64,000 nucleotides of DNA from Anaerolineaceae bacterium (GTDB taxonomy: Bacteria; Chloroflexota; Anaerolineae; Anaerolineales; Anaerolineaceae): positions 1 to 64,000 of the forward strand of contig JAENYZ010000003.1 in the NCBI GenBank assembly GCA_016841525.1, given 5' to 3'. The notes under the pieces were generated by a model. It saw nothing but the letters and a program-made list of their open reading frames with translations, did no database searches and was not told where the DNA came from. The position numbers and the translations under genes are program-made. Positions 1 to 64,000 of this stretch are shown one piece after another (the stretch's first letter is position 1; every line of letters starts with the position of its first letter).

Positions 1-60
1 ATAGCCGGTGGTTTTTTGTTTCGGGCGTTCCGCCCTCAACCCCCTAAAGGGTTAAAAATT

Positions 61-88
61 ACAGAGACGTTGCTTTCAACGTCTCTGT
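61..88. repeat. Palindromic hairpin repeat (GTAGAGAC-type)
   Basis: This is a near-perfect inverted repeat: AGAGACGTTG and CAACGTCTCT flank a short loop. It resembles the palindrome at 33772-33801 and belongs to the short hairpin repeats often dispersed in Chloroflexota and cyanobacterial genomes. It could also act as a transcript end for a gene to the left, but no long T run follows it. Confidence 0.6.
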
Positions 89-140
89 GTTTATATCTAC
101 CTTGATGTTATGATTGGAAGTGACCATTTAGGAGGCACAA

Positions 141-839
141 ATGCACTTTTCAGATCAAAATTGGATGCAAATTGAAGCTTATCTGGAAAAAGATGACCGT
201 GTGATGCTCATCCTGGGTGCCTGTGAGCAGCATGGCTACTTGAGCTTGCTCACCGATACCAAAATCCCTTTAGCCCTGGCGGAAGCTGCCAGTGACAAAA
301 CCGGGGTCATGATTGCACCACCCCTCAACTTCGGATGTTCGCCTTATTTTCTTGATTATCCCGGTACGATCAGTTTACGTTTACACACATATCTCGACCT
401 TGTCGAAGATATCTTGCGATCATTGTATGGTGCCGGCTTTCAAAAAATATTGATCCTTAACGGGCATGGTGGAAACACGCCAGTCCGCACACATTTGGTC
501 CAGATGGTCAATGAACTGCCAGATTTACGCTTGCGCTGGTACGCCTGGTGGACAACCGAAACCGTTGCAAAAATTGCTGCAAAACACCATCTCGACACAC
601 AGCATGCAAACTGGATGGAAGCTTTTGACTTCACCCAGGTGGCGGCATTGCCCAAAAGCATCAAGCCCATCCTCAATGCCAGTGAAGACATCATGGGGAA
701 AACTGCCACCCGAAAAACCTACGGCGACGGCTCCTTTGGCGGCGCTTATCAGGCTGACCCCAGCATCATGCAAGAAATGTTTGACGCCTGCCTGGAAGAC
801 ATTCTTCATTTATTGAATTTTGATAAGGCACAGGATTGA
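141..839 (+). CDS. Creatininase family protein (amidohydrolase)
   Basis: This is a 232-residue member of the creatininase/creatinine amidohydrolase family. These are cytoplasmic metal-dependent enzymes that open lactam or formamide bonds, for example in creatinine or in FAPy compounds of riboflavin and F420 synthesis. Visible family marks are Glu-Gln-His near residue 30 (GACEQHG), an Asp at about 40, and the metal-site loop LNGHGGN near residue 107. A later Glu would complete the metal site. The ATG is preceded by a good Shine-Dalgarno sequence (TAGGAGG, 7 bases upstream). It stands alone, with DUF5680 58 bases downstream, so context gives no substrate. The family is clear; the substrate cannot be told. 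Confidence 0.85.
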   Translation: MHFSDQNWMQIEAYLEKDDRVMLILGACEQHGYLSLLTDTKIPLALAEAASDKTGVMIAPPLNFGCSPYFLDYPGTISLRLHTYLDLVEDILRSLYGAGFQKILILNGHGGNTPVRTHLVQMVNELPDLRLRWYAWWTTETVAKIAAKHHLDTQHANWMEAFDFTQVAALPKSIKPILNASEDIMGKTATRKTYGDGSFGGAYQADPSIMQEMFDACLEDILHLLNFDKAQD

Positions 840-896
840 CTGCAAAGACACCAAAAATAACAGAATGACTTTCTTTGATGATTTAAGAGAGGACAA

Positions 897-1358
897 ATGA
901 ATAAGATGACTGAGCTGCACAAATTTATTGTCTCTGCAAAAGCTGCAACTTATGTGGGAGACGGAGAATCAATCGAGTCCTGCCGAAAAGGGTCTCACGA
1001 CTTATCTTTTGCAGATGGAAATTATCGCTACCTGGACAGCTATTTTGGCGGTGCGAATTTCATTGGTGAAGAGGTTGTCTATGAGAATGAGATACCTGTG
1101 TGGGGAATGAATTATTACGGTCAAATTCTTAATCCACAAAAAATAACTTCAGCCCAAACCGGTATGATGATCAAAGCCAGCCTCTCCCAAATGTATGCTG
1201 AAGGGCGTTTCCTGGGCGGCTGGGAGTATGCGCAAGATGACTTAACTTACCATGATACGTCCGACGGTAACCTTGAATGCTTTAACGGTCTTGAATGGAT
1301 CGAAAAAGATGGCATTAAGGTCTATGAGCTTGTGTACCATGGTGGATTAATTATTTAA
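897..1358 (+). CDS. DUF5680 domain protein
   Basis: This 153-residue protein has no signal peptide or membrane segment. The central block FIGEEVVYENEIPVWGMNYYG, followed by a predicted alpha/beta C-terminus rich in aromatic residues, matches what I recall of DUF5680, a domain found alone or attached to XRE-type helix-turn-helix regulators in Firmicutes and Chloroflexota. No helix-turn-helix is present here. The start at 897 has GAGG five bases upstream. The function of this family is not known. It may be cotranscribed with the creatininase gene 58 bases upstream, but nothing ties them functionally. Confidence 0.7.
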   Translation: MNKMTELHKFIVSAKAATYVGDGESIESCRKGSHDLSFADGNYRYLDSYFGGANFIGEEVVYENEIPVWGMNYYGQILNPQKITSAQTGMMIKASLSQMYAEGRFLGGWEYAQDDLTYHDTSDGNLECFNGLEWIEKDGIKVYELVYHGGLII

Positions 1359-1488
1359 ACTAATTACACACAGTTGAATAACAAGCTCCTCAGATGCTTA
1401 TTAAGCTTATAAGAAACCAGGCGTTACCTTAACAAATCTGAATGTTATAATTTTTATAAACGAAAATAAAAAATTTGAAAGGACGATC

Positions 1489-1902
1489 ATGAATAATAGC
1501 CATCACGAAAAGAAAGTTGTTGTCACCGATAAGGCACCCAAAGCCATTGGACCTTATTCCGCTGGCGTATCGACCGGACACCTTGTTTTTACAGCCGGGC
1601 AGCTGGGCATGGATCCCAAAACCGGCGATCTTGTTGAAGGTGGCATTCAAGCCCAAACCCTCCAGGCACTCAATAACCTCAAAGCTGTTCTGGAAGCTGC
1701 AGGCTCAAAGCTCGAACTGGTTATTAAGACCACGGTTTTTCTTAAAGACATCAATGCCTTTGGCCAGATGAACGAAGTTTACGGCACGTTCTTTACCAAG
1801 AACTTCCCCGCCCGCTCAGCCTTCCAGGTAGCTGCCCTGCCGAAAGGGGCAGATGTTGAGATTGAAGCGGTAGCCCTTCTCCCCGGTGACGCTGAGGAAT
1901 AA
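1489..1902 (+). CDS. ridA: RidA family reactive intermediate deaminase
   Basis: RidA (YjgF/YER057c/UK114) hydrolyses reactive enamine/imine intermediates released by PLP enzymes such as threonine dehydratase, giving 2-ketoacids and ammonia. It works as a cytoplasmic trimer. The 137 residues show the family pattern: APKAIGPYSAGV near the N-terminus, VFTAGQLGMDPKTG, then the C-terminal signature block PARSAFQVAALPKGADVEIEAVA, in which the Arg at about residue 106 and the Glu near 121 are the usual active-site residues. The ATG at 1489 follows GAAAGGACGATC, a good ribosome site. A TATAAT at 1446-1451 could be its -10. A PLP enzyme of the D-cysteine desulfhydrase family lies 7 kb downstream. Confidence 0.93.
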   Translation: MNNSHHEKKVVVTDKAPKAIGPYSAGVSTGHLVFTAGQLGMDPKTGDLVEGGIQAQTLQALNNLKAVLEAAGSKLELVIKTTVFLKDINAFGQMNEVYGTFFTKNFPARSAFQVAALPKGADVEIEAVALLPGDAEE

Positions 1903-2019
1903 TTTATTAAACCTGGACATTTATAATAAAAGGAAAGTTGACAACAAACTGCCGCACAATGGCAGTCGGATATTATATGTTTAATGTCACCCAAAGGAAC
2001 TTCAATTTGGATAGGAAAA

Positions 2020-3027
2020 ATGGCCGCTAAAGTCTCCATCATTGTCCCCTGCTATAACGAGCGCACCACCATCACATTGCTGCTGGACGCTATTTATGGA
2101 CAAAGTTATCCTTTAGATCAAATGGAACTGGTGATTGCTGATGGCGGCTCCGATGACGGTACGGTTGAGGTCATCAATGAATGGCATCAAAACCATCCGG
2201 ACTTAAGGGTCAAGGTCATTAAAAACCCAAAGCGAATCATCCCGGCGGCCTTGAACATAGCCATTAAGGCATCAACCGGTGATATCATCGTTCGATTGGA
2301 TGCGCATTCAAAACCCCAGCCAGATTATATCGAAAGATCCGTCGCTGGCCTGGAAAAGGGGCTGGGTGAAAATGTAGGCGGCGTATGGGACATCCAGCCC
2401 AGGAGTGATCACTGGATTTCGCGCAGCATTGCTGCCGCGGCAGGACATCCCATCGGTGTGGGCGGTGCGCGCTATCGCTATACCGAAAAGGCTGGGACCG
2501 TGGATACCGTCCCCTTTGGGGCTTTCAAACGCGAATTACTCGACAAGATTGGCATGTTCGATGAAAGTTTGCTGACCAATGAAGATTACGAGTTCAACAC
2601 ACGCATCCGGCAAAGCGGCGGCAAGATCTGGCTTGATCCCGAAATCCGCTCGGTCTATTATGCCCGAAAAGATCTGAAAGCACTGGCTCACCAATACTGG
2701 CGTTACGGCTATTGGAAATGGCACATGTTGCGCCGCTACCCGGACACCCTGCGTCTTCGTCAGGCTTTACCACCCTTGTTTATCTTAACACTAGCTTTAT
2801 TGTTAGTATTGTCTCCCTTAGTTCCCCCGGCTTTTAATTACCTGTTGGTCGGCTTAATCAGTATATATTTCTTGATCCTCCTCCTGGCAAGTTTACAACT
2901 TTCCATTAAATATAAGGATCTGAAGCTCATCATGGGGGTTCCCCTGGCAATTGCATGCATGCACTTTGCATGGGGAAGCGGTTTCCTATGGGGTGTCATT
3001 CACCCCCAAAATAGAAATAAAGGTTAA
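2020..3027 (+). CDS. Glycosyltransferase family 2, ExoA-like
   Basis: This inverting GT2 probably adds a sugar to a lipid-linked repeat unit of an exopolysaccharide on the inner face of the membrane. The 335-residue protein starts with VSIIVPCYNERTT, followed by the nucleotide-binding ADGGSDDGT and the DXD-type DAHSKP. A late E-D pair (LTNEDYEFNTRIR) corresponds to the catalytic base region. The C-terminal third has about three membrane helices (residues 250-330), as in ExoA-type enzymes. I chose ATG 2020, which has AGGA just upstream and matches the usual domain start. An in-frame ATG at 1984 has no ribosome site. It opens a same-strand operon running to 9539. The sugar specificity is unknown. 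Confidence 0.85.
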   Translation: MAAKVSIIVPCYNERTTITLLLDAIYGQSYPLDQMELVIADGGSDDGTVEVINEWHQNHPDLRVKVIKNPKRIIPAALNIAIKASTGDIIVRLDAHSKPQPDYIERSVAGLEKGLGENVGGVWDIQPRSDHWISRSIAAAAGHPIGVGGARYRYTEKAGTVDTVPFGAFKRELLDKIGMFDESLLTNEDYEFNTRIRQSGGKIWLDPEIRSVYYARKDLKALAHQYWRYGYWKWHMLRRYPDTLRLRQALPPLFILTLALLLVLSPLVPPAFNYLLVGLISIYFLILLLASLQLSIKYKDLKLIMGVPLAIACMHFAWGSGFLWGVIHPQNRNKG

Positions 3028-3031
3028 AATA

Positions 3032-4456
3032 GTGGCTATGGAGAATAAATCTAAGCCAGAAAGATGGCATTTACGCGCGTCTGAGCGTGTAGCAATCCTG
3101 TTGATCGGGGACTTCCTTGCTGCACTAATCGCTTTATTTCTGGCACTTTATTTTTGGGCTGCCGGGGATGCCTGGATGGAGTTTTCGCTGGAATTCATCG
3201 TCTCGCGACCGCCCTTCTGGTATTTCCTTTTGCCATTCTTCTGGATCATTTTGCTTCTGGAATTATACGATGTACAGCGCGCCAGCAATACCCGTGAGAC
3301 CTTCAAGGGTATCGGTTTAGCTCTACTTATTTATGCGCTTATTTATTTGCTGATTTATTTTAGTTCAGAGCCAAATTCACTGCCCCGCCGAGGCGTTGCG
3401 CTCTTCATTATTGCAGCTGCAGCCTTTACACTTCTGTGGCGATTGGCGTATATCCGCATGTTCACCGATCCACACCTCTTGCGTCGGGTCCTGATTATCG
3501 GTGCGGGCAATGCTGGTGAAACCATTGCTGACGTCATTTCCAAACAATGGCCACCGCCCTTCAACACCATCGGGTTGATTGATGATGACCCCCAAAAACA
3601 AGGGGAAAAGTTTGGCAGTTTATCTGTGGTAGGTGACAGCAGTCAGTTAATAAGCCTGATTAAACAACATGAAATTACCGATATCATACTTGCAATCAGC
3701 GGTCAGATGAAGGGGCGCATGTTCCAGTCAATTTTAGCTGCGCAGGAAATGGGCGTCACATTAACCCCCATGCCAGAAGTTTACGAGGAGCTTCTCTCAA
3801 GGGTGCCCATTTTTTTACTCGAAGCAGAATGGATTGTGCGTTCGTTTGTTGAAAAATCCCATACCAGTACCCTCTATCAACTTTCAAAAAGCCTGGTTGA
3901 TTTTGCCGGCGGCTTGATTGGCACATTGGTGATGGGAGCATTTTTCCCACTCATCAGTCTTGGCATTATTCTCGAAACTGGTTTCCCAATATTTCTTACC
4001 CAAAACCGCCTGGGGCGCGGCGGTCAGCCGTACAAAATCATCAAATTTCGCACCATGGTTCGTGATGCAGAAAAATTCGGTGAGACCCGCATGACCGAAG
4101 AAAACGATGAACGGGTGACAAAATTCGGCTGGTTCTTACGAAAGACCCACCTGGATGAACTGCCCCAGTTCATCAATGTATTACGGGGTGAAATGAGCCT
4201 GGTTGGGCCGCGTGCGGAAAGGCCTCAACTGGTCGAGCAATTCCAAAAAGAACTGCCTTTTTATCGAGCACGTTTGCTTGTCAAACCTGGTATCACCGGG
4301 TGGGCGCAAATCAATTACGGCTACGCTGGCACCGTTGAAGAAACGGCTGTCAAATTAGAATACGATTTATACTACATTGAACATCGCAATCTCTTAATGG
4401 ACATCTCCATCATCCTGCGGACAATCTGGCAGGTGCTGGGATTCAAAGGTCAATAA
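3032..4456 (+). CDS. Undecaprenyl-phosphate sugar phosphotransferase (polyprenyl glycosylphosphotransferase)
   Basis: This WbaP/CpsE-type enzyme starts lipid-linked polysaccharide assembly by moving a sugar-1-phosphate from a UDP-sugar onto undecaprenyl phosphate. The layout is typical: four or five membrane helices (residues 15-140), a Rossmann-like CoA-binding domain (VLIIGAGNAGETIADVI, about 150-260), one further membrane segment, then the catalytic bacterial sugar transferase domain with FRTM, LRKTHLDELPQFINVLRGEM, SLVGPRAERP and KPGITGWAQINYGY. The start is probably GTG 3032 (AAAGG nine bases upstream) or ATG 3038. A longer frame opening at 2951 would overlap the GT2 gene by 77 bases and is unlikely. 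The gene lies 4 bases after the GT2 gene and 19 before the dehydratase gene. Confidence 0.92.
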   Translation: MAMENKSKPERWHLRASERVAILLIGDFLAALIALFLALYFWAAGDAWMEFSLEFIVSRPPFWYFLLPFFWIILLLELYDVQRASNTRETFKGIGLALLIYALIYLLIYFSSEPNSLPRRGVALFIIAAAAFTLLWRLAYIRMFTDPHLLRRVLIIGAGNAGETIADVISKQWPPPFNTIGLIDDDPQKQGEKFGSLSVVGDSSQLISLIKQHEITDIILAISGQMKGRMFQSILAAQEMGVTLTPMPEVYEELLSRVPIFLLEAEWIVRSFVEKSHTSTLYQLSKSLVDFAGGLIGTLVMGAFFPLISLGIILETGFPIFLTQNRLGRGGQPYKIIKFRTMVRDAEKFGETRMTEENDERVTKFGWFLRKTHLDELPQFINVLRGEMSLVGPRAERPQLVEQFQKELPFYRARLLVKPGITGWAQINYGYAGTVEETAVKLEYDLYYIEHRNLLMDISIILRTIWQVLGFKGQ

Positions 4457-4475
4457 CCCCTAAGGCAAATCTTCC

Positions 4476-6374
4476 ATGAACTTTTTAGGAAAGAAAATTC
4501 GCAATCGCTATTTGTTAATGGGGGATATTTTCCTGAGCGCTGTTGCTGTTTTAGCCAGTTACATGATTCGGTTGGAGCTTGTCGCGATATTCCCTACCTA
4601 CCAGGTCTCTTTGTTATGGATGCTGGGGATCGCGATTGTCATCAAGCCCCTGGTCTATTATTTCTTTGGTATTTACCGTCGATTATGGCGCTATGCCAGC
4701 ATTCGCGAGCTGGTATTGATCCTTGCCTCAGTCACCACTGCCTCTATGATTGTGGGGGGCGCGATGATGGGTTTATACGGCGCAAGGTTCTTTATTGGCT
4801 TTCCTCGCTCTGTGATCATCATCGATTGGCTGTTGACCCTGATCTTTATCGGTGGGTTTCGCTTTGTTTTCCGCTGGATTGCAGAAAGTTCTTCAGCAGC
4901 GGCTGACAGCTCATTACTTCACTCGCTTCATAGAAAATGGGTTCTGGTCGTTGGTGCCGGCGATGCAGGCGCAATGGTCGTCAGGGAATTGCTGAAAAAT
5001 CCACAACTGAACATGAAGCCCATCGGCTTTCTTGACGATGATCCCGAAAAACAAAACAGCAAAATCCACGGCGTTCCGGTTTTAGCGCCAATTGACGATA
5101 TCGAGCGCGTTTTTAAGACCCGTCATGTGGACGAAGTCATCATCGCTATTCCCAGTGCTTCAGGTGAGGTGCTGCGAAAAATCACAACCAAATGCCGTCA
5201 GCGCAATATCCCATTTCGCACCATGCCAGGACTATATGAACTGATCGGCGGCGCAGTCAGCGTCAGCCGATTACGTGAGGTGGATATCTCCGACTTACTA
5301 CGTCGTGAGCCTGTGAAAATGGACATTGAAGCCCTGGGTAAAGTTCTGGAAGACAAAGTGATCATGGTCACCGGCGCAGGCGGTTCAATCGGGAGCGAAC
5401 TCTGCCGTCAAATTGCAAGACTGCACCCAAAACGCATTCTCCTGCTCGGGCACGGCGAAAACAGCATTTTTAGCGTGATCACTTCCCTTAAGGAACGCTA
5501 TCCGCACCTGGACCTGGTCCCCTTAATTGCTGATGTACGAGATTTGCCGCGGCTTTCCGTCCTTTTTGATCGCTGGCAGCCGCAAGTTGTCTTTCACACG
5601 GCTGCTCATAAGCACGTCCCGCTGATGGAAAGCAATATTGAAGAAGCAGTCACCAATAACATCCTGGGCACGGATAACATTGTTAAATCCTCGCTGGAAC
5701 ATGAGGTCCAGCGCCTGGTGATGATCTCAACAGATAAAGCAATTCGACCGGTGAACATCATGGGTGCGACAAAACGCATTGCTGAAATGCTCGTCCTGGA
5801 TGCCGCTCATCAATTTGAGCGCGCTTTCACAGTTGTTCGGTTTGGCAACGTCCTTGGCAGCCGCGGCAGTGTGGTCCCCCGCTTTAAGCGCCAAATTGAA
5901 GCAGGCGGACCGGTCACGGTAACCCACCCTGAAATGAAACGTTATTTTATGACCATCCCTGAGGCTGTTCACCTAGTTTTGCAGGCATCTACCTTGAGTA
6001 AAGGCGGAGAAAATTACATTCTTGACATGGGTCAACCCGTAAAGATTCTTGACCTGGCAGAGGATTTAATTCGCCTTTCAGGGCTTGAACCTGGCAAGGA
6101 TATTGAGATTGTCTTCTCCGGCATTCGACCGGGTGAAAAACTCAGCGAAGATTTATGGGATAAGGGCTTTGCCTATTCACCAACTGCGCACCCTGATATT
6201 CACCAGGTGGATACAGAAGAAGTGCTGTCCTCAGAAGAATTAAGAGATCTGGTTGATACATTAATCGATTATGCACGTGAGGGTAAACCAGAAAAGATCC
6301 GTGCAATGCTAAGTGACATCATCCCTGGCGCGTCCATCCTTCAGCAAGAAACGGACCTCGATATGGTAGAATGA
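4476..6374 (+). CDS. Membrane-bound UDP-GlcNAc 4,6-dehydratase-like enzyme (CapD/WbpM/PglF family)
   Basis: This family makes UDP-4-keto-6-deoxy-hexosamines, the entry point to bacillosamine, QuiNAc and FucNAc. The 632-residue protein has four N-terminal membrane helices, a first nucleotide-binding fold (VLVVGAGDAGAMVVREL, about 152-260) and a catalytic short-chain dehydrogenase fold beginning VIMVTGAGGSIGSEL near 295. The catalytic motif shows the hallmark of the long-chain group: STDK is followed by M-x-x-x-K (NIMGATKR), with Met replacing the Tyr of the ordinary YxxxK pair. It follows the initiating glycosylphosphotransferase by 19 bases, which suggests that the first sugar is a 6-deoxy-amino sugar. 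The N-terminal half and the enzyme before it share a related Rossmann module. Confidence 0.92.
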   Translation: MNFLGKKIRNRYLLMGDIFLSAVAVLASYMIRLELVAIFPTYQVSLLWMLGIAIVIKPLVYYFFGIYRRLWRYASIRELVLILASVTTASMIVGGAMMGLYGARFFIGFPRSVIIIDWLLTLIFIGGFRFVFRWIAESSSAAADSSLLHSLHRKWVLVVGAGDAGAMVVRELLKNPQLNMKPIGFLDDDPEKQNSKIHGVPVLAPIDDIERVFKTRHVDEVIIAIPSASGEVLRKITTKCRQRNIPFRTMPGLYELIGGAVSVSRLREVDISDLLRREPVKMDIEALGKVLEDKVIMVTGAGGSIGSELCRQIARLHPKRILLLGHGENSIFSVITSLKERYPHLDLVPLIADVRDLPRLSVLFDRWQPQVVFHTAAHKHVPLMESNIEEAVTNNILGTDNIVKSSLEHEVQRLVMISTDKAIRPVNIMGATKRIAEMLVLDAAHQFERAFTVVRFGNVLGSRGSVVPRFKRQIEAGGPVTVTHPEMKRYFMTIPEAVHLVLQASTLSKGGENYILDMGQPVKILDLAEDLIRLSGLEPGKDIEIVFSGIRPGEKLSEDLWDKGFAYSPTAHPDIHQVDTEEVLSSEELRDLVDTLIDYAREGKPEKIRAMLSDIIPGASILQQETDLDMVE

Positions 6375-6447
6375 CGTCTCATGCGTCAATAAAGGGGAAA
6401 ATTTCATCATATGACCTATATGTCACATGATGAAATCTAAGGAGAAT

Positions 6448-7449
6448 ATGGATTTATTATCACCCCAAGCCTGGGATAACTTTATCAACGAGCATCCAGA
6501 AGCACACATCCTGCAAACCTCCTCCTGGGGAACCTTAAAATCCGCCTTTGGCTGGACGCCGCATTTTTTCCGCGAGGGAAACTTAGGCGCCATGGTTCTT
6601 TTCCGGCGACTCCCCTTCGGACTGAGCATTGCTTATATCCCACGCGGACCGGTGGGAGAAGGCGATTGGGGAAAACTTTGGGTTGGTCTGGATAAATACT
6701 GCCAAAAAGAAAATGCTGTTTTCCTGAGAGTTGAGCCAAACCTCTGGGAACCTGTCGATAAAGCTTTGATAAATCGGCAATTACCTGGCTTTATTCAGGT
6801 AGAGCAAACCATTCAACCGCCGAGAACAATCATAATCGACATTGACTCGTCAGAAGAAGATTTGCTGATGACGATGAAGTCAAAAACACGCTATAACATC
6901 CGCCTGGCTGAACGCAAAAATGTGGTGGTCAGCGCCAGCGACGATGTAGAAACCTTCCACAAGATGATGCTAACCACCGGCAGCCGGGATGAATTTGGCA
7001 TTCACAGCCTGGAATACTATCAACGCGCTTATCAGGTCTTTTCTAAGAACAATTCTTGTGTATTATTGATCGCAAAATACCAGGAAAAACCCCTTGCCGG
7101 TCTGATGGCTTTCGCCCAGGGTGAAACGGCCTGGTATTTTTACGGCGCTTCCAATAATCAAGAGCGCAATCGGATGCCCACATATTTATTACAATGGGAA
7201 GCCATGGGCTGGGCAAAAGAAAAATGCTGTAAACAATACGACCTGTGGGGCGTGCCGGATTACCCTGAAGACACGCTCGAAGAGCAATTTGTTGAACGCT
7301 CAGAGGGTCTGTGGGGCGTTTACCGATTCAAACGCGGATTTGGCGGCGAGCTCCGACGCACCATTGGCACCTGGGATCGTATTTATCGGCCGGGTTACTA
7401 CAAACTTTATCAATTGTGGGCAAGATATCGCCCGACATCTGCTGCCTGA
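6448..7449 (+). CDS. FemAB-like aminoacyltransferase, copy 1
   Basis: FemAB/FemX enzymes move amino acids from aminoacyl-tRNA onto peptidoglycan stem peptides; relatives sit in exopolysaccharide clusters with unknown acceptors. The 333-residue protein shows two GNAT-like halves and the block MKSKTRYNIRLAERK (near residue 143), shared almost unchanged with the next gene. The C-terminal block WGVYRFKRGFGGELRRTIGTWD is also family-typical. I chose ATG 6448 because it follows AAGGAG and aligns with the start of the tandem paralogue; an in-frame ATG at 6427 is possible. Downstream is a second copy, 18 bases away. No signal peptide is seen, so it acts in the cytoplasm or on the inner membrane face. 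Confidence 0.88.
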   Translation: MDLLSPQAWDNFINEHPEAHILQTSSWGTLKSAFGWTPHFFREGNLGAMVLFRRLPFGLSIAYIPRGPVGEGDWGKLWVGLDKYCQKENAVFLRVEPNLWEPVDKALINRQLPGFIQVEQTIQPPRTIIIDIDSSEEDLLMTMKSKTRYNIRLAERKNVVVSASDDVETFHKMMLTTGSRDEFGIHSLEYYQRAYQVFSKNNSCVLLIAKYQEKPLAGLMAFAQGETAWYFYGASNNQERNRMPTYLLQWEAMGWAKEKCCKQYDLWGVPDYPEDTLEEQFVERSEGLWGVYRFKRGFGGELRRTIGTWDRIYRPGYYKLYQLWARYRPTSAA

Positions 7450-7467
7450 TTTAGAGGAGGCACTTTT

Positions 7468-8583
7468 TTGGAATTACTTGATGTCAAATCTTCAAGAGAC
7501 TGGAACAAAAAAATTGAAGCCCTGCCCGGGACACATGCCCTGCAAACCTGGCAGTGGGGGCAGGTAAAATCTCGTTTTGGCTGGCAGCCATATCACCTCC
7601 TCTGGCGAAATGAAAACGCCGAAGTTGTTGCAGCCGCACTGGTCTTGCAGCGAAGAATTGACCTGGCTGGACTGCCTGCAGGAATCAGCGTCCTATATGC
7701 ACCACGCGGCCCCCTGCTGGACTGGTCAGATTCTGGGCTGGTCAAGAATGTGCTTGATGAATTTCAGAACTTTGCTGAAAAGAAAAAGGCAATCTTCTTA
7801 AAGATTGATCCGGATTTACCTCTCGGTTACGGCATCCCCGGGGACGAAAGTGAGGAATCAAAACCTGTGGGCAATGCTGTAAAGCAAGATTTGAAAGCGC
7901 GCGGTTGGCTTTTCTCAGACGAACAAATTCAATTTAAAAACACCGTGGTGGTTGACCTGACGGACGACCCGGACACAATGCTCATGCGGATGAAATCTAA
8001 AACCCGCTACAATATCCGCCTGGCTGAACGCCGCGGCGTCAGTGTGCGCACAGGCGGCATTGCCGACATTGATTCACTTTACAAGATGTATGCACACACC
8101 GCAATTCGCGATGATTTCCTTATCCGCGGTAAGGATTATTACAGGACAGTGTGGGAACGCTTTTTTACTGACGGCCTGGCTGCGCCATTAATTGCAGAAG
8201 TGGATGGCTCTCCCGTTGGCGCGGTTGTCATTTTCCGTTTTGGGGGTCGGGCATGGTATATCCATGGCATGTCCCTGGATGAACATCGAGAAAAAATGTT
8301 CAATTACCGATTGCAGTGGGAAGCCATGCTGCACTCTAAACAGGCTGGTTGTTATCAATACGACATGTGGGGTGCCCCAGACACCTTTGATGAAAGCGAT
8401 CCCCTTTGGGGGGTTTATCGCTTCAAAGATGGCTTCGGCGGGCAGGTCCAACGAACCCTGGGCGCATGGGATTATCCTGTACGCCCTCTCTTATATCCTT
8501 TGTACACCCGAATTCTCCCTCGCATACTTGGATGGATGCGCGAGAGAGGTAAGAAAGATACAAAAAGGAGTTTAAGTGCATGA
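7468..8583 (+). CDS. FemAB-like aminoacyltransferase, copy 2
   Basis: This is a tandem paralogue of the preceding gene, 371 residues, with the same MKSKTRYNIRLAERR block (near residue 172) and the same C-terminal WGVYRFKDGFGGQVQRTLGAWD type ending. It carries an insert of about 25 residues before the shared core. The start is TTG at 7468, chosen for its strong GAGGAGG ribosome site seven bases upstream and because no ATG lies nearby; the TTG may lower its output relative to copy 1. It overlaps the next gene by four bases (ATGA), so the two are translationally coupled. Different acceptor or amino-acid specificity for the two copies is likely but cannot be read from the sequence. Confidence 0.88.
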   Translation: MELLDVKSSRDWNKKIEALPGTHALQTWQWGQVKSRFGWQPYHLLWRNENAEVVAAALVLQRRIDLAGLPAGISVLYAPRGPLLDWSDSGLVKNVLDEFQNFAEKKKAIFLKIDPDLPLGYGIPGDESEESKPVGNAVKQDLKARGWLFSDEQIQFKNTVVVDLTDDPDTMLMRMKSKTRYNIRLAERRGVSVRTGGIADIDSLYKMYAHTAIRDDFLIRGKDYYRTVWERFFTDGLAAPLIAEVDGSPVGAVVIFRFGGRAWYIHGMSLDEHREKMFNYRLQWEAMLHSKQAGCYQYDMWGAPDTFDESDPLWGVYRFKDGFGGQVQRTLGAWDYPVRPLLYPLYTRILPRILGWMRERGKKDTKRSLSA

Positions 8584-9539
8584 AAACACGGATTGAGTTT
8601 GCACATTTACCCACAAGAATTGAAGCCCTGCCAAGACTCTCAGCAGCCTTGCAAGGACCAAGGCTGTTTGTCAAACGGGATGACCAGACCGGACTTGCCT
8701 TTGGCGGTAATAAAACGCGCAAATTAGAGTACCTGCTGGCAGAAGCACGAAACCAGGAGGCTGACCTCTTGATCACTGCTGGCGCTGTGCAATCAAATCA
8801 CTGTCGGCAAACCGTGGCAGCCGCTTCACGATTCGGGTTTGACTGCATCCTGGTCTTGTTTGGCGACCCGCCAGAACCTCCCGACGGTAATCACCTTTTG
8901 TTCTACTTGCTTGGGGCTAAAATTGTTTTTACAGACCGTGATAATGTAAAAAATAAACTAGAAGAAGTATATCAAAAGGCGCACAAGGACGGGCGGAAAC
9001 CCTATTTGATCCCTTATGGCGGCTCCAACCCCACGGGCGCGATGGGCTACGTCAACGCCATGCTGGAACTCGCCCAGCAGGATCCGACCCCGGATTGGAT
9101 TGTCTTCCCCAGTTCCTCGGGTGGCACGCAAGCCGGGATGATGGTTGGCGGGCGCATCAGCGGTTACACGGGCAAGATTTTAGGAATCAGTGTGGACGAG
9201 CCTGCTGATGCACTCAAAACCAATGTGGCAAGATTGGCGACGGATACAGCCGCATCCCTCGGCAAGGATTGGACATTTACTGAGGATGAGATGTTGGTAA
9301 ATGATGACTATACCGGCGGGGGTTACGCCGTGATGGGTGAACCGGAAATTGAAGCAATAAGATTATTTGCACAAAAGGAAGCCTTGCTCCTGGACCCGGT
9401 TTATACCGGCAGGGCTGCAGCCGGTCTGATTGATCTGATCCGCAAAGGATTCTTCGACACATCCGATACGGTGCTGTTCTGGCACACCGGCGGTGGTCCG
9501 GCTTTGTTCGCAAGCAGGTACCAGGAAAAGTTAGTGTGA
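8580..9539 (+). CDS. D-cysteine desulfhydrase / ACC deaminase family PLP enzyme
   Basis: This PLP-dependent fold-type II enzyme most resembles D-cysteine desulfhydrase (DcyD), which converts D-cysteine to pyruvate, sulfide and ammonia. ACC deaminases and D-serine-acting enzymes share the fold. The 319 residues begin with KTRIEFAHLPTRIEALPRLS and carry the cofactor lysine in FGGNKTRKLEYL near residue 45, the substrate loop AVQSNHCRQTVAAA near 80, and the phosphate-binding SSGGTQAGM near 182. The start overlaps the FemAB stop by four bases, so it belongs to the same transcript. Its coupling to two aminoacyltransferases hints at D-amino acid handling around the cell envelope, which is inference. 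Confidence 0.87.
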   Translation: MKTRIEFAHLPTRIEALPRLSAALQGPRLFVKRDDQTGLAFGGNKTRKLEYLLAEARNQEADLLITAGAVQSNHCRQTVAAASRFGFDCILVLFGDPPEPPDGNHLLFYLLGAKIVFTDRDNVKNKLEEVYQKAHKDGRKPYLIPYGGSNPTGAMGYVNAMLELAQQDPTPDWIVFPSSSGGTQAGMMVGGRISGYTGKILGISVDEPADALKTNVARLATDTAASLGKDWTFTEDEMLVNDDYTGGGYAVMGEPEIEAIRLFAQKEALLLDPVYTGRAAAGLIDLIRKGFFDTSDTVLFWHTGGGPALFASRYQEKLV

Positions 9540-9621
9540 ATGGTGAATAGTGGGTGGTAAATGGTTCGTTTATATTCTATAGTAATTCACGAAAATTTCG
9601 CTAGCAAAAAAACATCATAGA

Positions 9622-9729
9622 CCGGAGTGCGGGTTTTAACCCGCTTTATTAGATTTATTTATAATAGTTTTAGAAGAACAAAATATATCGCTAAATCCCA
9701 ATAATTGCAGACTAAAGTCTGCGCTCCGG
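9622..9729. repeat. Paired-hairpin dispersed element, copy 1
   Basis: This is a stretch of about 108 bases whose two ends are inverted copies of each other (CCGGAGTGCGGG and the complement of GTCTGCGCTCCGG). Each end itself folds into a small hairpin: GCGGGTTTTAACCCGC on the left and GCAGACTAAAGTCTGC on the right. A second element of nearly the same length and ends lies at 36286-36392. The interiors are AT-rich and differ. It is MITE- or REP-like, with no coding capacity. Confidence 0.6.
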
Positions 9730-9750
9730 ATGGTCAAGCACATTACAAAA

Positions 9751-9778
9751 GTAGGGGCTCGGCATGCCGAGCCCCTAC
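9751..9778. repeat. Palindromic repeat (GTAGGGGC-type), possible metK terminator
   Basis: This is a 28-base perfect palindrome with arms GTAGGGGCTCGGC and GCCGAGCCCCTAC. On the minus strand it is followed by TTTTG, so it could end metK transcripts, 40 bases after the metK stop. A degenerate relative is at 36515-36542. This is a widespread class of short palindromes in environmental bacterial genomes. Confidence 0.65.
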
Positions 9779-9817
9779 ATATATAAATATACTCATTTAA
9801 TCGGACTAAAATGTGAG

Positions 9818-11032
9818 CTACAACCCAGCGGCATCCCGAAGCAGATCGGCTTTATCGGTCTTTTCCCAGGTTAAATCCAGGTCGTCGCGGCCGAAATGCC
9901 CATAGGCAGCCAATTGCTGGTAGATCGGTCGGCGTAATTTCAGATCGCGTATGATCGCACCCGGTCGCAGATCAAAATGCTCCCCAATCAATCGTGAAAT
10001 CTTGCTGTCATCAACTTTTCCGGTGCCAAAAGTCTCAACATTGATCGAAAGTGGGTGAGCAACACCAATCGCGTAAGCAACCTGGACCTCACATCGGTCT
10101 GCCAGTCCTGCAGCGACCACGTTCTTTGCCACCCAGCGAGCAGCATAAGCACCAGAGCGATCCACCTTCGTCGGGTCTTTTCCGCTAAAAGCACCGCCGC
10201 CGTGGCGGCCCATTCCGCCATAGGTATCCACAATGATCTTCCGTCCTGTAAGGCCGGCATCGCCCATGGGTCCGCCCGTTACAAAACGGCCGGTTGGGTT
10301 CACATACACGATTAAATCATCATCGACCAATTCCTTGGGTAAAACTGGTTTGATGATCTCTTCGATCACACCCTCCCGAATTTGCTGATTGGTAACATCC
10401 GGGCTGTGCTGGGTGCTGATCAGCACTGTGTGGATGCGCTTGGGCACACCGTACTCGTATTCTACGGTCACCTGGCTCTTGCCATCCGGCCAAAGGAAAT
10501 CCAAATCATTCGCTCGACGGGCTTCCGCCAGGCGGCGTGTAAGCTTATGCGCGTAATAGATCGGCATCGGCATCAGAACGTCGGTTTCGTTGCAGGCATA
10601 ACCAAACATCATGCCCTGGTCGCCAGCGCCGATCGCCTCAATCTCAGCGTCTTCATCCACTTCACCTTCTTTGGCTTCCTTGGATTTGTCCACGCCAAGG
10701 GCAATATCCGGGGATTGGTTGGCTAAAGCAACCATTACACCGCAGGTTGCCCCATCAAAGCCTTTCTTTGCCCGATCATAGCCAACGCCAATGACCACCT
10801 CACGCACCAACTTATCAAAATCAGCAAAGCCTGTGGTCGTGATTTCGCCTAAAGCCATGATGAAACCAGTCTTGGTAGCGCATTCACAAGCAACCCGTGA
10901 ATAGGGGTCCTGTCGTATCAACTCATCCAAAACAGCATCACTTACCTGGTCACAGAGTTTGTCTGGGTGACCTTCTGTCACAGATTCTGATGTAAATAAA
11001 TATTTGGGTAAATTCATAAACGTTAAAGTCAT
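9818..11032 (-). CDS. metK: S-adenosylmethionine synthetase
   Basis: MetK makes S-adenosylmethionine from methionine and ATP in the cytoplasm. The 404-residue protein has all the family marks: [24 protein letters not shown] at the N-terminus, [12 protein letters not shown] near 137, and the phosphate loop [22 protein letters not shown] near 278. An insert with [10 protein letters not shown] before GAGDQG makes it a little longer than the E. coli enzyme. The start at 11032 follows GGAGG nine bases upstream; a second Met five codons in is less well placed. The transcript starts with a SAM-I riboswitch, so the gene is repressed by its own product. A palindrome just downstream may terminate it. 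Confidence 0.97.
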
Positions 11033-11065
11033 TATTGAGAACCTCCGTGTCTCATTAAAGATTAG

Positions 11066-11094
11066 CGCCCCTTCGGTTTCATACGAGAGGGGCG
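11066..11094 (-). terminator. Expression-platform hairpin of the metK SAM riboswitch
   Basis: On the minus strand a stem with arms CGCCCCT and AGGGGCG lies between the riboswitch and metK. Its 5' arm (CCCTCTC, complement of 11085-11091) can pair with GAGAGGG, the 3' strand of riboswitch helix P1 (complement of 11112-11118). That gives the standard choice between antiterminator and terminator. The U run after the stem is weak (CUAAUCUUUAAU). Confidence 0.6.
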
Positions 11095-11109
11095 TAAATG
11101 AGCATTGGC

Positions 11110-11221
<112 letters not shown>

Positions 11222-11447
11222 CCGCGTGGGGCTATTTAATTTGTACGATGAGATTATAACACCAAAGCATTAAAATGCAAATTTTTTTGTGAGTTTATGA
11301 AAATTTTCCCAAAATTTACAACCTGAAAATTGAGGCTAAAATCTATAAAAGATTTTAGATTATAAGCTTGATGTCTGATGACACACCGTACGAATCAGAA
11401 GCCTTAATAATAATATATGCCATGTTCATATGATTAAGAATTGTTTT
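11222..11447. other. AT-rich intergenic stretch between metK leader and methyltransferase gene
   Basis: About 225 bases, rich in A and T, hold the unassigned promoter of the metK leader and the 3' end of the methyltransferase transcript. I see no open frame of note, no clear terminator with a T run and no repeat. Confidence 0.4.
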
Positions 11448-12197
11448 TCACTTAATTTTTTTTATTGCATGTAAAAGCATTCTCGGTGTATTGAGATCAT
11501 AAGACTGCCTTTCTAAATTTCCGTAAACATTATAAATACTAAAACCTGCTTGATCCAGCAATTTTATAATTTCCTGGAAAGTAAAAGCCCTTATCGAAGT
11601 TTTCCATTTTAATATTTGTCCATCTCTTTTTATGAAGATATTTTCAGTATTAAGACGCCCTTTGAGGTTATCAAATTGTCGTCGTTCAAGATAGTATCCA
11701 ACTTTACGCTCAACCCAATAAGCAGGTTGAAAATGGCGCAGAATCCAATCGCGATTAAAAAAATCCAAAATAAAATGACCATTCATCTTTAAAGCCTGGT
11801 TAACCGCTCCAAACACATTAAAATTTTCACGATCTTCCTCAAAAAAACCCCAAGCACCAAACATGATAAAAACCAGGTCAAATTTATTTTCAAAAGGAAT
11901 ATCCCTCATATCCCCAATTATCCACTGATTGGATAAACCTAGTTGTGAAGATTTCTCGGTTGCGGTTTGTAAGAAATCAGAACTAATATCCATGCCAATA
12001 ACGTTGTATCCTAATTCAGCAAGTCGAATTGAATGACGACCGGTACCACAGCAAAGATCAAGTATGTTAGACAGTAACGGGAGCGATGTTTCGTCAATTA
12101 AAAATACAACTTCTGACATAGTAACATCGTCAGTTAATCCATAGATGTTTTCGTAGTCACCAGAAAGGATTGACGGTGTCTTTTCCCACCATTTCAT
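11448..12197 (-). CDS. Class I SAM-dependent methyltransferase
   Basis: This 249-residue soluble methyltransferase has motif I as NILDLCCGTGRHSIRLAELGYNV (near residue 50), the acidic end of strand 2 (GMDIS), motif II IIGDMRDIPF and motif III DLVFIMFGAWGFFEE. The substrate cannot be told. I chose ATG 12197 because AGGAGG lies just upstream; a GTG seven codons earlier contains that ribosome site and is unlikely. Codon use is visibly more AT-rich (many AAT, ATA, TTA) than in metK or the following genes, which may mean recent acquisition. It is separated from the GNAT gene by about 60 bases on the same strand and could be cotranscribed with it. Confidence 0.85.
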   Translation of the reverse strand: MKWWEKTPSILSGDYENIYGLTDDVTMSEVVFLIDETSLPLLSNILDLCCGTGRHSIRLAELGYNVIGMDISSDFLQTATEKSSQLGLSNQWIIGDMRDIPFENKFDLVFIMFGAWGFFEEDRENFNVFGAVNQALKMNGHFILDFFNRDWILRHFQPAYWVERKVGYYLERRQFDNLKGRLNTENIFIKRDGQILKWKTSIRAFTFQEIIKLLDQAGFSIYNVYGNLERQSYDLNTPRMLLHAIKKIK

Positions 12198-12259
12198 ATT
12201 ACCTCCTATGCTTTCCACAAGTTTTACAATCTTCTAATTCATTACAAAAGAAGGTTAAT

Positions 12260-12736
12260 TTACATCCCAATCCCTGGCACAGTATATTGCTCCCCGGAAC
12301 TTTGGAGAAGACGGGGATTGACCCTGCCCATCCACTTCTCAGGCAAGTACAATTTCTGAAATCCGCCATATTCCCCATACAGCTCATGGGCATCGCGGGT
12401 GGCCAGCATGGTCCAGCGTACACCCTCCTCATCCAGTACATCGAGGATGGTTTCAGTCAGCCATTTGCCCAGCCCCTGTCCCTGGTATTCTTCCAGGATA
12501 AACACATCGCACAAATAGGCGAAAATGGTGTAATCAGTAACGACCCTGGCAAAACCGATTTGCTTATCTCCTTGAAAAACGCCGAAACAAAGCGAGTGCT
12601 CAATCGATTTCTCTGTCATCTCGCGTGTTCGTCCAGTGGTCCAATAAGCTTCTTCTGTCAGATAGCTGTGAATCACATCGATTTGCAAATCCACCTTGTT
12701 TGTGCTGATTCTAAATACGCCTCGTTTGATTTCCAT
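12260..12736 (-). CDS. GNAT family N-acetyltransferase
   Basis: This 158-residue GNAT acetyltransferase has the acetyl-CoA pyrophosphate loop EYQGQGLGKWL (near residue 91), preceded by the beta-4 strand CDVFILE and followed by TMLATRDAHELYGEYGGF. It is clearly homologous over its whole length to the C-terminal half of the next gene upstream (12775-13713): both share RGxFxxS, YW-x-RxxE, GFARVVTD, DVF, GQGLGKWL and LATRDA-x-xLY-x-YGGF. ATG 12736 follows AAGGAG; a TTG two codons earlier is an alternative. The substrate is unknown. It is probably a small amine or an amino-acid-like toxin, as in other stand-alone GNATs of this type. Confidence 0.87.
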   Translation of the reverse strand: MEIKRGVFRISTNKVDLQIDVIHSYLTEEAYWTTGRTREMTEKSIEHSLCFGVFQGDKQIGFARVVTDYTIFAYLCDVFILEEYQGQGLGKWLTETILDVLDEEGVRWTMLATRDAHELYGEYGGFQKLYLPEKWMGRVNPRLLQSSGEQYTVPGIGM

Positions 12737-12774
12737 TTTCAATTCTCCTTCATGTATCTTTTAACACCTGATCA

Positions 12775-13713
12775 TTATTGATCAGCCTTCATTCTTCTCA
12801 TCCATTTTGCCGGATCTTCAATCGGTGAAAATCCGCCATAACGCTGATACAGCTGCTGGGCGTCACGGGTTGCCAGGAGCATATCATTGATCCCATGCTG
12901 ATCTGAGAATTTACAGGCGGCTTCAACCAGCCACTTTCCCAAACCCTGACCGCGAAAGTCCTGATGAACAAAAACATCAGCCAACCAGGCAAAGGTCGCC
13001 TGGTCTGTCACCAAACGGGCAAACGCCACCTGCTTACCAAGATGATAAATCCCTAAACAAACAGCGTTTTGTACGGAACGGATAATCTTTTCCAGAGGAC
13101 GTCTCTCCGCCCAATAAGACTGTTTAGAAAGGAAGTCCTCAATCACATCCAATTGAAGGCGTTCTTTATCAAAACTCAATATAAAGTCACCGCGTTTTTC
13201 TTCTTGCAGATTGTCATCTGGCTCGAATATTTTCTCCATATCAAAATCCTTTGGAATTTCAGAAATTACATCTTTGATTCGAACCCCTGCTTCATAGCTA
13301 AAATGGAAATGCTGGGGATGTTCACCAGCCAAAATTTTTGGTAAAAAGACATGAATATTGTCGACAACTTCCGGGGCAGAACACGCCCAATCTTTTGGCT
13401 TCCATGCTAATACCCCTTCATGGTTGGTAATAAAGTTTGGATGAGACACCTGAGCTGTAAATATTGCGATACCGCCTGGGGGAATCTCAAAACCATCCCA
13501 GGTTAACAAGCCTTCAAATTGCGGCGCGTCAATCTCATATCCCGTTTCTTCTTTGACCTCCCGAATTACAGCCTTGCGTGGTGTTTCGCCTGGTTCGATG
13601 TGCCCGCCAACACCGTTCCATAAACCCTGGTTGGGAGGAAAATTGCGATGGAGCATCAAAACCTGGTCATCATGCAAAAGGAAACAAAGCGTAAACCCAG
13701 GGTTTATCGTCAT
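12775..13713 (-). CDS. Nudix hydrolase - GNAT acetyltransferase fusion
   Basis: This 312-residue two-domain protein begins with a MutT-like Nudix domain (residues 1-135), whose Nudix box GGHIEPGETPRKAVIREVKEETGYE is intact and predicts hydrolysis of a nucleoside diphosphate derivative such as 8-oxo-dGTP. After a linker of about 35 residues, a GNAT domain (about 172-310) carries the acetyl-CoA loop DFRGQGLGKWLVEAA. The GNAT half is a paralogue of the neighbouring stand-alone GNAT. The stop overlaps no gene, but the start overlaps the YcaQ-like gene's stop by four bases, implying coupled translation. I infer a duplication of the GNAT followed by fusion, or fission of a fused ancestor. The link to a DNA repair enzyme suggests nucleotide-pool or damage-related work. 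Confidence 0.9.
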   Translation of the reverse strand: MTINPGFTLCFLLHDDQVLMLHRNFPPNQGLWNGVGGHIEPGETPRKAVIREVKEETGYEIDAPQFEGLLTWDGFEIPPGGIAIFTAQVSHPNFITNHEGVLAWKPKDWACSAPEVVDNIHVFLPKILAGEHPQHFHFSYEAGVRIKDVISEIPKDFDMEKIFEPDDNLQEEKRGDFILSFDKERLQLDVIEDFLSKQSYWAERRPLEKIIRSVQNAVCLGIYHLGKQVAFARLVTDQATFAWLADVFVHQDFRGQGLGKWLVEAACKFSDQHGINDMLLATRDAQQLYQRYGGFSPIEDPAKWMRRMKADQ

Positions 13714-14906
13714 TGCAGTGCCTCCTGCAGTTCAGGCGGATCACTGGCATTTATTTCTATTTGTTCCATACCATGCCAACTTGTGAAATTCACCAATGTC
13801 GTCTTAATTGTTTCAATTAAGTCCTGGGTTAGATCAATCCCGGGTTCCAAATAAATGTTTTTGATCTCCATTTTCTTATCTTTACGATGGGCTTTAGGAT
13901 CTAAGCGTCCAATGAGATTGCCATTGTATAAGATTGGCAGGCAAAAATAGCCAAATTTACGGTCCCTGGCAGGGGTGAATGACTCCATTTTATAGTCAAA
14001 ATTGAACAGGTCCAACAGGCGCTCACGATCTGAAACAAGGGGATCAAAGGGTGAGAGAAAAGTAGAATATGTGGGAGCAGCGTCCTGCTCAATAACGCTC
14101 TCAACCATTTCACGGTTATCCGGGTGAATATACGCAGGTTGATCCCATCCTTCCACCGCTACCTGGTCAAGCTGTCCCTGATCCACAAGTTTTGTGAGCT
14201 CTTGCGAAATACCTGTTTTCAACAGATAGAAATAGGGTGCGATCCAATCTTCTTTAGCAATCCCCAGCGCGCGGACAGCTCTCAATAATAAAGCCTGACG
14301 AGCCGACTTTAAATCCAAAGCATCCTCGTCCTTCCAATCCGGCAGTAACCGTTCACGCAGATCAAAATATCGCCGAAAATTGTCACGATGGGAAACCATT
14401 AATTCCCCGGTTGCAAACATACGATTCAAAGCCATTTTCTCTTTTTTGATGTCACCCCAGCCTGTAAAAAATGTTTTTGAATCAAAATCAGAAGATGTTA
14501 CCGGTCCCTTTTCTTCAATAATTGACCGCACTTCATCAATAATATTTTGATTCTGATCTCCCCACTTTTTCCAACCATTCCCAGTACGCTCATCGTAAAG
14601 GATCATCCCGCGAAAGATTGGGTAATCCTCGATCGGCAGGTAACACAGGGCATGTGCGTAATACTCGAACAGCCACCCATTTTTATAGATTTCATCCAAC
14701 CATGATGGATTAAATGGACCCAAACGGCTCCATAAAACCAGGAATTGAGATCGCCTGACTGCCTGGATGGTATCAATCTGGAGGTAACCCATCTGTCGAA
14801 TAATTGGTAACAGGTCATCCTTTGAAGCAGGTTTCTCAGGTCCAGTCAATAAACCCTGCGCCCCCAACATACTCCTGCGAACAACATCTTTCGTGATTTT
14901 ATTCAA
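13710..14906 (-). CDS. Winged-helix DNA glycosylase, YcaQ/AlkX family (HTH_42)
   Basis: This 398-residue protein of the winged helix DNA-binding family includes bacterial AlkZ and E. coli YcaQ (AlkX), glycosylases that unhook alkylated bases and interstrand crosslinks. The active-site motif near residue 43 reads Gln-Ile-Asp within MGYLQIDTIQAV, the Q-x-D form of the YcaQ branch rather than the Q-x-Q of antibiotic-producer AlkZ. Other typical pieces are RSQFLVLWSRLG and the C-terminal GRLDPKAHRKDKKMEIKNIYLEPG. It is translationally coupled to the Nudix-GNAT gene downstream by a four-base overlap, which strengthens a repair role for the pair. No nearby toxin or antibiotic synthesis genes are seen. 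Confidence 0.87.
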   Translation of the reverse strand: MNKITKDVVRRSMLGAQGLLTGPEKPASKDDLLPIIRQMGYLQIDTIQAVRRSQFLVLWSRLGPFNPSWLDEIYKNGWLFEYYAHALCYLPIEDYPIFRGMILYDERTGNGWKKWGDQNQNIIDEVRSIIEEKGPVTSSDFDSKTFFTGWGDIKKEKMALNRMFATGELMVSHRDNFRRYFDLRERLLPDWKDEDALDLKSARQALLLRAVRALGIAKEDWIAPYFYLLKTGISQELTKLVDQGQLDQVAVEGWDQPAYIHPDNREMVESVIEQDAAPTYSTFLSPFDPLVSDRERLLDLFNFDYKMESFTPARDRKFGYFCLPILYNGNLIGRLDPKAHRKDKKMEIKNIYLEPGIDLTQDLIETIKTTLVNFTSWHGMEQIEINASDPPELQEALQ

Positions 14907-14916
14907 TCAAATATCC

Positions 14917-15147
14917 TTAATCTTCTTTACAATCGATGCTTTGCGCGGCTGCATTTAGAAGCATTTCACCCAATTTTCGGGCTTGTGATTGCGTCAGGTA
15001 AATATGGGTTTCCCCAGCACGCAAAAGCCTTTCTTCTGGTGAGCAGCTTTCAATCACCCTGATGCAAACATTATCTTCCAGGTCCTGGTCTTCGCATTCA
15101 TAAAAAATGTCAACTTCCAGAGTCCCATCAAGTAAATAAATGGTCAT
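14917..15147 (-). CDS. Small protein of unknown function
   Basis: This 76-residue acidic protein begins MTIYLLDGTLEVDIFYECED. I do not recognise it. It has four cysteines spread through the chain (near residues 17, 25, 33 and 72) but no CxxC pair, no signal peptide and no membrane segment. The pattern of strands followed by a helix (LTQSQARKLGEMLLNAAAQ) suggests a small alpha/beta fold. ATG 15147 follows GAGGAG six bases upstream; an earlier in-frame start at 15168 includes that ribosome site and is less likely. It lies 10 bases upstream of the YcaQ-like gene and probably heads its operon. Confidence 0.6.
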   Translation of the reverse strand: MTIYLLDGTLEVDIFYECEDQDLEDNVCIRVIESCSPEERLLRAGETHIYLTQSQARKLGEMLLNAAAQSIDCKED

Positions 15148-15418
15148 ACATAACTCCTCGATAGACACTTACCACTGTTCTATTTTCCAAATCATATCAT
15201 TAATTTAACTCTCGTGTACCAATTTTACAAATTATTAAAACCTGTTCATATTTATAAAATACACAAATATTCTCAAGCTAATAGAAGGAAAAGGCATTTC
15301 TTTGGACATTTTCGCCAATCTGATAGTTTCTGAGAGTCTCATTTCGGTAAACTCATGGCAGTAAATAAAAAAATTATGTGTGGAAAAGCTTTTTCCGACA
15401 TTTTAAGGAGTGAATAAA

Positions 15419-15820
15419 ATGGAAGTACCACGTCATTGGCGGTTAAAAAAACAACGTTACGCCCTGGTTGGAGAAGTCTGCCCGCACTGCGAAGCCAAGA
15501 TTTTCCCACCGCGAGATGTCTGCCCGGAATGCGGCGGTGAAGCTAAAACAGCTTACGCCTTCAGTGGTAAAGGTGAGGTGTATTCATTCACTCGTATGGG
15601 CAATGCCCCTGCTGGCTTTGAAGAACAGGCGCCTTACACCGTTGCCCTCATTAAACTCCAGGAAGGGCCCATTGTAACAGCACAGCTGACCGACCTCGGC
15701 AATCAGGAAGTCCAAATCGGGATGCCAGTTGAGATGGTCACCCGAAAACTTCGTTCAGACGATGGCGAAAAGGGCATCCTCGTTTACGGATATAAGTTCC
15801 GCCCGGCAATGGCTGCCTGA
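15419..15820 (+). CDS. Zn-ribbon OB-fold protein (DUF35 family)
   Basis: This 133-residue DUF35/Zn-ribbon OB-fold protein has an N-terminal rubredoxin-like zinc ribbon with two CPxC knuckles (CPHC near residue 22, CPECGG near 37), followed by an OB-fold (GEVYSFTRMGNAPAGFE...). Members pair with acetyl-CoA acetyltransferases, HMG-CoA synthases and other thiolase-like enzymes, and help channel acyl-CoA; no such partner is in this window. ATG 15419 follows AAGGAG eight bases upstream; a GTG at 15410 is also in frame. A strong terminator follows at 15844, so it is a single-gene unit. Confidence 0.88.
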   Translation: MEVPRHWRLKKQRYALVGEVCPHCEAKIFPPRDVCPECGGEAKTAYAFSGKGEVYSFTRMGNAPAGFEEQAPYTVALIKLQEGPIVTAQLTDLGNQEVQIGMPVEMVTRKLRSDDGEKGILVYGYKFRPAMAA

Positions 15821-15843
15821 AAAATATCCATTAGATAATTATT

Positions 15844-15874
15844 AGCACTTTCCGACTGGAAAGTGCTTTTTTTA
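15844..15874 (+). terminator. Rho-independent terminator after the DUF35 gene
   Basis: A ten-pair stem with arms AGCACTTTCC and GGAAAGTGCT, a four-base loop and a run of eight T residues lies 23 bases after the stop. It insulates the beta-glucan locus from upstream transcription. Confidence 0.92.
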
Positions 15875-16067
15875 TTTTTATATAATCTGTAAACCATTTT
15901 GGCATGTTAATTTAGCAAAACAAACCGCTTGATTTCTTCCAATGACTTATTTTATCAATTTCTTTGTCTTACACCAAAAGAATCGATTATTCAAACCATA
16001 AAAATAGAATTCTGCATCCAATAAGATTACAGAACATTAGAATTCCCTGATTTTACAAAATTGATTA

Positions 16068-16096
16068 TTGACAAATCCCTAAAAATCTTATATTAT
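16068..16096 (+). promoter_or_regulatory. Sigma-70 type promoter of the beta-glucan regulator
   Basis: A perfect -35 TTGACA (16068-16073), a 17-base spacer and a -10 TATTAT (16091-16096) predict a start near 16103. This is the best promoter seen in the window. It lies about 90 bases upstream of the LacI-family gene, and its start region is covered by the operator described next. Confidence 0.85.
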
Positions 16097-16104
16097 AGAA
16101 TATA

Positions 16105-16118
16105 TGAGAGCGCTCCCA
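16105..16118 (+). promoter_or_regulatory. LacI-family operator, CelR-like
   Basis: TGAGAGCGCTCCCA differs at one position from the 14-base palindrome TGGGAGCGCTCCCA, known as the site of the cellulose regulator CelR of Thermobifida, and has the central CG step of LacI-family operators. It lies just after the predicted start point, ideal for repression. The regulator encoded directly downstream probably binds here and is released by a beta-gluco-oligosaccharide. I found no second copy in the intergenic regions of the locus. Confidence 0.8.
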
Positions 16119-16189
16119 CAAAGAAATCTTAATAAACTCAAAATAATTTCATAAACAATGCTTAATAGTTATTAAAAAATCAGGGTAAA

Positions 16190-17215
16190 ATGCCTATAAC
16201 GCTTGAGGAAATTGCAAAATTATCAGGTGTATCACGGTCCACAGTTTCAAGGGTGGTCAATGGACATGAGAACGTTCGGGAAGAAACACGCAAGAAAGTA
16301 CAATCCGTCATTGATGAGTTAAATTTCCAGCCAAATATTGCAGCCAGAAGCCTGGCTGCCGGGAAAACCGGGATTATGGGGCTGGTGATTCCTGCAGGCG
16401 TTTCTGCCTTGTTTAGCGATCCTTATTTTCCACAACTTATTCAGGGTATTTCCTCTGCTTGTAATAAAAGAGATTATTCAATGATGTTATGGGTCGATGA
16501 GCCTAACTATCGTCTCAGAACCATTCGACAACTGCTTTACAGTGGTTTGTTAGACGGTGTCATTATCTCGTCAATGCTGATGGAAGATCCCATCATAAAA
16601 TCACTATATGAAAGGCACATGCCCCTTGTCTTAATCGGGCGTCATCCAGAGTTAAATGTCAATTACATTGATGTAAATAATCAAGCGGCTGCGAATAAAG
16701 CTACTTCATTTCTTATCAACTGCGGCTGCAGCCGCATTGCTACAATAACAGGTCCGATCAATATGATTGCAGGTTATGACCGCTATCAGGGTTACTGCAC
16801 GGCATTGGACCAACATGGGTTTGACCTGGACAATTCCCTGGTAGCTGAAGGTGATTTTACCGAAGTCGGCGGCTATGATGCCATGAAACAATTGATTCCC
16901 CAAAAACCCGATTCTGTGTTTATTGCAAATGACACGATGGCAATGGGGGCTTTACGGGCATTACACGAAGCAGGCATTCGTGTGCCTGAGGATATTAGCA
17001 TCATTGGATTTGACGATTCCCCAATAGCGCCACACGCTACCCCCCCGCTTACTACCATGCGACAATCTCCGTACGACATGGGTTGCGAAGCTGTGAACAC
17101 GCTAATAGAAATTATCAATAATCAGGTGCGACCACCACAACAAATAGTGATAGAATCAGAATTAGTCATCCGGGAGTCGTGTCTAAGCAAAGAATTTGTA
17201 AAGGAGGCGATTTAG
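16190..17215 (+). CDS. LacI family transcriptional regulator of the beta-glucan locus
   Basis: This is a 341-residue LacI-type repressor. The helix-turn-helix and hinge (ITLEEIAKLSGVSRSTVSRVVNGHENVREETRKKV, residues 3-38) are classical, with the minor-groove Leu in the hinge (ARSLAAG). The sugar-binding core has the usual GLVIP, YDRYQGYCTAL and SIIGFDDSPIA blocks. It has its own promoter with a CelR-like operator and heads an ABC transporter and glycosidase operon, so it most likely senses an imported beta-glucan oligosaccharide and represses the whole locus. The start at 16190 follows AGGG. The gap of 93 bases to the solute-binding gene shows no second clear promoter. Confidence 0.95.
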   Translation: MPITLEEIAKLSGVSRSTVSRVVNGHENVREETRKKVQSVIDELNFQPNIAARSLAAGKTGIMGLVIPAGVSALFSDPYFPQLIQGISSACNKRDYSMMLWVDEPNYRLRTIRQLLYSGLLDGVIISSMLMEDPIIKSLYERHMPLVLIGRHPELNVNYIDVNNQAAANKATSFLINCGCSRIATITGPINMIAGYDRYQGYCTALDQHGFDLDNSLVAEGDFTEVGGYDAMKQLIPQKPDSVFIANDTMAMGALRALHEAGIRVPEDISIIGFDDSPIAPHATPPLTTMRQSPYDMGCEAVNTLIEIINNQVRPPQQIVIESELVIRESCLSKEFVKEAI

Positions 17216-17308
17216 CATAACGATAATTAACATAAAAAGGTTAACAAACTGTGTTTTGAAAACCAAAAATACTAACCAAACAAAAATTTTAATAAGGAGA
17301 AGTTAAAA

Positions 17309-18799
17309 ATGCGTAAATTACTTTATGTAATCTCAATATTGATCATAGCGAGCATGCTGGTTACAGCGTGCCAGACTGCAGAAGCTCCAGAAACTGAGGA
17401 GCCTGAGGTTGAAGCACCTGAAGTAGAAGAACCAGAAGAGGTCGAAGAACCGGAAGAAGTCGAAGAGCCGGAAGAACCCTCAGGAGATGTGGTTGAGATT
17501 CGCTGGTTTGTTGGCCTGGGCGCTGGCTCAGATGCTGGCACCTTTGAAGCCCAACAGGCTGTCGTGGATGGTTTCAATGCCACCCATGATGACATCGAAC
17601 TGATCCTGGAAATTGTGGACAACGAAGTTGCCTACGATACCCTGGCGACCCAGATTGCTGCTGGCAATGCACCAGATATTGTTGGTCCGGTCGGCGTACG
17701 TGGACGTGACACATTCTACGGTGCCTGGTTGGACCTGGATCCATTAATCGAATCGACTGGCTATGACCTGAGCGATTTCGATCCTGCCCTGGTTGATTTC
17801 TACAAAATCGAGGGACAGGGACAACTTGGTATTCCCTTCGCCAGTTACCCATCCTTTATGATCTATAACAAAGATCTCTTCGATGAGGCTGGTGCCGCCT
17901 ATCCCCCTGCCGCTTACGGTGAACCTTATGTTTGGGCAGATGGCACCGAAGCTGAATGGAACATGGAAACACTCAAAGACCTTGCCATGTACATGACCGT
18001 GGATGCCAATGGCAATGATGCCACCATGGAAGAATTCGACCCTGAGAGCATCGTGCAATTTGGTTTCCAGAACCAATGGACCGACCCCCGCGGCGTTGGC
18101 ACCTTCTTTGGCGCTGGCTCATTCCTGGAAGATGACGGCGTAACAGCTCAGATTCCAGAAGAATGGCAAGCAGCCTGGAAGTGGACTTATGATGGCTGGT
18201 GGACTGACTGGTTCATCCCCAACGGCCCTTACGGCGGTGCGGAATTCTTGCAGCATGGCGGCGGCCCATTCGGTTCGGGCAACCTGGCCATGGTCCACAA
18301 CCACACCTGGTTTGTAGCACCCTGGGCTATAGATGGCTCCTTCGCCTTTGATTTTGCGGCGACACCATCCTATAACGGCGTTGTTACATCAAAGATGCAT
18401 GCGGACACCTTCGGCATCCCCAAGGGCACCGATAATCCTGAGGAAGCATTTACAGTCCTGGCCTATATGCTCAGCCCTGAAGTTGCGCCTCAACTGCTTG
18501 CGATTTATGGCGCTCAGCCGGCTCGTCTCTCATTGCAAGAGGGCTATTTTGAAACCTATATGGAAACCAACTATCCTGGTATGGAATTCAACACAGACAT
18601 TATTGCTGAAAGCGTCGCTTATGCCGACAACCCCAACCATGAGAGCTGGATGCCCTCCTTCCTTGAAACCACAGATAAATATAACGAATTTTGGAACTAT
18701 CTGGCGAACACGCCTGACCTTGACGTAGACGCAGAAATTGAAGGCTTGCGCGAAGACTTACAAGGTATCTTCGACGCTTACTTTGAAGCAAATCCATAA
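17309..18799 (+). CDS. Sugar ABC transporter solute-binding lipoprotein (family 1)
   Basis: This 496-residue binding protein delivers an oligosaccharide to the two permeases encoded downstream. It has a lipoprotein signal (MRKLLYVISILIIASMLVTAC, Cys21), then an unusual acidic Glu/Pro/Val linker of about 40 residues containing VEEPEE three times in a row. The family-1 fold begins with EIRWFVGLGAGSDAGTFEAQQAVVDGF. Many Trp residues in the second half (WQAAWKWTYDGWWTDWF) suit stacking on sugar rings. The ribosome site AAGGAG is strong. A large stem-loop follows the gene and probably protects its mRNA, so the binding protein would be made in excess over the permeases. The ligand is inferred to be a beta-glucan oligosaccharide. 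Confidence 0.94.
   Translation: MRKLLYVISILIIASMLVTACQTAEAPETEEPEVEAPEVEEPEEVEEPEEVEEPEEPSGDVVEIRWFVGLGAGSDAGTFEAQQAVVDGFNATHDDIELILEIVDNEVAYDTLATQIAAGNAPDIVGPVGVRGRDTFYGAWLDLDPLIESTGYDLSDFDPALVDFYKIEGQGQLGIPFASYPSFMIYNKDLFDEAGAAYPPAAYGEPYVWADGTEAEWNMETLKDLAMYMTVDANGNDATMEEFDPESIVQFGFQNQWTDPRGVGTFFGAGSFLEDDGVTAQIPEEWQAAWKWTYDGWWTDWFIPNGPYGGAEFLQHGGGPFGSGNLAMVHNHTWFVAPWAIDGSFAFDFAATPSYNGVVTSKMHADTFGIPKGTDNPEEAFTVLAYMLSPEVAPQLLAIYGAQPARLSLQEGYFETYMETNYPGMEFNTDIIAESVAYADNPNHESWMPSFLETTDKYNEFWNYLANTPDLDVDAEIEGLREDLQGIFDAYFEANP
17423..17476 (+). repeat. 18-base tandem repeat coding an acidic linker
   Basis: Three consecutive 18-base units encode VEEPEE in the linker between the lipidated cysteine and the binding domain. 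Such a repeat can change copy number by slippage and would then lengthen or shorten the membrane tether by six residues at a time. Confidence 0.7.
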
Positions 18800-18813
18800 A
18801 ATAACTGAAGGTT

Positions 18814-18858
18814 CAAATTTTCAGCCTGGGCATAAAACCCAGGCTGAAAAGAAATTTG
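18814..18858 (+). promoter_or_regulatory. Intercistronic stem-loop between binding protein and permease
   Basis: Arms TTTTCAGCCTGGG and CCCAGGCTGAAAA (18818-18830 and 18838-18850) form a 13-pair stem, extended by an outer AAATTT pairing. There is no T run after it, so it is more likely an mRNA-stabilising or attenuating element than a full terminator. It would favour the binding-protein message over the rest of the operon. Confidence 0.75.
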
Positions 18859-18868
18859 AGGTGATACT

Positions 18869-19849
18869 ATGACAGTTGCTGAATTTGGGAAGGCTGTTAA
18901 AAATTTAAAAGGGAAACGAGCCCCTTTAACAAAAAAACAAAAAAGAGAGGCCAGGTGGGGATTCTTTTTTCTCAGCCCCTGGATGATTGGTTTTTTGCTG
19001 TTCTATTTGCTGCCAATGATCGCTTCTTTTGCTTTTTCATTAACAAAATTTAACCCTGCTGTCCCCGATGAAACGGTTTACATTGGCTTCACGAACTGGA
19101 TAAGAGCGATCTTTAATGATAAAGAGGTGCTGCTCTCCTTTACACGGACGATCCATTTTGCTGCAATCTCTCTGCCAGTTGGGTTGATCTTTGCCCTGTT
19201 CCTCGCCATTCTGCTCAACTCCGAAAACGTGATCGGAAAGACAGTTTATCGAACCCTCTTTTATATGCCCTCCATGATCCCCCTGGTTGCTACGGTCTTG
19301 ATCTGGAATGGGGTTTTAAATGAACATACAGGATGGATAAATATACTCATAGAAAGGTTTACCGGCATAACAGCAGTAGGCAATGATGGCTTACGCTGGC
19401 TAGCAGACCCACAATTAGTATATTTCGCCTATACCATGTTTGGATTGTGGGGCGTCGGGAATGCGATGATTATTTTCCTGGCGGCAGTGCAGGGGGTTCC
19501 AACTGAATTATATGAAGCTGCTCAGATTGACGGCGCTTCCTGGTTTCGACGATTGTTCAGTGTTACACTTCCGCTGATAACGCCCGTCATTTTTTACCAG
19601 CTTGTTTTAAGTGTGATTGGTTCACTCCAATACTTTTTAGCACCTTTTGTATTAAACCAGGGTACCGGTTTTCCTGAAGGAAAGACTCGTTTCTATATGG
19701 TCTATTTCTACAAGCAATCCTTCTCGTTTTTTAACATGGGCTATGGCGCTACCTTAGCCTGGCTGATGTTCATCGTTGCCCTCATCATAACAGTTATATT
19801 ATTTGGAACAGCTAAATATTGGGTTTATTATGCAACGGAGGAAAAGTGA
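18869..19849 (+). CDS. Sugar ABC transporter permease, MalF type
   Basis: This 326-residue inner-membrane permease has six predicted membrane helices and the ATPase-contacting EAA loop in the form YEAAQIDGASWFRRLFSVTLPLITP (near residue 215). The cytoplasmic N-terminus is basic (KKQKREARWGFFFLSPWMIGF). It forms the channel together with the next gene, whose start overlaps this stop (TGATG). A GAGGTG ribosome site precedes the ATG. No ATP-binding subunit is encoded in the locus, so a shared MsiK/MsmK-like ATPase elsewhere in the genome must energise it. Confidence 0.94.
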   Translation: MTVAEFGKAVKNLKGKRAPLTKKQKREARWGFFFLSPWMIGFLLFYLLPMIASFAFSLTKFNPAVPDETVYIGFTNWIRAIFNDKEVLLSFTRTIHFAAISLPVGLIFALFLAILLNSENVIGKTVYRTLFYMPSMIPLVATVLIWNGVLNEHTGWINILIERFTGITAVGNDGLRWLADPQLVYFAYTMFGLWGVGNAMIIFLAAVQGVPTELYEAAQIDGASWFRRLFSVTLPLITPVIFYQLVLSVIGSLQYFLAPFVLNQGTGFPEGKTRFYMVYFYKQSFSFFNMGYGATLAWLMFIVALIITVILFGTAKYWVYYATEEK

Positions 19850-20913
19850 TGACGAAAAAAAACATAGAATCTCGAAAACCTCTACCCAAAAAAACCAGGG
19901 ACCTGATTTCCAGCACCTTGCTTACAGGCATGACCTGGGGCATTTTAGTTCTATTCCTATTGCCGATGGCTTTTGGAGTTGTAACAGCACTTAAGACAGA
20001 AAGCCAGGCCAGCGAAATCGGTGCACCATGGTATCCTGCATCAAAAGCTGCCTATGAGTATGAGGGAAAAGATTACGATATGTATTTGGTCCCAATGGAT
20101 GGCGAGATGAAAGAAATGGCTCTTATCCAAACAGGACGTCAGGAAAGTCAATTCATTGATCCAGACAACCCCGAAGCAGGGCTGATCACCTGGGAAGGCT
20201 CCTGGCGAACACTGGAACGTTCATGGGAATTTGACCCGCAATGGAGCAACTTTCGCAGTGCATGGGAAACGGTTAACTTCCCTCGTTTATTATGGAACAC
20301 CATTAAATATGCAGGCATTACAACCATTGGTGCTGTTTTTTCATCGGCATTGGTGGCTTACGGCTTTGCACGGTTTAGCTTTCCTGGAAAGAATATTTTC
20401 TTTATGCTGATGCTTTCCACGGTGATTCTGCCGGGTGCGGTCACGCTCATTCCTACCTACTTTGTCTATCTACAGCTTGGATGGGTCGGCACCTGGCTGC
20501 CTTTGATGGTGCCTGCCTTTTTCTCCTGGGGAACCAATGTATTCCTGATACGGCAGTTCATCATGACCATCCCCGTAGACCTCGACGAAGCGGCGATGAT
20601 TGACGGCGCAAGCCCTCTAAGGATTTTCTTCTCCATTATCCTTCCACAGAGTGTTCCGGCACTCACAGCGGTCTCGCTGTTTCACTTCTTCTGGGCATGG
20701 AACGATTTCTTCAACCCTTTGATCTATTTGACAGGCAATGCTGATAAATACCCTATTACAGTCGGGCTGACCGCGTTTAACAGGCTGTACTCCCAGCAAT
20801 CAAACTTAATTCAAGCCTCAGCCTTAATTACAGCGATCATTCCAGTGATCATATTCTTCTTCGCACAGCGTATCTTCATGCAGGGTGTTGTCATCACGGG
20901 TGTTGAAAAATAA
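19849..20913 (+). CDS. Sugar ABC transporter permease, MalG type, with enlarged first loop
   Basis: This is the second permease of the importer, 354 residues from ATG 19849. That start overlaps the previous stop and follows GGAGG; an earlier in-frame start would overlap the first permease. The EAA loop is DLDEAAMIDGASPLRIFFSIILPQSVP. MalG-type permeases are usually about 275 residues. The extra length is a hydrophilic insert of about 80 residues between helices 1 and 2 (residues 45-130) with the segment YEYEGKDYDMYLVPMDGEM and WEGSWRTLERSWEF. It faces outside and may help dock the binding protein or sugar. The coupled position makes it a subunit of the same importer. Confidence 0.93.
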   Translation: MTKKNIESRKPLPKKTRDLISSTLLTGMTWGILVLFLLPMAFGVVTALKTESQASEIGAPWYPASKAAYEYEGKDYDMYLVPMDGEMKEMALIQTGRQESQFIDPDNPEAGLITWEGSWRTLERSWEFDPQWSNFRSAWETVNFPRLLWNTIKYAGITTIGAVFSSALVAYGFARFSFPGKNIFFMLMLSTVILPGAVTLIPTYFVYLQLGWVGTWLPLMVPAFFSWGTNVFLIRQFIMTIPVDLDEAAMIDGASPLRIFFSIILPQSVPALTAVSLFHFFWAWNDFFNPLIYLTGNADKYPITVGLTAFNRLYSQQSNLIQASALITAIIPVIIFFFAQRIFMQGVVITGVEK

Positions 20914-20932
20914 TCGTGAATGAGGATTTTAC

Positions 20933-22288
20933 ATGATGTCAATACTAAAAAGATGCTTTCCAAGAACTGCGACCTTGGTTATTATCCTAATCGTATTGAC
21001 ATCATGTTCTCCGAACAATCAAATCACCCCTGACATCCTTCAGACAACGGAAGTTCCTCCCGACACTTGTTTAATTGATCCTGAAATAAGCCTTAGCGGA
21101 ATTAACCCCCTTGTGTATGGGGTTAACCACGGCCCCTGGGCAGTCATCACCGATAAAACCCTTCCTTTGGCACAAGAATTAAACATCAGCATGATCCGTT
21201 TTCCAGGCGGTAATTGGGGCGACGAGAATGATTTGCAGCCTTATCACATCGATCAATTTGTTCTCCTTGCTGATCAACTAAATAGTGAAGTCAGTCTCAA
21301 TGTACGCCTGCATGGGGGTTCGCCTGAAAAAGCAGCGGATCTTGTGCGCTATGCGAATATTGAGAATGATTACGGCATTCGTTATTGGGGGATCGGCAAT
21401 GAGCCGACCCTTTTTGCCACCTCAAGAGATGAACCAGACTATGGGGTTGAACGTTTCAACGAGGAGTGGCGGGCATTTGCAGAAGCCATGAAAGCCGTTG
21501 ATGACTCCATCTTATTGATTGGCCCTGAACTGCATCAATTCGGGTCCACAATTGAGACCACTCCTAAAGATCCCTTCGGGATGGATTGGATGACAGAATT
21601 CTTAAAAGCAAATGGTGACCTGGTGGATATTGTTTCGATCCATCGCTATCCATTTCCCCAAGGAGGGGGCGGGCGTGCAGCAACGGTCGACGAACTAACA
21701 TCCGCATCGAAAGAGTGGGATGAAATCATTCCCTATCTCCGCAATCTTATCATTGAGACGACGGGGGAAGACCTGCCTATTGCCGTCACAGAAGTTAATT
21801 CACATTGGTCCAATGCAATTGGCGGTGAGGCAACCCCTGATTCTTTCATGAATGCCATTTGGTGGGCTGATGCATTGGGACGGATGATAAACAACGACGT
21901 GGCTATCGTTAATTATTTTTCACTGCAAAGCAATAACAGCACCGGCGGTTACGGTTTGTTTGGCAGATCAGAACCTCGACCATCCTATTATGTCTATAAA
22001 ATATTCCAAGACTTTGGTGAGGAACGTGTATTTTCAGGATGTGATGATCCAGGTCTGGGTATTTATTCGGCTGTGGACGATGATGATGGATTGCGCATCA
22101 TAATCATCAATCTGGGTGAGGAAATGGTCTCAAAATCTCTGGTGATTGATAATGAAAATCTAAACCTGGTTTCTGTCGAAAGGTTTGATGAAACCGAATT
22201 ACTTCATCCTCTGGGATTAGATCTATTTAAAGACTTGGAAAACCTTGAAATTCCGCCTTATTCGATCACACTACTGAAATTTGAGTGA
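20933..22288 (+). CDS. Secreted lipoprotein glycosidase of clan GH-A, family unassigned
   Basis: This 451-residue lipoprotein (lipobox LTSC, Cys25) has an (alpha/beta)8 glycosidase fold typical of clan GH-A. The probable acid/base is Glu157 in YWGIGNEP and the probable nucleophile Glu287 in IAVTEVNSHW, at the ends of strands 4 and 7. Further clan marks are RFPGGNWGDEN and VSIHRYP. The C-terminal 80 residues look like a small beta-sandwich. Motifs resemble GH44, GH51 and GH39, but I cannot place it firmly; newer endo-beta-1,3-glucanase families such as GH157 and GH158 are also candidates. From its place in the operon it should cut the polymer at the cell surface. Confidence 0.75.
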   Translation: MMSILKRCFPRTATLVIILIVLTSCSPNNQITPDILQTTEVPPDTCLIDPEISLSGINPLVYGVNHGPWAVITDKTLPLAQELNISMIRFPGGNWGDENDLQPYHIDQFVLLADQLNSEVSLNVRLHGGSPEKAADLVRYANIENDYGIRYWGIGNEPTLFATSRDEPDYGVERFNEEWRAFAEAMKAVDDSILLIGPELHQFGSTIETTPKDPFGMDWMTEFLKANGDLVDIVSIHRYPFPQGGGGRAATVDELTSASKEWDEIIPYLRNLIIETTGEDLPIAVTEVNSHWSNAIGGEATPDSFMNAIWWADALGRMINNDVAIVNYFSLQSNNSTGGYGLFGRSEPRPSYYVYKIFQDFGEERVFSGCDDPGLGIYSAVDDDDGLRIIIINLGEEMVSKSLVIDNENLNLVSVERFDETELLHPLGLDLFKDLENLEIPPYSITLLKFE

Positions 22289-22292
22289 AATT

Positions 22293-24209
22293 ATGAAAAG
22301 ACTTTTTACAATTCTATTGTTATCCTTGACCATATTAACAGCCTGTGGTCCTGCCGCTGAAGCAGAAGAAACACCTGTCTTACTGGATCAACCCGAACTT
22401 GAAAAACTGGAAGGCAGCCCTAAACCGACAGCACCACAGGAGCGGTTTTACCTAAATCGCAATTTACCGGCAGAAGAACGGGCTGAAGACCTCTTGATCC
22501 GGATGACATTGGAAGAAAAAGTCGGCCAGATGACTTTAATTGAAAAAGGCAGCATCACACCGGAGGGCGTCGAAGAATATTTCATTGGCGGCGTGTTAAG
22601 TGGCGGCGGTGGAACGCCATCTTCGAACACAACTGAAGCCTGGGCGAAAATGGTGGACAGCTACCAGGAAGGTGCATTAGCGACGCGACTGGCAATACCG
22701 ATCATTTACGGTGTAGATGCTGTCCACGGTCATAATAACGTCAAAGGGGCAGTGATCTTTCCTCATAATATTGGTTTAGGCGCTACAGGAGACCCGGATC
22801 TTGTTTACCGAATTGGCGTTGCAACTGCTGAAGAAATGGCAGCGACAAATATACATTGGAATTATGCACCCGCCATACCGGTGGTGCAGGATATCCGTTG
22901 GGGACGAACCTACGAATCCTATGGAGAAGACACCAGGCTTGTCACCCAATTAGGGACTGCTTACCTGGAAGGGCTGCAGGGCGATGATCTATCAGACCCC
23001 CTGACGGTATTAGGGACACCCAAGCATTATATCGGCGATGGCGCAACGGTCTGGGGGTCCTCAATGACCGGAAATTATCAACTTGACCAGGGCGTAATGA
23101 CAGCCACTGAAGATGAGATCAGAGAAAAATACCTCCCGCCGTATCAGGCAGCCATCGATGCAGGTGCCTTGAGTGTGATGGTTTCCTTCTCGAGCTGGCA
23201 GGATACAAAAATGCACGCCCATAAGTACCTAGTTACTGATGTACTCAAAGGCGAGCTGAGCTTTGAAGGCTTTGTCGTTTCTGATTGGGGCGGTTTGGAC
23301 CAGGTCAACGGAAACTATTATCGAGCGGTTGTGGAATCCATAAACGCAGGCATCGATATGAATATGGTGCCGTACAGCGCCACGAAATTCATCAATGCGA
23401 TGCTGGATGCGGTTGAAAATGGGGATATTTCAGAAGAACGTGTGAATGATGCTGTCTACCGAATACTCCTTGCTAAGTTCAAACTTGGCTTATTCGAGCG
23501 TCCTTACTCCGACCCGGCATTATTTGACCTGGTGGGAAGCGAAAAAAATCGTGAGCTTGCCCGAGAAGCCGTGGCAAAATCTGCGGTTTTATTGAAAAAC
23601 GAGAACGCTGCCTTGCCAGTCAGCAAGGACAGTTCGTTAATATTCCTGGCAGGTGAGGGCGCGGATGATATCGGCATGCAGTGCGGTGGCTGGACGATTT
23701 CCTGGCAGGGTGCCAAAGGCGCGATTACGCCAGGCACAACTATCAAGGATGCCTTTGAGAACGCATTTGAAGGACAACTGCAATACAATCGTTTTGGAAA
23801 ATACGATAATATCCTCGATGAAAACGGTAACCCCGCAGTTGCAGATGTGGGAATCGTTGTTGTTGCAGAAAACCCCTATGCTGAAGGTGTAGGCGATGCC
23901 AGGGATTTGAAGCTGTCCTCAAATGATCTTGAAATGATTGAACGCGTAAAAGAACGCAGCCAAAAGCTTATTGTTATCGTGATGTCAGGCCGACCTTTGG
24001 TGATCACAGAAGCGCTGGATCTGGCGGATGCATGGGTAGCCGTTTGGCTGCCCGGTACCGAGGGTGAGGGCGTCGCTGACGTGGTTTTTGGTGATGCCCC
24101 CTTTGTTGGCAAGACGCCCTTCACATGGCCTGCTTCAATGGATCAGTTACCGCTTGGTAGTTACAATACCGAACCACTATTTCCTTATGGATACGGCCTT
24201 GAAAACTAA
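22293..24209 (+). CDS. Secreted lipoprotein beta-glucosidase/exo-glucanase, GH3
   Basis: This 638-residue GH3 enzyme is anchored as a lipoprotein (MKRLFTILLLSLTILTAC). It has the GH3 N-terminal barrel (MTLEEKVGQMTLIEKGSI; KHYIGDGATVWG) with the nucleophile Asp near residue 331 in FVVSDWGG, then the C-terminal sandwich with KSAVLLKNENAALPVSKD and EGDARDLKLS-type acid loop. The fibronectin-like third domain is absent, as in exo-1,3/1,4-beta-glucanases of the barley ExoI type. ATG 22293 lies four bases after the previous stop. It would release glucose or short products from beta-glucan ends outside the cell, supplying the importer. Confidence 0.93.
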   Translation: MKRLFTILLLSLTILTACGPAAEAEETPVLLDQPELEKLEGSPKPTAPQERFYLNRNLPAEERAEDLLIRMTLEEKVGQMTLIEKGSITPEGVEEYFIGGVLSGGGGTPSSNTTEAWAKMVDSYQEGALATRLAIPIIYGVDAVHGHNNVKGAVIFPHNIGLGATGDPDLVYRIGVATAEEMAATNIHWNYAPAIPVVQDIRWGRTYESYGEDTRLVTQLGTAYLEGLQGDDLSDPLTVLGTPKHYIGDGATVWGSSMTGNYQLDQGVMTATEDEIREKYLPPYQAAIDAGALSVMVSFSSWQDTKMHAHKYLVTDVLKGELSFEGFVVSDWGGLDQVNGNYYRAVVESINAGIDMNMVPYSATKFINAMLDAVENGDISEERVNDAVYRILLAKFKLGLFERPYSDPALFDLVGSEKNRELAREAVAKSAVLLKNENAALPVSKDSSLIFLAGEGADDIGMQCGGWTISWQGAKGAITPGTTIKDAFENAFEGQLQYNRFGKYDNILDENGNPAVADVGIVVVAENPYAEGVGDARDLKLSSNDLEMIERVKERSQKLIVIVMSGRPLVITEALDLADAWVAVWLPGTEGEGVADVVFGDAPFVGKTPFTWPASMDQLPLGSYNTEPLFPYGYGLEN

Positions 24210-25071
24210 AAACAGACTTCAAAAACTTGGTATTTTACCTTTATTGATGGTGTTATTCATCAGCTGCAGTGTCACCCCCACACCAACCAGCCTTCCCCCA
24301 ACACCGACGATCACCCCCGAACCCACGCCTGAGTGGGAACGCCCAGGTTGGACCCTGATCTGGCAGGACGAATTTGAGGGTTCAGAGTTGGGCCCTGAAA
24401 AATGGGTAGCGGAGATTGGCGGACATGGCTGGGGGAACAATGAATACCAATTCTATACAGATCGACCGGAAAACGTTCGACTGGAGAACGGCAATTTAGT
24501 CATTGAGGCTCGTAAGGAATTTTTTATCAGGCGGCAATACACGTCTGGACGAATCAAGACGCAGGGTTTACTCTCCTTCACCTATGGTCGTGTAGAAGCA
24601 CGCATGAAACTTCCTTACGGTCAGGGAATTTGGCCTGCCTTTTGGATGCTTGGGAATAATATTGACGAGGTACCCTGGCCGCTCAGCGGTGAGATTGACA
24701 TTATGGAACATGTCGGCAAAGAACCTCGCCGAATCTACGGTACCGTCCATGGACCTGGTTACTCAGGCAGCGGCGGTATTGGCCACTTCACAACACTCCC
24801 TGAAAACAGCCTTCAGCAAGAATTTCATACCTTTGCCATTGAATGGGATCCCGGTGAAATTCGTTGGTTTGTTGATGACGAACAATTCTTCAAGCTAACT
24901 TCTGAACAAGTCAACAATGAATGGGTCTATGACCATCCATTTTTTATTTTGATAAACCTGGCAGTCGGTGGTTATTGGCCTGGCTACCCTGACGAAAGCA
25001 CCGTTTTTCCCCAATTTCTGACCGTGGATTACGTCCGTGTGTACCAGAGAACAGAACCCATAACGGAGTAA
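24187..25071 (+). CDS. Secreted lipoprotein laminarinase-like endo-beta-glucanase, GH16
   Basis: This 294-residue GH16 enzyme carries the beta-1,3-glucanase catalytic signature GEIDIMEHVG with Glu169 (nucleophile), Asp171 and Glu174 (acid/base). The form E-I-D-I-M-E with the extra Met is characteristic of laminarinases and agarases rather than lichenases, which have EIDIEF. A lipoprotein signal (LFISC) and a Thr/Pro-rich linker of about 20 residues precede the jelly-roll domain, which starts WTLIWQDEFEGSELGPEKW. It overlaps the end of the GH3 gene by 23 bases. This enzyme is the best evidence that the locus targets beta-1,3-glucan. ATG 24187 lacks a clear ribosome site, and TTG 24199 is possible. 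Confidence 0.92.
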   Translation: MDTALKTKNRLQKLGILPLLMVLFISCSVTPTPTSLPPTPTITPEPTPEWERPGWTLIWQDEFEGSELGPEKWVAEIGGHGWGNNEYQFYTDRPENVRLENGNLVIEARKEFFIRRQYTSGRIKTQGLLSFTYGRVEARMKLPYGQGIWPAFWMLGNNIDEVPWPLSGEIDIMEHVGKEPRRIYGTVHGPGYSGSGGIGHFTTLPENSLQQEFHTFAIEWDPGEIRWFVDDEQFFKLTSEQVNNEWVYDHPFFILINLAVGGYWPGYPDESTVFPQFLTVDYVRVYQRTEPITE

Positions 25072-25132
25072 AGAATCAAATTGTTCGACATCTTGCATCA
25101 CAAATTTACCGGTTTTATTGCAAAGACCGATT

Positions 25133-26236
25133 ATGAACGACCATCACAAAAGGCGGCAAGACGTGTTCCAAATAATGAAGTTTCAATTTATCCTTTCTGG
25201 GATTATTTCATTAATATTTCTATCGGGTTGTACAGTCAAAACTGGGAAAGAGGAAATTCCAGAGCCGCCGGCCTATCTTGAAATACCGGGTGTTTATCTC
25301 GGAACTTTCCATGGGACAAGCAGTTCAAGCCTTGCTTTGTTCGAGAAAATTGGCAAAGGCATCGCCATATCCGCCGTTTACCAAGGTTTTGGCGATGCTT
25401 TCAATAACGGGTTCCTGAACGCCAATGCCCATGTTGGACGCATTTCCTTCATCACCTGGGAATTTATGCCCGGGTCAAGCCCCAAAGTTGCAGAGTACGA
25501 AGGCAGGGTGCTGGAAGCAATTATTGATGGGGTTTATGATGAATATATCATCAGTTGGGCAGAGGGCATGCGCAAATTTGGTAAACCTGTCTTTTTGCGA
25601 TTCGGCCATGAGATGAATGGGGATTGGTACTCGTGGAGTGGCATTAAAAATGGTGGGGGAACCCTTGATGGTTACGGCTCACCAGACCTTCCAGACGGTC
25701 CAGAGCGCTTTGTTGACGCCTATCGACATATTCATGATGTTTTCACCGAAAATGGCGCTGACAATGTGCTGTGGGTTTGGTGCTTGAACGCACCTTATGA
25801 AGACATGGTGCAGGCTTTAGGAGCGTGGAACACGCCTGCAGCATATTATCCAGGTGACGATTATGTGGACTGGATGGGTATCGATGGTTACAATTGGGGA
25901 AGCTCTGCCTTTGGTCAGCAGTTTGATGCCGAATGGCGAAGTTTTGACGAGATATTTGCTAACACATATTCCGAATTACAAAAGATCAACAGCGACAAAA
26001 CAATCATTATCGGTGAATTTTCCTCAACAGAAGATGGGGGAAACAAAGCCGCCTGGATTGAAGATGCATTTCATCAAATACAAAATGCTTACCCACAAAT
26101 TCGTGGGCTGATCTGGTTCCATATCGCAAAAGAAACAGATTGGCGGATCAATTCCTCAGATGAGGCTTTAGCCGCTTATCGGCAAGCGGTCGCAGATGAT
26201 TATTGGTTGTCTGAATACCCGGGGATGAATCCATGA
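25133..26236 (+). CDS. Secreted lipoprotein glycosidase, GH26-like
   Basis: This is a lipoprotein (FLSGC) of up to 367 residues with a clan GH-A barrel. The acid/base Glu lies in FLRFGHEMNGDWYSW (near residue 160) and the nucleophile in IIIGEFSSTEDGG (near residue 295); both surroundings are those of GH26. That family contains beta-mannanases, beta-1,3-xylanases and lichenase-type beta-glucanases. In this operon a mixed-linkage or beta-1,3-glucan substrate is more likely than mannan. The start is uncertain: ATG 25133 or ATG 25175, the latter giving a compact 19-residue lipoprotein signal. The stop overlaps the next gene by four bases. Confidence 0.85.
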   Translation: MNDHHKRRQDVFQIMKFQFILSGIISLIFLSGCTVKTGKEEIPEPPAYLEIPGVYLGTFHGTSSSSLALFEKIGKGIAISAVYQGFGDAFNNGFLNANAHVGRISFITWEFMPGSSPKVAEYEGRVLEAIIDGVYDEYIISWAEGMRKFGKPVFLRFGHEMNGDWYSWSGIKNGGGTLDGYGSPDLPDGPERFVDAYRHIHDVFTENGADNVLWVWCLNAPYEDMVQALGAWNTPAAYYPGDDYVDWMGIDGYNWGSSAFGQQFDAEWRSFDEIFANTYSELQKINSDKTIIIGEFSSTEDGGNKAAWIEDAFHQIQNAYPQIRGLIWFHIAKETDWRINSSDEALAAYRQAVADDYWLSEYPGMNP

Positions 26237-29200
26237 AAAAATTAGACTCTTCACAAATGACCACAAATAGTTTTGATAAATTGGGACGGTTTGAAATTGA
26301 TCAATTTGATCATCAACCCCCATTTTCCTCATTTTTGCCCGGGATTGCAGGTTTGCATGGCATTCCGATGTGGGTTTTCTACGTTAATCGCGGCCAGGCT
26401 GTGTCCAGTTTTGGCGTTGAGAATAAAGACCACCCGATTTTGGAATTTGAGGCTGCTAACAAAGCCTATCGCGATGTCGGGCTAAAGGGGTTTCGAACTT
26501 TCCTGAATGGAAAACGCGGGGATAAAAAATGGCAGGGAGAGTTTTTCTCACCCTGGCATGCAAAAAAAGTGCATCGCAAGATGTTTATTGGTATGAATGA
26601 GGTGGAAATCCAGGAGGTCAATCTCTCACTGGGATACCAGGTCAATATATTATATGTCACACTGCCCAACGAACCATTCTCCGGACTCATCAGGAAACTT
26701 AGCATCAAAAATTTATTCGATGAACCATTAAAATTAGAACTTTTAGATGGCTTGCCAAGTATTGTGCCTTTTGGCGTGGACAACGGTGCGCTCAAGCACA
26801 TCAGCAGGACCATTGAAGCCTGGATGCATGTTGATAACCTTCAAAACAAACTGCCATTTTACCGATTAAAAGCGACACCAGGGGATACTGCCGAAGTGCA
26901 TGCCATTCACGCCGGCAACTATGCCTTTGCATTTCATGAAGGCAAATTAATGCCAGCGATTGGGGATCCTTCCGTCATTTTTGGCATGGATAATGGGCAA
27001 TCAAAGGCGCATTTATTCCATGATAAAGGATTAAAAAAATTACTTACATCGGAACAAATCCTCGAAGGTCGTACTTTATGTGCTTTTTTTGGCGTAAAAT
27101 TAAATCTTGCGCCGGGAGAAGGGAAAGCCATCACTTGCGTATACGGCTATTCGGAAGATTTGCCAACCATCCAGACAAGGGTGGATAAAATCCTAGCACC
27201 CGGGTACATCGACGGTAAAATCGTCGAGGCAAGGAAGCTCACCGAGGAATTAACTGACGATGTCAGCACCGCATCATCCGACGCCGCTTTTGACGCTTAT
27301 TGTCGGCAAACATTTCTGGACAATCTTTTACGGGGCGGCTATCCCCTCACGATTGGCGGCAAGCATATTACCCATGTCTTTTCACGAAAGCATGGTGATA
27401 TTGAACGTGATTACAATTTCTTCGTCCTCCCGCCAGAATTCTATTCCCAGGGAAATGGAAATTATCGGGATGTCAACCAAAATCGCCGCAGCGATGTCTT
27501 TTTCAATCCCCGGGCAGGTGAATCGAATATTCGATTGTTCATGAGTTTGATCCAGGCAAATGGATATAACCCATTGGTCATCAATGGGTTGACCTTTTCA
27601 CTCAACGAAAACAAAGTGGAGCACTTTTTGAGTTTCGCTAAAAGTAAAGATCTCCTAAGTTCATTGCTTCATCAGAAATTTACACCCGGGAAACTGCTTC
27701 AGGCAGCTTTGGATGCTGATCTTTCAATTCCTGTGGACGATTTTATCGAAAAGGTGTTTGCTGCTGCGGAATCAAATATCGAAGCTGAGTACGGCGAAGG
27801 ATATTGGGTTGACCATTGGACTTACAACCTGGATCTAGTAGAGGCTTACCTGGCTGTATTTCCAGATAAGAAGATGGACTTATTGGCTAACTCAGCGCCC
27901 CTTCCCTTCTTTGATAGTTCTCACATCGTTCAACCAAGGCAAAAACGCTTTGTCGAATTCCACGGTAAACCTTTACAGTTGAACGCCGTGGTACAGGATA
28001 AGGAAAAGAAAGCACTGATCACTTCCAGGTTCTCAGAACCAAATTGGGCAAGGGACAATTTTGGAACAGGTGAGATATTTCGACTGCCATTGCTCTCAAA
28101 ACTGACCTTGCTTGCGCTGATCAAATTCGCTACCCTGGATCCTGATGGAATGGGCATTCAGATGGAAGCTGGAAGACCAGGATGGTATGACGCCCTCAAC
28201 GGCCTTCCCGGCTTGTTCGGTTCCTCGATGCCTGAAACTTACGAATTGCTCAGGCTGATTGATTTCTTAATCGATGTTCTTAATGAGACTTCCATTGAAC
28301 CGCTGCTTCCAATCGAAGCTCAAATTCTAGTAGATGCGATTTCAGAAACCCGGGGAAGAGAAGCGGATTCATTCATCCTCTGGGATGAAGTAACCTCGGC
28401 GCTGGAGGCTTATCGAAGCGCTGTTCGGTTGGGCTTTGATGGGAAAACCATGACGATTGATATCAATCCAACCTTGCAATTCATGCGAGCGAAAATCAAA
28501 TTGGGCATCGAAAAAGCGCAGTCCTTCACCGGGAAAGTTCCCCCGACCTATTTCATTCACGAGGTTTCTGACTATACCCTTGCGGGTACAGAAGACACAA
28601 ATGGAAACCCTTATATCCGTGTGAAAGGCTTTAAACCCAAAGCATTGCCCGCATTTTTAGAAGGTCCTGTCAGGTTGATGAAAATATCAGATTTGGAACA
28701 GGCAAGAGACCTTGCCACAGCAGTAAAACAAAGCAGTCTATTCGATAATAAACTTGGCATGTACAAAGTCAATGCCCCTTTAGATGAGCAACCACACGAG
28801 ATTGGCAGGGCACGTGCCTTTACCCCGGGGTGGCTGGAAAACGAATCTATCTGGATGCATATGTCCTTTAAATATCTGCTTGAAATGCTGAAGGTGGGCT
28901 TGTACGAAGAATTTTTCGAGGCATTAAAGGTACATTTACCTGCGTTTATGGACCCCGCAGTTTACGGCCGAAGTCCGCTGGAGAACAGTTCCTTTATTGT
29001 CAGCAGCGCCCATCCGGACAAAAAGCTTCACGGTCGTGGATTTGTCGCCCGATTAAGTGGGTCAACAGCAGAATTTATTAGCATGTGGGTGATCATGACT
29101 GCAGGCAAGCAGCCTTTCAGGCTTGAAAATGATCAATTAGTCTTATCAATAAAACCAGCGCTGCCAGGATGGCTCTTTACGCAGGATGGCGCGTTTAATT

Positions 29201-29400
29201 TCCGATTCCTTGGGTCTTGTGTTGTCAGGCTGCATAACCCGATGCGAAAAGACACCTATGATGTGGGGATGACCGTTAAGAAAATCGAGCTTCACAGCAA
29301 CCAACAAACAATTGAACTTGAAGGCGCCGCAATTAAGAGCCCTTATGCTGAAATGGTTCGTGAAGGCAAATTTGAAACAATTGACCTTTTCTATGGATAG
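26233..29400 (+). CDS. Giant cytoplasmic glycoside phosphorylase, GH149/GH161-like
   Basis: This 1055-residue protein has no signal peptide. It is distantly related in layout to the GH94 enzyme encoded next (N-terminal beta-sandwich, helical linker, (alpha/alpha)6 barrel, C-terminal sheet). The barrel has [26 protein letters not shown] near residue 640 and the late [28 protein letters not shown]. Its size and its place beside laminarinase and GH94 genes fit beta-1,3-oligoglucan phosphorylases of GH149 or GH161, which shorten beta-1,3-glucans with phosphate to release glucose-1-phosphate. The family assignment is from memory of size, context and motifs, without alignment. It is translationally coupled to the GH26 gene (ATGA overlap). 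Confidence 0.75.
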   Translation: [1055 protein letters not shown]

Positions 29401-29413
29401 AAGGACCCAACTT

Positions 29414-32161
29414 ATGAATGGAAAAAACAAAGCCGCCATAAACGCAAGCCAATCATCCAACTGGAATTTTATTGATGACCATGGAACATTTGAATTTAAG
29501 AACCCACAAAGAACCAGCTATCTTTACTTTCCCCTGGTGAATCAAGCACGCATGATGTCATCCGTCACACCGACATTAAATGGCGATGCGAAGCTTAACC
29601 AAAACGCCTTTTTACTGCTCCCAGTTTCGGTTGAGGATTTACACAATACCCGCTCTGCTCGCAATTTTTGGGTGCGGATCAACGGAGAAGCCTGGTCAGT
29701 CACCGGTAATAGTGCAGCCCAAATCAATAAGCGATTTTCTTCCCAGGATGAAAATGTCACTTTGCAGGCTGGACCTCTCTGGCATGCCCTCACACGGGAG
29801 CATTCAAAAACAGGCTTGACAGCAAATATTTTAAATTTTGTGCCCGCCAATGAGGATACAGTCGAATTGATGCGGGTGATGCTCACAAACAACGGGGAAG
29901 AGACCCTGAAAGTGACCCCAACGGCTGCCATTCCGATATTCGGACGTTCAGCGGATAACTTGCGAGACCACAGGCACGTCACAGCTTTGCTTCATCGCAC
30001 AAGCTGTGTTGAGTTTGGTGTAACCGTCAAACCAACCATGTCATTTGACGAACGAGGCCATAAAATTAATGATATAACTTACGCTGTGTTGGGGGTAGAT
30101 GGTGAAGGGAACGCTCCTGCAGGGTTTACGCCATTAATTGAAGATTTTATTGGTGAGGGCGGCTGCCTGATCTGGCCAGAGACCATCATTCAGGATGAGC
30201 CAAAATTACAGGCCGCAAAAAGTGCATTTGAAGGTTTTGAATCCATCGGGGGACTGCATTTTTCTCAAGTGACCCTGGCACCCGGCGAATCCAGGTCGTA
30301 TATCCTCATTCTCGGAATAACTTCTGAAGAAGATCGCGTCGTTGAGTGGATCAACCTTTATGGTTCAAATGGTAAATTTGAAAATTACCTCAAATTCACC
30401 AGGGATTTTTGGAATAAAATTTTATCCACTCTGAAATTTAGCTTCCGTCAAGAACGGCGAGATGGTTGGCTGAAATGGGTCACACTCCAGCCGACCCTCA
30501 GGCAGATCATGGGGAATTCATTTTTACCTTATCATGATTACGGTCGAGGAGGCCGGGGTTGGCGGGACCTGTGGCAGGACCTTTTAGCACTCCTGATCAC
30601 TTCTAAAGATTCGATTAAGGATAGCCTGGTAAGTAATTTTGCAGGTATCCGTATGGATGGGAGCAATGCCACCATCGTTGGGTCTTCTCCCGGGGAGTTT
30701 AAAGCGGATCGCAATAATATCCCCAGGGTATGGATGGATCATGGTGCCTGGCCCTTGCTCACAACAAAGCTCTATCTGGATTGGACCGGGGATCTTCATC
30801 TGCTGCTTGAAGATCAAACCTATTTCAGGGATCATTTAAGTCACCGCTGCCAGCAAACAAATCCGAATTGGGGGTCTGAAAATGGGACCTTATTAAAATC
30901 AAAAACAGGCGAGGTTGTGAAGGGATCCATACTCGAACACCTGATCGTTCAGCACCTGACCGTTTTCTTCAATGTTGGCGAACATAATATTATCAAATTG
31001 GAGGGCGGCGACTGGAATGATGGGCTTGATATGGCGGCGGAAAAGGGTGAAAGCGTTGCTTTCTCAGCAATGTATGCGGGCAATCTGCAAGTCATAAGTG
31101 ACCTGTGCCTGGCACTGGAAAAATCAGGTGTTGAGGAAATAGCCATTGCTGAAGAACTAATGCTGCTCCTGGACCGGCTTATTGAATCAATTGACTATGG
31201 ATCTATCTCTGCTAAACAAGAACGTCTGAGAGAGTACTTTGAAAGTGTCCAGGGAGATTTATCAGGTAATAAGCGGACTGTATCCCTCAAAGCCCTTTCA
31301 AAAGACTTGCGAGAAAAGGCGAATTGGTTAGCAGGGCAAATCCGAGACCAGGAATGGATCACTGATGTTGCGGGTCAGAGATGGTTTAATGGGTATTATG
31401 ACAACCAGGGGCACCAGGTGGAGGGCGTTTCGCCGCAAGGGGTACGGATGACCCTCACAGGGCAGGTCTTCCCTTTAATGGCTGGCATCGCCTCCCAACA
31501 ACAAGCGCAGCAAGTTGTCCAGACTGCCGATCGTTATCTCTACGACAAAGATCTGAATGGCTATCTTCTTAACACCAATTTCAAGGACAATCCACCAGAA
31601 TTAGGAAGGGCGTTCAGCTTTGCGTACGGTCACAAAGAAAACGGGGCTGTTTTCAGCCACATGGCAGTCATGTTTGCCTATGCACTTTACAAACAAGAAC
31701 AGGCGGAGGCGGCCTGGAATATTTTGGATGGTCTATACATACAAAGCCAGAACTTTGAAAAAAGTCGAATGTACCCGGGGATTCCTGAGTACTTCAATCC
31801 ACAAGGTCGGGGGATGTACCCCTACCTGACAGGTTCAGCCGCCTGGTATTTATTCACCTTATTGACAGAGTCCTTTGGTATTAAAGGTGATTTAGGAGAT
31901 CTCGTCATCGAGCCCAAATTGGTCGCCAAACAATTCAAGGATACTGAGGAATTGGTTATTAAAACCTTATTTTCAGGGAAAGAATTGCATGTAACTTACA
32001 AAAATCCGAATAAACTTGGGTTTGGCAATTATATTATCGGCAAGGTATCAATTAATGGTCTTGAGCGGAAGCTAACAACCAAATCTTCCAGAATACAGAT
32101 ACCTTATAAGGAAATTACAGCCTGGCCAGATAAGGTTGAAATTGAAATCGTTTTGGAATAA
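29414..32161 (+). CDS. GH94 phosphorylase, probably laminaribiose phosphorylase
   Basis: This 915-residue cytoplasmic enzyme of GH94 splits a beta-linked disaccharide with phosphate to give alpha-glucose-1-phosphate and glucose. The catalytic loop is GGDWNDGLDMAAEKGESV, with the general acid Asp at about residue 536; YHDYGRGGRGWRDLWQDLL and VEGVSPQGVRMTLTGQVFPL line the same barrel. Cellobiose phosphorylases are near 810 residues; laminaribiose phosphorylases are nearer 900, so length and context favour laminaribiose. ATG 29414 follows AAGGA and starts 13 bases after the previous stop; an open frame extends upstream to 29312 but overlaps the neighbour. With the preceding phosphorylase it forms a two-step phosphorolytic pathway. 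Confidence 0.88.
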   Translation: MNGKNKAAINASQSSNWNFIDDHGTFEFKNPQRTSYLYFPLVNQARMMSSVTPTLNGDAKLNQNAFLLLPVSVEDLHNTRSARNFWVRINGEAWSVTGNSAAQINKRFSSQDENVTLQAGPLWHALTREHSKTGLTANILNFVPANEDTVELMRVMLTNNGEETLKVTPTAAIPIFGRSADNLRDHRHVTALLHRTSCVEFGVTVKPTMSFDERGHKINDITYAVLGVDGEGNAPAGFTPLIEDFIGEGGCLIWPETIIQDEPKLQAAKSAFEGFESIGGLHFSQVTLAPGESRSYILILGITSEEDRVVEWINLYGSNGKFENYLKFTRDFWNKILSTLKFSFRQERRDGWLKWVTLQPTLRQIMGNSFLPYHDYGRGGRGWRDLWQDLLALLITSKDSIKDSLVSNFAGIRMDGSNATIVGSSPGEFKADRNNIPRVWMDHGAWPLLTTKLYLDWTGDLHLLLEDQTYFRDHLSHRCQQTNPNWGSENGTLLKSKTGEVVKGSILEHLIVQHLTVFFNVGEHNIIKLEGGDWNDGLDMAAEKGESVAFSAMYAGNLQVISDLCLALEKSGVEEIAIAEELMLLLDRLIESIDYGSISAKQERLREYFESVQGDLSGNKRTVSLKALSKDLREKANWLAGQIRDQEWITDVAGQRWFNGYYDNQGHQVEGVSPQGVRMTLTGQVFPLMAGIASQQQAQQVVQTADRYLYDKDLNGYLLNTNFKDNPPELGRAFSFAYGHKENGAVFSHMAVMFAYALYKQEQAEAAWNILDGLYIQSQNFEKSRMYPGIPEYFNPQGRGMYPYLTGSAAWYLFTLLTESFGIKGDLGDLVIEPKLVAKQFKDTEELVIKTLFSGKELHVTYKNPNKLGFGNYIIGKVSINGLERKLTTKSSRIQIPYKEITAWPDKVEIEIVLE

Positions 32162-32225
32162 TGGATGCTGGCACCCTGATTCTTTCGCACTGGTACAAAA
32201 TGGTTACTAATAGGATAGAGAAGCA

Positions 32226-33227
32226 ATGGATATTGATTTAAATCTAAAAAGGGGCGTCAACCTTGGCGGTTGGTTATCCCAATATAAAATTTTTGACCAT
32301 CACCATTTCAATACTTTTATTCAGGAAGAGGATATTTCTCGTATCGCCTCATGGGGGATGGACCATGTCCGTCTGCCAGTGGATTATCCTGTTTTGGAAG
32401 AAGCTCTACCGGATAACACTTATAAAGTATCAGGATTTAAGTATCTTGACCGATGCCTAAGCTGGTGCCAAAAATATGGGCTTGATTTACTGATCGATTT
32501 ACATAAAGCACCTGGTTACGCCTTTGGTAAATGGGAAAAGGCATCCCTATTCAATGATGGCGAGCATAGGCAGCGTTTCCTCCAGATTTGGTCAGGTTTG
32601 GCGCATCATTATAACGGCATGAAAAACATCGGCTTTGAGCTGCTTAATGAGATAAGACTCCCCGACTCAAGCCCCTGGGATCAGCTTGTCAGAGAAACCA
32701 TAAGTGTCATCCATGAAATCGACACACATCGACCCATCATGGTGGGAGGCGATCATTACAACAGTCCCGATCAGCTTCAGTACCTTGATGTATATGAAGA
32801 TAACCGCATCTTTTATACCTTCCATTATTATTTCCCCATGGTCGTAACCCATCAACGAGCTTACTGGGTACCTCCGCTTAAAAACATAACACAAGAGGTG
32901 GAATATCCTGGCTCCTATCCTGGCATTGATGCCTTTGGCGAGGACGTGATTGGGAAAAATATGGATCGCGATTTTTTGAAAACCTTTCTGCAGCCAGCCA
33001 TCGATTTTATGCAAAGCACCGGCAAGAAATTGTACTGCGGTGAATTTGGCGTCATTGACCAGGCGCCAATGGATACCCGCATCCATTGGACCAGCGATAT
33101 GATCTCACTTTTTACTGAATTGAGCATTGGTTGGGCATTATGGTCCTACAAAGCAATGGATTTTGGGCTTGTAGATCTCAAGGGAGATCTGGTTAATGAA
33201 AGACTCTTAAACACTATCAGAAAATGA
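32226..33227 (+). CDS. Cytoplasmic GH5 enzyme, exo-beta-1,3-glucanase-like
   Basis: This 333-residue GH5 protein lacks a signal peptide. The N-terminal RGVNLGGWLSQYKIFDHH resembles yeast-type exo-1,3-beta-glucanases (GH5_9), where GVNLGGW is a signature. The acid/base is Glu142 (ELLNEI) and the nucleophile Glu273 (YCGEFGVI); VRLPVDYP and the conserved His in IDLHKAPG also fit. Since it stays inside the cell, it should act on imported oligosaccharides rather than polymer, trimming chains or side branches that the phosphorylases cannot use. AGGATAGAG provides the ribosome site. Confidence 0.9.
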   Translation: MDIDLNLKRGVNLGGWLSQYKIFDHHHFNTFIQEEDISRIASWGMDHVRLPVDYPVLEEALPDNTYKVSGFKYLDRCLSWCQKYGLDLLIDLHKAPGYAFGKWEKASLFNDGEHRQRFLQIWSGLAHHYNGMKNIGFELLNEIRLPDSSPWDQLVRETISVIHEIDTHRPIMVGGDHYNSPDQLQYLDVYEDNRIFYTFHYYFPMVVTHQRAYWVPPLKNITQEVEYPGSYPGIDAFGEDVIGKNMDRDFLKTFLQPAIDFMQSTGKKLYCGEFGVIDQAPMDTRIHWTSDMISLFTELSIGWALWSYKAMDFGLVDLKGDLVNERLLNTIRK

Positions 33228-33237
33228 CAGGAAAAAT

Positions 33238-33669
33238 ATGACAGAACAGTGGCTTGACATCAAAACATATAAGGAAATTGGTTACAAACCGCTCATCGAT
33301 TTCAATTGCTGGCGGGTGGCTTACCTTAATTACATCGATGAACTCGATCCAGAATATATTAACCGCCTTGAGAAACATCTTGAAACAGATGAGGTCTTCG
33401 TTCTGCTCAAAGGCGAAGGTGTTCTCTTCATCGGCGCAGGAAATGAGACACATCCCGAAATAAGCCCACACAAAATGGAACCCTGTAAGCTCTATAATGT
33501 GAAAAAAGGCGCCTGGCATAACATCATATTGAGCAAGGATGCAACCATCCTGCTGGTAGAAAACAAGGACACAGGCGAAGGTAATTCAAGCTATTACGAA
33601 TTAACTGACTCTCAACGAAAATTTATAAAAGCGATCGCTAATAAAGAAATGCCGGGTTGGGATTTATAA
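33238..33669 (+). CDS. Cupin-like small protein
   Basis: This 143-residue cytoplasmic protein lies 10 bases after the GH5 gene. The centre reads HLETDEVFVLLKGEGVLFIG and later KKGAWHNIILSKDATILLVENKDT, the two-part pattern of a cupin beta-barrel, with His and Glu placed as possible metal ligands (H-x5-E...H). I do not recognise the exact family. Related small cupins occur in sugar-degradation operons, where they may act as epimerases, isomerases or sensors. A role in handling a sugar or a sugar phosphate from the glucan pathway is plausible but unproven. Confidence 0.65.
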   Translation: MTEQWLDIKTYKEIGYKPLIDFNCWRVAYLNYIDELDPEYINRLEKHLETDEVFVLLKGEGVLFIGAGNETHPEISPHKMEPCKLYNVKKGAWHNIILSKDATILLVENKDTGEGNSSYYELTDSQRKFIKAIANKEMPGWDL

Positions 33670-33771
33670 AACGTAATTTGGTCTGAAAAAGAGCAGAAGC
33701 TGAATGCTTATCCCCATTTCACTAGAGCTGGGATGAGTCATCATTTTTCTATTACAATTTATCATGCGTTT

Positions 33772-33801
33772 TGTAGGGATGTTGCTTGCAGCATCTCTAC
33801 A
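33772..33801. repeat. Palindromic hairpin repeat (GTAGAGAC-type)
   Basis: Arms TGTAGGGATGTTGC and GCAGCATCTCTACA pair with a two-base centre and two mismatches. It lies alone in the 212-base gap between the cupin-like gene and the cytoplasmic GH3 gene, and has the same design as the hairpin at 61-88. Confidence 0.65.
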
Positions 33802-33881
33802 TTTATTGTCAGGTAGAAAACTTTTGTTCACTGCACAAATAATACAATCAAAACAATTTATTAATAAGAAAACGAGGTCCA

Positions 33882-36149
33882 ATGGAGAAAATTAACGCCC
33901 TGATATCAAAAATGACACTGGAAGAAAAAGCTGCTCTGTGCACAGGTGCCAGCGCGTGGACAACGGTAGGGATAGACCGCCTTAACATCCCGTCCATATT
34001 CATGGTTGACGGCCCGCATGGCGTACGACGGGTTAAAGATGAATTCGACATGTCTGAAAAAAGTCGCCCGGCGACATGTTTCCCAACTGCCGCCTGTGCA
34101 TCTGCAACCTGGAATACGGATTTGATCCGCCAGATGGGTGAAGCCATGGCGGAAGAGGCTCATGCTTTTGATGTGGATATCCTTTTAGGTCCGGGCGTCA
34201 ACATCAAGCGCACCCCGCTTGGCGGTAGAAACTTTGAATATTATTCCGAAGATCCATTCCTTTCTGGCAAGATGGCTGTCAGCCTGATAAAGGGCATCCA
34301 GAGCAAAGGGGTCGGCACTTCCCTCAAGCATTTCGCCGCCAATAACCAGGAATATCAACGATTCAGCATTGATGCAAAAATTGATGAGCGCACATTTAGG
34401 GAAATTTATTTATATGCCTTTGAAATCGCTGTGAAAGAAGCCAAACCCTGGACGGTGATGTGCGCCTACAATAAAATCAATGGAGACTATTGTTCTGAAC
34501 ATCACCAACTGCTGGTTGACATCTTGAAAGACGAATGGGGCTTCGAGGGTTTCGTCGTCTCTGATTGGGGCGCTGTTCATGACCGAGTCAAGTCACTAAA
34601 AGGCGGGTTGGACCTTGAAATGCCGGGTCCGCAAGATCGGCGTGTAAAAGCCGTTGTGGAAGCCGTCAAATCTGGTGATTTGGAGGTTGAAATACTGGAT
34701 GAAGCTGTGAGGCGCATTTTGAGAAACGTGTTCAAAGCCCAGGAGGTAGAAAGGAATCGCTCATTTGACAAGGAAGCCCACCACGCCTTAGCCAGGGAGA
34801 TCGCCTCAGAAGGCATCGTTTTGCTCAAGAACGATGGCATTCTACCGCTGAAAGGTGGGGAGCAAATCGCAGTCATCGGTCATTCTGCTGTAGAGCCGCG
34901 CTACCAGGGCGGCGGCAGTTCAAATATCAACCCTATCCAACTGGATATACCGTTGGATGAAATAAAAAGGCATGCCGGTGACGGCAGGGTCGTTTACGCA
35001 CAGGGGGATACCGGGCAGGATACCTTTGACCAATCCCTGATTGACGAAGCTGTCGAAGCTGCAAAATCAGCGGATTTGGCTCTGCTCATTTTAGCCCTCC
35101 CTGCGTCAATTGAATCCGAAGGCTATGACAAGGAGAATCTAAACCTGACACAGCAGCAAATCTCACTGGTACAGGCTGTCTCCAAAGCACAGCCTGAATC
35201 CGTGGTCATCTTGAACACCGGATCGGCTGTTGCCATGAACAATTGGATCGATGATGTCAAGGTCGTACTCCAGGCGTGGTTGATGGGCCAGGCAGGCGCT
35301 GGCGCGATTGCGGATATCCTCTTCGGAAAAACAAACCCCAGCGGAAAACTCGCTGAGACTTTCCCCATCAAACTGGAAGATACACCAGCATTTATCAACT
35401 TCCCCGGTGATGCCGGCGAGGTCCGCTATGGTGAAGGTTTATATGTTGGTTATCGCTATTACGATGCCAAAAAGATGCCCGTCCAATTTCCCTTTGGATT
35501 TGGGTTGAGCTACACCACATTCGATTACAGCAATTTACAGGTTGCTGAGGCTTTCACAGACATCGATGGGCTGACCATTTCCGTTGATGTGACCAACACA
35601 GGAGATGTTGCTGGAAAGGAGATCGTCCAGGTTTATGTTCATGACCATGAAGCTTCACTCAGCCGACCAATAAAGGAGTTGAAGGGCTTTGCAAAGGTTG
35701 AGTTAGCACCTGGCGAGACAAAAACAGTTTCTGTTTCCTTGGGTTTTCGGTCCTTCGCCTTCTATCATCCAGATTACAAAAATTGGATCACAGAAGATGG
35801 CGATTTTGATATCCTGATCGGGGCATCCTCACAGGATATTCTCTTGCAAGCAACGACAAGGATGACATCAAGCCTCAAACTCCCCTGTGTTCTTGACCGG
35901 GAATCAACGCTCAAGGAATGGATTGCAGACCCTCGCGGCTATGCCGCCATCAAGCCCATGATACTTGAAATGCAAGCGATGTTTAACCAGGAATTTGATG
36001 CTGATGAAGGCATCGGGATGGACCCGATGGGTATGATCATGGATATGCGCCTGGACAACATCTTGATGTTCCAGCAGCATGCCCTTTCCAAGCCTGTGGA
36101 TGACATTGTTGATGGATTTTTACGGGAAGCGCATGGTATGGAAGGGTAA
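33882..36149 (+). CDS. bglX: Cytoplasmic beta-glucosidase, GH3
   Basis: This 755-residue three-domain GH3 beta-glucosidase has no signal peptide: barrel (1-300) with nucleophile Asp228 in GFVVSDWGAVHDR, alpha/beta sandwich with SEGIVLLKNDGILPLKGGE and ASIESEGYDKENLNL, and a fibronectin-like third domain starting near 560 (VDVTNTGDVAGKEIVQVYV). A C-terminal tail of about 85 Met-rich residues follows that domain. It hydrolyses the remaining beta-glucosides from the imported oligosaccharides to glucose. It lies 212 bases after the cupin gene, across a palindromic repeat, so it may have its own promoter. A GAGG ribosome site precedes the ATG. The symbol is approximate, since E. coli BglX is secreted. 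Confidence 0.92.
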   Translation: MEKINALISKMTLEEKAALCTGASAWTTVGIDRLNIPSIFMVDGPHGVRRVKDEFDMSEKSRPATCFPTAACASATWNTDLIRQMGEAMAEEAHAFDVDILLGPGVNIKRTPLGGRNFEYYSEDPFLSGKMAVSLIKGIQSKGVGTSLKHFAANNQEYQRFSIDAKIDERTFREIYLYAFEIAVKEAKPWTVMCAYNKINGDYCSEHHQLLVDILKDEWGFEGFVVSDWGAVHDRVKSLKGGLDLEMPGPQDRRVKAVVEAVKSGDLEVEILDEAVRRILRNVFKAQEVERNRSFDKEAHHALAREIASEGIVLLKNDGILPLKGGEQIAVIGHSAVEPRYQGGGSSNINPIQLDIPLDEIKRHAGDGRVVYAQGDTGQDTFDQSLIDEAVEAAKSADLALLILALPASIESEGYDKENLNLTQQQISLVQAVSKAQPESVVILNTGSAVAMNNWIDDVKVVLQAWLMGQAGAGAIADILFGKTNPSGKLAETFPIKLEDTPAFINFPGDAGEVRYGEGLYVGYRYYDAKKMPVQFPFGFGLSYTTFDYSNLQVAEAFTDIDGLTISVDVTNTGDVAGKEIVQVYVHDHEASLSRPIKELKGFAKVELAPGETKTVSVSLGFRSFAFYHPDYKNWITEDGDFDILIGASSQDILLQATTRMTSSLKLPCVLDRESTLKEWIADPRGYAAIKPMILEMQAMFNQEFDADEGIGMDPMGMIMDMRLDNILMFQQHALSKPVDDIVDGFLREAHGMEG

Positions 36150-36184
36150 CAAAGTAATTTTGTCTTATTTATTTAAACAAATTA

Positions 36185-36213
36185 AACTGACGGCGGTATT
36201 TTCGCCGTCAGTT
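36185..36213 (+). terminator. Terminator at the end of the beta-glucan locus
   Basis: An eleven-pair stem with arms AACTGACGGCG and CGCCGTCAGTT and a seven-base loop lies 35 bases after the cytoplasmic GH3 stop. The T run is short (TTATTCATT), so it is a moderate terminator. Confidence 0.7.
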
Positions 36214-36285
36214 ATTCATTATCTGGAAGAAATGGACAATATTAAACTGGCTCTAAATTTCCGCTATTCCAAAAGCATTGACCTT

Positions 36286-36392
36286 CCGGAGCGCGGGTTT
36301 TAACCCGCAGCGGAACAATGATCTGTAATGATTATCGGAATATGCAGATTATTTTGTATTTGCAAAATTTGCGGACTGAAGTTCGCGCTCCA
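36286..36392. repeat. Paired-hairpin dispersed element, copy 2
   Basis: This is a 107-base element with the same ends as the one at 9622-9729. CCGGAGCGCGGG with the palindrome GCGGGTTTTAACCCGC is on the left, and GCGGACTGAAGTTCGC ending in GCGCTCC is on the right. Its right end abuts, within three bases, a truncated copy of the 3' end of the methyltransferase gene at 36670, so the element sits exactly at the breakpoint. Confidence 0.62.
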
Positions 36393-36394
36393 GA

Positions 36395-36486
36395 GAATTA
36401 TAGAGGAGCGATACCTAGAAGCATGGTTTGGTGAAGATTATAAAAAGTCCCAGGCTGATACCTGGCGATTGATTCCTTACATCTGG
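36395..36486 (+). pseudogene. Truncated 3' copy of the isoprenylcysteine methyltransferase-like gene
   Basis: These 92 bases encode IIEERYLEAWFGEDYKK followed by QADTWRLIPYIW-type sequence, matching 27 of 30 residues at the C-terminus of the intact gene at 36670-37251. The stop codon of the parent is changed (TGG CAA instead of TGG TGA). Nothing of the first 160 codons remains; instead a repeat element ends three bases before. This is a decayed tandem duplicate. Confidence 0.85.
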
Positions 36487-36514
36487 CAAAAAAATGAGTT
36501 CCAAAAGATTTGCC

Positions 36515-36542
36515 GTAGAGTCACGGCACGCCATGCCCTTAC
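36515..36542. repeat. Degenerate palindromic repeat (GTAGGGGC-type)
   Basis: The arms GTAGAGTCACGGC and GCCATGCCCTTAC are an imperfect version of the perfect palindrome at 9751-9778. It lies between the gene fragment and the intact methyltransferase gene. Confidence 0.5.
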
Positions 36543-36669
36543 ATCTTTAAAGACTGAAAGCAGTCATTATTCTGCCGTCAGTCTTTTGTATAATAAATGT
36601 TGGATTGAACAAATTTTCATGGCATAATTGCTTTAAAAATTCAAGAGCCTATAAAAATCGGAGGGATAG

Positions 36670-37251
36670 ATGACACTTGTACAATTTTCACAATATATTG
36701 GATTGGGCGGCTTTATCCTTTGGGCCATTGTTGAGCGTGGTTTTCACCTGGCAAAACAAGAACAGGCACAGGGTGAAAAAGAATCACAATGGTCATTCTG
36801 GCTGATCAACCTATTCTGGTATGCAGCAATGTTCCTTGCCATTATGGATGTCTGGGGTTTGGAATGGACACTTTTTAAGAGCCCGCTTCTGGGATTGCGA
36901 ATAATTGGCATTCTTTTAATCCTCCTCGGCATTACCATTCGCATCCTGTCACGTAAAGTTTTGGGGAGACAATTCAGTGTACATGTGGAAACATCTGACG
37001 AACATACCCTGATCACCGAGGGGATCTATCGCCGTTTACGCCATCCTGCGTATCTGGGATTGCTGTGCTTATTTGTGGGGATTCCATTAGCCCTTGGCAG
37101 TTGGGGGGGATTCATCATTGCTTTGGTTGGAGGCATTCCTTCAATCGTATTTCGGATAATTATCGAAGAACAATTCTTAGAAGCGTGGTTTGGTGAAGAT
37201 TATAAAAAATACCAGGCTGATACCTGGCGATTGATTCCATACATCTGGTGA
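36670..37251 (+). CDS. Isoprenylcysteine carboxyl methyltransferase-like membrane protein (ICMT/PEMT)
   Basis: This 193-residue integral membrane methyltransferase has about five helices and the family's SAM-binding C-terminal part: TEGIYRRLRHPAYLG near residue 120, then a helix pair and RIIIEEQFLEAWFGEDYKKYQ. Eukaryotic members methylate prenylated cysteines; bacterial ones probably methylate small hydrophobic substrates or lipids, and the substrate is not known. GGAGGG gives a strong ribosome site. A truncated copy of its last 30 codons lies 180 bases upstream. It is convergent with the MFS gene at 37320, with a GC-rich hairpin between them. Confidence 0.9.
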   Translation: MTLVQFSQYIGLGGFILWAIVERGFHLAKQEQAQGEKESQWSFWLINLFWYAAMFLAIMDVWGLEWTLFKSPLLGLRIIGILLILLGITIRILSRKVLGRQFSVHVETSDEHTLITEGIYRRLRHPAYLGLLCLFVGIPLALGSWGGFIIALVGGIPSIVFRIIIEEQFLEAWFGEDYKKYQADTWRLIPYIW

Positions 37252-37292
37252 ATTACGCGAGGGAAGGGTGTCAACATTTACCCACGCCCTGC

Positions 37293-37312
37293 CCCCTCCC
37301 TAAAAGGAGGGG
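37293..37312. terminator. Possible bidirectional hairpin between convergent genes
   Basis: The arms CCCCTCC and GGAGGGG form a short GC-rich stem between the convergent methyltransferase and MFS genes. A-rich sequence to the right would give a few U residues on the minus strand. It is a weak candidate terminator. Confidence 0.4.
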
Positions 37313-37319
37313 AAAAGGC

Positions 37320-38477
37320 TTAGTCCACCTTGACCTGTGTCATTAAACCCGCTGCCAGGGCATTCAATGCGACCGCTGCCAGGCAGCACAACCAAAAACT
37401 GATGCCATATAAACCCGGTGCGATCAAATCACCAAGCATACGCCCCAGGGAAAAGCCGGCGACCGTTGCGGCAATCATGGTCGCCCTTGCAGAAGGCACC
37501 ACTTCGCTCATCAACGTCAGGGCACTCACCAACACGATCTCAAAAGAAATATAAAACAAACCCAATCCAGCCAATGCCCAGGCTAAAACCCCATCGGTCA
37601 GGGGCAGCAGAAGGGCTGCCAGGCTGTTAACACCCAAAAATATCCAAATCACACGCCGTTTCCCGATGGCATCCAACCATACTGCAGAAAAGACCTCGCC
37701 GCTTAGTTCTGAAACACCAATGACCACAGATGCGATTGCCAGTGCCGCAAAATTGAGCCCAAACTGGTCTTCGATCCACACACCAAAGATCAAATTAACC
37801 GTTTCGTTGGCGCCTGTAAAAAGAATGCCGGCGAGTAAACCTGCCAAAGCAGGCCATGTCCGCAATATCCGCCGAAAATTCTGCTTGATGTTATTTCCTT
37901 CAGTACTTTGAATACGATTGGACGGCAGGATCCAGGCAAATAAGAGGAAGAGCAAAACCCCAATAATTGTGAAAATCAAGAATGGTGTTACCCAGGTAAA
38001 GGATTCTAGCAGGAGGCCCACCAGTGGGATACCTCCAATAAAGGCTAAAGCCCAGCTTAATTCTGTGATTGCCAGCACCCGACCGCGTTTTTCAAAGGGT
38101 ACATTGTCACCCAGGTAGGCATTCAGCGAGGGGATAAAAACCCCATTCCCCAGCAGAACCAGGGATGTGCCAGCTATAAAGCCCCAGAAATTTGGGAATA
38201 TCCCAACTACACCGCTCCCTGCTGTGAACAAGCCTACACCCAACAAAATCCCTGTCTTACGATCGTGGGTATCCGCGATTGTAGCTAAAAACGGACCAAA
38301 CACACCCAAAAAAGATCGAACGGAAAATGCAATGGCAAGGCTCGCAGTTGCCACGCCCATTTCCTTAGCAAAAACCGGCAGAAAAGGATACACCATTCGG
38401 TAATTGGTGTTGATGATCGTACGCGCTAGGGTAAACAGGAATAGATGAAACTTGACCTTGATCGATGAAATTGACAT
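37320..38477 (-). CDS. MFS transporter
   Basis: This 385-residue major facilitator protein has twelve predicted helices. It contains the loop ADTHDRKTGILLGVG between helices 2 and 3 (a relaxed form of the MFS motif A) and FEKRGRVLAITELSWALAFIGG between helices 4 and 5, typical of drug:H+ antiporter-like members. The substrate is unknown. ATG 38477 is chosen; a GTG six codons earlier overlaps a TATAAT that could be its promoter. It is divergent from the DUF4332 gene and not part of an operon. Confidence 0.85.
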   Translation of the reverse strand: MSISSIKVKFHLFLFTLARTIINTNYRMVYPFLPVFAKEMGVATASLAIAFSVRSFLGVFGPFLATIADTHDRKTGILLGVGLFTAGSGVVGIFPNFWGFIAGTSLVLLGNGVFIPSLNAYLGDNVPFEKRGRVLAITELSWALAFIGGIPLVGLLLESFTWVTPFLIFTIIGVLLFLLFAWILPSNRIQSTEGNNIKQNFRRILRTWPALAGLLAGILFTGANETVNLIFGVWIEDQFGLNFAALAIASVVIGVSELSGEVFSAVWLDAIGKRRVIWIFLGVNSLAALLLPLTDGVLAWALAGLGLFYISFEIVLVSALTLMSEVVPSARATMIAATVAGFSLGRMLGDLIAPGLYGISFWLCCLAAVALNALAAGLMTQVKVD

Positions 38478-38651
38478 AACCCTGCTATTATACACCTAAG
38501 CTGGGGGGTAGCTTGAAAACTGGACAAGACCTGTCAAAATAAGTAATAGTAATATATAATCAAATTACGGATCGTTGATCAAAGGATTAACATCCTTCCC
38601 TTTGGTATATTTCGGGGACTGTTAAACCAACCATATATAAAGGAGAGTTTT

Positions 38652-39056
38652 ATGGCAAAAATTATTGATATTGAAGGCATTGGACCGGCATACGCCCAAA
38701 AATTGACCGCTATTGGCATCAAAACAACCAATAAGCTGCTCAAAAAAGGCGGCACCCCTAAAGGACGCGAAGAGCTGGCAAAAGAGACCGGCATCAGCGG
38801 CGACCTGATTTTGGAATGGGTCAATCATGCTGACCTTTATCGGATCAAGGGCGTTGCAGAAGAATATTCCGACCTTTTGGAAGAAGCTGGTGTAGACACA
38901 GTGCCAGAGCTTGCGCAGCGCAATCCTGAGAACCTGTATGCAAAACTTGTTGAGGTCAACGACATGAAAAAGCTCGTCCGCCAGCTGCCCTCACAACGAC
39001 AGGTTGCCGATTGGGTCGAACAAGCCAAAGCTTTGCCACGACAAATTCACTACTAA
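38652..39056 (+). CDS. DUF4332 domain protein (helix-hairpin-helix-like)
   Basis: This 134-residue protein starts IIDIEGIGPAYAQKLTAIGIKTTNKLLKKG and repeats the idea with IKGVAEEYSDLLEEAGVDTVPELAQRN: two helix-hairpin-helix-like motifs, as in DUF4332. Such motifs bind DNA non-specifically in repair proteins and polymerases, and the domain is common in cyanobacteria and Chloroflexota. It ends with LPSQRQVADWVEQAKAL. A strong AAAGGAGAG site precedes the ATG. It is a single gene followed by a hairpin at 39091. Its role is unknown; DNA or RNA binding is inferred. Confidence 0.85.
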   Translation: MAKIIDIEGIGPAYAQKLTAIGIKTTNKLLKKGGTPKGREELAKETGISGDLILEWVNHADLYRIKGVAEEYSDLLEEAGVDTVPELAQRNPENLYAKLVEVNDMKKLVRQLPSQRQVADWVEQAKALPRQIHY

Positions 39057-39090
39057 AGCCCTTTGTTTTAATCAAAGATAACGATAACTT

Positions 39091-39129
39091 CCACCCCCTG
39101 GCCAATAAGCAAAAGGTCAGGGGGGTTGG
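39091..39129 (+). terminator. Hairpin after the DUF4332 gene
   Basis: The arms CCACCCCCTGGCC and GGTCAGGGGGGTTGG form a long GC-rich stem with an eleven-base loop, 35 bases after the stop. There is no T run, so termination would be weak or factor-dependent. Confidence 0.5.
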
Positions 39130-39235
39130 ATTAACGAGGGCTGCATTTTTCGATAAGCAAACTTGCTGATATAATCCCCTTTAAATGTCTATCAAACACC
39201 GAAAACACTGACCCAATTCAAGGGGATCAACTAAG

Positions 39236-41071
39236 ATGACTGCTCTGAAAAATAATGCATTCTTAAAAGTCCTTTCGCTGCTAATTATTTTTAGCCTTGC
39301 TGCAGCTTGCTCACTGCAGGTCTCAACTGTCGAGCCCCTTCCTTCAATGACTCAGACGTTATCTGCCGAAGAGGCTAAACCTACTTCTACAGATATCCCG
39401 GAGCTTACAGGAACACTTGAACCAACAAAAACATCTGAACCTCTAAATCTGTTTCTACCTGAACCCATACCATCTGGCATCATCAACAGCGAATTCCCCA
39501 TCACTTATAAACGATCCTATCAATCCAATACCTTGTGGTTCGGCCATACATCACAAGCACCCCAGGGAGAAATCTTGCACACAACAGATTGGATTTATGC
39601 CCTGGCAGCGCCCTTCCCTACCATCATTGACGACCTGTCCAGTGAAGACTTCCAGGACTTGTGGTTTGGGGGATGGGACTGGCAGGATTTTTCATCCTCA
39701 TCCAACATATCAATTGCTACTATATCTGAGGATGAATACGAGCGATTAAGGGCAGAGTTGTTGAGCATGCTCCCCTTCAAGGTACTCTATGTTCCCGAAA
39801 CAATCGCTGGTGTTATGAAAAACAGATGGGGTTATCCAGATGAAACATTAGTGAAAATTGTAGAAACCATTCCCGACCCCGACACCCTTTGGGAGGAGAA
39901 TGCCTGGGCAATCATCCCCTTTGATGATTTAGACCCAAAACTCAAGGTGATCAGCATTGATGGCATATCACCGCTATTCAAGAACTTCCAGGTTTCAGAC
40001 TATCCCCTCAACATGCGATACCAGCTGATTAAAGAACAGCATCTAATAGCATCTCTCAACGCACAGGATTTAGAATCCATCATCTCAGCCATTCAAACCA
40101 CCAACCGTGACCCGGATAAAATGACCACCCTGGTTATGACAGGTGTAACAGCCCTGGTGAGAGCAACCGCATACCGCATGGAAATCAACGGTGTGACATA
40201 CCCGGGTGAAGCGATCGCTGATTGGCTGCGTGAAGCAGACATCACCCACATCAGCAATGAAGTTTCATTTTATGAGGATTGTCCCTTCCCGGATCCGCAC
40301 AACCGGATGCTGTTTTTTTGCAGCAGCCCGGATTACATTGAACTCTTTGAATATGTGGGGGCGGACGTCATTGAGCTGACTGGCAATCATAATAATGACG
40401 CTTTGTACGTCTACGGCGAGGACGTTGTCCCCTTCACCCTGGACCTTTACGACCACTATGGTATGAGAACCTACGGCGGCGGACGCAATATTGGAGAAGC
40501 ACAAACCCCCACGATCATGGAACATAATGGCAACCGTATCGGTTTTATTGGGTGCAACGCACCCGGACCTGACTTTGCATGGGCAACAGAAACGAGCGGT
40601 GGAGCAGCACCCTGCGGCGATTATCAATGGATGACGAAAAAAATCCAGCAGCTCCGAGAGGATGGTGTTTTGCCCATTGCAACCCTGCAGTATTATGAAG
40701 ATTATTACAATTACCCTGAATCGCACCATATCCGGGATTTTGGTCTGCTGGCTGAAGCAGGTGCAGTGATCGTCAACGGCAGCCAGGCGCACCGACCAAA
40801 AGGTATGGCTTTTGAGAGCGGCGCTTTCATTGATTACGGACTTGGAAATTTATTTTTTGACCAGATGGGCGTGACGATCGAGGGCGAAAACATCCAGCAA
40901 ACAAGCTGGGAAGTGATCCAGCGCCACACCATCTACGAGGGTCATTTATTGAGCACCGAGCTGTTAACAGCAAAACTGCAAGATTATGCCAAGCCGCGCC
41001 CTATGACAGAGCGCGAGCGATCAGTATTCCTGGAAGAACTTTTCTCAGCAAGCAGCTGGATTTCGCGGTAA
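39236..41071 (+). CDS. CapA family lipoprotein (poly-gamma-glutamate/capsule-associated phosphoesterase-like)
   Basis: This 611-residue lipoprotein (LAAAC lipobox) has an N-terminal region of about 280 residues that I do not recognise, followed by a CapA-type metallophosphoesterase-like domain. In that domain ISNEVSFYEDCPFPDP replaces the usual NLE motif, and VGADVIELTGNHNNDALY, NRIGFIGCNAPGPDF, VIVNGSQAHRPKGMAFESGAFIDYGLGNLFFDQ give the conserved Asn-His and Gly-His-like sites. CapA proteins serve poly-gamma-glutamate anchoring or act as surface phosphoesterases. No capB or capC is nearby. A likely extended -10 TGATATAAT lies at 39167-39175. The MerR-B12 gene follows after 39 bases. Confidence 0.85.
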   Translation: MTALKNNAFLKVLSLLIIFSLAAACSLQVSTVEPLPSMTQTLSAEEAKPTSTDIPELTGTLEPTKTSEPLNLFLPEPIPSGIINSEFPITYKRSYQSNTLWFGHTSQAPQGEILHTTDWIYALAAPFPTIIDDLSSEDFQDLWFGGWDWQDFSSSSNISIATISEDEYERLRAELLSMLPFKVLYVPETIAGVMKNRWGYPDETLVKIVETIPDPDTLWEENAWAIIPFDDLDPKLKVISIDGISPLFKNFQVSDYPLNMRYQLIKEQHLIASLNAQDLESIISAIQTTNRDPDKMTTLVMTGVTALVRATAYRMEINGVTYPGEAIADWLREADITHISNEVSFYEDCPFPDPHNRMLFFCSSPDYIELFEYVGADVIELTGNHNNDALYVYGEDVVPFTLDLYDHYGMRTYGGGRNIGEAQTPTIMEHNGNRIGFIGCNAPGPDFAWATETSGGAAPCGDYQWMTKKIQQLREDGVLPIATLQYYEDYYNYPESHHIRDFGLLAEAGAVIVNGSQAHRPKGMAFESGAFIDYGLGNLFFDQMGVTIEGENIQQTSWEVIQRHTIYEGHLLSTELLTAKLQDYAKPRPMTERERSVFLEELFSASSWISR

Positions 41072-41110
41072 AATCGGTAATAGGATTGTCTAAGCTTTAA
41101 GGAAAAAACC

Positions 41111-42058
41111 ATGGTCTCAATTGCAGAATTTTCAAAAGATCCGAAGTACACCATCAAGGTTGTCAGCGAACGAAGTGGCGTGCGAACCGTCACCTTGCGC
41201 GCCTGGGAAAGGCGTTATGACCTGCTGGAACCAGAACGCCTCGACAATAATTACCGGCTGTATTCAGAAAGGGATATCGAGATCATTCGCTGGATCACCA
41301 ACCGCCTGGATGACGGGCTTTCGATCAGCAATGCCGTTCTGGAGTACAAAAACCTGCGAAAAAATGGACTGTGGCCTGAGGCGCTTCCCTCAGTATTACC
41401 CCCGGAACCATCCAAAAAACCCGGATTTTCCACAGAAGTATACGCAAAAAAATTGTTCACAGCACTGACCACCCGGAACGAAGCTGAAGCAAAACAAATC
41501 ATCGATTCCGTTCAGAGCATGTTCGATTTGAAAGTGATCTTTTTTGAGATCTTTTCCCCCTGTCTCTATGAAATCGGTGAAGCCTGGTACCGGGGCGAGA
41601 TCCGCATTGCTACAGAACATTATGCTTCTGCCTATATCCGCGGCATATTACTGAACTTGCTGCAAGCCTTCCCAATCTACAGCGCAGCCCCAACCCTCCT
41701 TGTCGGCTGCGGACCAGAAGAATTTCACGAGATCGCCTCATTAATGCTTGCTGTTTTATTACGCCGTGAAGGTTACCAGGTTGAGTTTTTGGGCCAGGAC
41801 CTGCCCGTCGATGACCTGGTGTTCTATGCAGAAGATACCGGTGCAGATATGGTCATTCTTTCTGTCAGCTCCGAGTTAAGCGCTCGACCGCTTTACAAGA
41901 TGCAAGCCATGTTGGACAATCTTCCCAAAAAACCTAAGCTTGGTTTTGGCGGGCGTTATTTCAATGCAAACATCAAGGAGCGGGATAAAATGGGGGGGAC
42001 TTTCCTTGGGGAAAGTTTAGATGATGCCATCCAAAACGTGCATGACATCCTGGACTGA
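41111..42058 (+). CDS. MerR-type regulator with cobalamin-binding domain, CarH/LitR-like
   Basis: This 315-residue protein combines a MerR helix-turn-helix (TIKVVSERSGVRTVTLRAWERRYDLLEPER, residues 14-43), a helical bundle and a B12-binding Rossmann domain. It has the light-sensor motif W-x9-E-H: Trp159, Glu169 and His170 in WYRGEIRIATEHYAS. The cobalamin ligand His206 lies in E-F-H-E-I-A, where the usual final Gly of E/DxHxxG is Ala. GQDLP follows, as in CarH. In CarH, adenosylcobalamin in the dark drives tetramer binding to DNA and light destroys it. No carotenoid genes are in the window. It lies 39 bases after the capA-like gene and may regulate it. Confidence 0.9.
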   Translation: MVSIAEFSKDPKYTIKVVSERSGVRTVTLRAWERRYDLLEPERLDNNYRLYSERDIEIIRWITNRLDDGLSISNAVLEYKNLRKNGLWPEALPSVLPPEPSKKPGFSTEVYAKKLFTALTTRNEAEAKQIIDSVQSMFDLKVIFFEIFSPCLYEIGEAWYRGEIRIATEHYASAYIRGILLNLLQAFPIYSAAPTLLVGCGPEEFHEIASLMLAVLLRREGYQVEFLGQDLPVDDLVFYAEDTGADMVILSVSSELSARPLYKMQAMLDNLPKKPKLGFGGRYFNANIKERDKMGGTFLGESLDDAIQNVHDILD

Positions 42059-42102
42059 GTTCAACTTCCTCTTTTTATTTTCTTAATGATTTTGCGGGGA
42101 AA

Positions 42103-42978
42103 TCAGCGTTTGCGCCTGACGATTGCGTCAGTCATCCGCGCCACCCGTGTCATGGTCCTGACGTCGTGTACCCGGATAATATCCGCACCTCGGTCAATTG
42201 CCAGGGCTACTGCGGCAGCGGTTCCTTCAATGCGTTCATCAGGCGGAAGTTCAAGGGTATACCCGATAAATGATTTGCGGGACGGTCCAACCAGCATGGG
42301 ATACCCCAGGGCTTTTACTTCGCCCAGGTGGTCCATGAGTTCCAAATTCTGTGATACCGTTTTCCCAAAGCCAATGCCCGGGTCGAGGATGATGCAATCA
42401 TCCGAAACGCCATGCTGATGCGCCAGATGAACGCTTTCCATCAATTCTTCACAAATTTCGCCAATTAAATCGGCATAATCTGCACCGACATATCGTCCCC
42501 CAAGGCGTTCTTGAACTTCAGGAGAACCGGCTTTTGATCGATTATGCATCAGGATGACCGGTGCATGAAAATTTGCAACAACGGGTGCCATTTCCGGGTC
42601 TGCCCGAAGCCCCCAGACATCATTCACCCAATCCGCACCTGCAGATAATGCTTCTCGCGCAACCGATGCCTTGTAGGTATCCACAGAGATCAAAGCATCC
42701 GGGTGAACCTTCTTGATTTCCGCAATCACCGGAACCACCCGACTGATTTCTTCTTCTGCGCTAACGAGGTCTGCCCCAGGCCGCGTACTCTCACCCCCAA
42801 CATCAAGGATATCTGCGCCCTCTTGTAAAAATTTCCCAGCCTGTTCCACAGCTGCACCAATGACGTTTTTGGACTCCAGGAGGCCGTCACCCGAAAAACT
42901 ATCCGGTGTGACATTGATGATCCCCATGATATAGGTTCGTTTTCCCCACACAGGATGATTGCAGTCCACGGTTCCCAT
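42103..42978 (-). CDS. folP: Dihydropteroate synthase
   Basis: FolP condenses 6-hydroxymethyl-dihydropterin diphosphate with p-aminobenzoate in folate synthesis. The 291-residue TIM-barrel protein shows MGIINVTPDSFSGDG near the N-terminus, ADILDVGGESTRPGADLVSAEEE (pterin and PABA loops), SVDTYKASVAREAL, NDVWGLRADPEM, HNRSKAG, DPGIGFGKT and LVGPSRKSFIG, ending with VHDV. ATG 42978 follows GAGG; a GTG two codons earlier is possible. It follows the LysM lipoprotein gene by about 7 bases on the same strand. No other folate genes are close. Confidence 0.96.
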   Translation of the reverse strand: MGTVDCNHPVWGKRTYIMGIINVTPDSFSGDGLLESKNVIGAAVEQAGKFLQEGADILDVGGESTRPGADLVSAEEEISRVVPVIAEIKKVHPDALISVDTYKASVAREALSAGADWVNDVWGLRADPEMAPVVANFHAPVILMHNRSKAGSPEVQERLGGRYVGADYADLIGEICEELMESVHLAHQHGVSDDCIILDPGIGFGKTVSQNLELMDHLGEVKALGYPMLVGPSRKSFIGYTLELPPDERIEGTAAAVALAIDRGADIIRVHDVRTMTRVARMTDAIVRRKR

Positions 42979-42985
42979 AATCACC

Positions 42986-43993
42986 TCAATCCTCAGGTTG
43001 TGCTGCCTGCGCCTCAGTCAGGATCTCGACCCGATCAATCGCGCCACTCAGGCTGTAAAGCGTCAAATCAAATGCTGCCTGCTCCCCGGCTGAAAAGGCA
43101 CTGTCACCCTCCCATCGGCGAGTGGCAACAACATTCCCATCCCGGTCAAAGGCAGTGGCATTGATCCATAAATATCGTGCCCCCGTGCTCTCTTCAGGAA
43201 TGACCGCGGTACCGCTGATCTCAGCACGAGCGCCATCTTCACTGATGGTGACATTTTGGTTGGTTAATTCAAGGTCTAAATAACGCTGGTCGTCAGGCAT
43301 CACGGGTAAGTAAAAATCAACCTCAGCAGAAACGGAAAAGGTTTCTGCAATTGGACCCTCGAAATAAACCACCAGCGGCAGGGAAGCACCTGCTGGCAGC
43401 AGGTTCAGGGGCATCATTGCCGTTCCAGTAAGTGTTTCTTCGCCCATATCCACAGTGACCTCTGCAGAAACATTTTCCAATGCACCCCCCTGGTTGTTCT
43501 CAAGCAGCACAAAACACCACAAGCCCCCCAGGGCATCAGGATAGCAATTTGGCTCATCTAAAGCAGTATACGGTGGCGTTGGGGTCGGTGTCAGGGCTAA
43601 AGTTGCCGTTGCTGTTGCACCTGCCACAGGGGTAATGGGAATCAACAAAGTCGTCCCCGGCCCCATCATCCTTGGGTTGACGGTCGGATTGGCAGTCATG
43701 ATTGCTTGGGGGCTGATGCCGTACCAGAAAGCGATGCCATACATATCATCACCTTCACGGACGTCGTAATAGACGGGTGTCGCCGTCGGCGTGATGGTTG
43801 GCGAAGGAGTTGGGCTGACGTAGTCCGTTGGTAAAGGCGTGGCAGAAGGCGTGTCTGATGGATAAGGGCGCAGCGTGCCATCCAGGGTGCGTGTGGGTGT
43901 CATTTCATTCTGCGGGGTAACCTGTGCACACGAAGATAATAAAACCACGCTTATCAAGAGCAGCGTGACTGTAACCAGCCTGTTTTTTTGCAT
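42986..43993 (-). CDS. LysM-domain lipoprotein
   Basis: This 335-residue lipoprotein (LLSSC) has a Thr/Pro-rich stretch (residues 35-80), a LysM peptidoglycan-binding domain (YDVREGDDMYGIAFWYGISPQAIMTANPTVNPRMMGPGTTLLIPI, about 80-125), a second Thr/Pro linker, and a C-terminal beta-rich part resembling FxLYD domains (CFVLLENNQGGALENVSAEVTVDM). It probably sits in the wall and senses or scaffolds there. The start at 43993 is six bases from a TATAAT (complement of 44000-44005), so its transcript is probably leaderless. The long frame upstream to 44056 is unlikely. A decayed copy of its promoter and first codons lies at 46990-47134. Confidence 0.85.
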   Translation of the reverse strand: MQKNRLVTVTLLLISVVLLSSCAQVTPQNEMTPTRTLDGTLRPYPSDTPSATPLPTDYVSPTPSPTITPTATPVYYDVREGDDMYGIAFWYGISPQAIMTANPTVNPRMMGPGTTLLIPITPVAGATATATLALTPTPTPPYTALDEPNCYPDALGGLWCFVLLENNQGGALENVSAEVTVDMGEETLTGTAMMPLNLLPAGASLPLVVYFEGPIAETFSVSAEVDFYLPVMPDDQRYLDLELTNQNVTISEDGARAEISGTAVIPEESTGARYLWINATAFDRDGNVVATRRWEGDSAFSAGEQAAFDLTLYSLSGAIDRVEILTEAQAAQPED

Positions 43994-43999
43994 GCCGGC

Positions 44000-44029
44000 A
44001 TTATACCAGTGAAGATTAAACCTGACCAA
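44000..44029 (-). promoter_or_regulatory. Probable leaderless promoter of the LysM lipoprotein gene
   Basis: On the minus strand TTGGTC (complement of 44024-44029), an 18-base spacer and an extended TGGTATAAT precede GCCGGC and then the ATG at 43993. The predicted start of transcription falls on or within a base or two of the ATG, and there is no Shine-Dalgarno sequence. Confidence 0.65.
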
Positions 44030-44258
44030 ACAGGAAAACTTTCTGCATAATCCCACTTTGGGTATTAGAAAACCGGAAGACTCCCCCTAACGGGTTGGCA
44101 AGATAAAGCTAAAATGTCCTACTCCCTGGCAAGGAAAATTTGAAATTTATATAGAAATGCGCTATACATTAAACTAGGTTTAATGTCTCTGAAGTTTAAT
44201 CAATCAAATCTCACCACGCACCCACAATAAGCAAGTTCAGACGTGTTTTCGAGTGAAA

Positions 44259-45545
44259 ATGATGGCAGACAGACCTAAAATCCAATCGAAAAAGCATCCT
44301 AGGAAAAAATTCAATAGCCTCCTCCCTGCACCCATGCGCAGATCGCAATTCCGACGTCTTTGGATCGGTATGGCCAGTTCTTATGCCGGCGATCGCTTCC
44401 AGCAGCTTGCACAAGCGTGGCTGGTTGCAATCATTACCCGTTCAGCCTTGGCTGTGGGTTGGATTGGGATCCTTGGTTCGATCCCCCTGGTCATGATGCC
44501 CTTAGGTGGGGTGATCACCGACCATGTGGACAGGCGCTGCCTCTTGATCTCCTGGCAGGTTGTTGGGGCAATTGCAACAGTCATTATCGCCCTATTGGTA
44601 TGGTTTGACCAGATTGCAGTATGGCACATTTACGTTTGGTCTGTCATTAATGGGTTGATCGCCTTATTTTCCAGACCGGCATATAAAGTCTTTCTCACGG
44701 AGGTCGTCCCACCTGAAGAAGTTCGACCCGCAGTGTCGATCAACGCCATTACAGAAACCTCTGCCATGATCGCGGTTAATGCCTTGGGCAGCTTTTTTTT
44801 GGATTTTCTTGGCCTGGTCCTGGCTTTCATCTTAAACGCGCTCACTTATTTCTCAGCAGTGGGCTGCCTGTGGGGATTGAAAAAATATTCATCAGAACCC
44901 AACCAACACTCCAACCGATTTAAACTAAAACAGATCTTCACGGATATGAAGAAAGGCTTTCATTATCTGAGTCAGAAACCAGCACTTTTGCATCCATTAT
45001 TGTTGACCTTTGTGACCGTCCTCTTTGGCGGTCCAATTATTGGGTTGCTGGCTGCCATTGTTGAAAAATCAGGCGGCACCATTGTCGACTTGGGATTGCT
45101 ATCCGCAGCTGGAAGCCTGGGTGCCCTGGGAGGAGCGGCTTTCGCAGGCTATCAAAGTGCTGGGAAACACCCCACTCGCAATTACGCCATATTGGGGATA
45201 GTCAGCGCGTTGGCGATCACGGCTTTTGCACTTTTACCAACTGGATACATTTCAATGATCCCATTTGCCATCCTGGGTGCTGCCACTTTTTCGCAGGCTG
45301 TTTGGAACACCAGCCGAGTGGCTGCACAGGCAGAACCGGCTTTCCAGGGAAGGTTGCAAGCCCTCACATCCATGGCATTCAATTTAGGTTTTTCCCTCTC
45401 GATGTTTTGGGGTGGTGCTGCCATTGATAAATTTGGGATGATTGCGTTGGTTTTTGGAGCGGCTTTGCTTGGTTTATTATCTTTTTTCGTCATACTGCGA
45501 AAGGAATTTACTCCCTTCAAAAACAAGGAGCTGATAAATGAATGA
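44259..45545 (+). CDS. MFS exporter, MFS_3/EntS type
   Basis: This 428-residue twelve-helix transporter resembles the enterobactin exporter branch. After a basic N-terminal stretch it reads FRRLWIGMASSYAGDRFQQLAQAWLVAIIT, followed by the loop GGVITDHVDRRCLLI (motif A) and FSRPAYKVFLTEVVPPEEVRPAVSINAI, both typical of the group. Such proteins export siderophores, antibiotics or other small molecules. The start is ATG 44259 (an in-frame GTG at 44253 is possible). It overlaps the APH-like kinase gene by 8 bases, so the two are translationally coupled, suggesting modification and export of the same compound. Confidence 0.85.
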   Translation: MMADRPKIQSKKHPRKKFNSLLPAPMRRSQFRRLWIGMASSYAGDRFQQLAQAWLVAIITRSALAVGWIGILGSIPLVMMPLGGVITDHVDRRCLLISWQVVGAIATVIIALLVWFDQIAVWHIYVWSVINGLIALFSRPAYKVFLTEVVPPEEVRPAVSINAITETSAMIAVNALGSFFLDFLGLVLAFILNALTYFSAVGCLWGLKKYSSEPNQHSNRFKLKQIFTDMKKGFHYLSQKPALLHPLLLTFVTVLFGGPIIGLLAAIVEKSGGTIVDLGLLSAAGSLGALGGAAFAGYQSAGKHPTRNYAILGIVSALAITAFALLPTGYISMIPFAILGAATFSQAVWNTSRVAAQAEPAFQGRLQALTSMAFNLGFSLSMFWGGAAIDKFGMIALVFGAALLGLLSFFVILRKEFTPFKNKELINE

Positions 45546-46743
45546 AGAGAATGATCGTACCATCTTAAAAACGGAATATCTCGTCAATTTGCTCAAACGT
45601 GTTTTTCTTGATCCTGAACTAGAATTGAAAGAATGGCAAATGACCCGCATAACTGGCGGCTTGGAAGCGGCTTCAAAAATCTACAGGCTGGCTGGTTTTG
45701 CCACAATACGAGGCCAACGAGAACCCTGGTCGATGATCATGAAAAAAATCGACCCCGATAAGGATGTCACAGATCCAAATGGTTTCCGCTACTGGCGGCG
45801 TGAAATCCAAATTTATCAATCAGAATTTCTTGAACAACTCTCCGAAATTATCTCTCTACCAGAAAAGTATGCCATTCTCAAAAATCCTGACGGGTCTGTC
45901 TGTATACTCATGGAAGATGTCCAGGATGAATTTCAACATCCCTGGCACATCAATCAATTTATTGATACAGCCTATCAATTGGGGCTGTTCAACGGCGTTT
46001 TCCTGGCAGGACAATCAATACCGGAAGATCAATGGGTCAGCCGTGATTGGTTGCGAAAATACCTCATGCATGCCACCCCAATGGTTGATTTTATTAAACA
46101 AAACCCTGATCATCCTATTGTAAAAGCTTTACTTCCCGGCTTAAGTTTGCCAATGACCTTAGCATTGTGGGATGAATTCCCCCGTTTGGTAAACAGCTTA
46201 GATGAGCTTCCCCAGACTTTTTGCCATCAAGACGCTTTCACTCAAAATATATTTTATCGAAAAGGGAAATTCATTGCCATTGATTGGGGATATGCGGGAA
46301 TTGCACCAGTTGGCGCAGAATTGGCAGCGTTAATTGGAGTTGCATTTGAATTCTCAAAATTTCCGAGCACCCGTGCCGAGGAACTCGATCAGGTTTGTTT
46401 TGAAAACTATTTACACGGTCTGCGAGATGCGGGTTTTGAACCTGATCGCAAACAGGTCAGGCTCGGTTTTATTCTCACAATGACGTTAAGATATGTTTTA
46501 GGTGGGGTTGTTGGTGAGACTTTGCCCTGGGTTTTAGATGAACAAAGACGAAAAAACTATTCAGAAGCAATTGGCATTTCCGAAGATGAAGCCAGCAAAA
46601 CCGAAGCAGGGGTGGTGAAATATTACCAAAGAATAATGATGGAAGCCTTGCAGTCCATGGGATTAGGATTCATCATCCGTTTTATCGCCCGTACAATTCT
46701 ATGGGCGATAAGGTTTGCAGCACAACGAATAAAATTTTCCTAG
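45538..46743 (+). CDS. Aminoglycoside phosphotransferase-like (APH/choline kinase fold) enzyme
   Basis: This 401-residue protein has a kinase fold of the APH/ecdysteroid-kinase type. The catalytic loop reads CHQDAFTQNIF (His-x-Asp-x4-Asn, near residue 232), and the metal-binding aspartate follows in FIAIDWGYAGIAPVGAELAAL. An N-terminal lobe with ITGGLEAASKIYRLAG and a conserved Lys in MIMKKIDP would bind ATP. Members phosphorylate antibiotics, choline, sterol-like or sugar substrates; the substrate here is unknown. The start overlaps the MFS stop and has AAGGAG upstream. A short stretch of about 60 C-terminal residues may associate with the membrane (LGFIIRFIARTILWAIRFA). Confidence 0.85.
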   Translation: MNEENDRTILKTEYLVNLLKRVFLDPELELKEWQMTRITGGLEAASKIYRLAGFATIRGQREPWSMIMKKIDPDKDVTDPNGFRYWRREIQIYQSEFLEQLSEIISLPEKYAILKNPDGSVCILMEDVQDEFQHPWHINQFIDTAYQLGLFNGVFLAGQSIPEDQWVSRDWLRKYLMHATPMVDFIKQNPDHPIVKALLPGLSLPMTLALWDEFPRLVNSLDELPQTFCHQDAFTQNIFYRKGKFIAIDWGYAGIAPVGAELAALIGVAFEFSKFPSTRAEELDQVCFENYLHGLRDAGFEPDRKQVRLGFILTMTLRYVLGGVVGETLPWVLDEQRRKNYSEAIGISEDEASKTEAGVVKYYQRIMMEALQSMGLGFIIRFIARTILWAIRFAAQRIKFS

Positions 46744-46833
46744 TCTTAATAAAAAATCTGTGCATTTCGAATTTTGCAGCAAGTTTATGGGTAATCCCTT
46801 ATATAGACTTTACGATGTCTAAATCTGAATTGC

Positions 46834-46853
46834 CCAGGGTCAGGAGACCCTGG
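46834..46853. repeat. Short palindrome (CCAGGGTC/GACCCTGG)
   Basis: The arms CCAGGGTC and GACCCTGG with a four-base centre lie 90 bases after the kinase gene. It could slow or end transcription but has no T run; it also resembles another class of short dispersed palindromes. Confidence 0.5.
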
Positions 46854-46989
46854 ACGATCTAAATATTAAAATTCATGCTGTATTTTTCTGATCGTGCTGG
46901 TGCCTTCAGCACAACTGCGGGTGGGGATTATATCTGTTTGATGTGTATTTTGCGCAAGTGACGTTAATTAAACAGCGTTAATAATAAGC

Positions 46990-47134
46990 AGGATTACAAA
47001 CCAGCCTGTTTTTTTTTGCATGCTGGATGCTGGCATTATACCAATGATGACCAAAGCAAAATAACAAAACGTCCCTCCTTCCTCGAGCCTTGAGCGTTAG
47101 AAATCCGTAAGAGTCCCGCTGTTTTACTTGCAAA
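46990..47134 (-). pseudogene. Decayed duplicate of the LysM gene promoter and 5' end
   Basis: This stretch aligns with 43970-44100. Shared blocks are ACCAGCCTG-T(n)-GCATGC, GGCATTATACCA, GACCAAA...AAAAC, and GTTAGAAA-CCG-AAGA-TCCC with GTTTTACTTGCAA against AACGGGTTGGCAA. Only the promoter and about ten codons of the start (ATGCAAAAAAAAACAGG) remain. The run of A has two extra bases, which shifts the frame, and ten bases are missing between -35 and -10. The 442-base gap it lies in has no other gene. Confidence 0.75.
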
Positions 47135-47156
47135 CCATACCTAAGAGAGCTATAAT
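47128..47156 (+). promoter_or_regulatory. Promoter of the FmdB-like gene
   Basis: TTGCAA (47128-47133), a 17-base spacer and a perfect TATAAT (47151-47156) lie 30 bases upstream of the ATG. Its -35 half falls at the edge of the decayed LysM-gene copy. Confidence 0.78.
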
Positions 47157-47185
47157 CGGAGAAGATTAAAATCAGGAAAGTCGTT

Positions 47186-47476
47186 ATGCCTACCTATACC
47201 TATCATTGTGATAATTGTGGAATTCGCTTCGACCAATATCAGAAGTTTACAGAAGCGGCGTTAACAGTATGTCCGGAATGCGGTGAGCCTACCTTAAGGA
47301 AGGTTTACCAGCCGGTCGGTATTGTCTTTAAAGGGAAAGGTTTTTACGCAACCGACAATCGGTCCCCAAGCGGGCAAACCTACACATCTGAAAAAGAAGA
47401 TTCCAGCAAGAAAGAACCTGAAAGTAAATCTGAAACAAAAACCGAGAGCAAATCAGAAAAAGCAAAAGACTCTTAA
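47186..47476 (+). CDS. FmdB family zinc ribbon protein
   Basis: This 96-residue protein has an N-terminal zinc ribbon of the FmdB/CxxC_CxxC_SSSS type: YTYHCDNCGIRFDQYQ, then VCPECGEPTLRKVYQPVGIVFKGKGFYATDNR. A charged tail of about 35 residues, rich in Lys, Glu and Ser, follows. The family was named from a regulator beside formamidase and is otherwise of unknown function; members are widespread small cytoplasmic proteins. It has its own promoter and a strong terminator, so it is a single-gene unit. Confidence 0.93.
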   Translation: MPTYTYHCDNCGIRFDQYQKFTEAALTVCPECGEPTLRKVYQPVGIVFKGKGFYATDNRSPSGQTYTSEKEDSSKKEPESKSETKTESKSEKAKDS

Positions 47477-47497
47477 TGAAAATAATTTTTTATAATA

Positions 47498-47520
47498 ACG
47501 GGCTGAGGCCCGTTTTTTTT
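47498..47520 (+). terminator. Rho-independent terminator after the FmdB-like gene
   Basis: The arms ACGGGC and GCCCGT with a short loop are followed by eight T residues, 21 bases after the stop. The same site ends any read-through before the oxidoreductase gene. Confidence 0.93.
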
Positions 47521-47625
47521 GTTTTAACCGATTAAAAAGCATAAACTGATTAATCTGCATACCGTCAAATCATGGATTGCGCTATAATTTTATTATCATC
47601 ATCAATTACAAAAGAGTGAAATCTT

Positions 47626-49785
47626 ATGAAACAAATGCTGCAAAATCTGAAAACAGGTGAAACCCAGGTTGTTGATGTTCCTATACCGCAAATTAGTAGA
47701 GGAAGCGCGCTCGTAAAAACATCTGCCTCCCTTGTTTCAGCGGGAACAGAGCGGATGCTTGTTGAATTTGCGAGGCAAAGCCTGGTTGGGAAAGCAAAAT
47801 CGCGCCCGGACCTGGCTCGCCAGGTTATCAGTAAAGCACAGCGAGATGGCCTCATCCCAACATTTGAGGCAGCGATGAACAAACTCGATCAACCAATGGT
47901 TTTGGGTTACTCTTCAGCCGGCACGATTGTCAAAGTCGGACCCGGATTGGAAGGCTTCAAGGTCGGTGATCGTGTTGCATGCGGAGGCGGCGGGCACGCC
48001 GTCCACGCTGAATTTTCATCAGTGCCACAAAACCTTTTGGCTCGGATCCCAGATTCTGTTGATTTCGAATCGGCAGCCTTCACCACCATCGGTGCGATTG
48101 CCATGCAAGGTTTTCGGTTGGCAGAAGTTGGTGTGGGTGCACGTGTTGCCGTCATTGGGCTGGGATTGCTTGGATTGCTCACCACCGGTATTGCCAATGC
48201 TGCCGGGTGCCAGGTGCTGGCTGTTGATCTTGACCCAAAACGTGTTGATTTTGCACAAGAAATGGGCGCACATAAAGCAGTGACCCGGGATAAAGCTGTT
48301 GAAGCTTCAGAAGTTATTTCAAATGGACAGGGTATGGATGCGGTATTAATCTGTGCGGATGCGAAATCAAATGACCCGGTTGAGCTTGCAGGCGAAATCG
48401 CCCGGGACAAAGCCAGGGTTGTCGCTGTGGGGGCTGTTGGCATGGAAATCCCACGCAAATCCTATTATGAAAAGGAACTGGCATTAATTGTCTCAAGGTC
48501 CTACGGACCAGGTCGTTATGACAAAGATTATGAAGAGAACGGCCAGGATTATCCCATTGGTTATGTACGCTGGACTGAAAACCGCAATATGCTTGCCTTC
48601 CTGGAACTTCTCGACCAGGGGAAATTAGATGTCGCTCCCCTGATCACACACAGGTTTGCCATCGAAGAGGGCGAACGTGCTTATACGCTGATCACAGGAG
48701 GGACTCCCCACATGGGTGTTCTTCTCACCTACGGCGAAGGTGAACTGCCTGAAGAAAATCGCATCCCGAACCTGGCAGCACCAACCGTTCGGGTAAAACC
48801 CGGTGAAATACTGGCGCTGGGCGTTTTGGGGGCAGGGAACTATGCAAATGCCACCTTCCTGCCAGTGGTCAACAAGGTCAGCGGGGTTGCGCCTGTTGGG
48901 ATCGTTTCAGCCTCCGGCACCAGTGCCCACCACACGGCACAGCGCTTTGGATTTGGCTTTGCTGCCAGCGATCCAAAGTCGGTCATTGATGACCCCGCCA
49001 TCAATATGATCGCCATCCTGACACGTCACAACCTGCATACACCGCAAATCCTGGAAGCCTTTGAGGCAGGTAAAAATGTTTACTGCGAAAAACCGCTAGC
49101 AATCAACCAGGAACAGCTGGACCAGATCAAAGAAGCGCTGCAAAAGGAAGATCAACCTTTGTTGATGCTTGGATTCAACCGCCGGTTCGCCCCATTGGCA
49201 AAACAATTGAAAGAATTTATTGACGCTCGCCAGGAGCCGCTTTTTGCACATTACCGGGTAAACGCCAACCTCTTACCTGCAGACCATTGGCTGATGGACC
49301 CGGAAGTCGGCGGCGGTCGCATCATCGGTGAAGCCTGCCATTTTATTGATTTTCTGACCTTCCTGGTGGGTGAAAACCCCGTCGAAGTCACCACCCAGGG
49401 CTTGCCAGACCAGGGCAAATATCATGAGGACAATGTGGTCATGAATTTCCGCTTCCCTGATGGATCCATTGGGGTGGTAAGCTACCTTGCGAACGGTGAT
49501 AAATCCTATCCAAAAGAGCTTGTAGAAGTCTTCACCAGCGGTCGTGCTGCTGCCTTACATGATTGGCGAAGCCTTGAAATGGTGGCGAACGGTCATAAAA
49601 AGGTCAAGCGTCATCACCTGGCGCAGGATAAAGGCCACAAAGATGCCTGGCTTGCTTTCCGAAATGCAATTCAGGATGGAAAAACCCCGCCCATTCCTTA
49701 TGACCAGTTATTAGGCGTCATCCAGGCTTCTTTCGCTGCCGTAGAATCACTGCGCAGCAGTGAAAAGGTAGCGGTTACAATCTAA
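47626..49785 (+). CDS. Bi-domain oxidoreductase (zinc-type alcohol dehydrogenase fused to Gfo/Idh/MocA)
   Basis: This 719-residue fusion has an N-terminal medium-chain dehydrogenase-like half (about 1-370; VLGYSSAGTIVKVGPGLEGFKVGDRVACGG, then VAVIGLGLLGLLTTGIANAAG as NAD-binding loop). The C-terminal half is Gfo/Idh/MocA (about 395-719; LGVLGAGNYANATFLPV, ILTRHNLHTPQILEAFEAGKNVYCEKPLAI with the EKP signature, GEACHFIDFL). Such fusions sit beside heparinase II/III and GT4 genes in polysaccharide clusters of many phyla, as here. They presumably oxidise or epimerise a sugar nucleotide; the exact reaction is not known. TATAAT at 47583-47588 may be its promoter. It heads a run to 53069. Confidence 0.92.
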   Translation: MKQMLQNLKTGETQVVDVPIPQISRGSALVKTSASLVSAGTERMLVEFARQSLVGKAKSRPDLARQVISKAQRDGLIPTFEAAMNKLDQPMVLGYSSAGTIVKVGPGLEGFKVGDRVACGGGGHAVHAEFSSVPQNLLARIPDSVDFESAAFTTIGAIAMQGFRLAEVGVGARVAVIGLGLLGLLTTGIANAAGCQVLAVDLDPKRVDFAQEMGAHKAVTRDKAVEASEVISNGQGMDAVLICADAKSNDPVELAGEIARDKARVVAVGAVGMEIPRKSYYEKELALIVSRSYGPGRYDKDYEENGQDYPIGYVRWTENRNMLAFLELLDQGKLDVAPLITHRFAIEEGERAYTLITGGTPHMGVLLTYGEGELPEENRIPNLAAPTVRVKPGEILALGVLGAGNYANATFLPVVNKVSGVAPVGIVSASGTSAHHTAQRFGFGFAASDPKSVIDDPAINMIAILTRHNLHTPQILEAFEAGKNVYCEKPLAINQEQLDQIKEALQKEDQPLLMLGFNRRFAPLAKQLKEFIDARQEPLFAHYRVNANLLPADHWLMDPEVGGGRIIGEACHFIDFLTFLVGENPVEVTTQGLPDQGKYHEDNVVMNFRFPDGSIGVVSYLANGDKSYPKELVEVFTSGRAAALHDWRSLEMVANGHKKVKRHHLAQDKGHKDAWLAFRNAIQDGKTPPIPYDQLLGVIQASFAAVESLRSSEKVAVTI

Positions 49786-49844
49786 TAATTTTTCGGCTTC
49801 AAATGCACTTCTAACTCAAGCAATTACAAAAAGCCATACACCAA

Positions 49845-51743
49845 ATGAATCCCTTGATAAAAGCCATTAAAGCCATAGATGAGTTGGGGCTGGCCAAGCT
49901 CTGGTATTACACGCTTTACAAGGTGGGTTTAGCGACCGGACACTTCCGCAGGTTAACGCCCGGAAAAATGTCTATTTTCAACGGCAAACCCAGCCTGCCG
50001 CCTTTCAATGGCTTTCCTGAAATGACGGCAGCACAACGCGATCAACTGCTTGAAGAGGCAGATTTGATAAGGGCGGGCACAGTCTGCCTGTTTGGTGTTC
50101 ACCAGGTTCCTCTCAATCTACACACTGGAGCGTCACAAAAGCACTGGACGGCGCTTGAAAAGATACAGCCTGAAAAGGACATCAAATTTATCTGGGAGCC
50201 AGCGCGTTTTGGATGGGCGATCACATTGGCAAGAGCTTATGCTGTTAGCCGTGATGAAAAATATGCGCAGGATTTCTGGGAAAAAACCCTCACCTTTTTG
50301 GAAGCACATCCCCCTAACCTTGGACGGCAGTGGCAGTCCGCCCAGGAGGTCGCGATACGTTTAATGGCGCTTGTTTTTTGCGATCGCGTTTTTGCTCCTT
50401 CAGCGCTATCTACACCGGAGAAGCGCAGGCGGCTCTGGCAGGCTGTTATTGAACACGCACAACGCATTCCGCCGACTTTGGTTTATTCGCGTGCTCAAAA
50501 TAATAATCACCTGCTTTCAGAGGCTGCCGGGCTGTTTACAGCTGGACTGTACTTTGCAGAGCATCCCCAGGCTGAAAAATGGCAGGAGCTGGGTTGGCGC
50601 TGGTTTAATTGGGCGCTGCAAAATCAGGTCACTGAATTCGGCACTTACATCCAGCACAGTACAAATTACCATCGGCTGATGCTCCAGCTGGCATTGTATC
50701 TTGACCAGTTAATGCGAACTGCGAAAAAGGATTGGCCTGCTGCAAGCACTGACCGCCTGAAAGTTGCTGTGCGCTGGTTGTGGGCATTAACAGACCCCGA
50801 TACCGGACAGATACCGAACCTGGGGGCTAACGACAGCGCTTATATTTTCCCTTTGATACAATTAGCTCATGACGATTACCGACCGGTTGTCGATGCGGCT
50901 GCCAAAGCCTTCCTGAACGCTGATATTTATCAGCAGCCAAAGCTTTCGGAAATGGCAAACTGGTTTGAGATACAGGCAGAAGGCGCAAACAATCAAAAAC
51001 AAGCCCAGGCGCTCGATATGCTCCGGCTGGATCAAAAAGACGGGCGTGCATTCATTCACACCGCACATTTCACAGACCGTCCTTCCCATGCAGATCAGCT
51101 TCATGTCGATCTCTGGCGGCAGGGCGTGAACATCGCCATAGACCCCGGCACCTATCAATACAATGCCGCCCCGCCCTGGGACAACGTCCTTTCTTCAACC
51201 CGGGTTCACAACACCCTCGTCCTTGACGGTCAGGACCAGATGACCCGTGCCGGGCGATTCCTCTGGTTGGATTGGGCACAGGCAGAAATCATCGCCCACG
51301 AAATTGACGAGTTTGGTCAAATCAAAAGGGTGACTGCAGAACATGACGGATTTTGTAAACTCGGCGCCCGTCACCAGCGCACATTAAAAACTAAGGATCG
51401 CGGATGGCTTGTGGAAGACCTTGTTCTTCCTTATAAAGCGCCAGATGACAAAATCCATACCGCCCAATTAAGCTGGCTTTTACCAGATTGGGATTGGTCA
51501 CTAGTAGCCGGGAACCAATTAATACTCTCTGGCCCTGATTTTTCTTTTTGGCTTCAAATCGACGGTGTCGTCAAAATCTGTCTTTTCAGAGGGGGCGAAC
51601 GATTGCTTGGCAATATTGACGCACAGCCAAACTGGGGATGGCAGTCCCCTGCTTATGGACTCAAGCAAGCTGCATTGATGGTGAAGGCTGAGATTTCAGG
51701 CATTTTGCCGATCAGGTTCCAATCAGATTTCCAATTTGAATAA
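49845..51743 (+). CDS. Heparinase II/III family protein
   Basis: This 632-residue protein of the heparinase II/III (PL12/alginate-lyase-like) type has an N-terminal (alpha/alpha) toroid with RAQNNNHLLSEAAGLFTAGLYFAEHP and a C-terminal beta-sandwich with PSHADQLHVDLWRQGVNIAIDPGTYQYN and RVHNTLVLDGQDQM, which supply the Tyr/His residues used in beta-elimination. Secreted lyases carry signal peptides; none is seen here, which fits the biosynthesis-cluster members that probably modify or edit nascent polymer or lipid-linked sugar. It follows the bi-domain oxidoreductase by 59 bases. No good ribosome site precedes the ATG at 49845. The substrate is unknown. Confidence 0.9.
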   Translation: MNPLIKAIKAIDELGLAKLWYYTLYKVGLATGHFRRLTPGKMSIFNGKPSLPPFNGFPEMTAAQRDQLLEEADLIRAGTVCLFGVHQVPLNLHTGASQKHWTALEKIQPEKDIKFIWEPARFGWAITLARAYAVSRDEKYAQDFWEKTLTFLEAHPPNLGRQWQSAQEVAIRLMALVFCDRVFAPSALSTPEKRRRLWQAVIEHAQRIPPTLVYSRAQNNNHLLSEAAGLFTAGLYFAEHPQAEKWQELGWRWFNWALQNQVTEFGTYIQHSTNYHRLMLQLALYLDQLMRTAKKDWPAASTDRLKVAVRWLWALTDPDTGQIPNLGANDSAYIFPLIQLAHDDYRPVVDAAAKAFLNADIYQQPKLSEMANWFEIQAEGANNQKQAQALDMLRLDQKDGRAFIHTAHFTDRPSHADQLHVDLWRQGVNIAIDPGTYQYNAAPPWDNVLSSTRVHNTLVLDGQDQMTRAGRFLWLDWAQAEIIAHEIDEFGQIKRVTAEHDGFCKLGARHQRTLKTKDRGWLVEDLVLPYKAPDDKIHTAQLSWLLPDWDWSLVAGNQLILSGPDFSFWLQIDGVVKICLFRGGERLLGNIDAQPNWGWQSPAYGLKQAALMVKAEISGILPIRFQSDFQFE

Positions 51744-51854
51744 TCGATAATAATTCCATTTACTCATTTAGATCTAAAGTTGACCTGTGGGATGACCTTA
51801 TGCTGCCCGGCTTTCTCACACGGCTTGATTAGAATCGAGTAAAATGTTAACAAT

Positions 51855-53069
51855 ATGCACATCCTGCTGATCCACCAGGCCTTTGCGGCTTTGGACGAAC
51901 CCGGCGGCACACGCCATCATGAACTGGCACGACACCTCGCCCAACAGGGACACCAGGTGACCATCATCGCCAGCCCGGTCAGCTACCTCACCGGAACAAG
52001 CAGAACGGAAAAAAGCCGCAAACAAATTGACGATTTGGGTGTGACAATTATCAGAAGCTTTACCCTTCCCGCCTTGCATCGCTCCTTTATCTGGCGGGTG
52101 TTCAGCTTCTTCAGCTTTATGATCTCATCCTTCATCAACGGCTTGTTCGTTAAAAAAGTAGATCTTGTCTGGGGCACCACACCCCCTATTTTCCAGGGGC
52201 CAACCGCATGGCTGCTTGCCCGTCTCAAGAACAAACCCTTTTTACTTGAGGTGCGCGACCTTTGGCCTGCCTTTGCCGTTGCTGTTGGCGTATTGAAAAA
52301 CAAACCACTGATCCGGCTGTCAGAATGGCTTGAAAAGTTCCTTTATAAACACGCTGACCATGTGATGGTCAACTCACCCGGGTTTATTGACCATGTTAAA
52401 GCCAGGGGCGCAGAAAAGGTCTCACTGATACCCAACGGCGCTGATCCTGATATGTTCGATCCCCAATCAGATGGCCTAGCTTTCCGAGAAGAACATAACC
52501 TGGATGAAAAATTTATTGTTTTATACGCAGGCGCACATGGGTTATCAAACGACCTGGATGTGGTCTTGGAAGCAGCAGCGCACCTTAAAAGCCGCGACGA
52601 TATCCTGATCCTTTTGCTGGGATCAGGCAAGGAAAAAACACGACTGCAATCCCTGGCAACCGAAAAAAGATTGGACAATGTCTTATTCCTTCCGCCAGTG
52701 CCTAAGCTTGAGATGAAAGAAGCGCTTGCAGCATCAGATGCTTGCCTGGCGATATTAAAACCGATTGAGATGTATAAAACGACCTACCCCAACAAGGTCT
52801 TCGATTACATGGCAGCCGGTAGAGCGGTGATTTTAGCAATTGACGGTGTCATTCGAGAGGTGGTTGAAGCAGGAAATGCCGGGATAGCAGTTCCCCCCGG
52901 AAATCCAAAAGCCCTCTCTGATGCAATTTATGAGCTGGCGTCCGACCAAACAAGATGCCAGAAATTAGGTGAAAACGGCAGGAAGATCATTGAGAATCAA
53001 TTTTCACGCAAAGAACTGGCGGATAAATTTACCGCGCTGCTGGAATCAGTAAGGAGGATGTATGGTTGA
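51855..53069 (+). CDS. Glycosyltransferase family 4, WbuB-like
   Basis: This 404-residue retaining GT-B enzyme has an N-terminal half starting [37 protein letters not shown], as in WbuB-type L-fucosamine transferases. The C-terminal half has [48 protein letters not shown] and the donor-site [21 protein letters not shown] with the E-x7-E-like acidic pair. It adds a sugar to a lipid-linked oligosaccharide on the cytoplasmic face. Sitting after the bi-domain oxidoreductase and heparinase genes, it completes the conserved three-gene set. It overlaps the response regulator gene by 8 bases. Confidence 0.92.
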
Positions 53070-53778
53070 TAAAATTTTAGTTGTTGATGACGAGATTTCC
53101 CTTCAGGAAACACTGGCTTATAACCTCAAGAAACAAGGTTATGATGTCCTGACAACGGGGGACGGCAATGAAGCCCTCGAAATAGCACGTGAACAAAAAC
53201 CTGACCTGATCATCCTGGATGTGATGCTGCCAGGCATTGACGGCTTTGAGGTTTGCCGAATATTACGCAAGGAGATGGCAACACCAGTGTTGATGCTGAC
53301 TGCCAGGGATGACGAAATTGACCGCGTGGTCGGCCTCGAGGTCGGTGCGGATGATTATCTCTCAAAACCTTTTAGCATGCGTGAACTCATCGCCCGCGTC
53401 AAAGCGATGCTCCGCCGGGTGCGATTGATCCGTGAAGAGATCGATCAGCAAGAGGCGAAGGACGGCAAGCGCAAATCTGAAATTTTAGATTTTGATAATT
53501 TGCGGATAGATATGACCCGCCGTGAAATCCTCGTGGATGAGAAAGTCGTCCCATTCAAACCAAAAGAATATGAGTTGTTAACTTTCTTTGCCCAACACCA
53601 AGGGCAGGTTCTTTCACGCGAGATGATCCTTGAGCGTGTTTGGGGATGGGATTTTATCGGGGACAGCCGCACGGTTGACGTTCACGTACGCTGGCTGCGA
53701 GAAAAGATTGAACGGGACCCTGCTAATCCGCGTCGCATCATAACCGTTCGGGGTGCCGGCTATCGCTTTGAAGGATAG
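53062..53778 (+). CDS. phoB: OmpR/PhoB family response regulator
   Basis: This 238-residue regulator has a receiver domain (phosphoacceptor Asp53 in [10 protein letters not shown], switch Thr in MLTARD, Lys in [11 protein letters not shown]) and a C-terminal winged helix ([52 protein letters not shown]). It is followed immediately by a PhoR-like kinase and then by PstB and PhoU, so it is most likely the phosphate-starvation regulator PhoB/PhoP. GGAGG precedes the ATG, which lies within the end of the glycosyltransferase gene, so phosphate control may share a transcript with polysaccharide genes. A candidate Pho box lies at 55508-55547. Confidence 0.92.
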
Positions 53779-53781
53779 TTG

Positions 53782-55506
53782 ATGCATCGTCAACTTCGAT
53801 GGAAGGTCCTTCTGCCTTTCCTGATCATCTTTGTTTTAATAATAACGATCTTAAGCCTTGTAATCGCGGCTGACCTGCATGACCGCCGCGCGAGATATTT
53901 GCAAGACCAGCTCTCAAATACTGCACAGCTGATCGAAATCCAGGCACGCCCCTATTATGGTGCGCCTGACCAAGCATCCCAACTTGAAGCTTACGCAAAA
54001 CAGCTATCTGAAACTTTAAATATCGAGGTGGCTTTCCTCAACATGGACGAAAGTTTGGTTGCTTCATCAAATTCTGGTGAGGCACCTTCAACCATATTTG
54101 GGCTGACTTCAGCTTTAACAGAAGGACAGGCCTTTGCAATAGTGGAAAACACTGCCGTTTATACAAAAGTCATCCAGGATTCAGAATCTAATGAAGTTGG
54201 TCTTCTTCAAGTGCAAAGTTCCGCGGACTTATTCAGTGACAGCACCGCAGCCATTTTTAGATACATGATCAGCATCCTGCTGATTGGTCTAACAGCAATG
54301 ATCGTCGTGGCTCTGATTGTTAAAGATCGGCAGCAGCTTCCAGCAGAAAAGTTGACCATTGCAGCACAAGAAATGAGCTTCGGTCATTTTTCGGGTCTTG
54401 ATTTCCCAGAAAAAGCCGGGGAATTGAATGATTTGAGCCAAGCGCTGCAGGATATCACACAAAACCTTGGCAAACAAATTGAAACTCTCACCAGTGAAAG
54501 GGGCATGCTCTCAGCAGTTCTCAACCAGATGACAGACGGGGTGATCATCACGGATTCTGAGGGCAGGGTTAAATTGCTCAATCCTGCCGCAGAACGAATC
54601 TTTCAGATCAATCAAAATAAGGAACTGGAACGCTCTATTGTAGAAGTCCTGCGATATCATCAACTGGTAGAGCTTTGGCGCATGGCTAAAGATGGCGATC
54701 GACAGAGCACCATGCTCGAAATTGGACCTAACCACATGTTTTTGCAAGTGGTTGGCATCCCCTTGAAAGCACTTCTGCCTGGCAGCACCTTGCTCCTCAT
54801 CCAGGATCTGACACAATTGAGGCGCCTTGAGACCGTGCGACGTGATTTCATCAGCAATGTTTCCCACGAACTGCGCACACCTCTTGCCAGCATGAAAGCA
54901 TTGGCGGAGACACTCCAGGAAGGCGCTCTTGAGGACCCACCCGCTGCACGGCGTTTCATTTTACGCATGGAAACAGAAATCGATAACCTGACTCAACTGG
55001 TCAACGAACTGCTCGAATTGTCAAAAATTGAATCGGGTAAAGTGCCACTGTCATTCCATCGTATTCAGCCCTGTGAACTGCTTCAGCCAGCTTTTGAACG
55101 AATGGCATTACAAGCAGAACGCGCTGGGCTGAAACTCACATTGAACTGTCAACCTGACCTGCCGGCCGTTTTTGCGGACCCCAATCGCATTACCCAGGTG
55201 CTGATCAACCTGGTTCATAATGCCATCAAATTCACTCCCCCGGATGGTGAGATCTCCCTCAATGCCTACCAGGATGGCGAACAAATTGTGTTTTTTGTCA
55301 AAGACTCTGGTGTTGGGATTGCAAGAAAAGACCTCGGAAGAATTTTTGAACGTTTTTATAAAGCAGACCGAGCCCGTGCTGGCGGCGGTACTGGATTGGG
55401 ATTATCCATATCCAGGCACATGATCGAATCCCATGGCGGATATATTTGGGCTGAAAGCGATGAAGGTGTCGGGAGTACATTCTATTTTTCACTGCCAATC
55501 GCATGA
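53782..55506 (+). CDS. phoR: PhoR-like sensor histidine kinase
   Basis: This 574-residue membrane kinase is the partner of the response regulator just before it. It has a first membrane helix (VLLPFLIIFVLIITILSLVI), an extracytoplasmic domain of about 130 residues, a second helix near 165-185, a HAMP-like linker, and a PAS domain (LSAVLNQMTDGVIITDSEGRVKLLNPAAERIF). The DHp helix carries His362 in VSHELRTPLASMKALAETL, and the ATP-binding domain has N-box LINLVHNAIKFT, G1 DSGVGI, F-box RIFERFYKADRAR and G2 GGTGLGLSI. The presence of PAS and the gene order match PhoR. ATG 53782 is preferred over TTG 53779 because of AAGGA spacing. Confidence 0.92.
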   Translation: MHRQLRWKVLLPFLIIFVLIITILSLVIAADLHDRRARYLQDQLSNTAQLIEIQARPYYGAPDQASQLEAYAKQLSETLNIEVAFLNMDESLVASSNSGEAPSTIFGLTSALTEGQAFAIVENTAVYTKVIQDSESNEVGLLQVQSSADLFSDSTAAIFRYMISILLIGLTAMIVVALIVKDRQQLPAEKLTIAAQEMSFGHFSGLDFPEKAGELNDLSQALQDITQNLGKQIETLTSERGMLSAVLNQMTDGVIITDSEGRVKLLNPAAERIFQINQNKELERSIVEVLRYHQLVELWRMAKDGDRQSTMLEIGPNHMFLQVVGIPLKALLPGSTLLLIQDLTQLRRLETVRRDFISNVSHELRTPLASMKALAETLQEGALEDPPAARRFILRMETEIDNLTQLVNELLELSKIESGKVPLSFHRIQPCELLQPAFERMALQAERAGLKLTLNCQPDLPAVFADPNRITQVLINLVHNAIKFTPPDGEISLNAYQDGEQIVFFVKDSGVGIARKDLGRIFERFYKADRARAGGGTGLGLSISRHMIESHGGYIWAESDEGVGSTFYFSLPIA

Positions 55507-55507
55507 T

Positions 55508-55547
55508 GTTAACCCTTTATTTACCAGTTTTCATCCATTTTTAACTG
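55508..55547 (+). promoter_or_regulatory. Candidate Pho box (11-base direct repeats) before pstB
   Basis: Four seven-base units at an exact 11-base period can be read: GTTAACC (55508), ATTTACC (55519), TTCATCC (55530) and TTAACTG (55541), each followed by a T-rich four-base spacer. This is the design of PhoB/PhoP boxes (E. coli CTGTCAT, Streptomyces GTTCACC, both at 11-base period). A weak -10 (TATTTT, 55559) lies 11 bases after the last unit, where an activator would replace the -35. Confidence 0.6.
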
Positions 55548-55654
55548 AATCAATGCCTATTTTTGAAATAAAAATGTTAAGATTAATTGAACTGCATTGT
55601 TTAGTATCTATCCATGAAAGCTAATTAACCAGAAATAAACAAGATTTGAAATTA

Positions 55655-56545
55655 ATGAATTTAACCAATCAGCAGGAAACAATATCCACCCATCCCCCAA
55701 TAGCACCAAAAGAGAAAAAGATTGAATCGAGGATTCATATTGGTGAAAGTGCGGGGACACCCAGCTTTGAATCCTTACCTGTCAAAATGGCTGCCGTTGA
55801 CCTATCCGTTTATTATGGCAAATTTCGCGCCCTCAAAGATATCTCAATTGAGATTCCGGAAAACAAAATCTCAGCATTGATCGGCCCTTCGGGCTGCGGG
55901 AAGTCCACCTTATTGCGATCATTCAACCGAATGAATGACCTCATCAATGGCACCCGGGTTACAGGACAGGTCTTGCTGAACGGGAAAAATATCTACGAGC
56001 CCGGTGTGGACGTGGTGGACATCCGTCAGCGGGTTGGCATGGTCTTCCAGCGACCCAATCCCTTTCCAATGAGCATATTTGATAATGTTGCCTATGGACC
56101 ACGCTTATATGGCATTCATAAAAAGAAAATCCTTGAGGAGATTGTAGAAGGAAGTTTGCGCAAGTCCGCGCTTTGGGATGACGTCAATGATAAGCTCGAG
56201 CAGTCCGGGTTGGCGCTTTCTGGGGGGCAGCAGCAGCGTTTATGCATCGCCCGGGCAATCGCTGTTGAACCAGCGGTGATCTTAATGGATGAACCGGCTT
56301 CTGCCCTTGACCCAATCTCAACATTGAAGATTGAGGAATTGATGGAAAACCTTAAAGAAGACTACACCATTGTGATCGTAACTCACAACATGCAGCAAGC
56401 TGCACGGGTGTCTGACTTCACAGCATTCTTGATGATTGATGAAGATCGCGCTGGTTGGCTGGTAGAATTCGGCGCAACTGAACAAATTTTTACAAACCCT
56501 CAAAGCGAACAAACAGAACAATACGTCACTGGTCGCTTTGGATAG
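55655..56545 (+). CDS. pstB: Phosphate ABC transporter ATP-binding protein
   Basis: This 296-residue ABC ATPase has Walker [10 protein letters not shown], signature LSGGQQQRL and Walker [13 protein letters not shown]. PstB-specific marks are the phrase [11 protein letters not shown], the Q-loop [23 protein letters not shown] and the ending TGRFG. It powers uptake of phosphate with PstC and PstA and, through PhoU and PhoR, helps signal phosphate supply. An extra 45 residues at the N-terminus precede the domain; family members usually start near residue 1 of the fold. No pstS, pstC or pstA lies in this window, so the channel genes must be elsewhere. ATG 55655 is chosen. Confidence 0.94.
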
Positions 56546-56593
56546 ATTGTTATACAATAAAGATGCCTGAAAGCAGCCTTTGAGGAGAAAATC

Positions 56594-57283
56594 ATGCCTC
56601 GTCAAACATTAGATCGAGAAATACATCACCTACAGGATGAAGTCCTGCTGCTGGGAAGCATGGTGGAACAAGCCATGCTGAATGCAATTGACACACTCAA
56701 GCAAAGGGATAAAAAAGCAGCAAGACTGGTATACCTCGATGATGAACGGATCAACGAAAAACGATACGCCATTGAGAACCGTGTTTTGATCCTGTTTGCA
56801 ACCCAACAACCCATTGCCCATGACCTGCGTTTGCTGGCAGCGATCCTCGAAGTGATCACGGAACTGGAACGGATGGGCGATTACGCCAAAGGAATTGCAA
56901 AAATCACTGTCCGAATCAGCGATGATGAAACGCCGATACCGATCCGGGAGATCACTCGCATGGGAGACCTGGCAGTCAGCATGCTTCATCGTGCCCTCAG
57001 CGCTTTCATCAACGAAGATGTCAACATGGCTTACCGGATACCAAAAGAGGATGATCTGGTCGACGATCTTTACAACCAGGTTTATCACAAGAACGTCAAC
57101 GCCATGATTGCTAACCCGGAAATCATTGATCATTCCAGCTACATTATGTGGGTGGTCCACAACATTGAACGCATGGCAGACCGCGTGACCAATATCTGTG
57201 AACGAACCATCTTTATTGCCACGGGTGAATTATTAGAGATTGATATTTCAGATGATGAATGGGCAGATGAGGATGAAAATTAA
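56594..57283 (+). CDS. phoU: Phosphate signalling regulator
   Basis: PhoU couples PstB to PhoR and limits phosphate import when phosphate is plentiful. The 229-residue protein is all helical, with two three-helix bundles each holding the metal-binding pattern: ILEVITELERMGDYAKGIAKI (residues 76-96) and MWVVHNIERMADRVTNICERTIFI (near 185-208). It follows pstB by 48 bases, with AGGAG five bases before the ATG, and is ended by a terminator at 57317. The pair pstB-phoU follows phoBR on the same strand, the usual Pho arrangement minus pstSCA. Confidence 0.94.
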   Translation: MPRQTLDREIHHLQDEVLLLGSMVEQAMLNAIDTLKQRDKKAARLVYLDDERINEKRYAIENRVLILFATQQPIAHDLRLLAAILEVITELERMGDYAKGIAKITVRISDDETPIPIREITRMGDLAVSMLHRALSAFINEDVNMAYRIPKEDDLVDDLYNQVYHKNVNAMIANPEIIDHSSYIMWVVHNIERMADRVTNICERTIFIATGELLEIDISDDEWADEDEN

Positions 57284-57316
57284 ACAACACCTTCTTGAAT
57301 ATCCAATCCAACCACG

Positions 57317-57343
57317 CCGGCTTTTTTAAATGCCGGTTTTTTA
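57317..57343 (+). terminator. Rho-independent terminator after phoU
   Basis: The arms CCGGC and GCCGG around an AT-rich ten-base loop are followed by six T residues, about 34 bases after the phoU stop. It separates the phosphate genes from the CHAD gene. Confidence 0.82.
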
Positions 57344-57395
57344 ATTCCAGGTGCCGGGTAAACATTTCCACAATACCCGGGGTTGAGAAAATACC

Positions 57396-58370
57396 ATGGA
57401 AACAAAAGATCAAATAGAAATCTATCGTTTCGGCACAGCTTACATCCTTGAGCAGGTCCATCAATTTGAATGCGAAATTGATGGCGCATTAAAGGCAAAA
57501 GATATTGAGTATGTCCATCGAATGCGAGTTGCCTCCCGCAGGTTGAGGACAGCGCTGAATCTCTTCAGTTTGTACTTGCCGGATGACACTGCTCAAATCT
57601 GGCGGCGCGAATTTAAAGGTATCACAAAGGCTCTAGGTCAAGCCAGGGATTTAGATGTCCAAATTCAACTTATCAAAGGCTTGTTGATGGGAGATGTGGC
57701 GGGTGAATATAAACATGGCTACAGGCGCCTTTTATTAAGGCTAAAACAAAATCGAAAAAAAGCGCAGGAAAATGTCAAGTCCTCCATTGAGGTTTTACAG
57801 GCAAAGGGGACACTCAACAGGATTCATACCGTTCTGAAAATGCCGGGGGAAGAACCTGTCTCAATTTATCCACCCGCCTTATACCAGGCGGCATCCGAAT
57901 CAATCCAAAAAGGACTGGAAAATTTCCTCAGCTACCAGGGAACCATTTATGCTCCAAATAACGTTAAGCCTTTGCATGCCATGCGCATCGCCGGCAAGCA
58001 TTTGCGGTACACCATGGAAATTTTCGCGCCCCTTTACCAGCAAAGCTTGCTCCCTTTTGTTGAGATTATGAAAGAAATTCAGGATCAGCTGGGTGAAATT
58101 CACGATTGTGATGTGTGGGTTACCTGGCTGCCTGAATTTATCGCGCTGGAACAAAACCGAAGGCAAGGGTATTTTGGCCATGCCAGGCGAGTAAGAAGAT
58201 TGCTCCCCGGGATTCATCATTTAATTGAAGATCGGAAACTCGCTCGACAACACGCGTATAATACTTTTATAGAAAACTGGCAAAAACATAAGGATGAACA
58301 AACCTGGGAGAAATTAGCAGAATTAATTGACCCATCTTTGGCGACCTTTTATCAAAATCAAAGCCTGTAG
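57396..58370 (+). CDS. CHAD domain protein (polyphosphate-binding)
   Basis: This 324-residue all-helical protein has two CHAD repeats, each with the conserved His and Arg/Lys cluster: YVHRMRVASRRLRTALNLF (near 40-60) and PLHAMRIAGKHLRYTMEIF (near 195-215), and HDCDVWVTWLPEF after the second. CHAD domains bind inorganic polyphosphate through these basic surfaces and localise to polyphosphate granules; they often accompany phosphate or polyphosphate genes. No CYTH domain is fused here. It lies just after phoU, on its own after a terminator, and just before a metallophosphoesterase, which fits phosphate storage. Binding of polyphosphate is inferred from the family. Confidence 0.93.
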   Translation: METKDQIEIYRFGTAYILEQVHQFECEIDGALKAKDIEYVHRMRVASRRLRTALNLFSLYLPDDTAQIWRREFKGITKALGQARDLDVQIQLIKGLLMGDVAGEYKHGYRRLLLRLKQNRKKAQENVKSSIEVLQAKGTLNRIHTVLKMPGEEPVSIYPPALYQAASESIQKGLENFLSYQGTIYAPNNVKPLHAMRIAGKHLRYTMEIFAPLYQQSLLPFVEIMKEIQDQLGEIHDCDVWVTWLPEFIALEQNRRQGYFGHARRVRRLLPGIHHLIEDRKLARQHAYNTFIENWQKHKDEQTWEKLAELIDPSLATFYQNQSL

Positions 58371-58391
58371 CCATATTTGAGAAATTCTTCG

Positions 58392-59966
58392 ATGAAAATC
58401 ACCCTCATTTCCGATATTCACGGTAATTTACCCGCCCTCAAAGCCGTCCTGCGCCACGCCCAACATCTTGCGGCAGATCAAATGATATTAAACCTGGGCG
58501 ACTTAACGGGTTACGGTCCGCATCCTGAACAAGTGGTGGCGTGGTCAAAAAATGAACGGGTCATGAACATTCTCGGGAATTATGACAAAAAAGTCATCAG
58601 TAAAGCATATCGAAAGACGGGATGGCAAAAAGTCAATAACCCGGATAAACGTGCCATGTTTGCCTGGACATACCGAGCGCTTTCAAAGAAATCCATCAAA
58701 TATTTACAAACCCTTCCAGAATCACATCAGCGTAAAATTTCAGGTAAACATATCCTGATGACGCACGGCAGCCCAGCATCAATCAGTGAACATTTAGGGG
58801 CGGACACGCCTGATGAACGGCTGGCTGCCCTGGCTGAGATGACGGATGCTGATATCATTCTATGCGGCCATTCCCACATGGCAATCAAACGAAAAGCAGG
58901 AAATACCTTGTTTATCAACCCGGGCAGCGTCGGCAGATTGGATGACGGTGATCCACGAGCCAGCTATGCCGTATTAGACATTCAGGATAAAGAGGTCTCA
59001 GTCAATTTTTACAGAGTGCCATATGACATCATGTCTGCCGTAAATGCCATGCGTATGACAGGCCTGCCAGAAATCTTTGCACAAATACTGAGACAGGGCT
59101 TGAATTATGACGATGTTAAGTCCAATTTCAACAACCCCTCCAAGTCTTACACCCTGGAACCCAATGGGACACTGACCATGTTAACTGATTTCGGACTTCA
59201 GGATCATTTTGTGGGCACGATGAAAGGTGTTATCACCAGTATTGCACCTCAAGCAAACATCATCGATATCAGCCACCAGGTTCGACCACAGAATGTCCGC
59301 CTGGGTGGGCACCTGCTGGCACAAGCGCTGCCTTACTTCCCCGCCGGCACAGTTCATGTGGCAGTGGTAGACCCCGGGGTGGGCACCCAACGACGTGCCC
59401 TTGCAGGCCAAATTGGCGATCACTTCTTTGTTGCACCGGACAACGGCCTGCTTACGCCCATCTTGGAGCGCGCTCATGGAACTGGAGAGACCATCGAAAT
59501 CATCAGCCTGAACCAGTCAAAATACTGGCTGCCTGACCCAAGTACGTCCTTTCATGGACGGGATATCTTTGCGCCTGCTGCCGCCCACCTTGTAAACGGC
59601 ATGCCGCTGGATAGGCTGGGCGATAGGATTGACGACCCCATCATGATGGCATTGCCCCAACCGTCATTGGGGGACCAGGGATGGCTGGGCGAGGTGATCA
59701 TGGTGGATGTTTTTGGGAACCTGAGCACAAATCTCAGGGGGGATTTATTCGAAAATAACATTGGGGATATAAACGTGATAATCAAAGGCAAGCATATTCG
59801 CGGACTCACAGGCACCTTCGGGGATGCACAGGATGGTGACCTGATCGCAACCATTGACAGCAGCGGTTACCTTTCAATTGCAATCGTCAATGGTGACGCT
59901 TCAAAAACCCTGGGTGCAGATATTGGAACCCCGGTTCAGATCATTTTTTCATCAAAGACAGCATAG
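58392..59966 (+). CDS. Metallophosphoesterase - SAM hydrolase (DUF62) fusion
   Basis: This 524-residue protein joins two enzymes. Residues 1-230 are a YfcE-like calcineurin phosphoesterase with all metal motifs: SDIHGN, NLGDLTGYG, LGNYD, MTHGSPAS and CGHSHMA. Residues 260-524 are the S-adenosyl-L-methionine hydrolase/hydroxide adenosyltransferase fold (DUF62), starting LTMLTDFGLQDHFVG, with IIDISHQVRPQNV, VDPGVGTQRRAL, FVAPDNGLLTPIL and FHGRDIFAPAAAHL. That enzyme splits SAM to adenosine and methionine. The product adenosine is not a phosphoester, so the two activities are not obviously sequential. ATG 58392 lacks a clear ribosome site; TTG 58377 is a possible earlier start. It begins about 20 bases after the CHAD gene. 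Confidence 0.92.
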   Translation: MKITLISDIHGNLPALKAVLRHAQHLAADQMILNLGDLTGYGPHPEQVVAWSKNERVMNILGNYDKKVISKAYRKTGWQKVNNPDKRAMFAWTYRALSKKSIKYLQTLPESHQRKISGKHILMTHGSPASISEHLGADTPDERLAALAEMTDADIILCGHSHMAIKRKAGNTLFINPGSVGRLDDGDPRASYAVLDIQDKEVSVNFYRVPYDIMSAVNAMRMTGLPEIFAQILRQGLNYDDVKSNFNNPSKSYTLEPNGTLTMLTDFGLQDHFVGTMKGVITSIAPQANIIDISHQVRPQNVRLGGHLLAQALPYFPAGTVHVAVVDPGVGTQRRALAGQIGDHFFVAPDNGLLTPILERAHGTGETIEIISLNQSKYWLPDPSTSFHGRDIFAPAAAHLVNGMPLDRLGDRIDDPIMMALPQPSLGDQGWLGEVIMVDVFGNLSTNLRGDLFENNIGDINVIIKGKHIRGLTGTFGDAQDGDLIATIDSSGYLSIAIVNGDASKTLGADIGTPVQIIFSSKTA

Positions 59967-60051
59967 GATCAAATCAATTTATAACTGATTTATCCAGTAT
60001 GATTGCATGTCGGGTAAAATTCAATAAATAAATTTTGAAGCAAAGGACACT

Positions 60052-61275
60052 ATGGCAATTAATATTGAAAAAATTCGAGAAGATTTTCCGATTTTATCGA
60101 GATCTGTTAATGGAAAACCCCTCACCTACCTGGATAATGCAGCAACAACACAAAAACCGCAGACGGTTATCGATGCCATTGTGGATTATTACACAAATTA
60201 CAACAGCAACATCCATCGCGGGACACATCACCTCTCAAACCTGGCAACCGAAGCCCATGAGGCGGCTCGCAATACGATAAAGGATTACATCAACGCCAGG
60301 CATGACCGGGAGATCATCTTCACCCGGGGAACAACAGAGGCAATAAACCTGGTCGCTTCTTCCTTTGGGCAGGCGTTTATAAAACCGGGCGATGAAGTCA
60401 TTGTCACAGAATTAGAACACCATTCCAATTTTGTCCCCTGGCAGATGATATGTGAGCGGCAGGGTGCCCATTTCAGGGTTGTCCCTTTTGATGAAAACGG
60501 CGACTTGCAATTGGACGTGCTTGAAAAATTATTATCCGATAGAACGCGCATCCTTGCCTTCAACCACGTCTCCAATTCACTGGGCACCGTCAATCCCGCG
60601 AAAGAAATCATTAAGATGGCACATGATGCAGGGGCGGCAGTGCTTGTGGATGCTGCCCAATCTGTTCAGCACATCGAGCATGATGTTCAGGATTTGGATG
60701 CAGATTTTTATGCCTTTTCCGGGCACAAAATTTATGGACCGACCGGGATTGGTGTTCTTTACGGAAAAGAAAAATGGTTGGATGCAATGCCGCCTTACCA
60801 GGGGGGTGGCGAAATGATTGACCAGGTGTCCGTTGAAAAGACCACCTATAACAAAATCCCCTTCAAGTTTGAGGCTGGGACGCCCAACATCGTGGGTCCG
60901 ATTGGGCTGGCTGCAGCCATTGATTACATTAACAATTTCAATTTTGATGAGCTGATCGCCCATGAAGATGACGTGCTTCAATACGGCTTTGAAAAGCTGG
61001 GCGAGATCGACGGCCTGAAAATTTACAGCCAAGCCAAACGACATACCAGCATCATCGCCTTTAATGTGGAAGGTATCCACCATTATGATTTGGGCACCTT
61101 GCTCGATACCCAGGGCGTTGCCGTGCGCACCGGGCATCACTGCACACAGCCGATCATGACAGCCCTTGGCGTCGAAGGCACCGTCAGGGCATCCCTTGCG
61201 CTTTATAACACCAAAGCCGACATTGACTCACTTGTTGCTGCCATCAGAAAAGCCCTTAAGATGTTAGGAAAATAA
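60052..61275 (+). CDS. sufS: Cysteine desulfurase SufS
   Basis: This group II cysteine desulfurase is 407 residues long. It takes sulfur from cysteine using PLP bound to Lys226 (SGHKIYGPTG) and holds the persulfide on Cys364 (RTGHHCTQPIM); these positions equal those of E. coli SufS. ATTQKP and TRGTTEAINLVA are typical. The SufE gene follows after 3 bases, so sulfur transfer to SufE is the likely next step in Fe-S cluster assembly. SufB, SufC and SufD are not in the window; they may lie elsewhere. GCAAAGGACACT precedes the ATG. Confidence 0.96.
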   Translation: MAINIEKIREDFPILSRSVNGKPLTYLDNAATTQKPQTVIDAIVDYYTNYNSNIHRGTHHLSNLATEAHEAARNTIKDYINARHDREIIFTRGTTEAINLVASSFGQAFIKPGDEVIVTELEHHSNFVPWQMICERQGAHFRVVPFDENGDLQLDVLEKLLSDRTRILAFNHVSNSLGTVNPAKEIIKMAHDAGAAVLVDAAQSVQHIEHDVQDLDADFYAFSGHKIYGPTGIGVLYGKEKWLDAMPPYQGGGEMIDQVSVEKTTYNKIPFKFEAGTPNIVGPIGLAAAIDYINNFNFDELIAHEDDVLQYGFEKLGEIDGLKIYSQAKRHTSIIAFNVEGIHHYDLGTLLDTQGVAVRTGHHCTQPIMTALGVEGTVRASLALYNTKADIDSLVAAIRKALKMLGK

Positions 61276-61278
61276 ACT

Positions 61279-61704
61279 ATGGCTTCTATCCAGGAAATCC
61301 AAAACAGCATTATTGAAGATTTCTCATTCCTGCCGGAGTGGGATGAGCGTTATGCTTACTTAATTGAACTCGGACAAAAGATGGATCCCTTGCCCGAAGC
61401 CTATCGCTCAGAGGCAAATATTGTGCGCGGCTGCCAGTCCACCGTTTGGCTTCACCGTGAATGCCAGGAAGATAAAGTGTACTTCAAGGCTGACAGCGAC
61501 TCGCTGATCGTCAAGGGCTTGGCAGCCCTTTTGATGCAGGTCTTCTCCGGTCAGCCTGCGGAGCAAGTTCTCAAGGCTGATCTGACCTTTTTTGAAGAAA
61601 CGGGTCTTAACAAACATCTTTCCTCCCAGCGCACCAATGGGTTGATAGCGATGATAGAAGAAATTCAGTCCTTTGCTGCGAAGTGTAAAAATGGGGAAGT
61701 TTAA
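61279..61704 (+). CDS. sufE: SufE family sulfur acceptor
   Basis: This 141-residue SufE accepts persulfide sulfur from SufS. The active Cys52 is in NIVRGCQSTVWLH, corresponding to Cys51 of the E. coli protein. SFLPEWDERYAYLIELGQKMDPLP at the N-terminus and the C-terminal GLNKHLSSQRTNGL are also conserved. It is coupled to sufS (3-base gap), giving a two-gene sulfur-mobilising unit. Nothing clear marks a terminator after it. Confidence 0.95.
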   Translation: MASIQEIQNSIIEDFSFLPEWDERYAYLIELGQKMDPLPEAYRSEANIVRGCQSTVWLHRECQEDKVYFKADSDSLIVKGLAALLMQVFSGQPAEQVLKADLTFFEETGLNKHLSSQRTNGLIAMIEEIQSFAAKCKNGEV

Positions 61705-61845
61705 GCTATCAACAAATCACTGCAACCAAACATAACAACAAGAGTACAGGACTAATGAGTTGCAATTAAACCTGCCTGAACCTTAATCACATCTTTACAT
61801 TAGATTTATAAAATTTCAATCTAAAGGAAATATAATCAAACCATA

Positions 61846-62655
61846 ATGAATGATAAAAACATACAAATACTCTTAACCAACGACGACTCCATCCACTCAC
61901 CCGGCTTATGGGCTGCAGCAGAAGCCCTCGACACCCTGGGCTTTGTTCATGTGGTTGCACCGCTTCGTCAGCAGACCAGCACCGGCCACAGCATGCCGGC
62001 AACTTCAACCGGCATCATCGAAAAGATGACCCTTCATGTTAACGGCAGAGATTGGGATGTTTTTGCTGTCGATGGTTCCCCGGGCCAATCCGTCGACCAT
62101 GGTGTATTTGATGTTATCAAGGAAAAACCAGACCTGGTTGTCTCAGGGATCAACTACGGTGAGAACGTGGGTTCAGCCCTGACCGTCTCAGGCACAATCG
62201 GTGCCGCCCTCGAGGCAGCTTCTCTGGACATCCCTGCCCTTGCAGTTTCCATGCAAACAGGGAAAGAACACCATTTTACACATTCACCAGACATTGATTT
62301 TAGCGTTGCCGGGCACTTTACCCAATTAATTGCAAAGAAAATGCTTGAAAAATCATTACCAGAAGACGTTGATGTGCTAAAAGTTGATGTTCCTATGGAC
62401 GCCACACCGGAAACGCCGCTGGCAATCACCAGGCAGTCACGAATTCGCCATTATTTTCCTGTACCTGCATCACGAGCATCCCTTTCTAACCACGGTCCAA
62501 TGGGCTATGACATTATTTTTCAACCAGACAAGCTTGAAAAAGACAGTGATATTTATGCCCTGCTGATCGAAAAGAAAGTCTCTGTCACGCCAATCACCAT
62601 CGACCTGACCTCCAGGACAGATTTAGATGCCTTGGCTAATCTGCTTGATGATTAA
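61846..62655 (+). CDS. surE: 5'/3'-nucleotidase SurE
   Basis: SurE hydrolyses nucleoside 5'- and 3'-monophosphates and also short-chain polyphosphate. The 269-residue protein starts ILLTNDDSIHSPGLWAAAEAL with the metal-binding Asp-Asp pair, followed by VVAPLRQQTSTGHS, DGSPGQSVDHG, DLVVSGINYGENVG and SGTIGAALEAASLDIPALAVS. A TATAAT at 61831-61836 ends only nine bases before the ATG, so the leader is very short or absent. A strong terminator follows. Its polyphosphate activity could tie it to the CHAD gene upstream, though they are not in one operon. Confidence 0.95.
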   Translation: MNDKNIQILLTNDDSIHSPGLWAAAEALDTLGFVHVVAPLRQQTSTGHSMPATSTGIIEKMTLHVNGRDWDVFAVDGSPGQSVDHGVFDVIKEKPDLVVSGINYGENVGSALTVSGTIGAALEAASLDIPALAVSMQTGKEHHFTHSPDIDFSVAGHFTQLIAKKMLEKSLPEDVDVLKVDVPMDATPETPLAITRQSRIRHYFPVPASRASLSNHGPMGYDIIFQPDKLEKDSDIYALLIEKKVSVTPITIDLTSRTDLDALANLLDD

Positions 62656-62675
62656 TCAGAAGAAATAACAACTTC

Positions 62676-62706
62676 GCCCCGGATAAACACCCGGGGCTTT
62701 TCTTTT
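62676..62706 (+). terminator. Rho-independent terminator after surE
   Basis: The arms GCCCCGG and CCGGGGC with an eight-base loop are followed by TTTTCTTTTT, 21 bases after the stop. Confidence 0.92.
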
Positions 62707-62772
62707 TAAGGATCAATCCACATCCATTTATCATGTATACTTGCTTTAGCATCGGAGAACACTGGAGGATAC

Positions 62773-63975
62773 ATGGCAAAAAATAAAACCCTGCGCTACC
62801 TGACCTTTGGTTCCCTTTATTTCACACAGGGGACGATAATGGGCTTCTTTGCAGCCCTGAATGCCCTTTACTTGCTGGATAACGGGTTACAAATGACAGA
62901 TGTTGGCATCTTTGGATTCATTGCATTGCTGCCTTTTGTCCTCAAAATTGGGCTGGGCATATTGAGCGATCGCATAAACCTGTTTGGACTTGGGCATCGC
63001 AAACCCTACATCTTCATTGGTTTAATTGTTCAATTTCTTTGCCTGGTCGCCGCACCTTTCATCAACCCGGGGACACACTTCTGGGGATATGTGGCGATTT
63101 CTTTCACCTTACAGCTTGGGATGGCACTCTATGACACCTGCACCGATGGATTGGCATTGGATACCACCCCAGTAGAAGAACAGGGCACCATCCAGGGATT
63201 CATGGTCGGCGGACGGGCTGTCGGATCAATCGCTGCGGCAACCATCGTTGGTTTCCTGGCTGAAAATGTCTCCTGGCTGTCTGTGTTTTGGGGGTTAGCC
63301 GCCCTCACCCTGATCCCCGTCCCATTTATGTTCTTTGTTCATGAGAAGCAAAAGGATGTTGAAAAACGTTTCGATTGGTCTGCTTTTAAAGCATTTGACA
63401 AACGGACCCTTTTAGCTGGCTTGATGGGTTTATTGATGTTTGTGATCATCCTGGGTGCAAATCAATTAATCAACCCCTACCTTGAAGCGCAATTTGGGAT
63501 CAGCCTATCAGAAGCCGGCATGATCACTTCCGTGTGGAGCCTGGGCATCGTCGGCGGCAGTTTCCTTGGCGGTTGGCTGATGAAAAAATACCCGCCCAAA
63601 AAAGCCCTGGTGATTGGTGTTATTCTACTCAGCCTGTCTTTATCCACATTGGCCTTTTTCTTGACACCGCAGTACGGTCTTGTACTTGGGATTTTTCTTG
63701 TTATTCTTTTTGGCGTGACTTATGGCACCTATCAAACCCAATATTTTGCCGCGGCGATGCAATTTGTCGACCCGCGCATCGCCGCTTCAATGTATGCGAT
63801 CCTGATGGCTTTCACCAATATCGGACAGGGCATTGGGATGTACCTCAGCGGCACCCTGGCAGACCTGACCGGTTTCAGCACCACCTTTATGATTTTGATC
63901 GGATTAAATCTGCTGATTCTCCCCTTAATATCAATGGTATTTAAAAATCAGGTGCCTGTAAAAGAAACTTTGTAG
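62773..63975 (+). CDS. MFS transporter, AmpG/BT1-like
   Basis: This 400-residue twelve-helix transporter has LYFTQGTIMGFFAALNALYLLDNGLQMTDVGIFGFIALLPFVLKIGLGILSDRINLFGLGHRKPYIFIGL at the start, with the helix 2-3 loop Asp-Arg, and helix 4-5 MALYDTCTDGLALDTTPVEEQGTIQGFMVGG, which resembles AmpG-type muropeptide permeases and related BT1/PUCC-like carriers. The substrate is not known. GGAGG precedes the ATG. Intracellular loops are basic, as in inner-membrane proteins. Confidence 0.8.
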   Translation: MAKNKTLRYLTFGSLYFTQGTIMGFFAALNALYLLDNGLQMTDVGIFGFIALLPFVLKIGLGILSDRINLFGLGHRKPYIFIGLIVQFLCLVAAPFINPGTHFWGYVAISFTLQLGMALYDTCTDGLALDTTPVEEQGTIQGFMVGGRAVGSIAAATIVGFLAENVSWLSVFWGLAALTLIPVPFMFFVHEKQKDVEKRFDWSAFKAFDKRTLLAGLMGLLMFVIILGANQLINPYLEAQFGISLSEAGMITSVWSLGIVGGSFLGGWLMKKYPPKKALVIGVILLSLSLSTLAFFLTPQYGLVLGIFLVILFGVTYGTYQTQYFAAAMQFVDPRIAASMYAILMAFTNIGQGIGMYLSGTLADLTGFSTTFMILIGLNLLILPLISMVFKNQVPVKETL

Positions 63976-64000
63976 CCCCAGTAGGTCGATTAGCCTGGTA

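Follow-up and report, generated by a model that had tools for sequence, protein, structure and literature searches.

It has been reported, in the excerpted text of PMC12120602, that a DUF62 enzyme prefers the off-pathway (R,S)-SAM epimer as substrate, that in published structures of the family the active site lies between the protomers of a trimer, and that adenosine shifts StDUF62 toward the trimer while leaving its activity largely unchanged. According to excerpts of PMC6537752, CHAD domains bind polyphosphate and often occur in operons with polyphosphate enzymes. In the titles and abstract openings covered, where subscription papers were thinly represented, the literature on DUF62/SAM hydrolases and (metallo)phosphoesterases contained no description of a fusion of the two, and that on polyphosphate and such phosphoesterases contained none of a link to a metallophosphoesterase (MPE). 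Both halves of the protein analyzed here come from known superfamilies; what is new is a domain architecture seen in one genus, and an MPE subfamily that gene context places in polyphosphate metabolism.

The window, that is, the whole stretch of 64,000 nucleotides analyzed from an Anaerolineaceae bacterium, contains a single uninterrupted open reading frame which begins with ATG and encodes an MPE followed by a DUF62/SAM_HAT part (Table 1). A mechanical alternative TTG start lies 15 bp upstream of this ATG. The domain pair had been proposed from the sequence alone, and Pfam bore it out, with Metallophos_2 (residues 1–200, 2.4e-27), SAM_HAT_N (4.2e-56; 189.2 bits against a gathering score of 26.3) and SAM_HAT_C (4.7e-20; 72.1 bits against 25.5) all above their gathering scores; the DUF62/SAM_HAT part as a whole covers about residues 258–520. 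The stand-alone MPE of a relative (G013) has 244 aa, and stand-alone DUF62 proteins begin at a point corresponding to about residue 257, so that the fused protein can be read as two complete proteins plus about a dozen residues. An AlphaFold monomer of the fused protein, based on an alignment of five sequences, had a mean pLDDT of 40.5, too low for the model to be drawn on.

Table 1. Features of the fusion locus, in window positions.
Feature	Positions	Strand	Evidence or remark
Response regulator (putatively PhoB-like, named from its position)	53062..53778	+	Response_reg, Trans_reg_C
Sensor histidine kinase (putatively PhoR-like, named from its position)	53779..55506	+	HisKA, HATPase_c
PstB	55646..56545	+	TIGR00972 above cut-off
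PhoU	56594..57283	+	Pfam; TIGR02135 above cut-off
CHAD-domain gene, 21-bp gap to the fusion downstream	57396..58370	+	PF05235, 5.3e-50; conserved upstream neighbour
Fused gene, MPE + DUF62/SAM_HAT	58392..59966	+	524 aa
MPE half, residues 1–244	58392..59123	+	ends at about the point where the G013 stand-alone MPE (244 aa) ends
Putative linker, about residues 245–257	59124..59162	+	placed from the stand-alone MPE end and stand-alone DUF62 starts
SAM_HAT_N, residues 261–410, with D327, R334 and H388	59172..59621	+	Pfam
SAM_HAT_C, residues 433–516	59688..59939	+	Pfam
SufS-type cysteine desulfurase, first gene 3' of the fusion, 85-bp gap	60052..61275	+	Pfam, NCBIfam

Genes in this part of the window follow the order response regulator, sensor kinase, PstB, PhoU, CHAD, fusion, SufS, SufE and SurE. 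The phosphate-related setting noted earlier from CHAD, PhoU and SurE thus held, and relatives of the MPE half were found to travel with CHAD, PPK1 and HD genes as well. The SufS-type cysteine desulfurase probably has a function separate from that of the fusion. Scans of the locus for promoters (6 sites, 9.1 in shuffled sequences) and for terminators (3 sites, 4.9 in shuffled sequences) gave no excess. Some variation in gene content was observed among relatives. A tandem pair of thymidylate-kinase-like genes lies between PhoU and CHAD in many of them (L036:2681-4126 and others; in L036 one member scores just above and the other just below the dTMP kinase cut-off) and is absent from this position in the window genome, G006, G008 and some others (G035, G102, G139). 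Besides, three genomes (G004, G007 and G012) carry a gene of about 600 aa between the fusion and SufS (L034:3241-5043, L035:3731-5530 and L036:8455-10245). Pfam identifies the L034 and L036 genes as PfkB kinases, and the latter also has a weak Q_salvage match. In G012 the fusion is followed by a 212-aa protein with no Pfam match and then by an AbiEii-type nucleotidyltransferase (L036:6923-8376), possibly a toxin-antitoxin pair.

The best PDB match of the DUF62 half was 2zbu (203 bits over residues 263–517), and 2cw5 and 1wu8/2wr8 were also matched. As in the (R)-SAM hydrolase family (PF01887 and PF20257), both Pfam domains are full length and the Asp-Arg-His residues are present. The motifs read TDFG, VDPGVGTQRR (D327, R334) and FHGRD (H388); we take D327, R334 and H388 to be equivalent to the water-activating triad Asp68, Arg75 and His127 of PH0463. 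Unlike the (R)-SAM hydrolase equivalogs, however, the DUF62 domain of the window is the C-terminal half of a fusion and falls below the NCBIfam equivalog cut-offs (NF058624, 192.6 vs 350; NF053629, 163.6 vs 470), as does a stand-alone DUF62 relative (L102). We therefore describe this half as working like an (R)-SAM hydrolase and do not file it as an equivalog. A fluorinase/chlorinase identity was ruled out: the TIGR04507 score was 90.9 against a cut-off of 400, and the protein was closer to SAM hydrolases.

The MPE half passes the model for the YfcE-type subfamily (TIGR00040, 71.1 bits against a cut-off of 56.25) and has its metal-ligand residues in common with these enzymes. Its nearest solved structures, 3rqz (90 bits), 3qfm (60 bits) and 1nnw, are mostly without a named function, and the first two align across most of the half. 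The database title of 3qfm reads only "putative uncharacterized protein"; we take it to be a streptococcal Ap4A hydrolase/phosphodiesterase. The window motifs are SDIHGN (D8, H10), GD (D37), GNYD (N63, D65), H125 and GHSH (H160, H162), so that D8, H10, D37, N63, H125, H160 and H162, presumably the metal ligands, are all present. SDIHGN and GHSH had been named correctly at the outset, while the third motif needed correction: it is GNYD, lacking the His of GNHD. Of 22 aligned sequences, counting that of the window, 20 have Tyr at this position, compared with GNHD in 3rqz and GNWE in 3qfm. Since 3qfm has Trp here, the missing His need not exclude activity.

The window's genus (g1, Brevefilum by its named relative) is represented by 16 genomes, ten of which carry the fusion, always at one locus (G000, G002, G003, G004, G006, G007, G008, G009, G011 and G012). 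The nine genomes other than the window's have both domains in one frame, at 50–87% identity to the window protein and with a truncated second half in G011; two of the nine match public contigs (Brevefilum sp. C14-21 and Anaerolineaceae bacterium 46_22). This sharing of one locus by ten genomes rules out an assembly or read error at the junction, and with it the in-frame stop or misassembly near 59150 that the preliminary description had allowed for. Of the six genus members without the fusion, G013 carries a stand-alone MPE at the same position; the other five gave no MPE match at 1e-40, three of them being only 66–76% complete. Outside the genus, no full-length fusion match was present among the matches listed for 61 relatives. 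Likewise, none was found in 147 family genomes (E≤1e-70), in 400 order genomes (1e-80; up to three candidates scored per genome), among the matches listed (to about 6.6e-56) for 396 class genomes (1e-45; up to three candidates per genome) or in 400 phylum genomes (1e-75; up to three candidates scored per genome). These draws overlap, a much more diverged fusion could escape at such thresholds, and coverage beyond Chloroflexota consisted of one peptide-pattern scan. A widespread fused architecture was thus not seen outside g1 at the thresholds used, and the suggestion of a lineage-restricted arrangement proved right on a narrower scale than Chloroflexota, namely one genus in the genomes searched.

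Gene neighbourhoods provided the main clue to the MPE half. Unless Pfam is named, neighbour labels come from BLASTP against a small set of reference proteins, and family counts refer to the 37 family genomes whose MPE match reached 1e-40. A CHAD gene immediately precedes the MPE, in the same orientation, in 33 of these 37 loci, all ten fused loci included (G016 and the window locus were counted by direct inspection, outside the neighbour table). The exceptions are G036, G109 and G111, the last two with MPEs that are 33–35% paralogues, and G099, whose locus is cut by a contig end. Directly downstream, 14 of the 37 loci have an HD protein (PF21447 type, Ppx/GppA domain III), which in G148 is a 102-aa piece, and a separate DUF62 gene is present at the MPE locus in 4 of 27 unfused family cases, all from genus g11. 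At class level, 8 of the 14 MPE-only loci among the matches listed have PPK1 as the gene immediately upstream, in the same orientation (label Pfam-checked in four of the eight), and the other six do not; among these listed loci, G974 has a PhoR-like kinase upstream, and G1026, G992, G1075 and G877 have no labelled polyphosphate neighbour. PPK1 is also a convergent neighbour of the MPE in G058, at order level. Furthermore, in G914 (L118:1855-3240), also one of the listed class-level loci, an MPE of the same subfamily (47% identity to the window's) carries one further domain at its C-terminus, in this case an HD domain of the Ppx/GppA domain III type (461 aa), whereas the partner in the window is DUF62.

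The window's MPE half differs from its solved YfcE-type relatives in sitting in a CHAD/PPK1 neighbourhood. Its subfamily adjoins polyphosphate modules (PPK1, CHAD, Ppx/GppA) in most family loci and in the eight listed class-level loci, although the MPE itself has no Ppx/GppA match in Pfam. Because its relatives travel with CHAD, PPK1 and Ppx/GppA-type HD proteins, polyphosphate metabolism appears the best assignment for the MPE half, nucleoside polyphosphates being an alternative substrate; a neighbourhood of this kind is a pointer to the substrate and not proof of it. The MPE-CHAD-PPK1-HD arrangement nonetheless nominates a bacterial MPE subfamily as a polyphosphate enzyme. The window genome (3.2 Mb in 9 contigs) has the fusion once, together with a separate DUF62 gene (47% identity), a separate MPE (35%), one PPK1 match and two PPK2 matches, both PPK2 matches away from the fusion locus. 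In contrast to the fusion, the MPE paralogue of this genome (L143, 31%) has no labelled polyphosphate neighbour.

Both halves had been described as looking fully active. This stands for the motifs of the window protein and not for all ten fusions. Eight of the ten retain the DUF62 triad together with TDFG, VDPGVGT.RR and FHGRD. The G009 protein, whose 519-aa frame stays open, has TDSS, MNAAQGPQPR and AHLWGVLCS in their place; the G011 protein has TESP for the first motif, lacks the second and third, and stops after 403 aa. G009 and G011 have long DUF62 branches (1.46 and 2.65; no other fusion exceeds 0.42). Their MPE halves are much less unusual, with branches of 0.43, the longest among fusions, and 0.26, and keep the checked motifs. 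The 260-residue DUF62 domain of G009, still open after loss of its active site, hints at a retained non-catalytic role. The MPE site is not invariant across the subfamily either, as judged from the alignment. N63 is replaced by Asp in G004, G007 and G012, where the DUF62 half is intact, and in the stand-alone G013, and G004 has LAHASL in place of MTHGSP. The 22-sequence alignment contained N63D in four sequences (L036, L029, L109, L112), H160N in two (L109, L112) and D8E in one (L111), and some relatives with changed metal-site residues sit in CHAD loci. Since Asp may still bind metal, MPEs with N63D are not called dead. Both sites are canonical in 5 of 10 fusions (G000, G002, G003, G006 and G008). 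Among G000, G006 and G008, dN/dS was 0.16–0.22 for the MPE and 0.18–0.23 for the DUF62 half, low values which indicate constraint on both halves in these genomes; six other pairs were set aside, since in each of them one half or both had a dS that exceeded 1.2 or could not be computed.

With regard to origin, the DUF62 halves of all ten fusions form one group (support 100/99). The fast-evolving G009 and G011 were left out of the AU test and its tree because of their long branches; the remaining eight still grouped together (87/99), the bootstrap support falling from 100 to 87. Shorter duplicates (L077, L078, L079) and a fragment (L046_6502) had been dropped from the DUF62 tree, and a contig-edge fragment (L103) from the MPE tree. 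The grouping of the DUF62 halves is consistent with a single fusion event, which would suffice to explain it. In the MPE tree, the stand-alone G013 protein falls with the MPE halves of the fusions (99/100); its locus either lost the DUF62 half or predates its gain. In g11 (G025, G100 and G101), PhoU, two thymidylate-kinase-like genes, CHAD, MPE, an HD protein with Ppx/GppA domain III and DUF62 follow each other on one strand, and G099, of the same genus, shows MPE-HD-DUF62 up to its contig end. DUF62 is thus the newer partner at the MPE locus, present in g11 as a gene of its own, the second one after the MPE. Loss of the HD gene from a g11-like order would join MPE and DUF62, and an HD match directly after the fusion occurs in none of the ten fused loci. 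Since maximum-likelihood trees separate the g11 operon DUF62 genes from the fusion group, a step in which these neighbouring genes fused is not proven; since a single clade of both was not rejected (AU p 0.393), we do not claim two separate recruitments of DUF62 by the MPE locus.

We consider it about an even call that the protein is a two-headed house-cleaning enzyme with independent modules, an (R)-SAM hydrolase and a phosphoesterase acting on polyphosphate or nucleoside polyphosphates. Two complete genes would have been joined, most simply once, in the ancestor of part of the genus. The N-terminal head would be a metal-dependent phosphoesterase of the polyphosphate module, cleaving polyphosphate or nucleoside polyphosphates such as Ap4A, and the C-terminal head a SAM hydrolase, most likely one that splits off-pathway (R)-SAM into adenosine and methionine. 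The DUF62 head should trimerize, so that one trimer would carry three phosphoesterase heads. The heads are envisaged as acting independently, with no channelling, and their link as regulatory and spatial rather than as a shared pathway, through co-expression with pstB-phoU-CHAD and probably a common site at CHAD-coated polyphosphate. Independent heads leave the fused order in ten genomes without explanation. It is possible, though fairly doubtful, that the fusion is a neutral read-through which arose when an intervening gene was lost between co-transcribed genes and had no functional effect. Such an origin fits the whole domains and short linker, the g11 genes separated by one HD gene, the decay of the DUF62 half in two genus members and its absence from the locus in a third, and the presence in the window genome of another, ECF-linked DUF62 gene (L144). 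However, the fusion has been retained in 10 genomes while its intact halves diverged to as low as 53–65% identity, both halves are constrained in the closest genomes, and the maximum-likelihood tree does not put the fusion DUF62 beside the g11 operon gene.

The open 519-aa frame of G009 and the loss of DUF62 catalytic motifs in two fusions could also be read as signs that the DUF62 half is a ligand-sensing and oligomerizing module, in which adenosine or SAM would induce a trimer with altered MPE activity and so link adenosyl metabolism to polyphosphate turnover. Adenosine does favour StDUF62 trimers with little change in activity (excerpts of PMC12120602), and the MPE has another fused partner elsewhere, the HD domain of G914. 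We regard this as unlikely, given a catalytic triad intact in 8 of 10 fusions and purifying selection in the three closest genomes; besides, truncation in G011 and the lack of a DUF62 half at the G013 locus suggest that the MPE can do without DUF62. Still less probable is the specific version in which DUF62 was recruited as an adenosine/SAM-dependent assembly switch, the SAM site having since gone in two lineages and an oligomerizer having been left in one; if true, adenosyl metabolites would set polyphosphate turnover. A metabolic pair for phosphate starvation, in which SAM-derived adenosine and phosphate from polyphosphate or nucleotides would be turned into ATP by way of a kinase or PPK2, seems very improbable to us. 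The PPK1 and PPK2 matches in the genome and the PstB-PhoU-CHAD setting agree with it, but no adenosine kinase is shown at the locus, the unassigned PfkB genes near the fusion in G007 and G012 lie outside the window genome, and both PPK2 matches are elsewhere. For two earlier suggestions, a device that tunes SAM or adenosine levels and the removal of a phosphorylated SAM-derived compound, no specific evidence emerged; the DUF62 enzyme described in the excerpts of PMC12120602 points to (R,S)-SAM hydrolysis. A natural fusion that sets a SAM hydrolase within a polyphosphate/Pst locus offers a genetic clue to the conditions under which the cell wants SAM hydrolyzed, and the natural series of separate, fused and decayed forms renders both this idea and the assignment of the MPE subfamily to polyphosphate testable.

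Several observations concern DUF62 genes outside the fusion. In G863 (L117:456-2333) a DUF62 protein has a 369-residue N-terminal extension that matches no Pfam (E≤0.001) or NCBIfam (E≤0.01) model. Stand-alone DUF62 genes located away from the CHAD locus adjoin ECF transporter genes in 10 of 12 loci with labelled neighbours (L144:4347-8319, on C4 of the window genome, and L028, L030, L046, L099, L100, L101, L104, L105 and L106), the remaining two being L102 and L142. The adjoining genes encode an S component (PF07155), an ABC ATPase and a CbiQ-type T component, not all three at every locus, and this linkage offers a second neighbourhood clue to DUF62 function.
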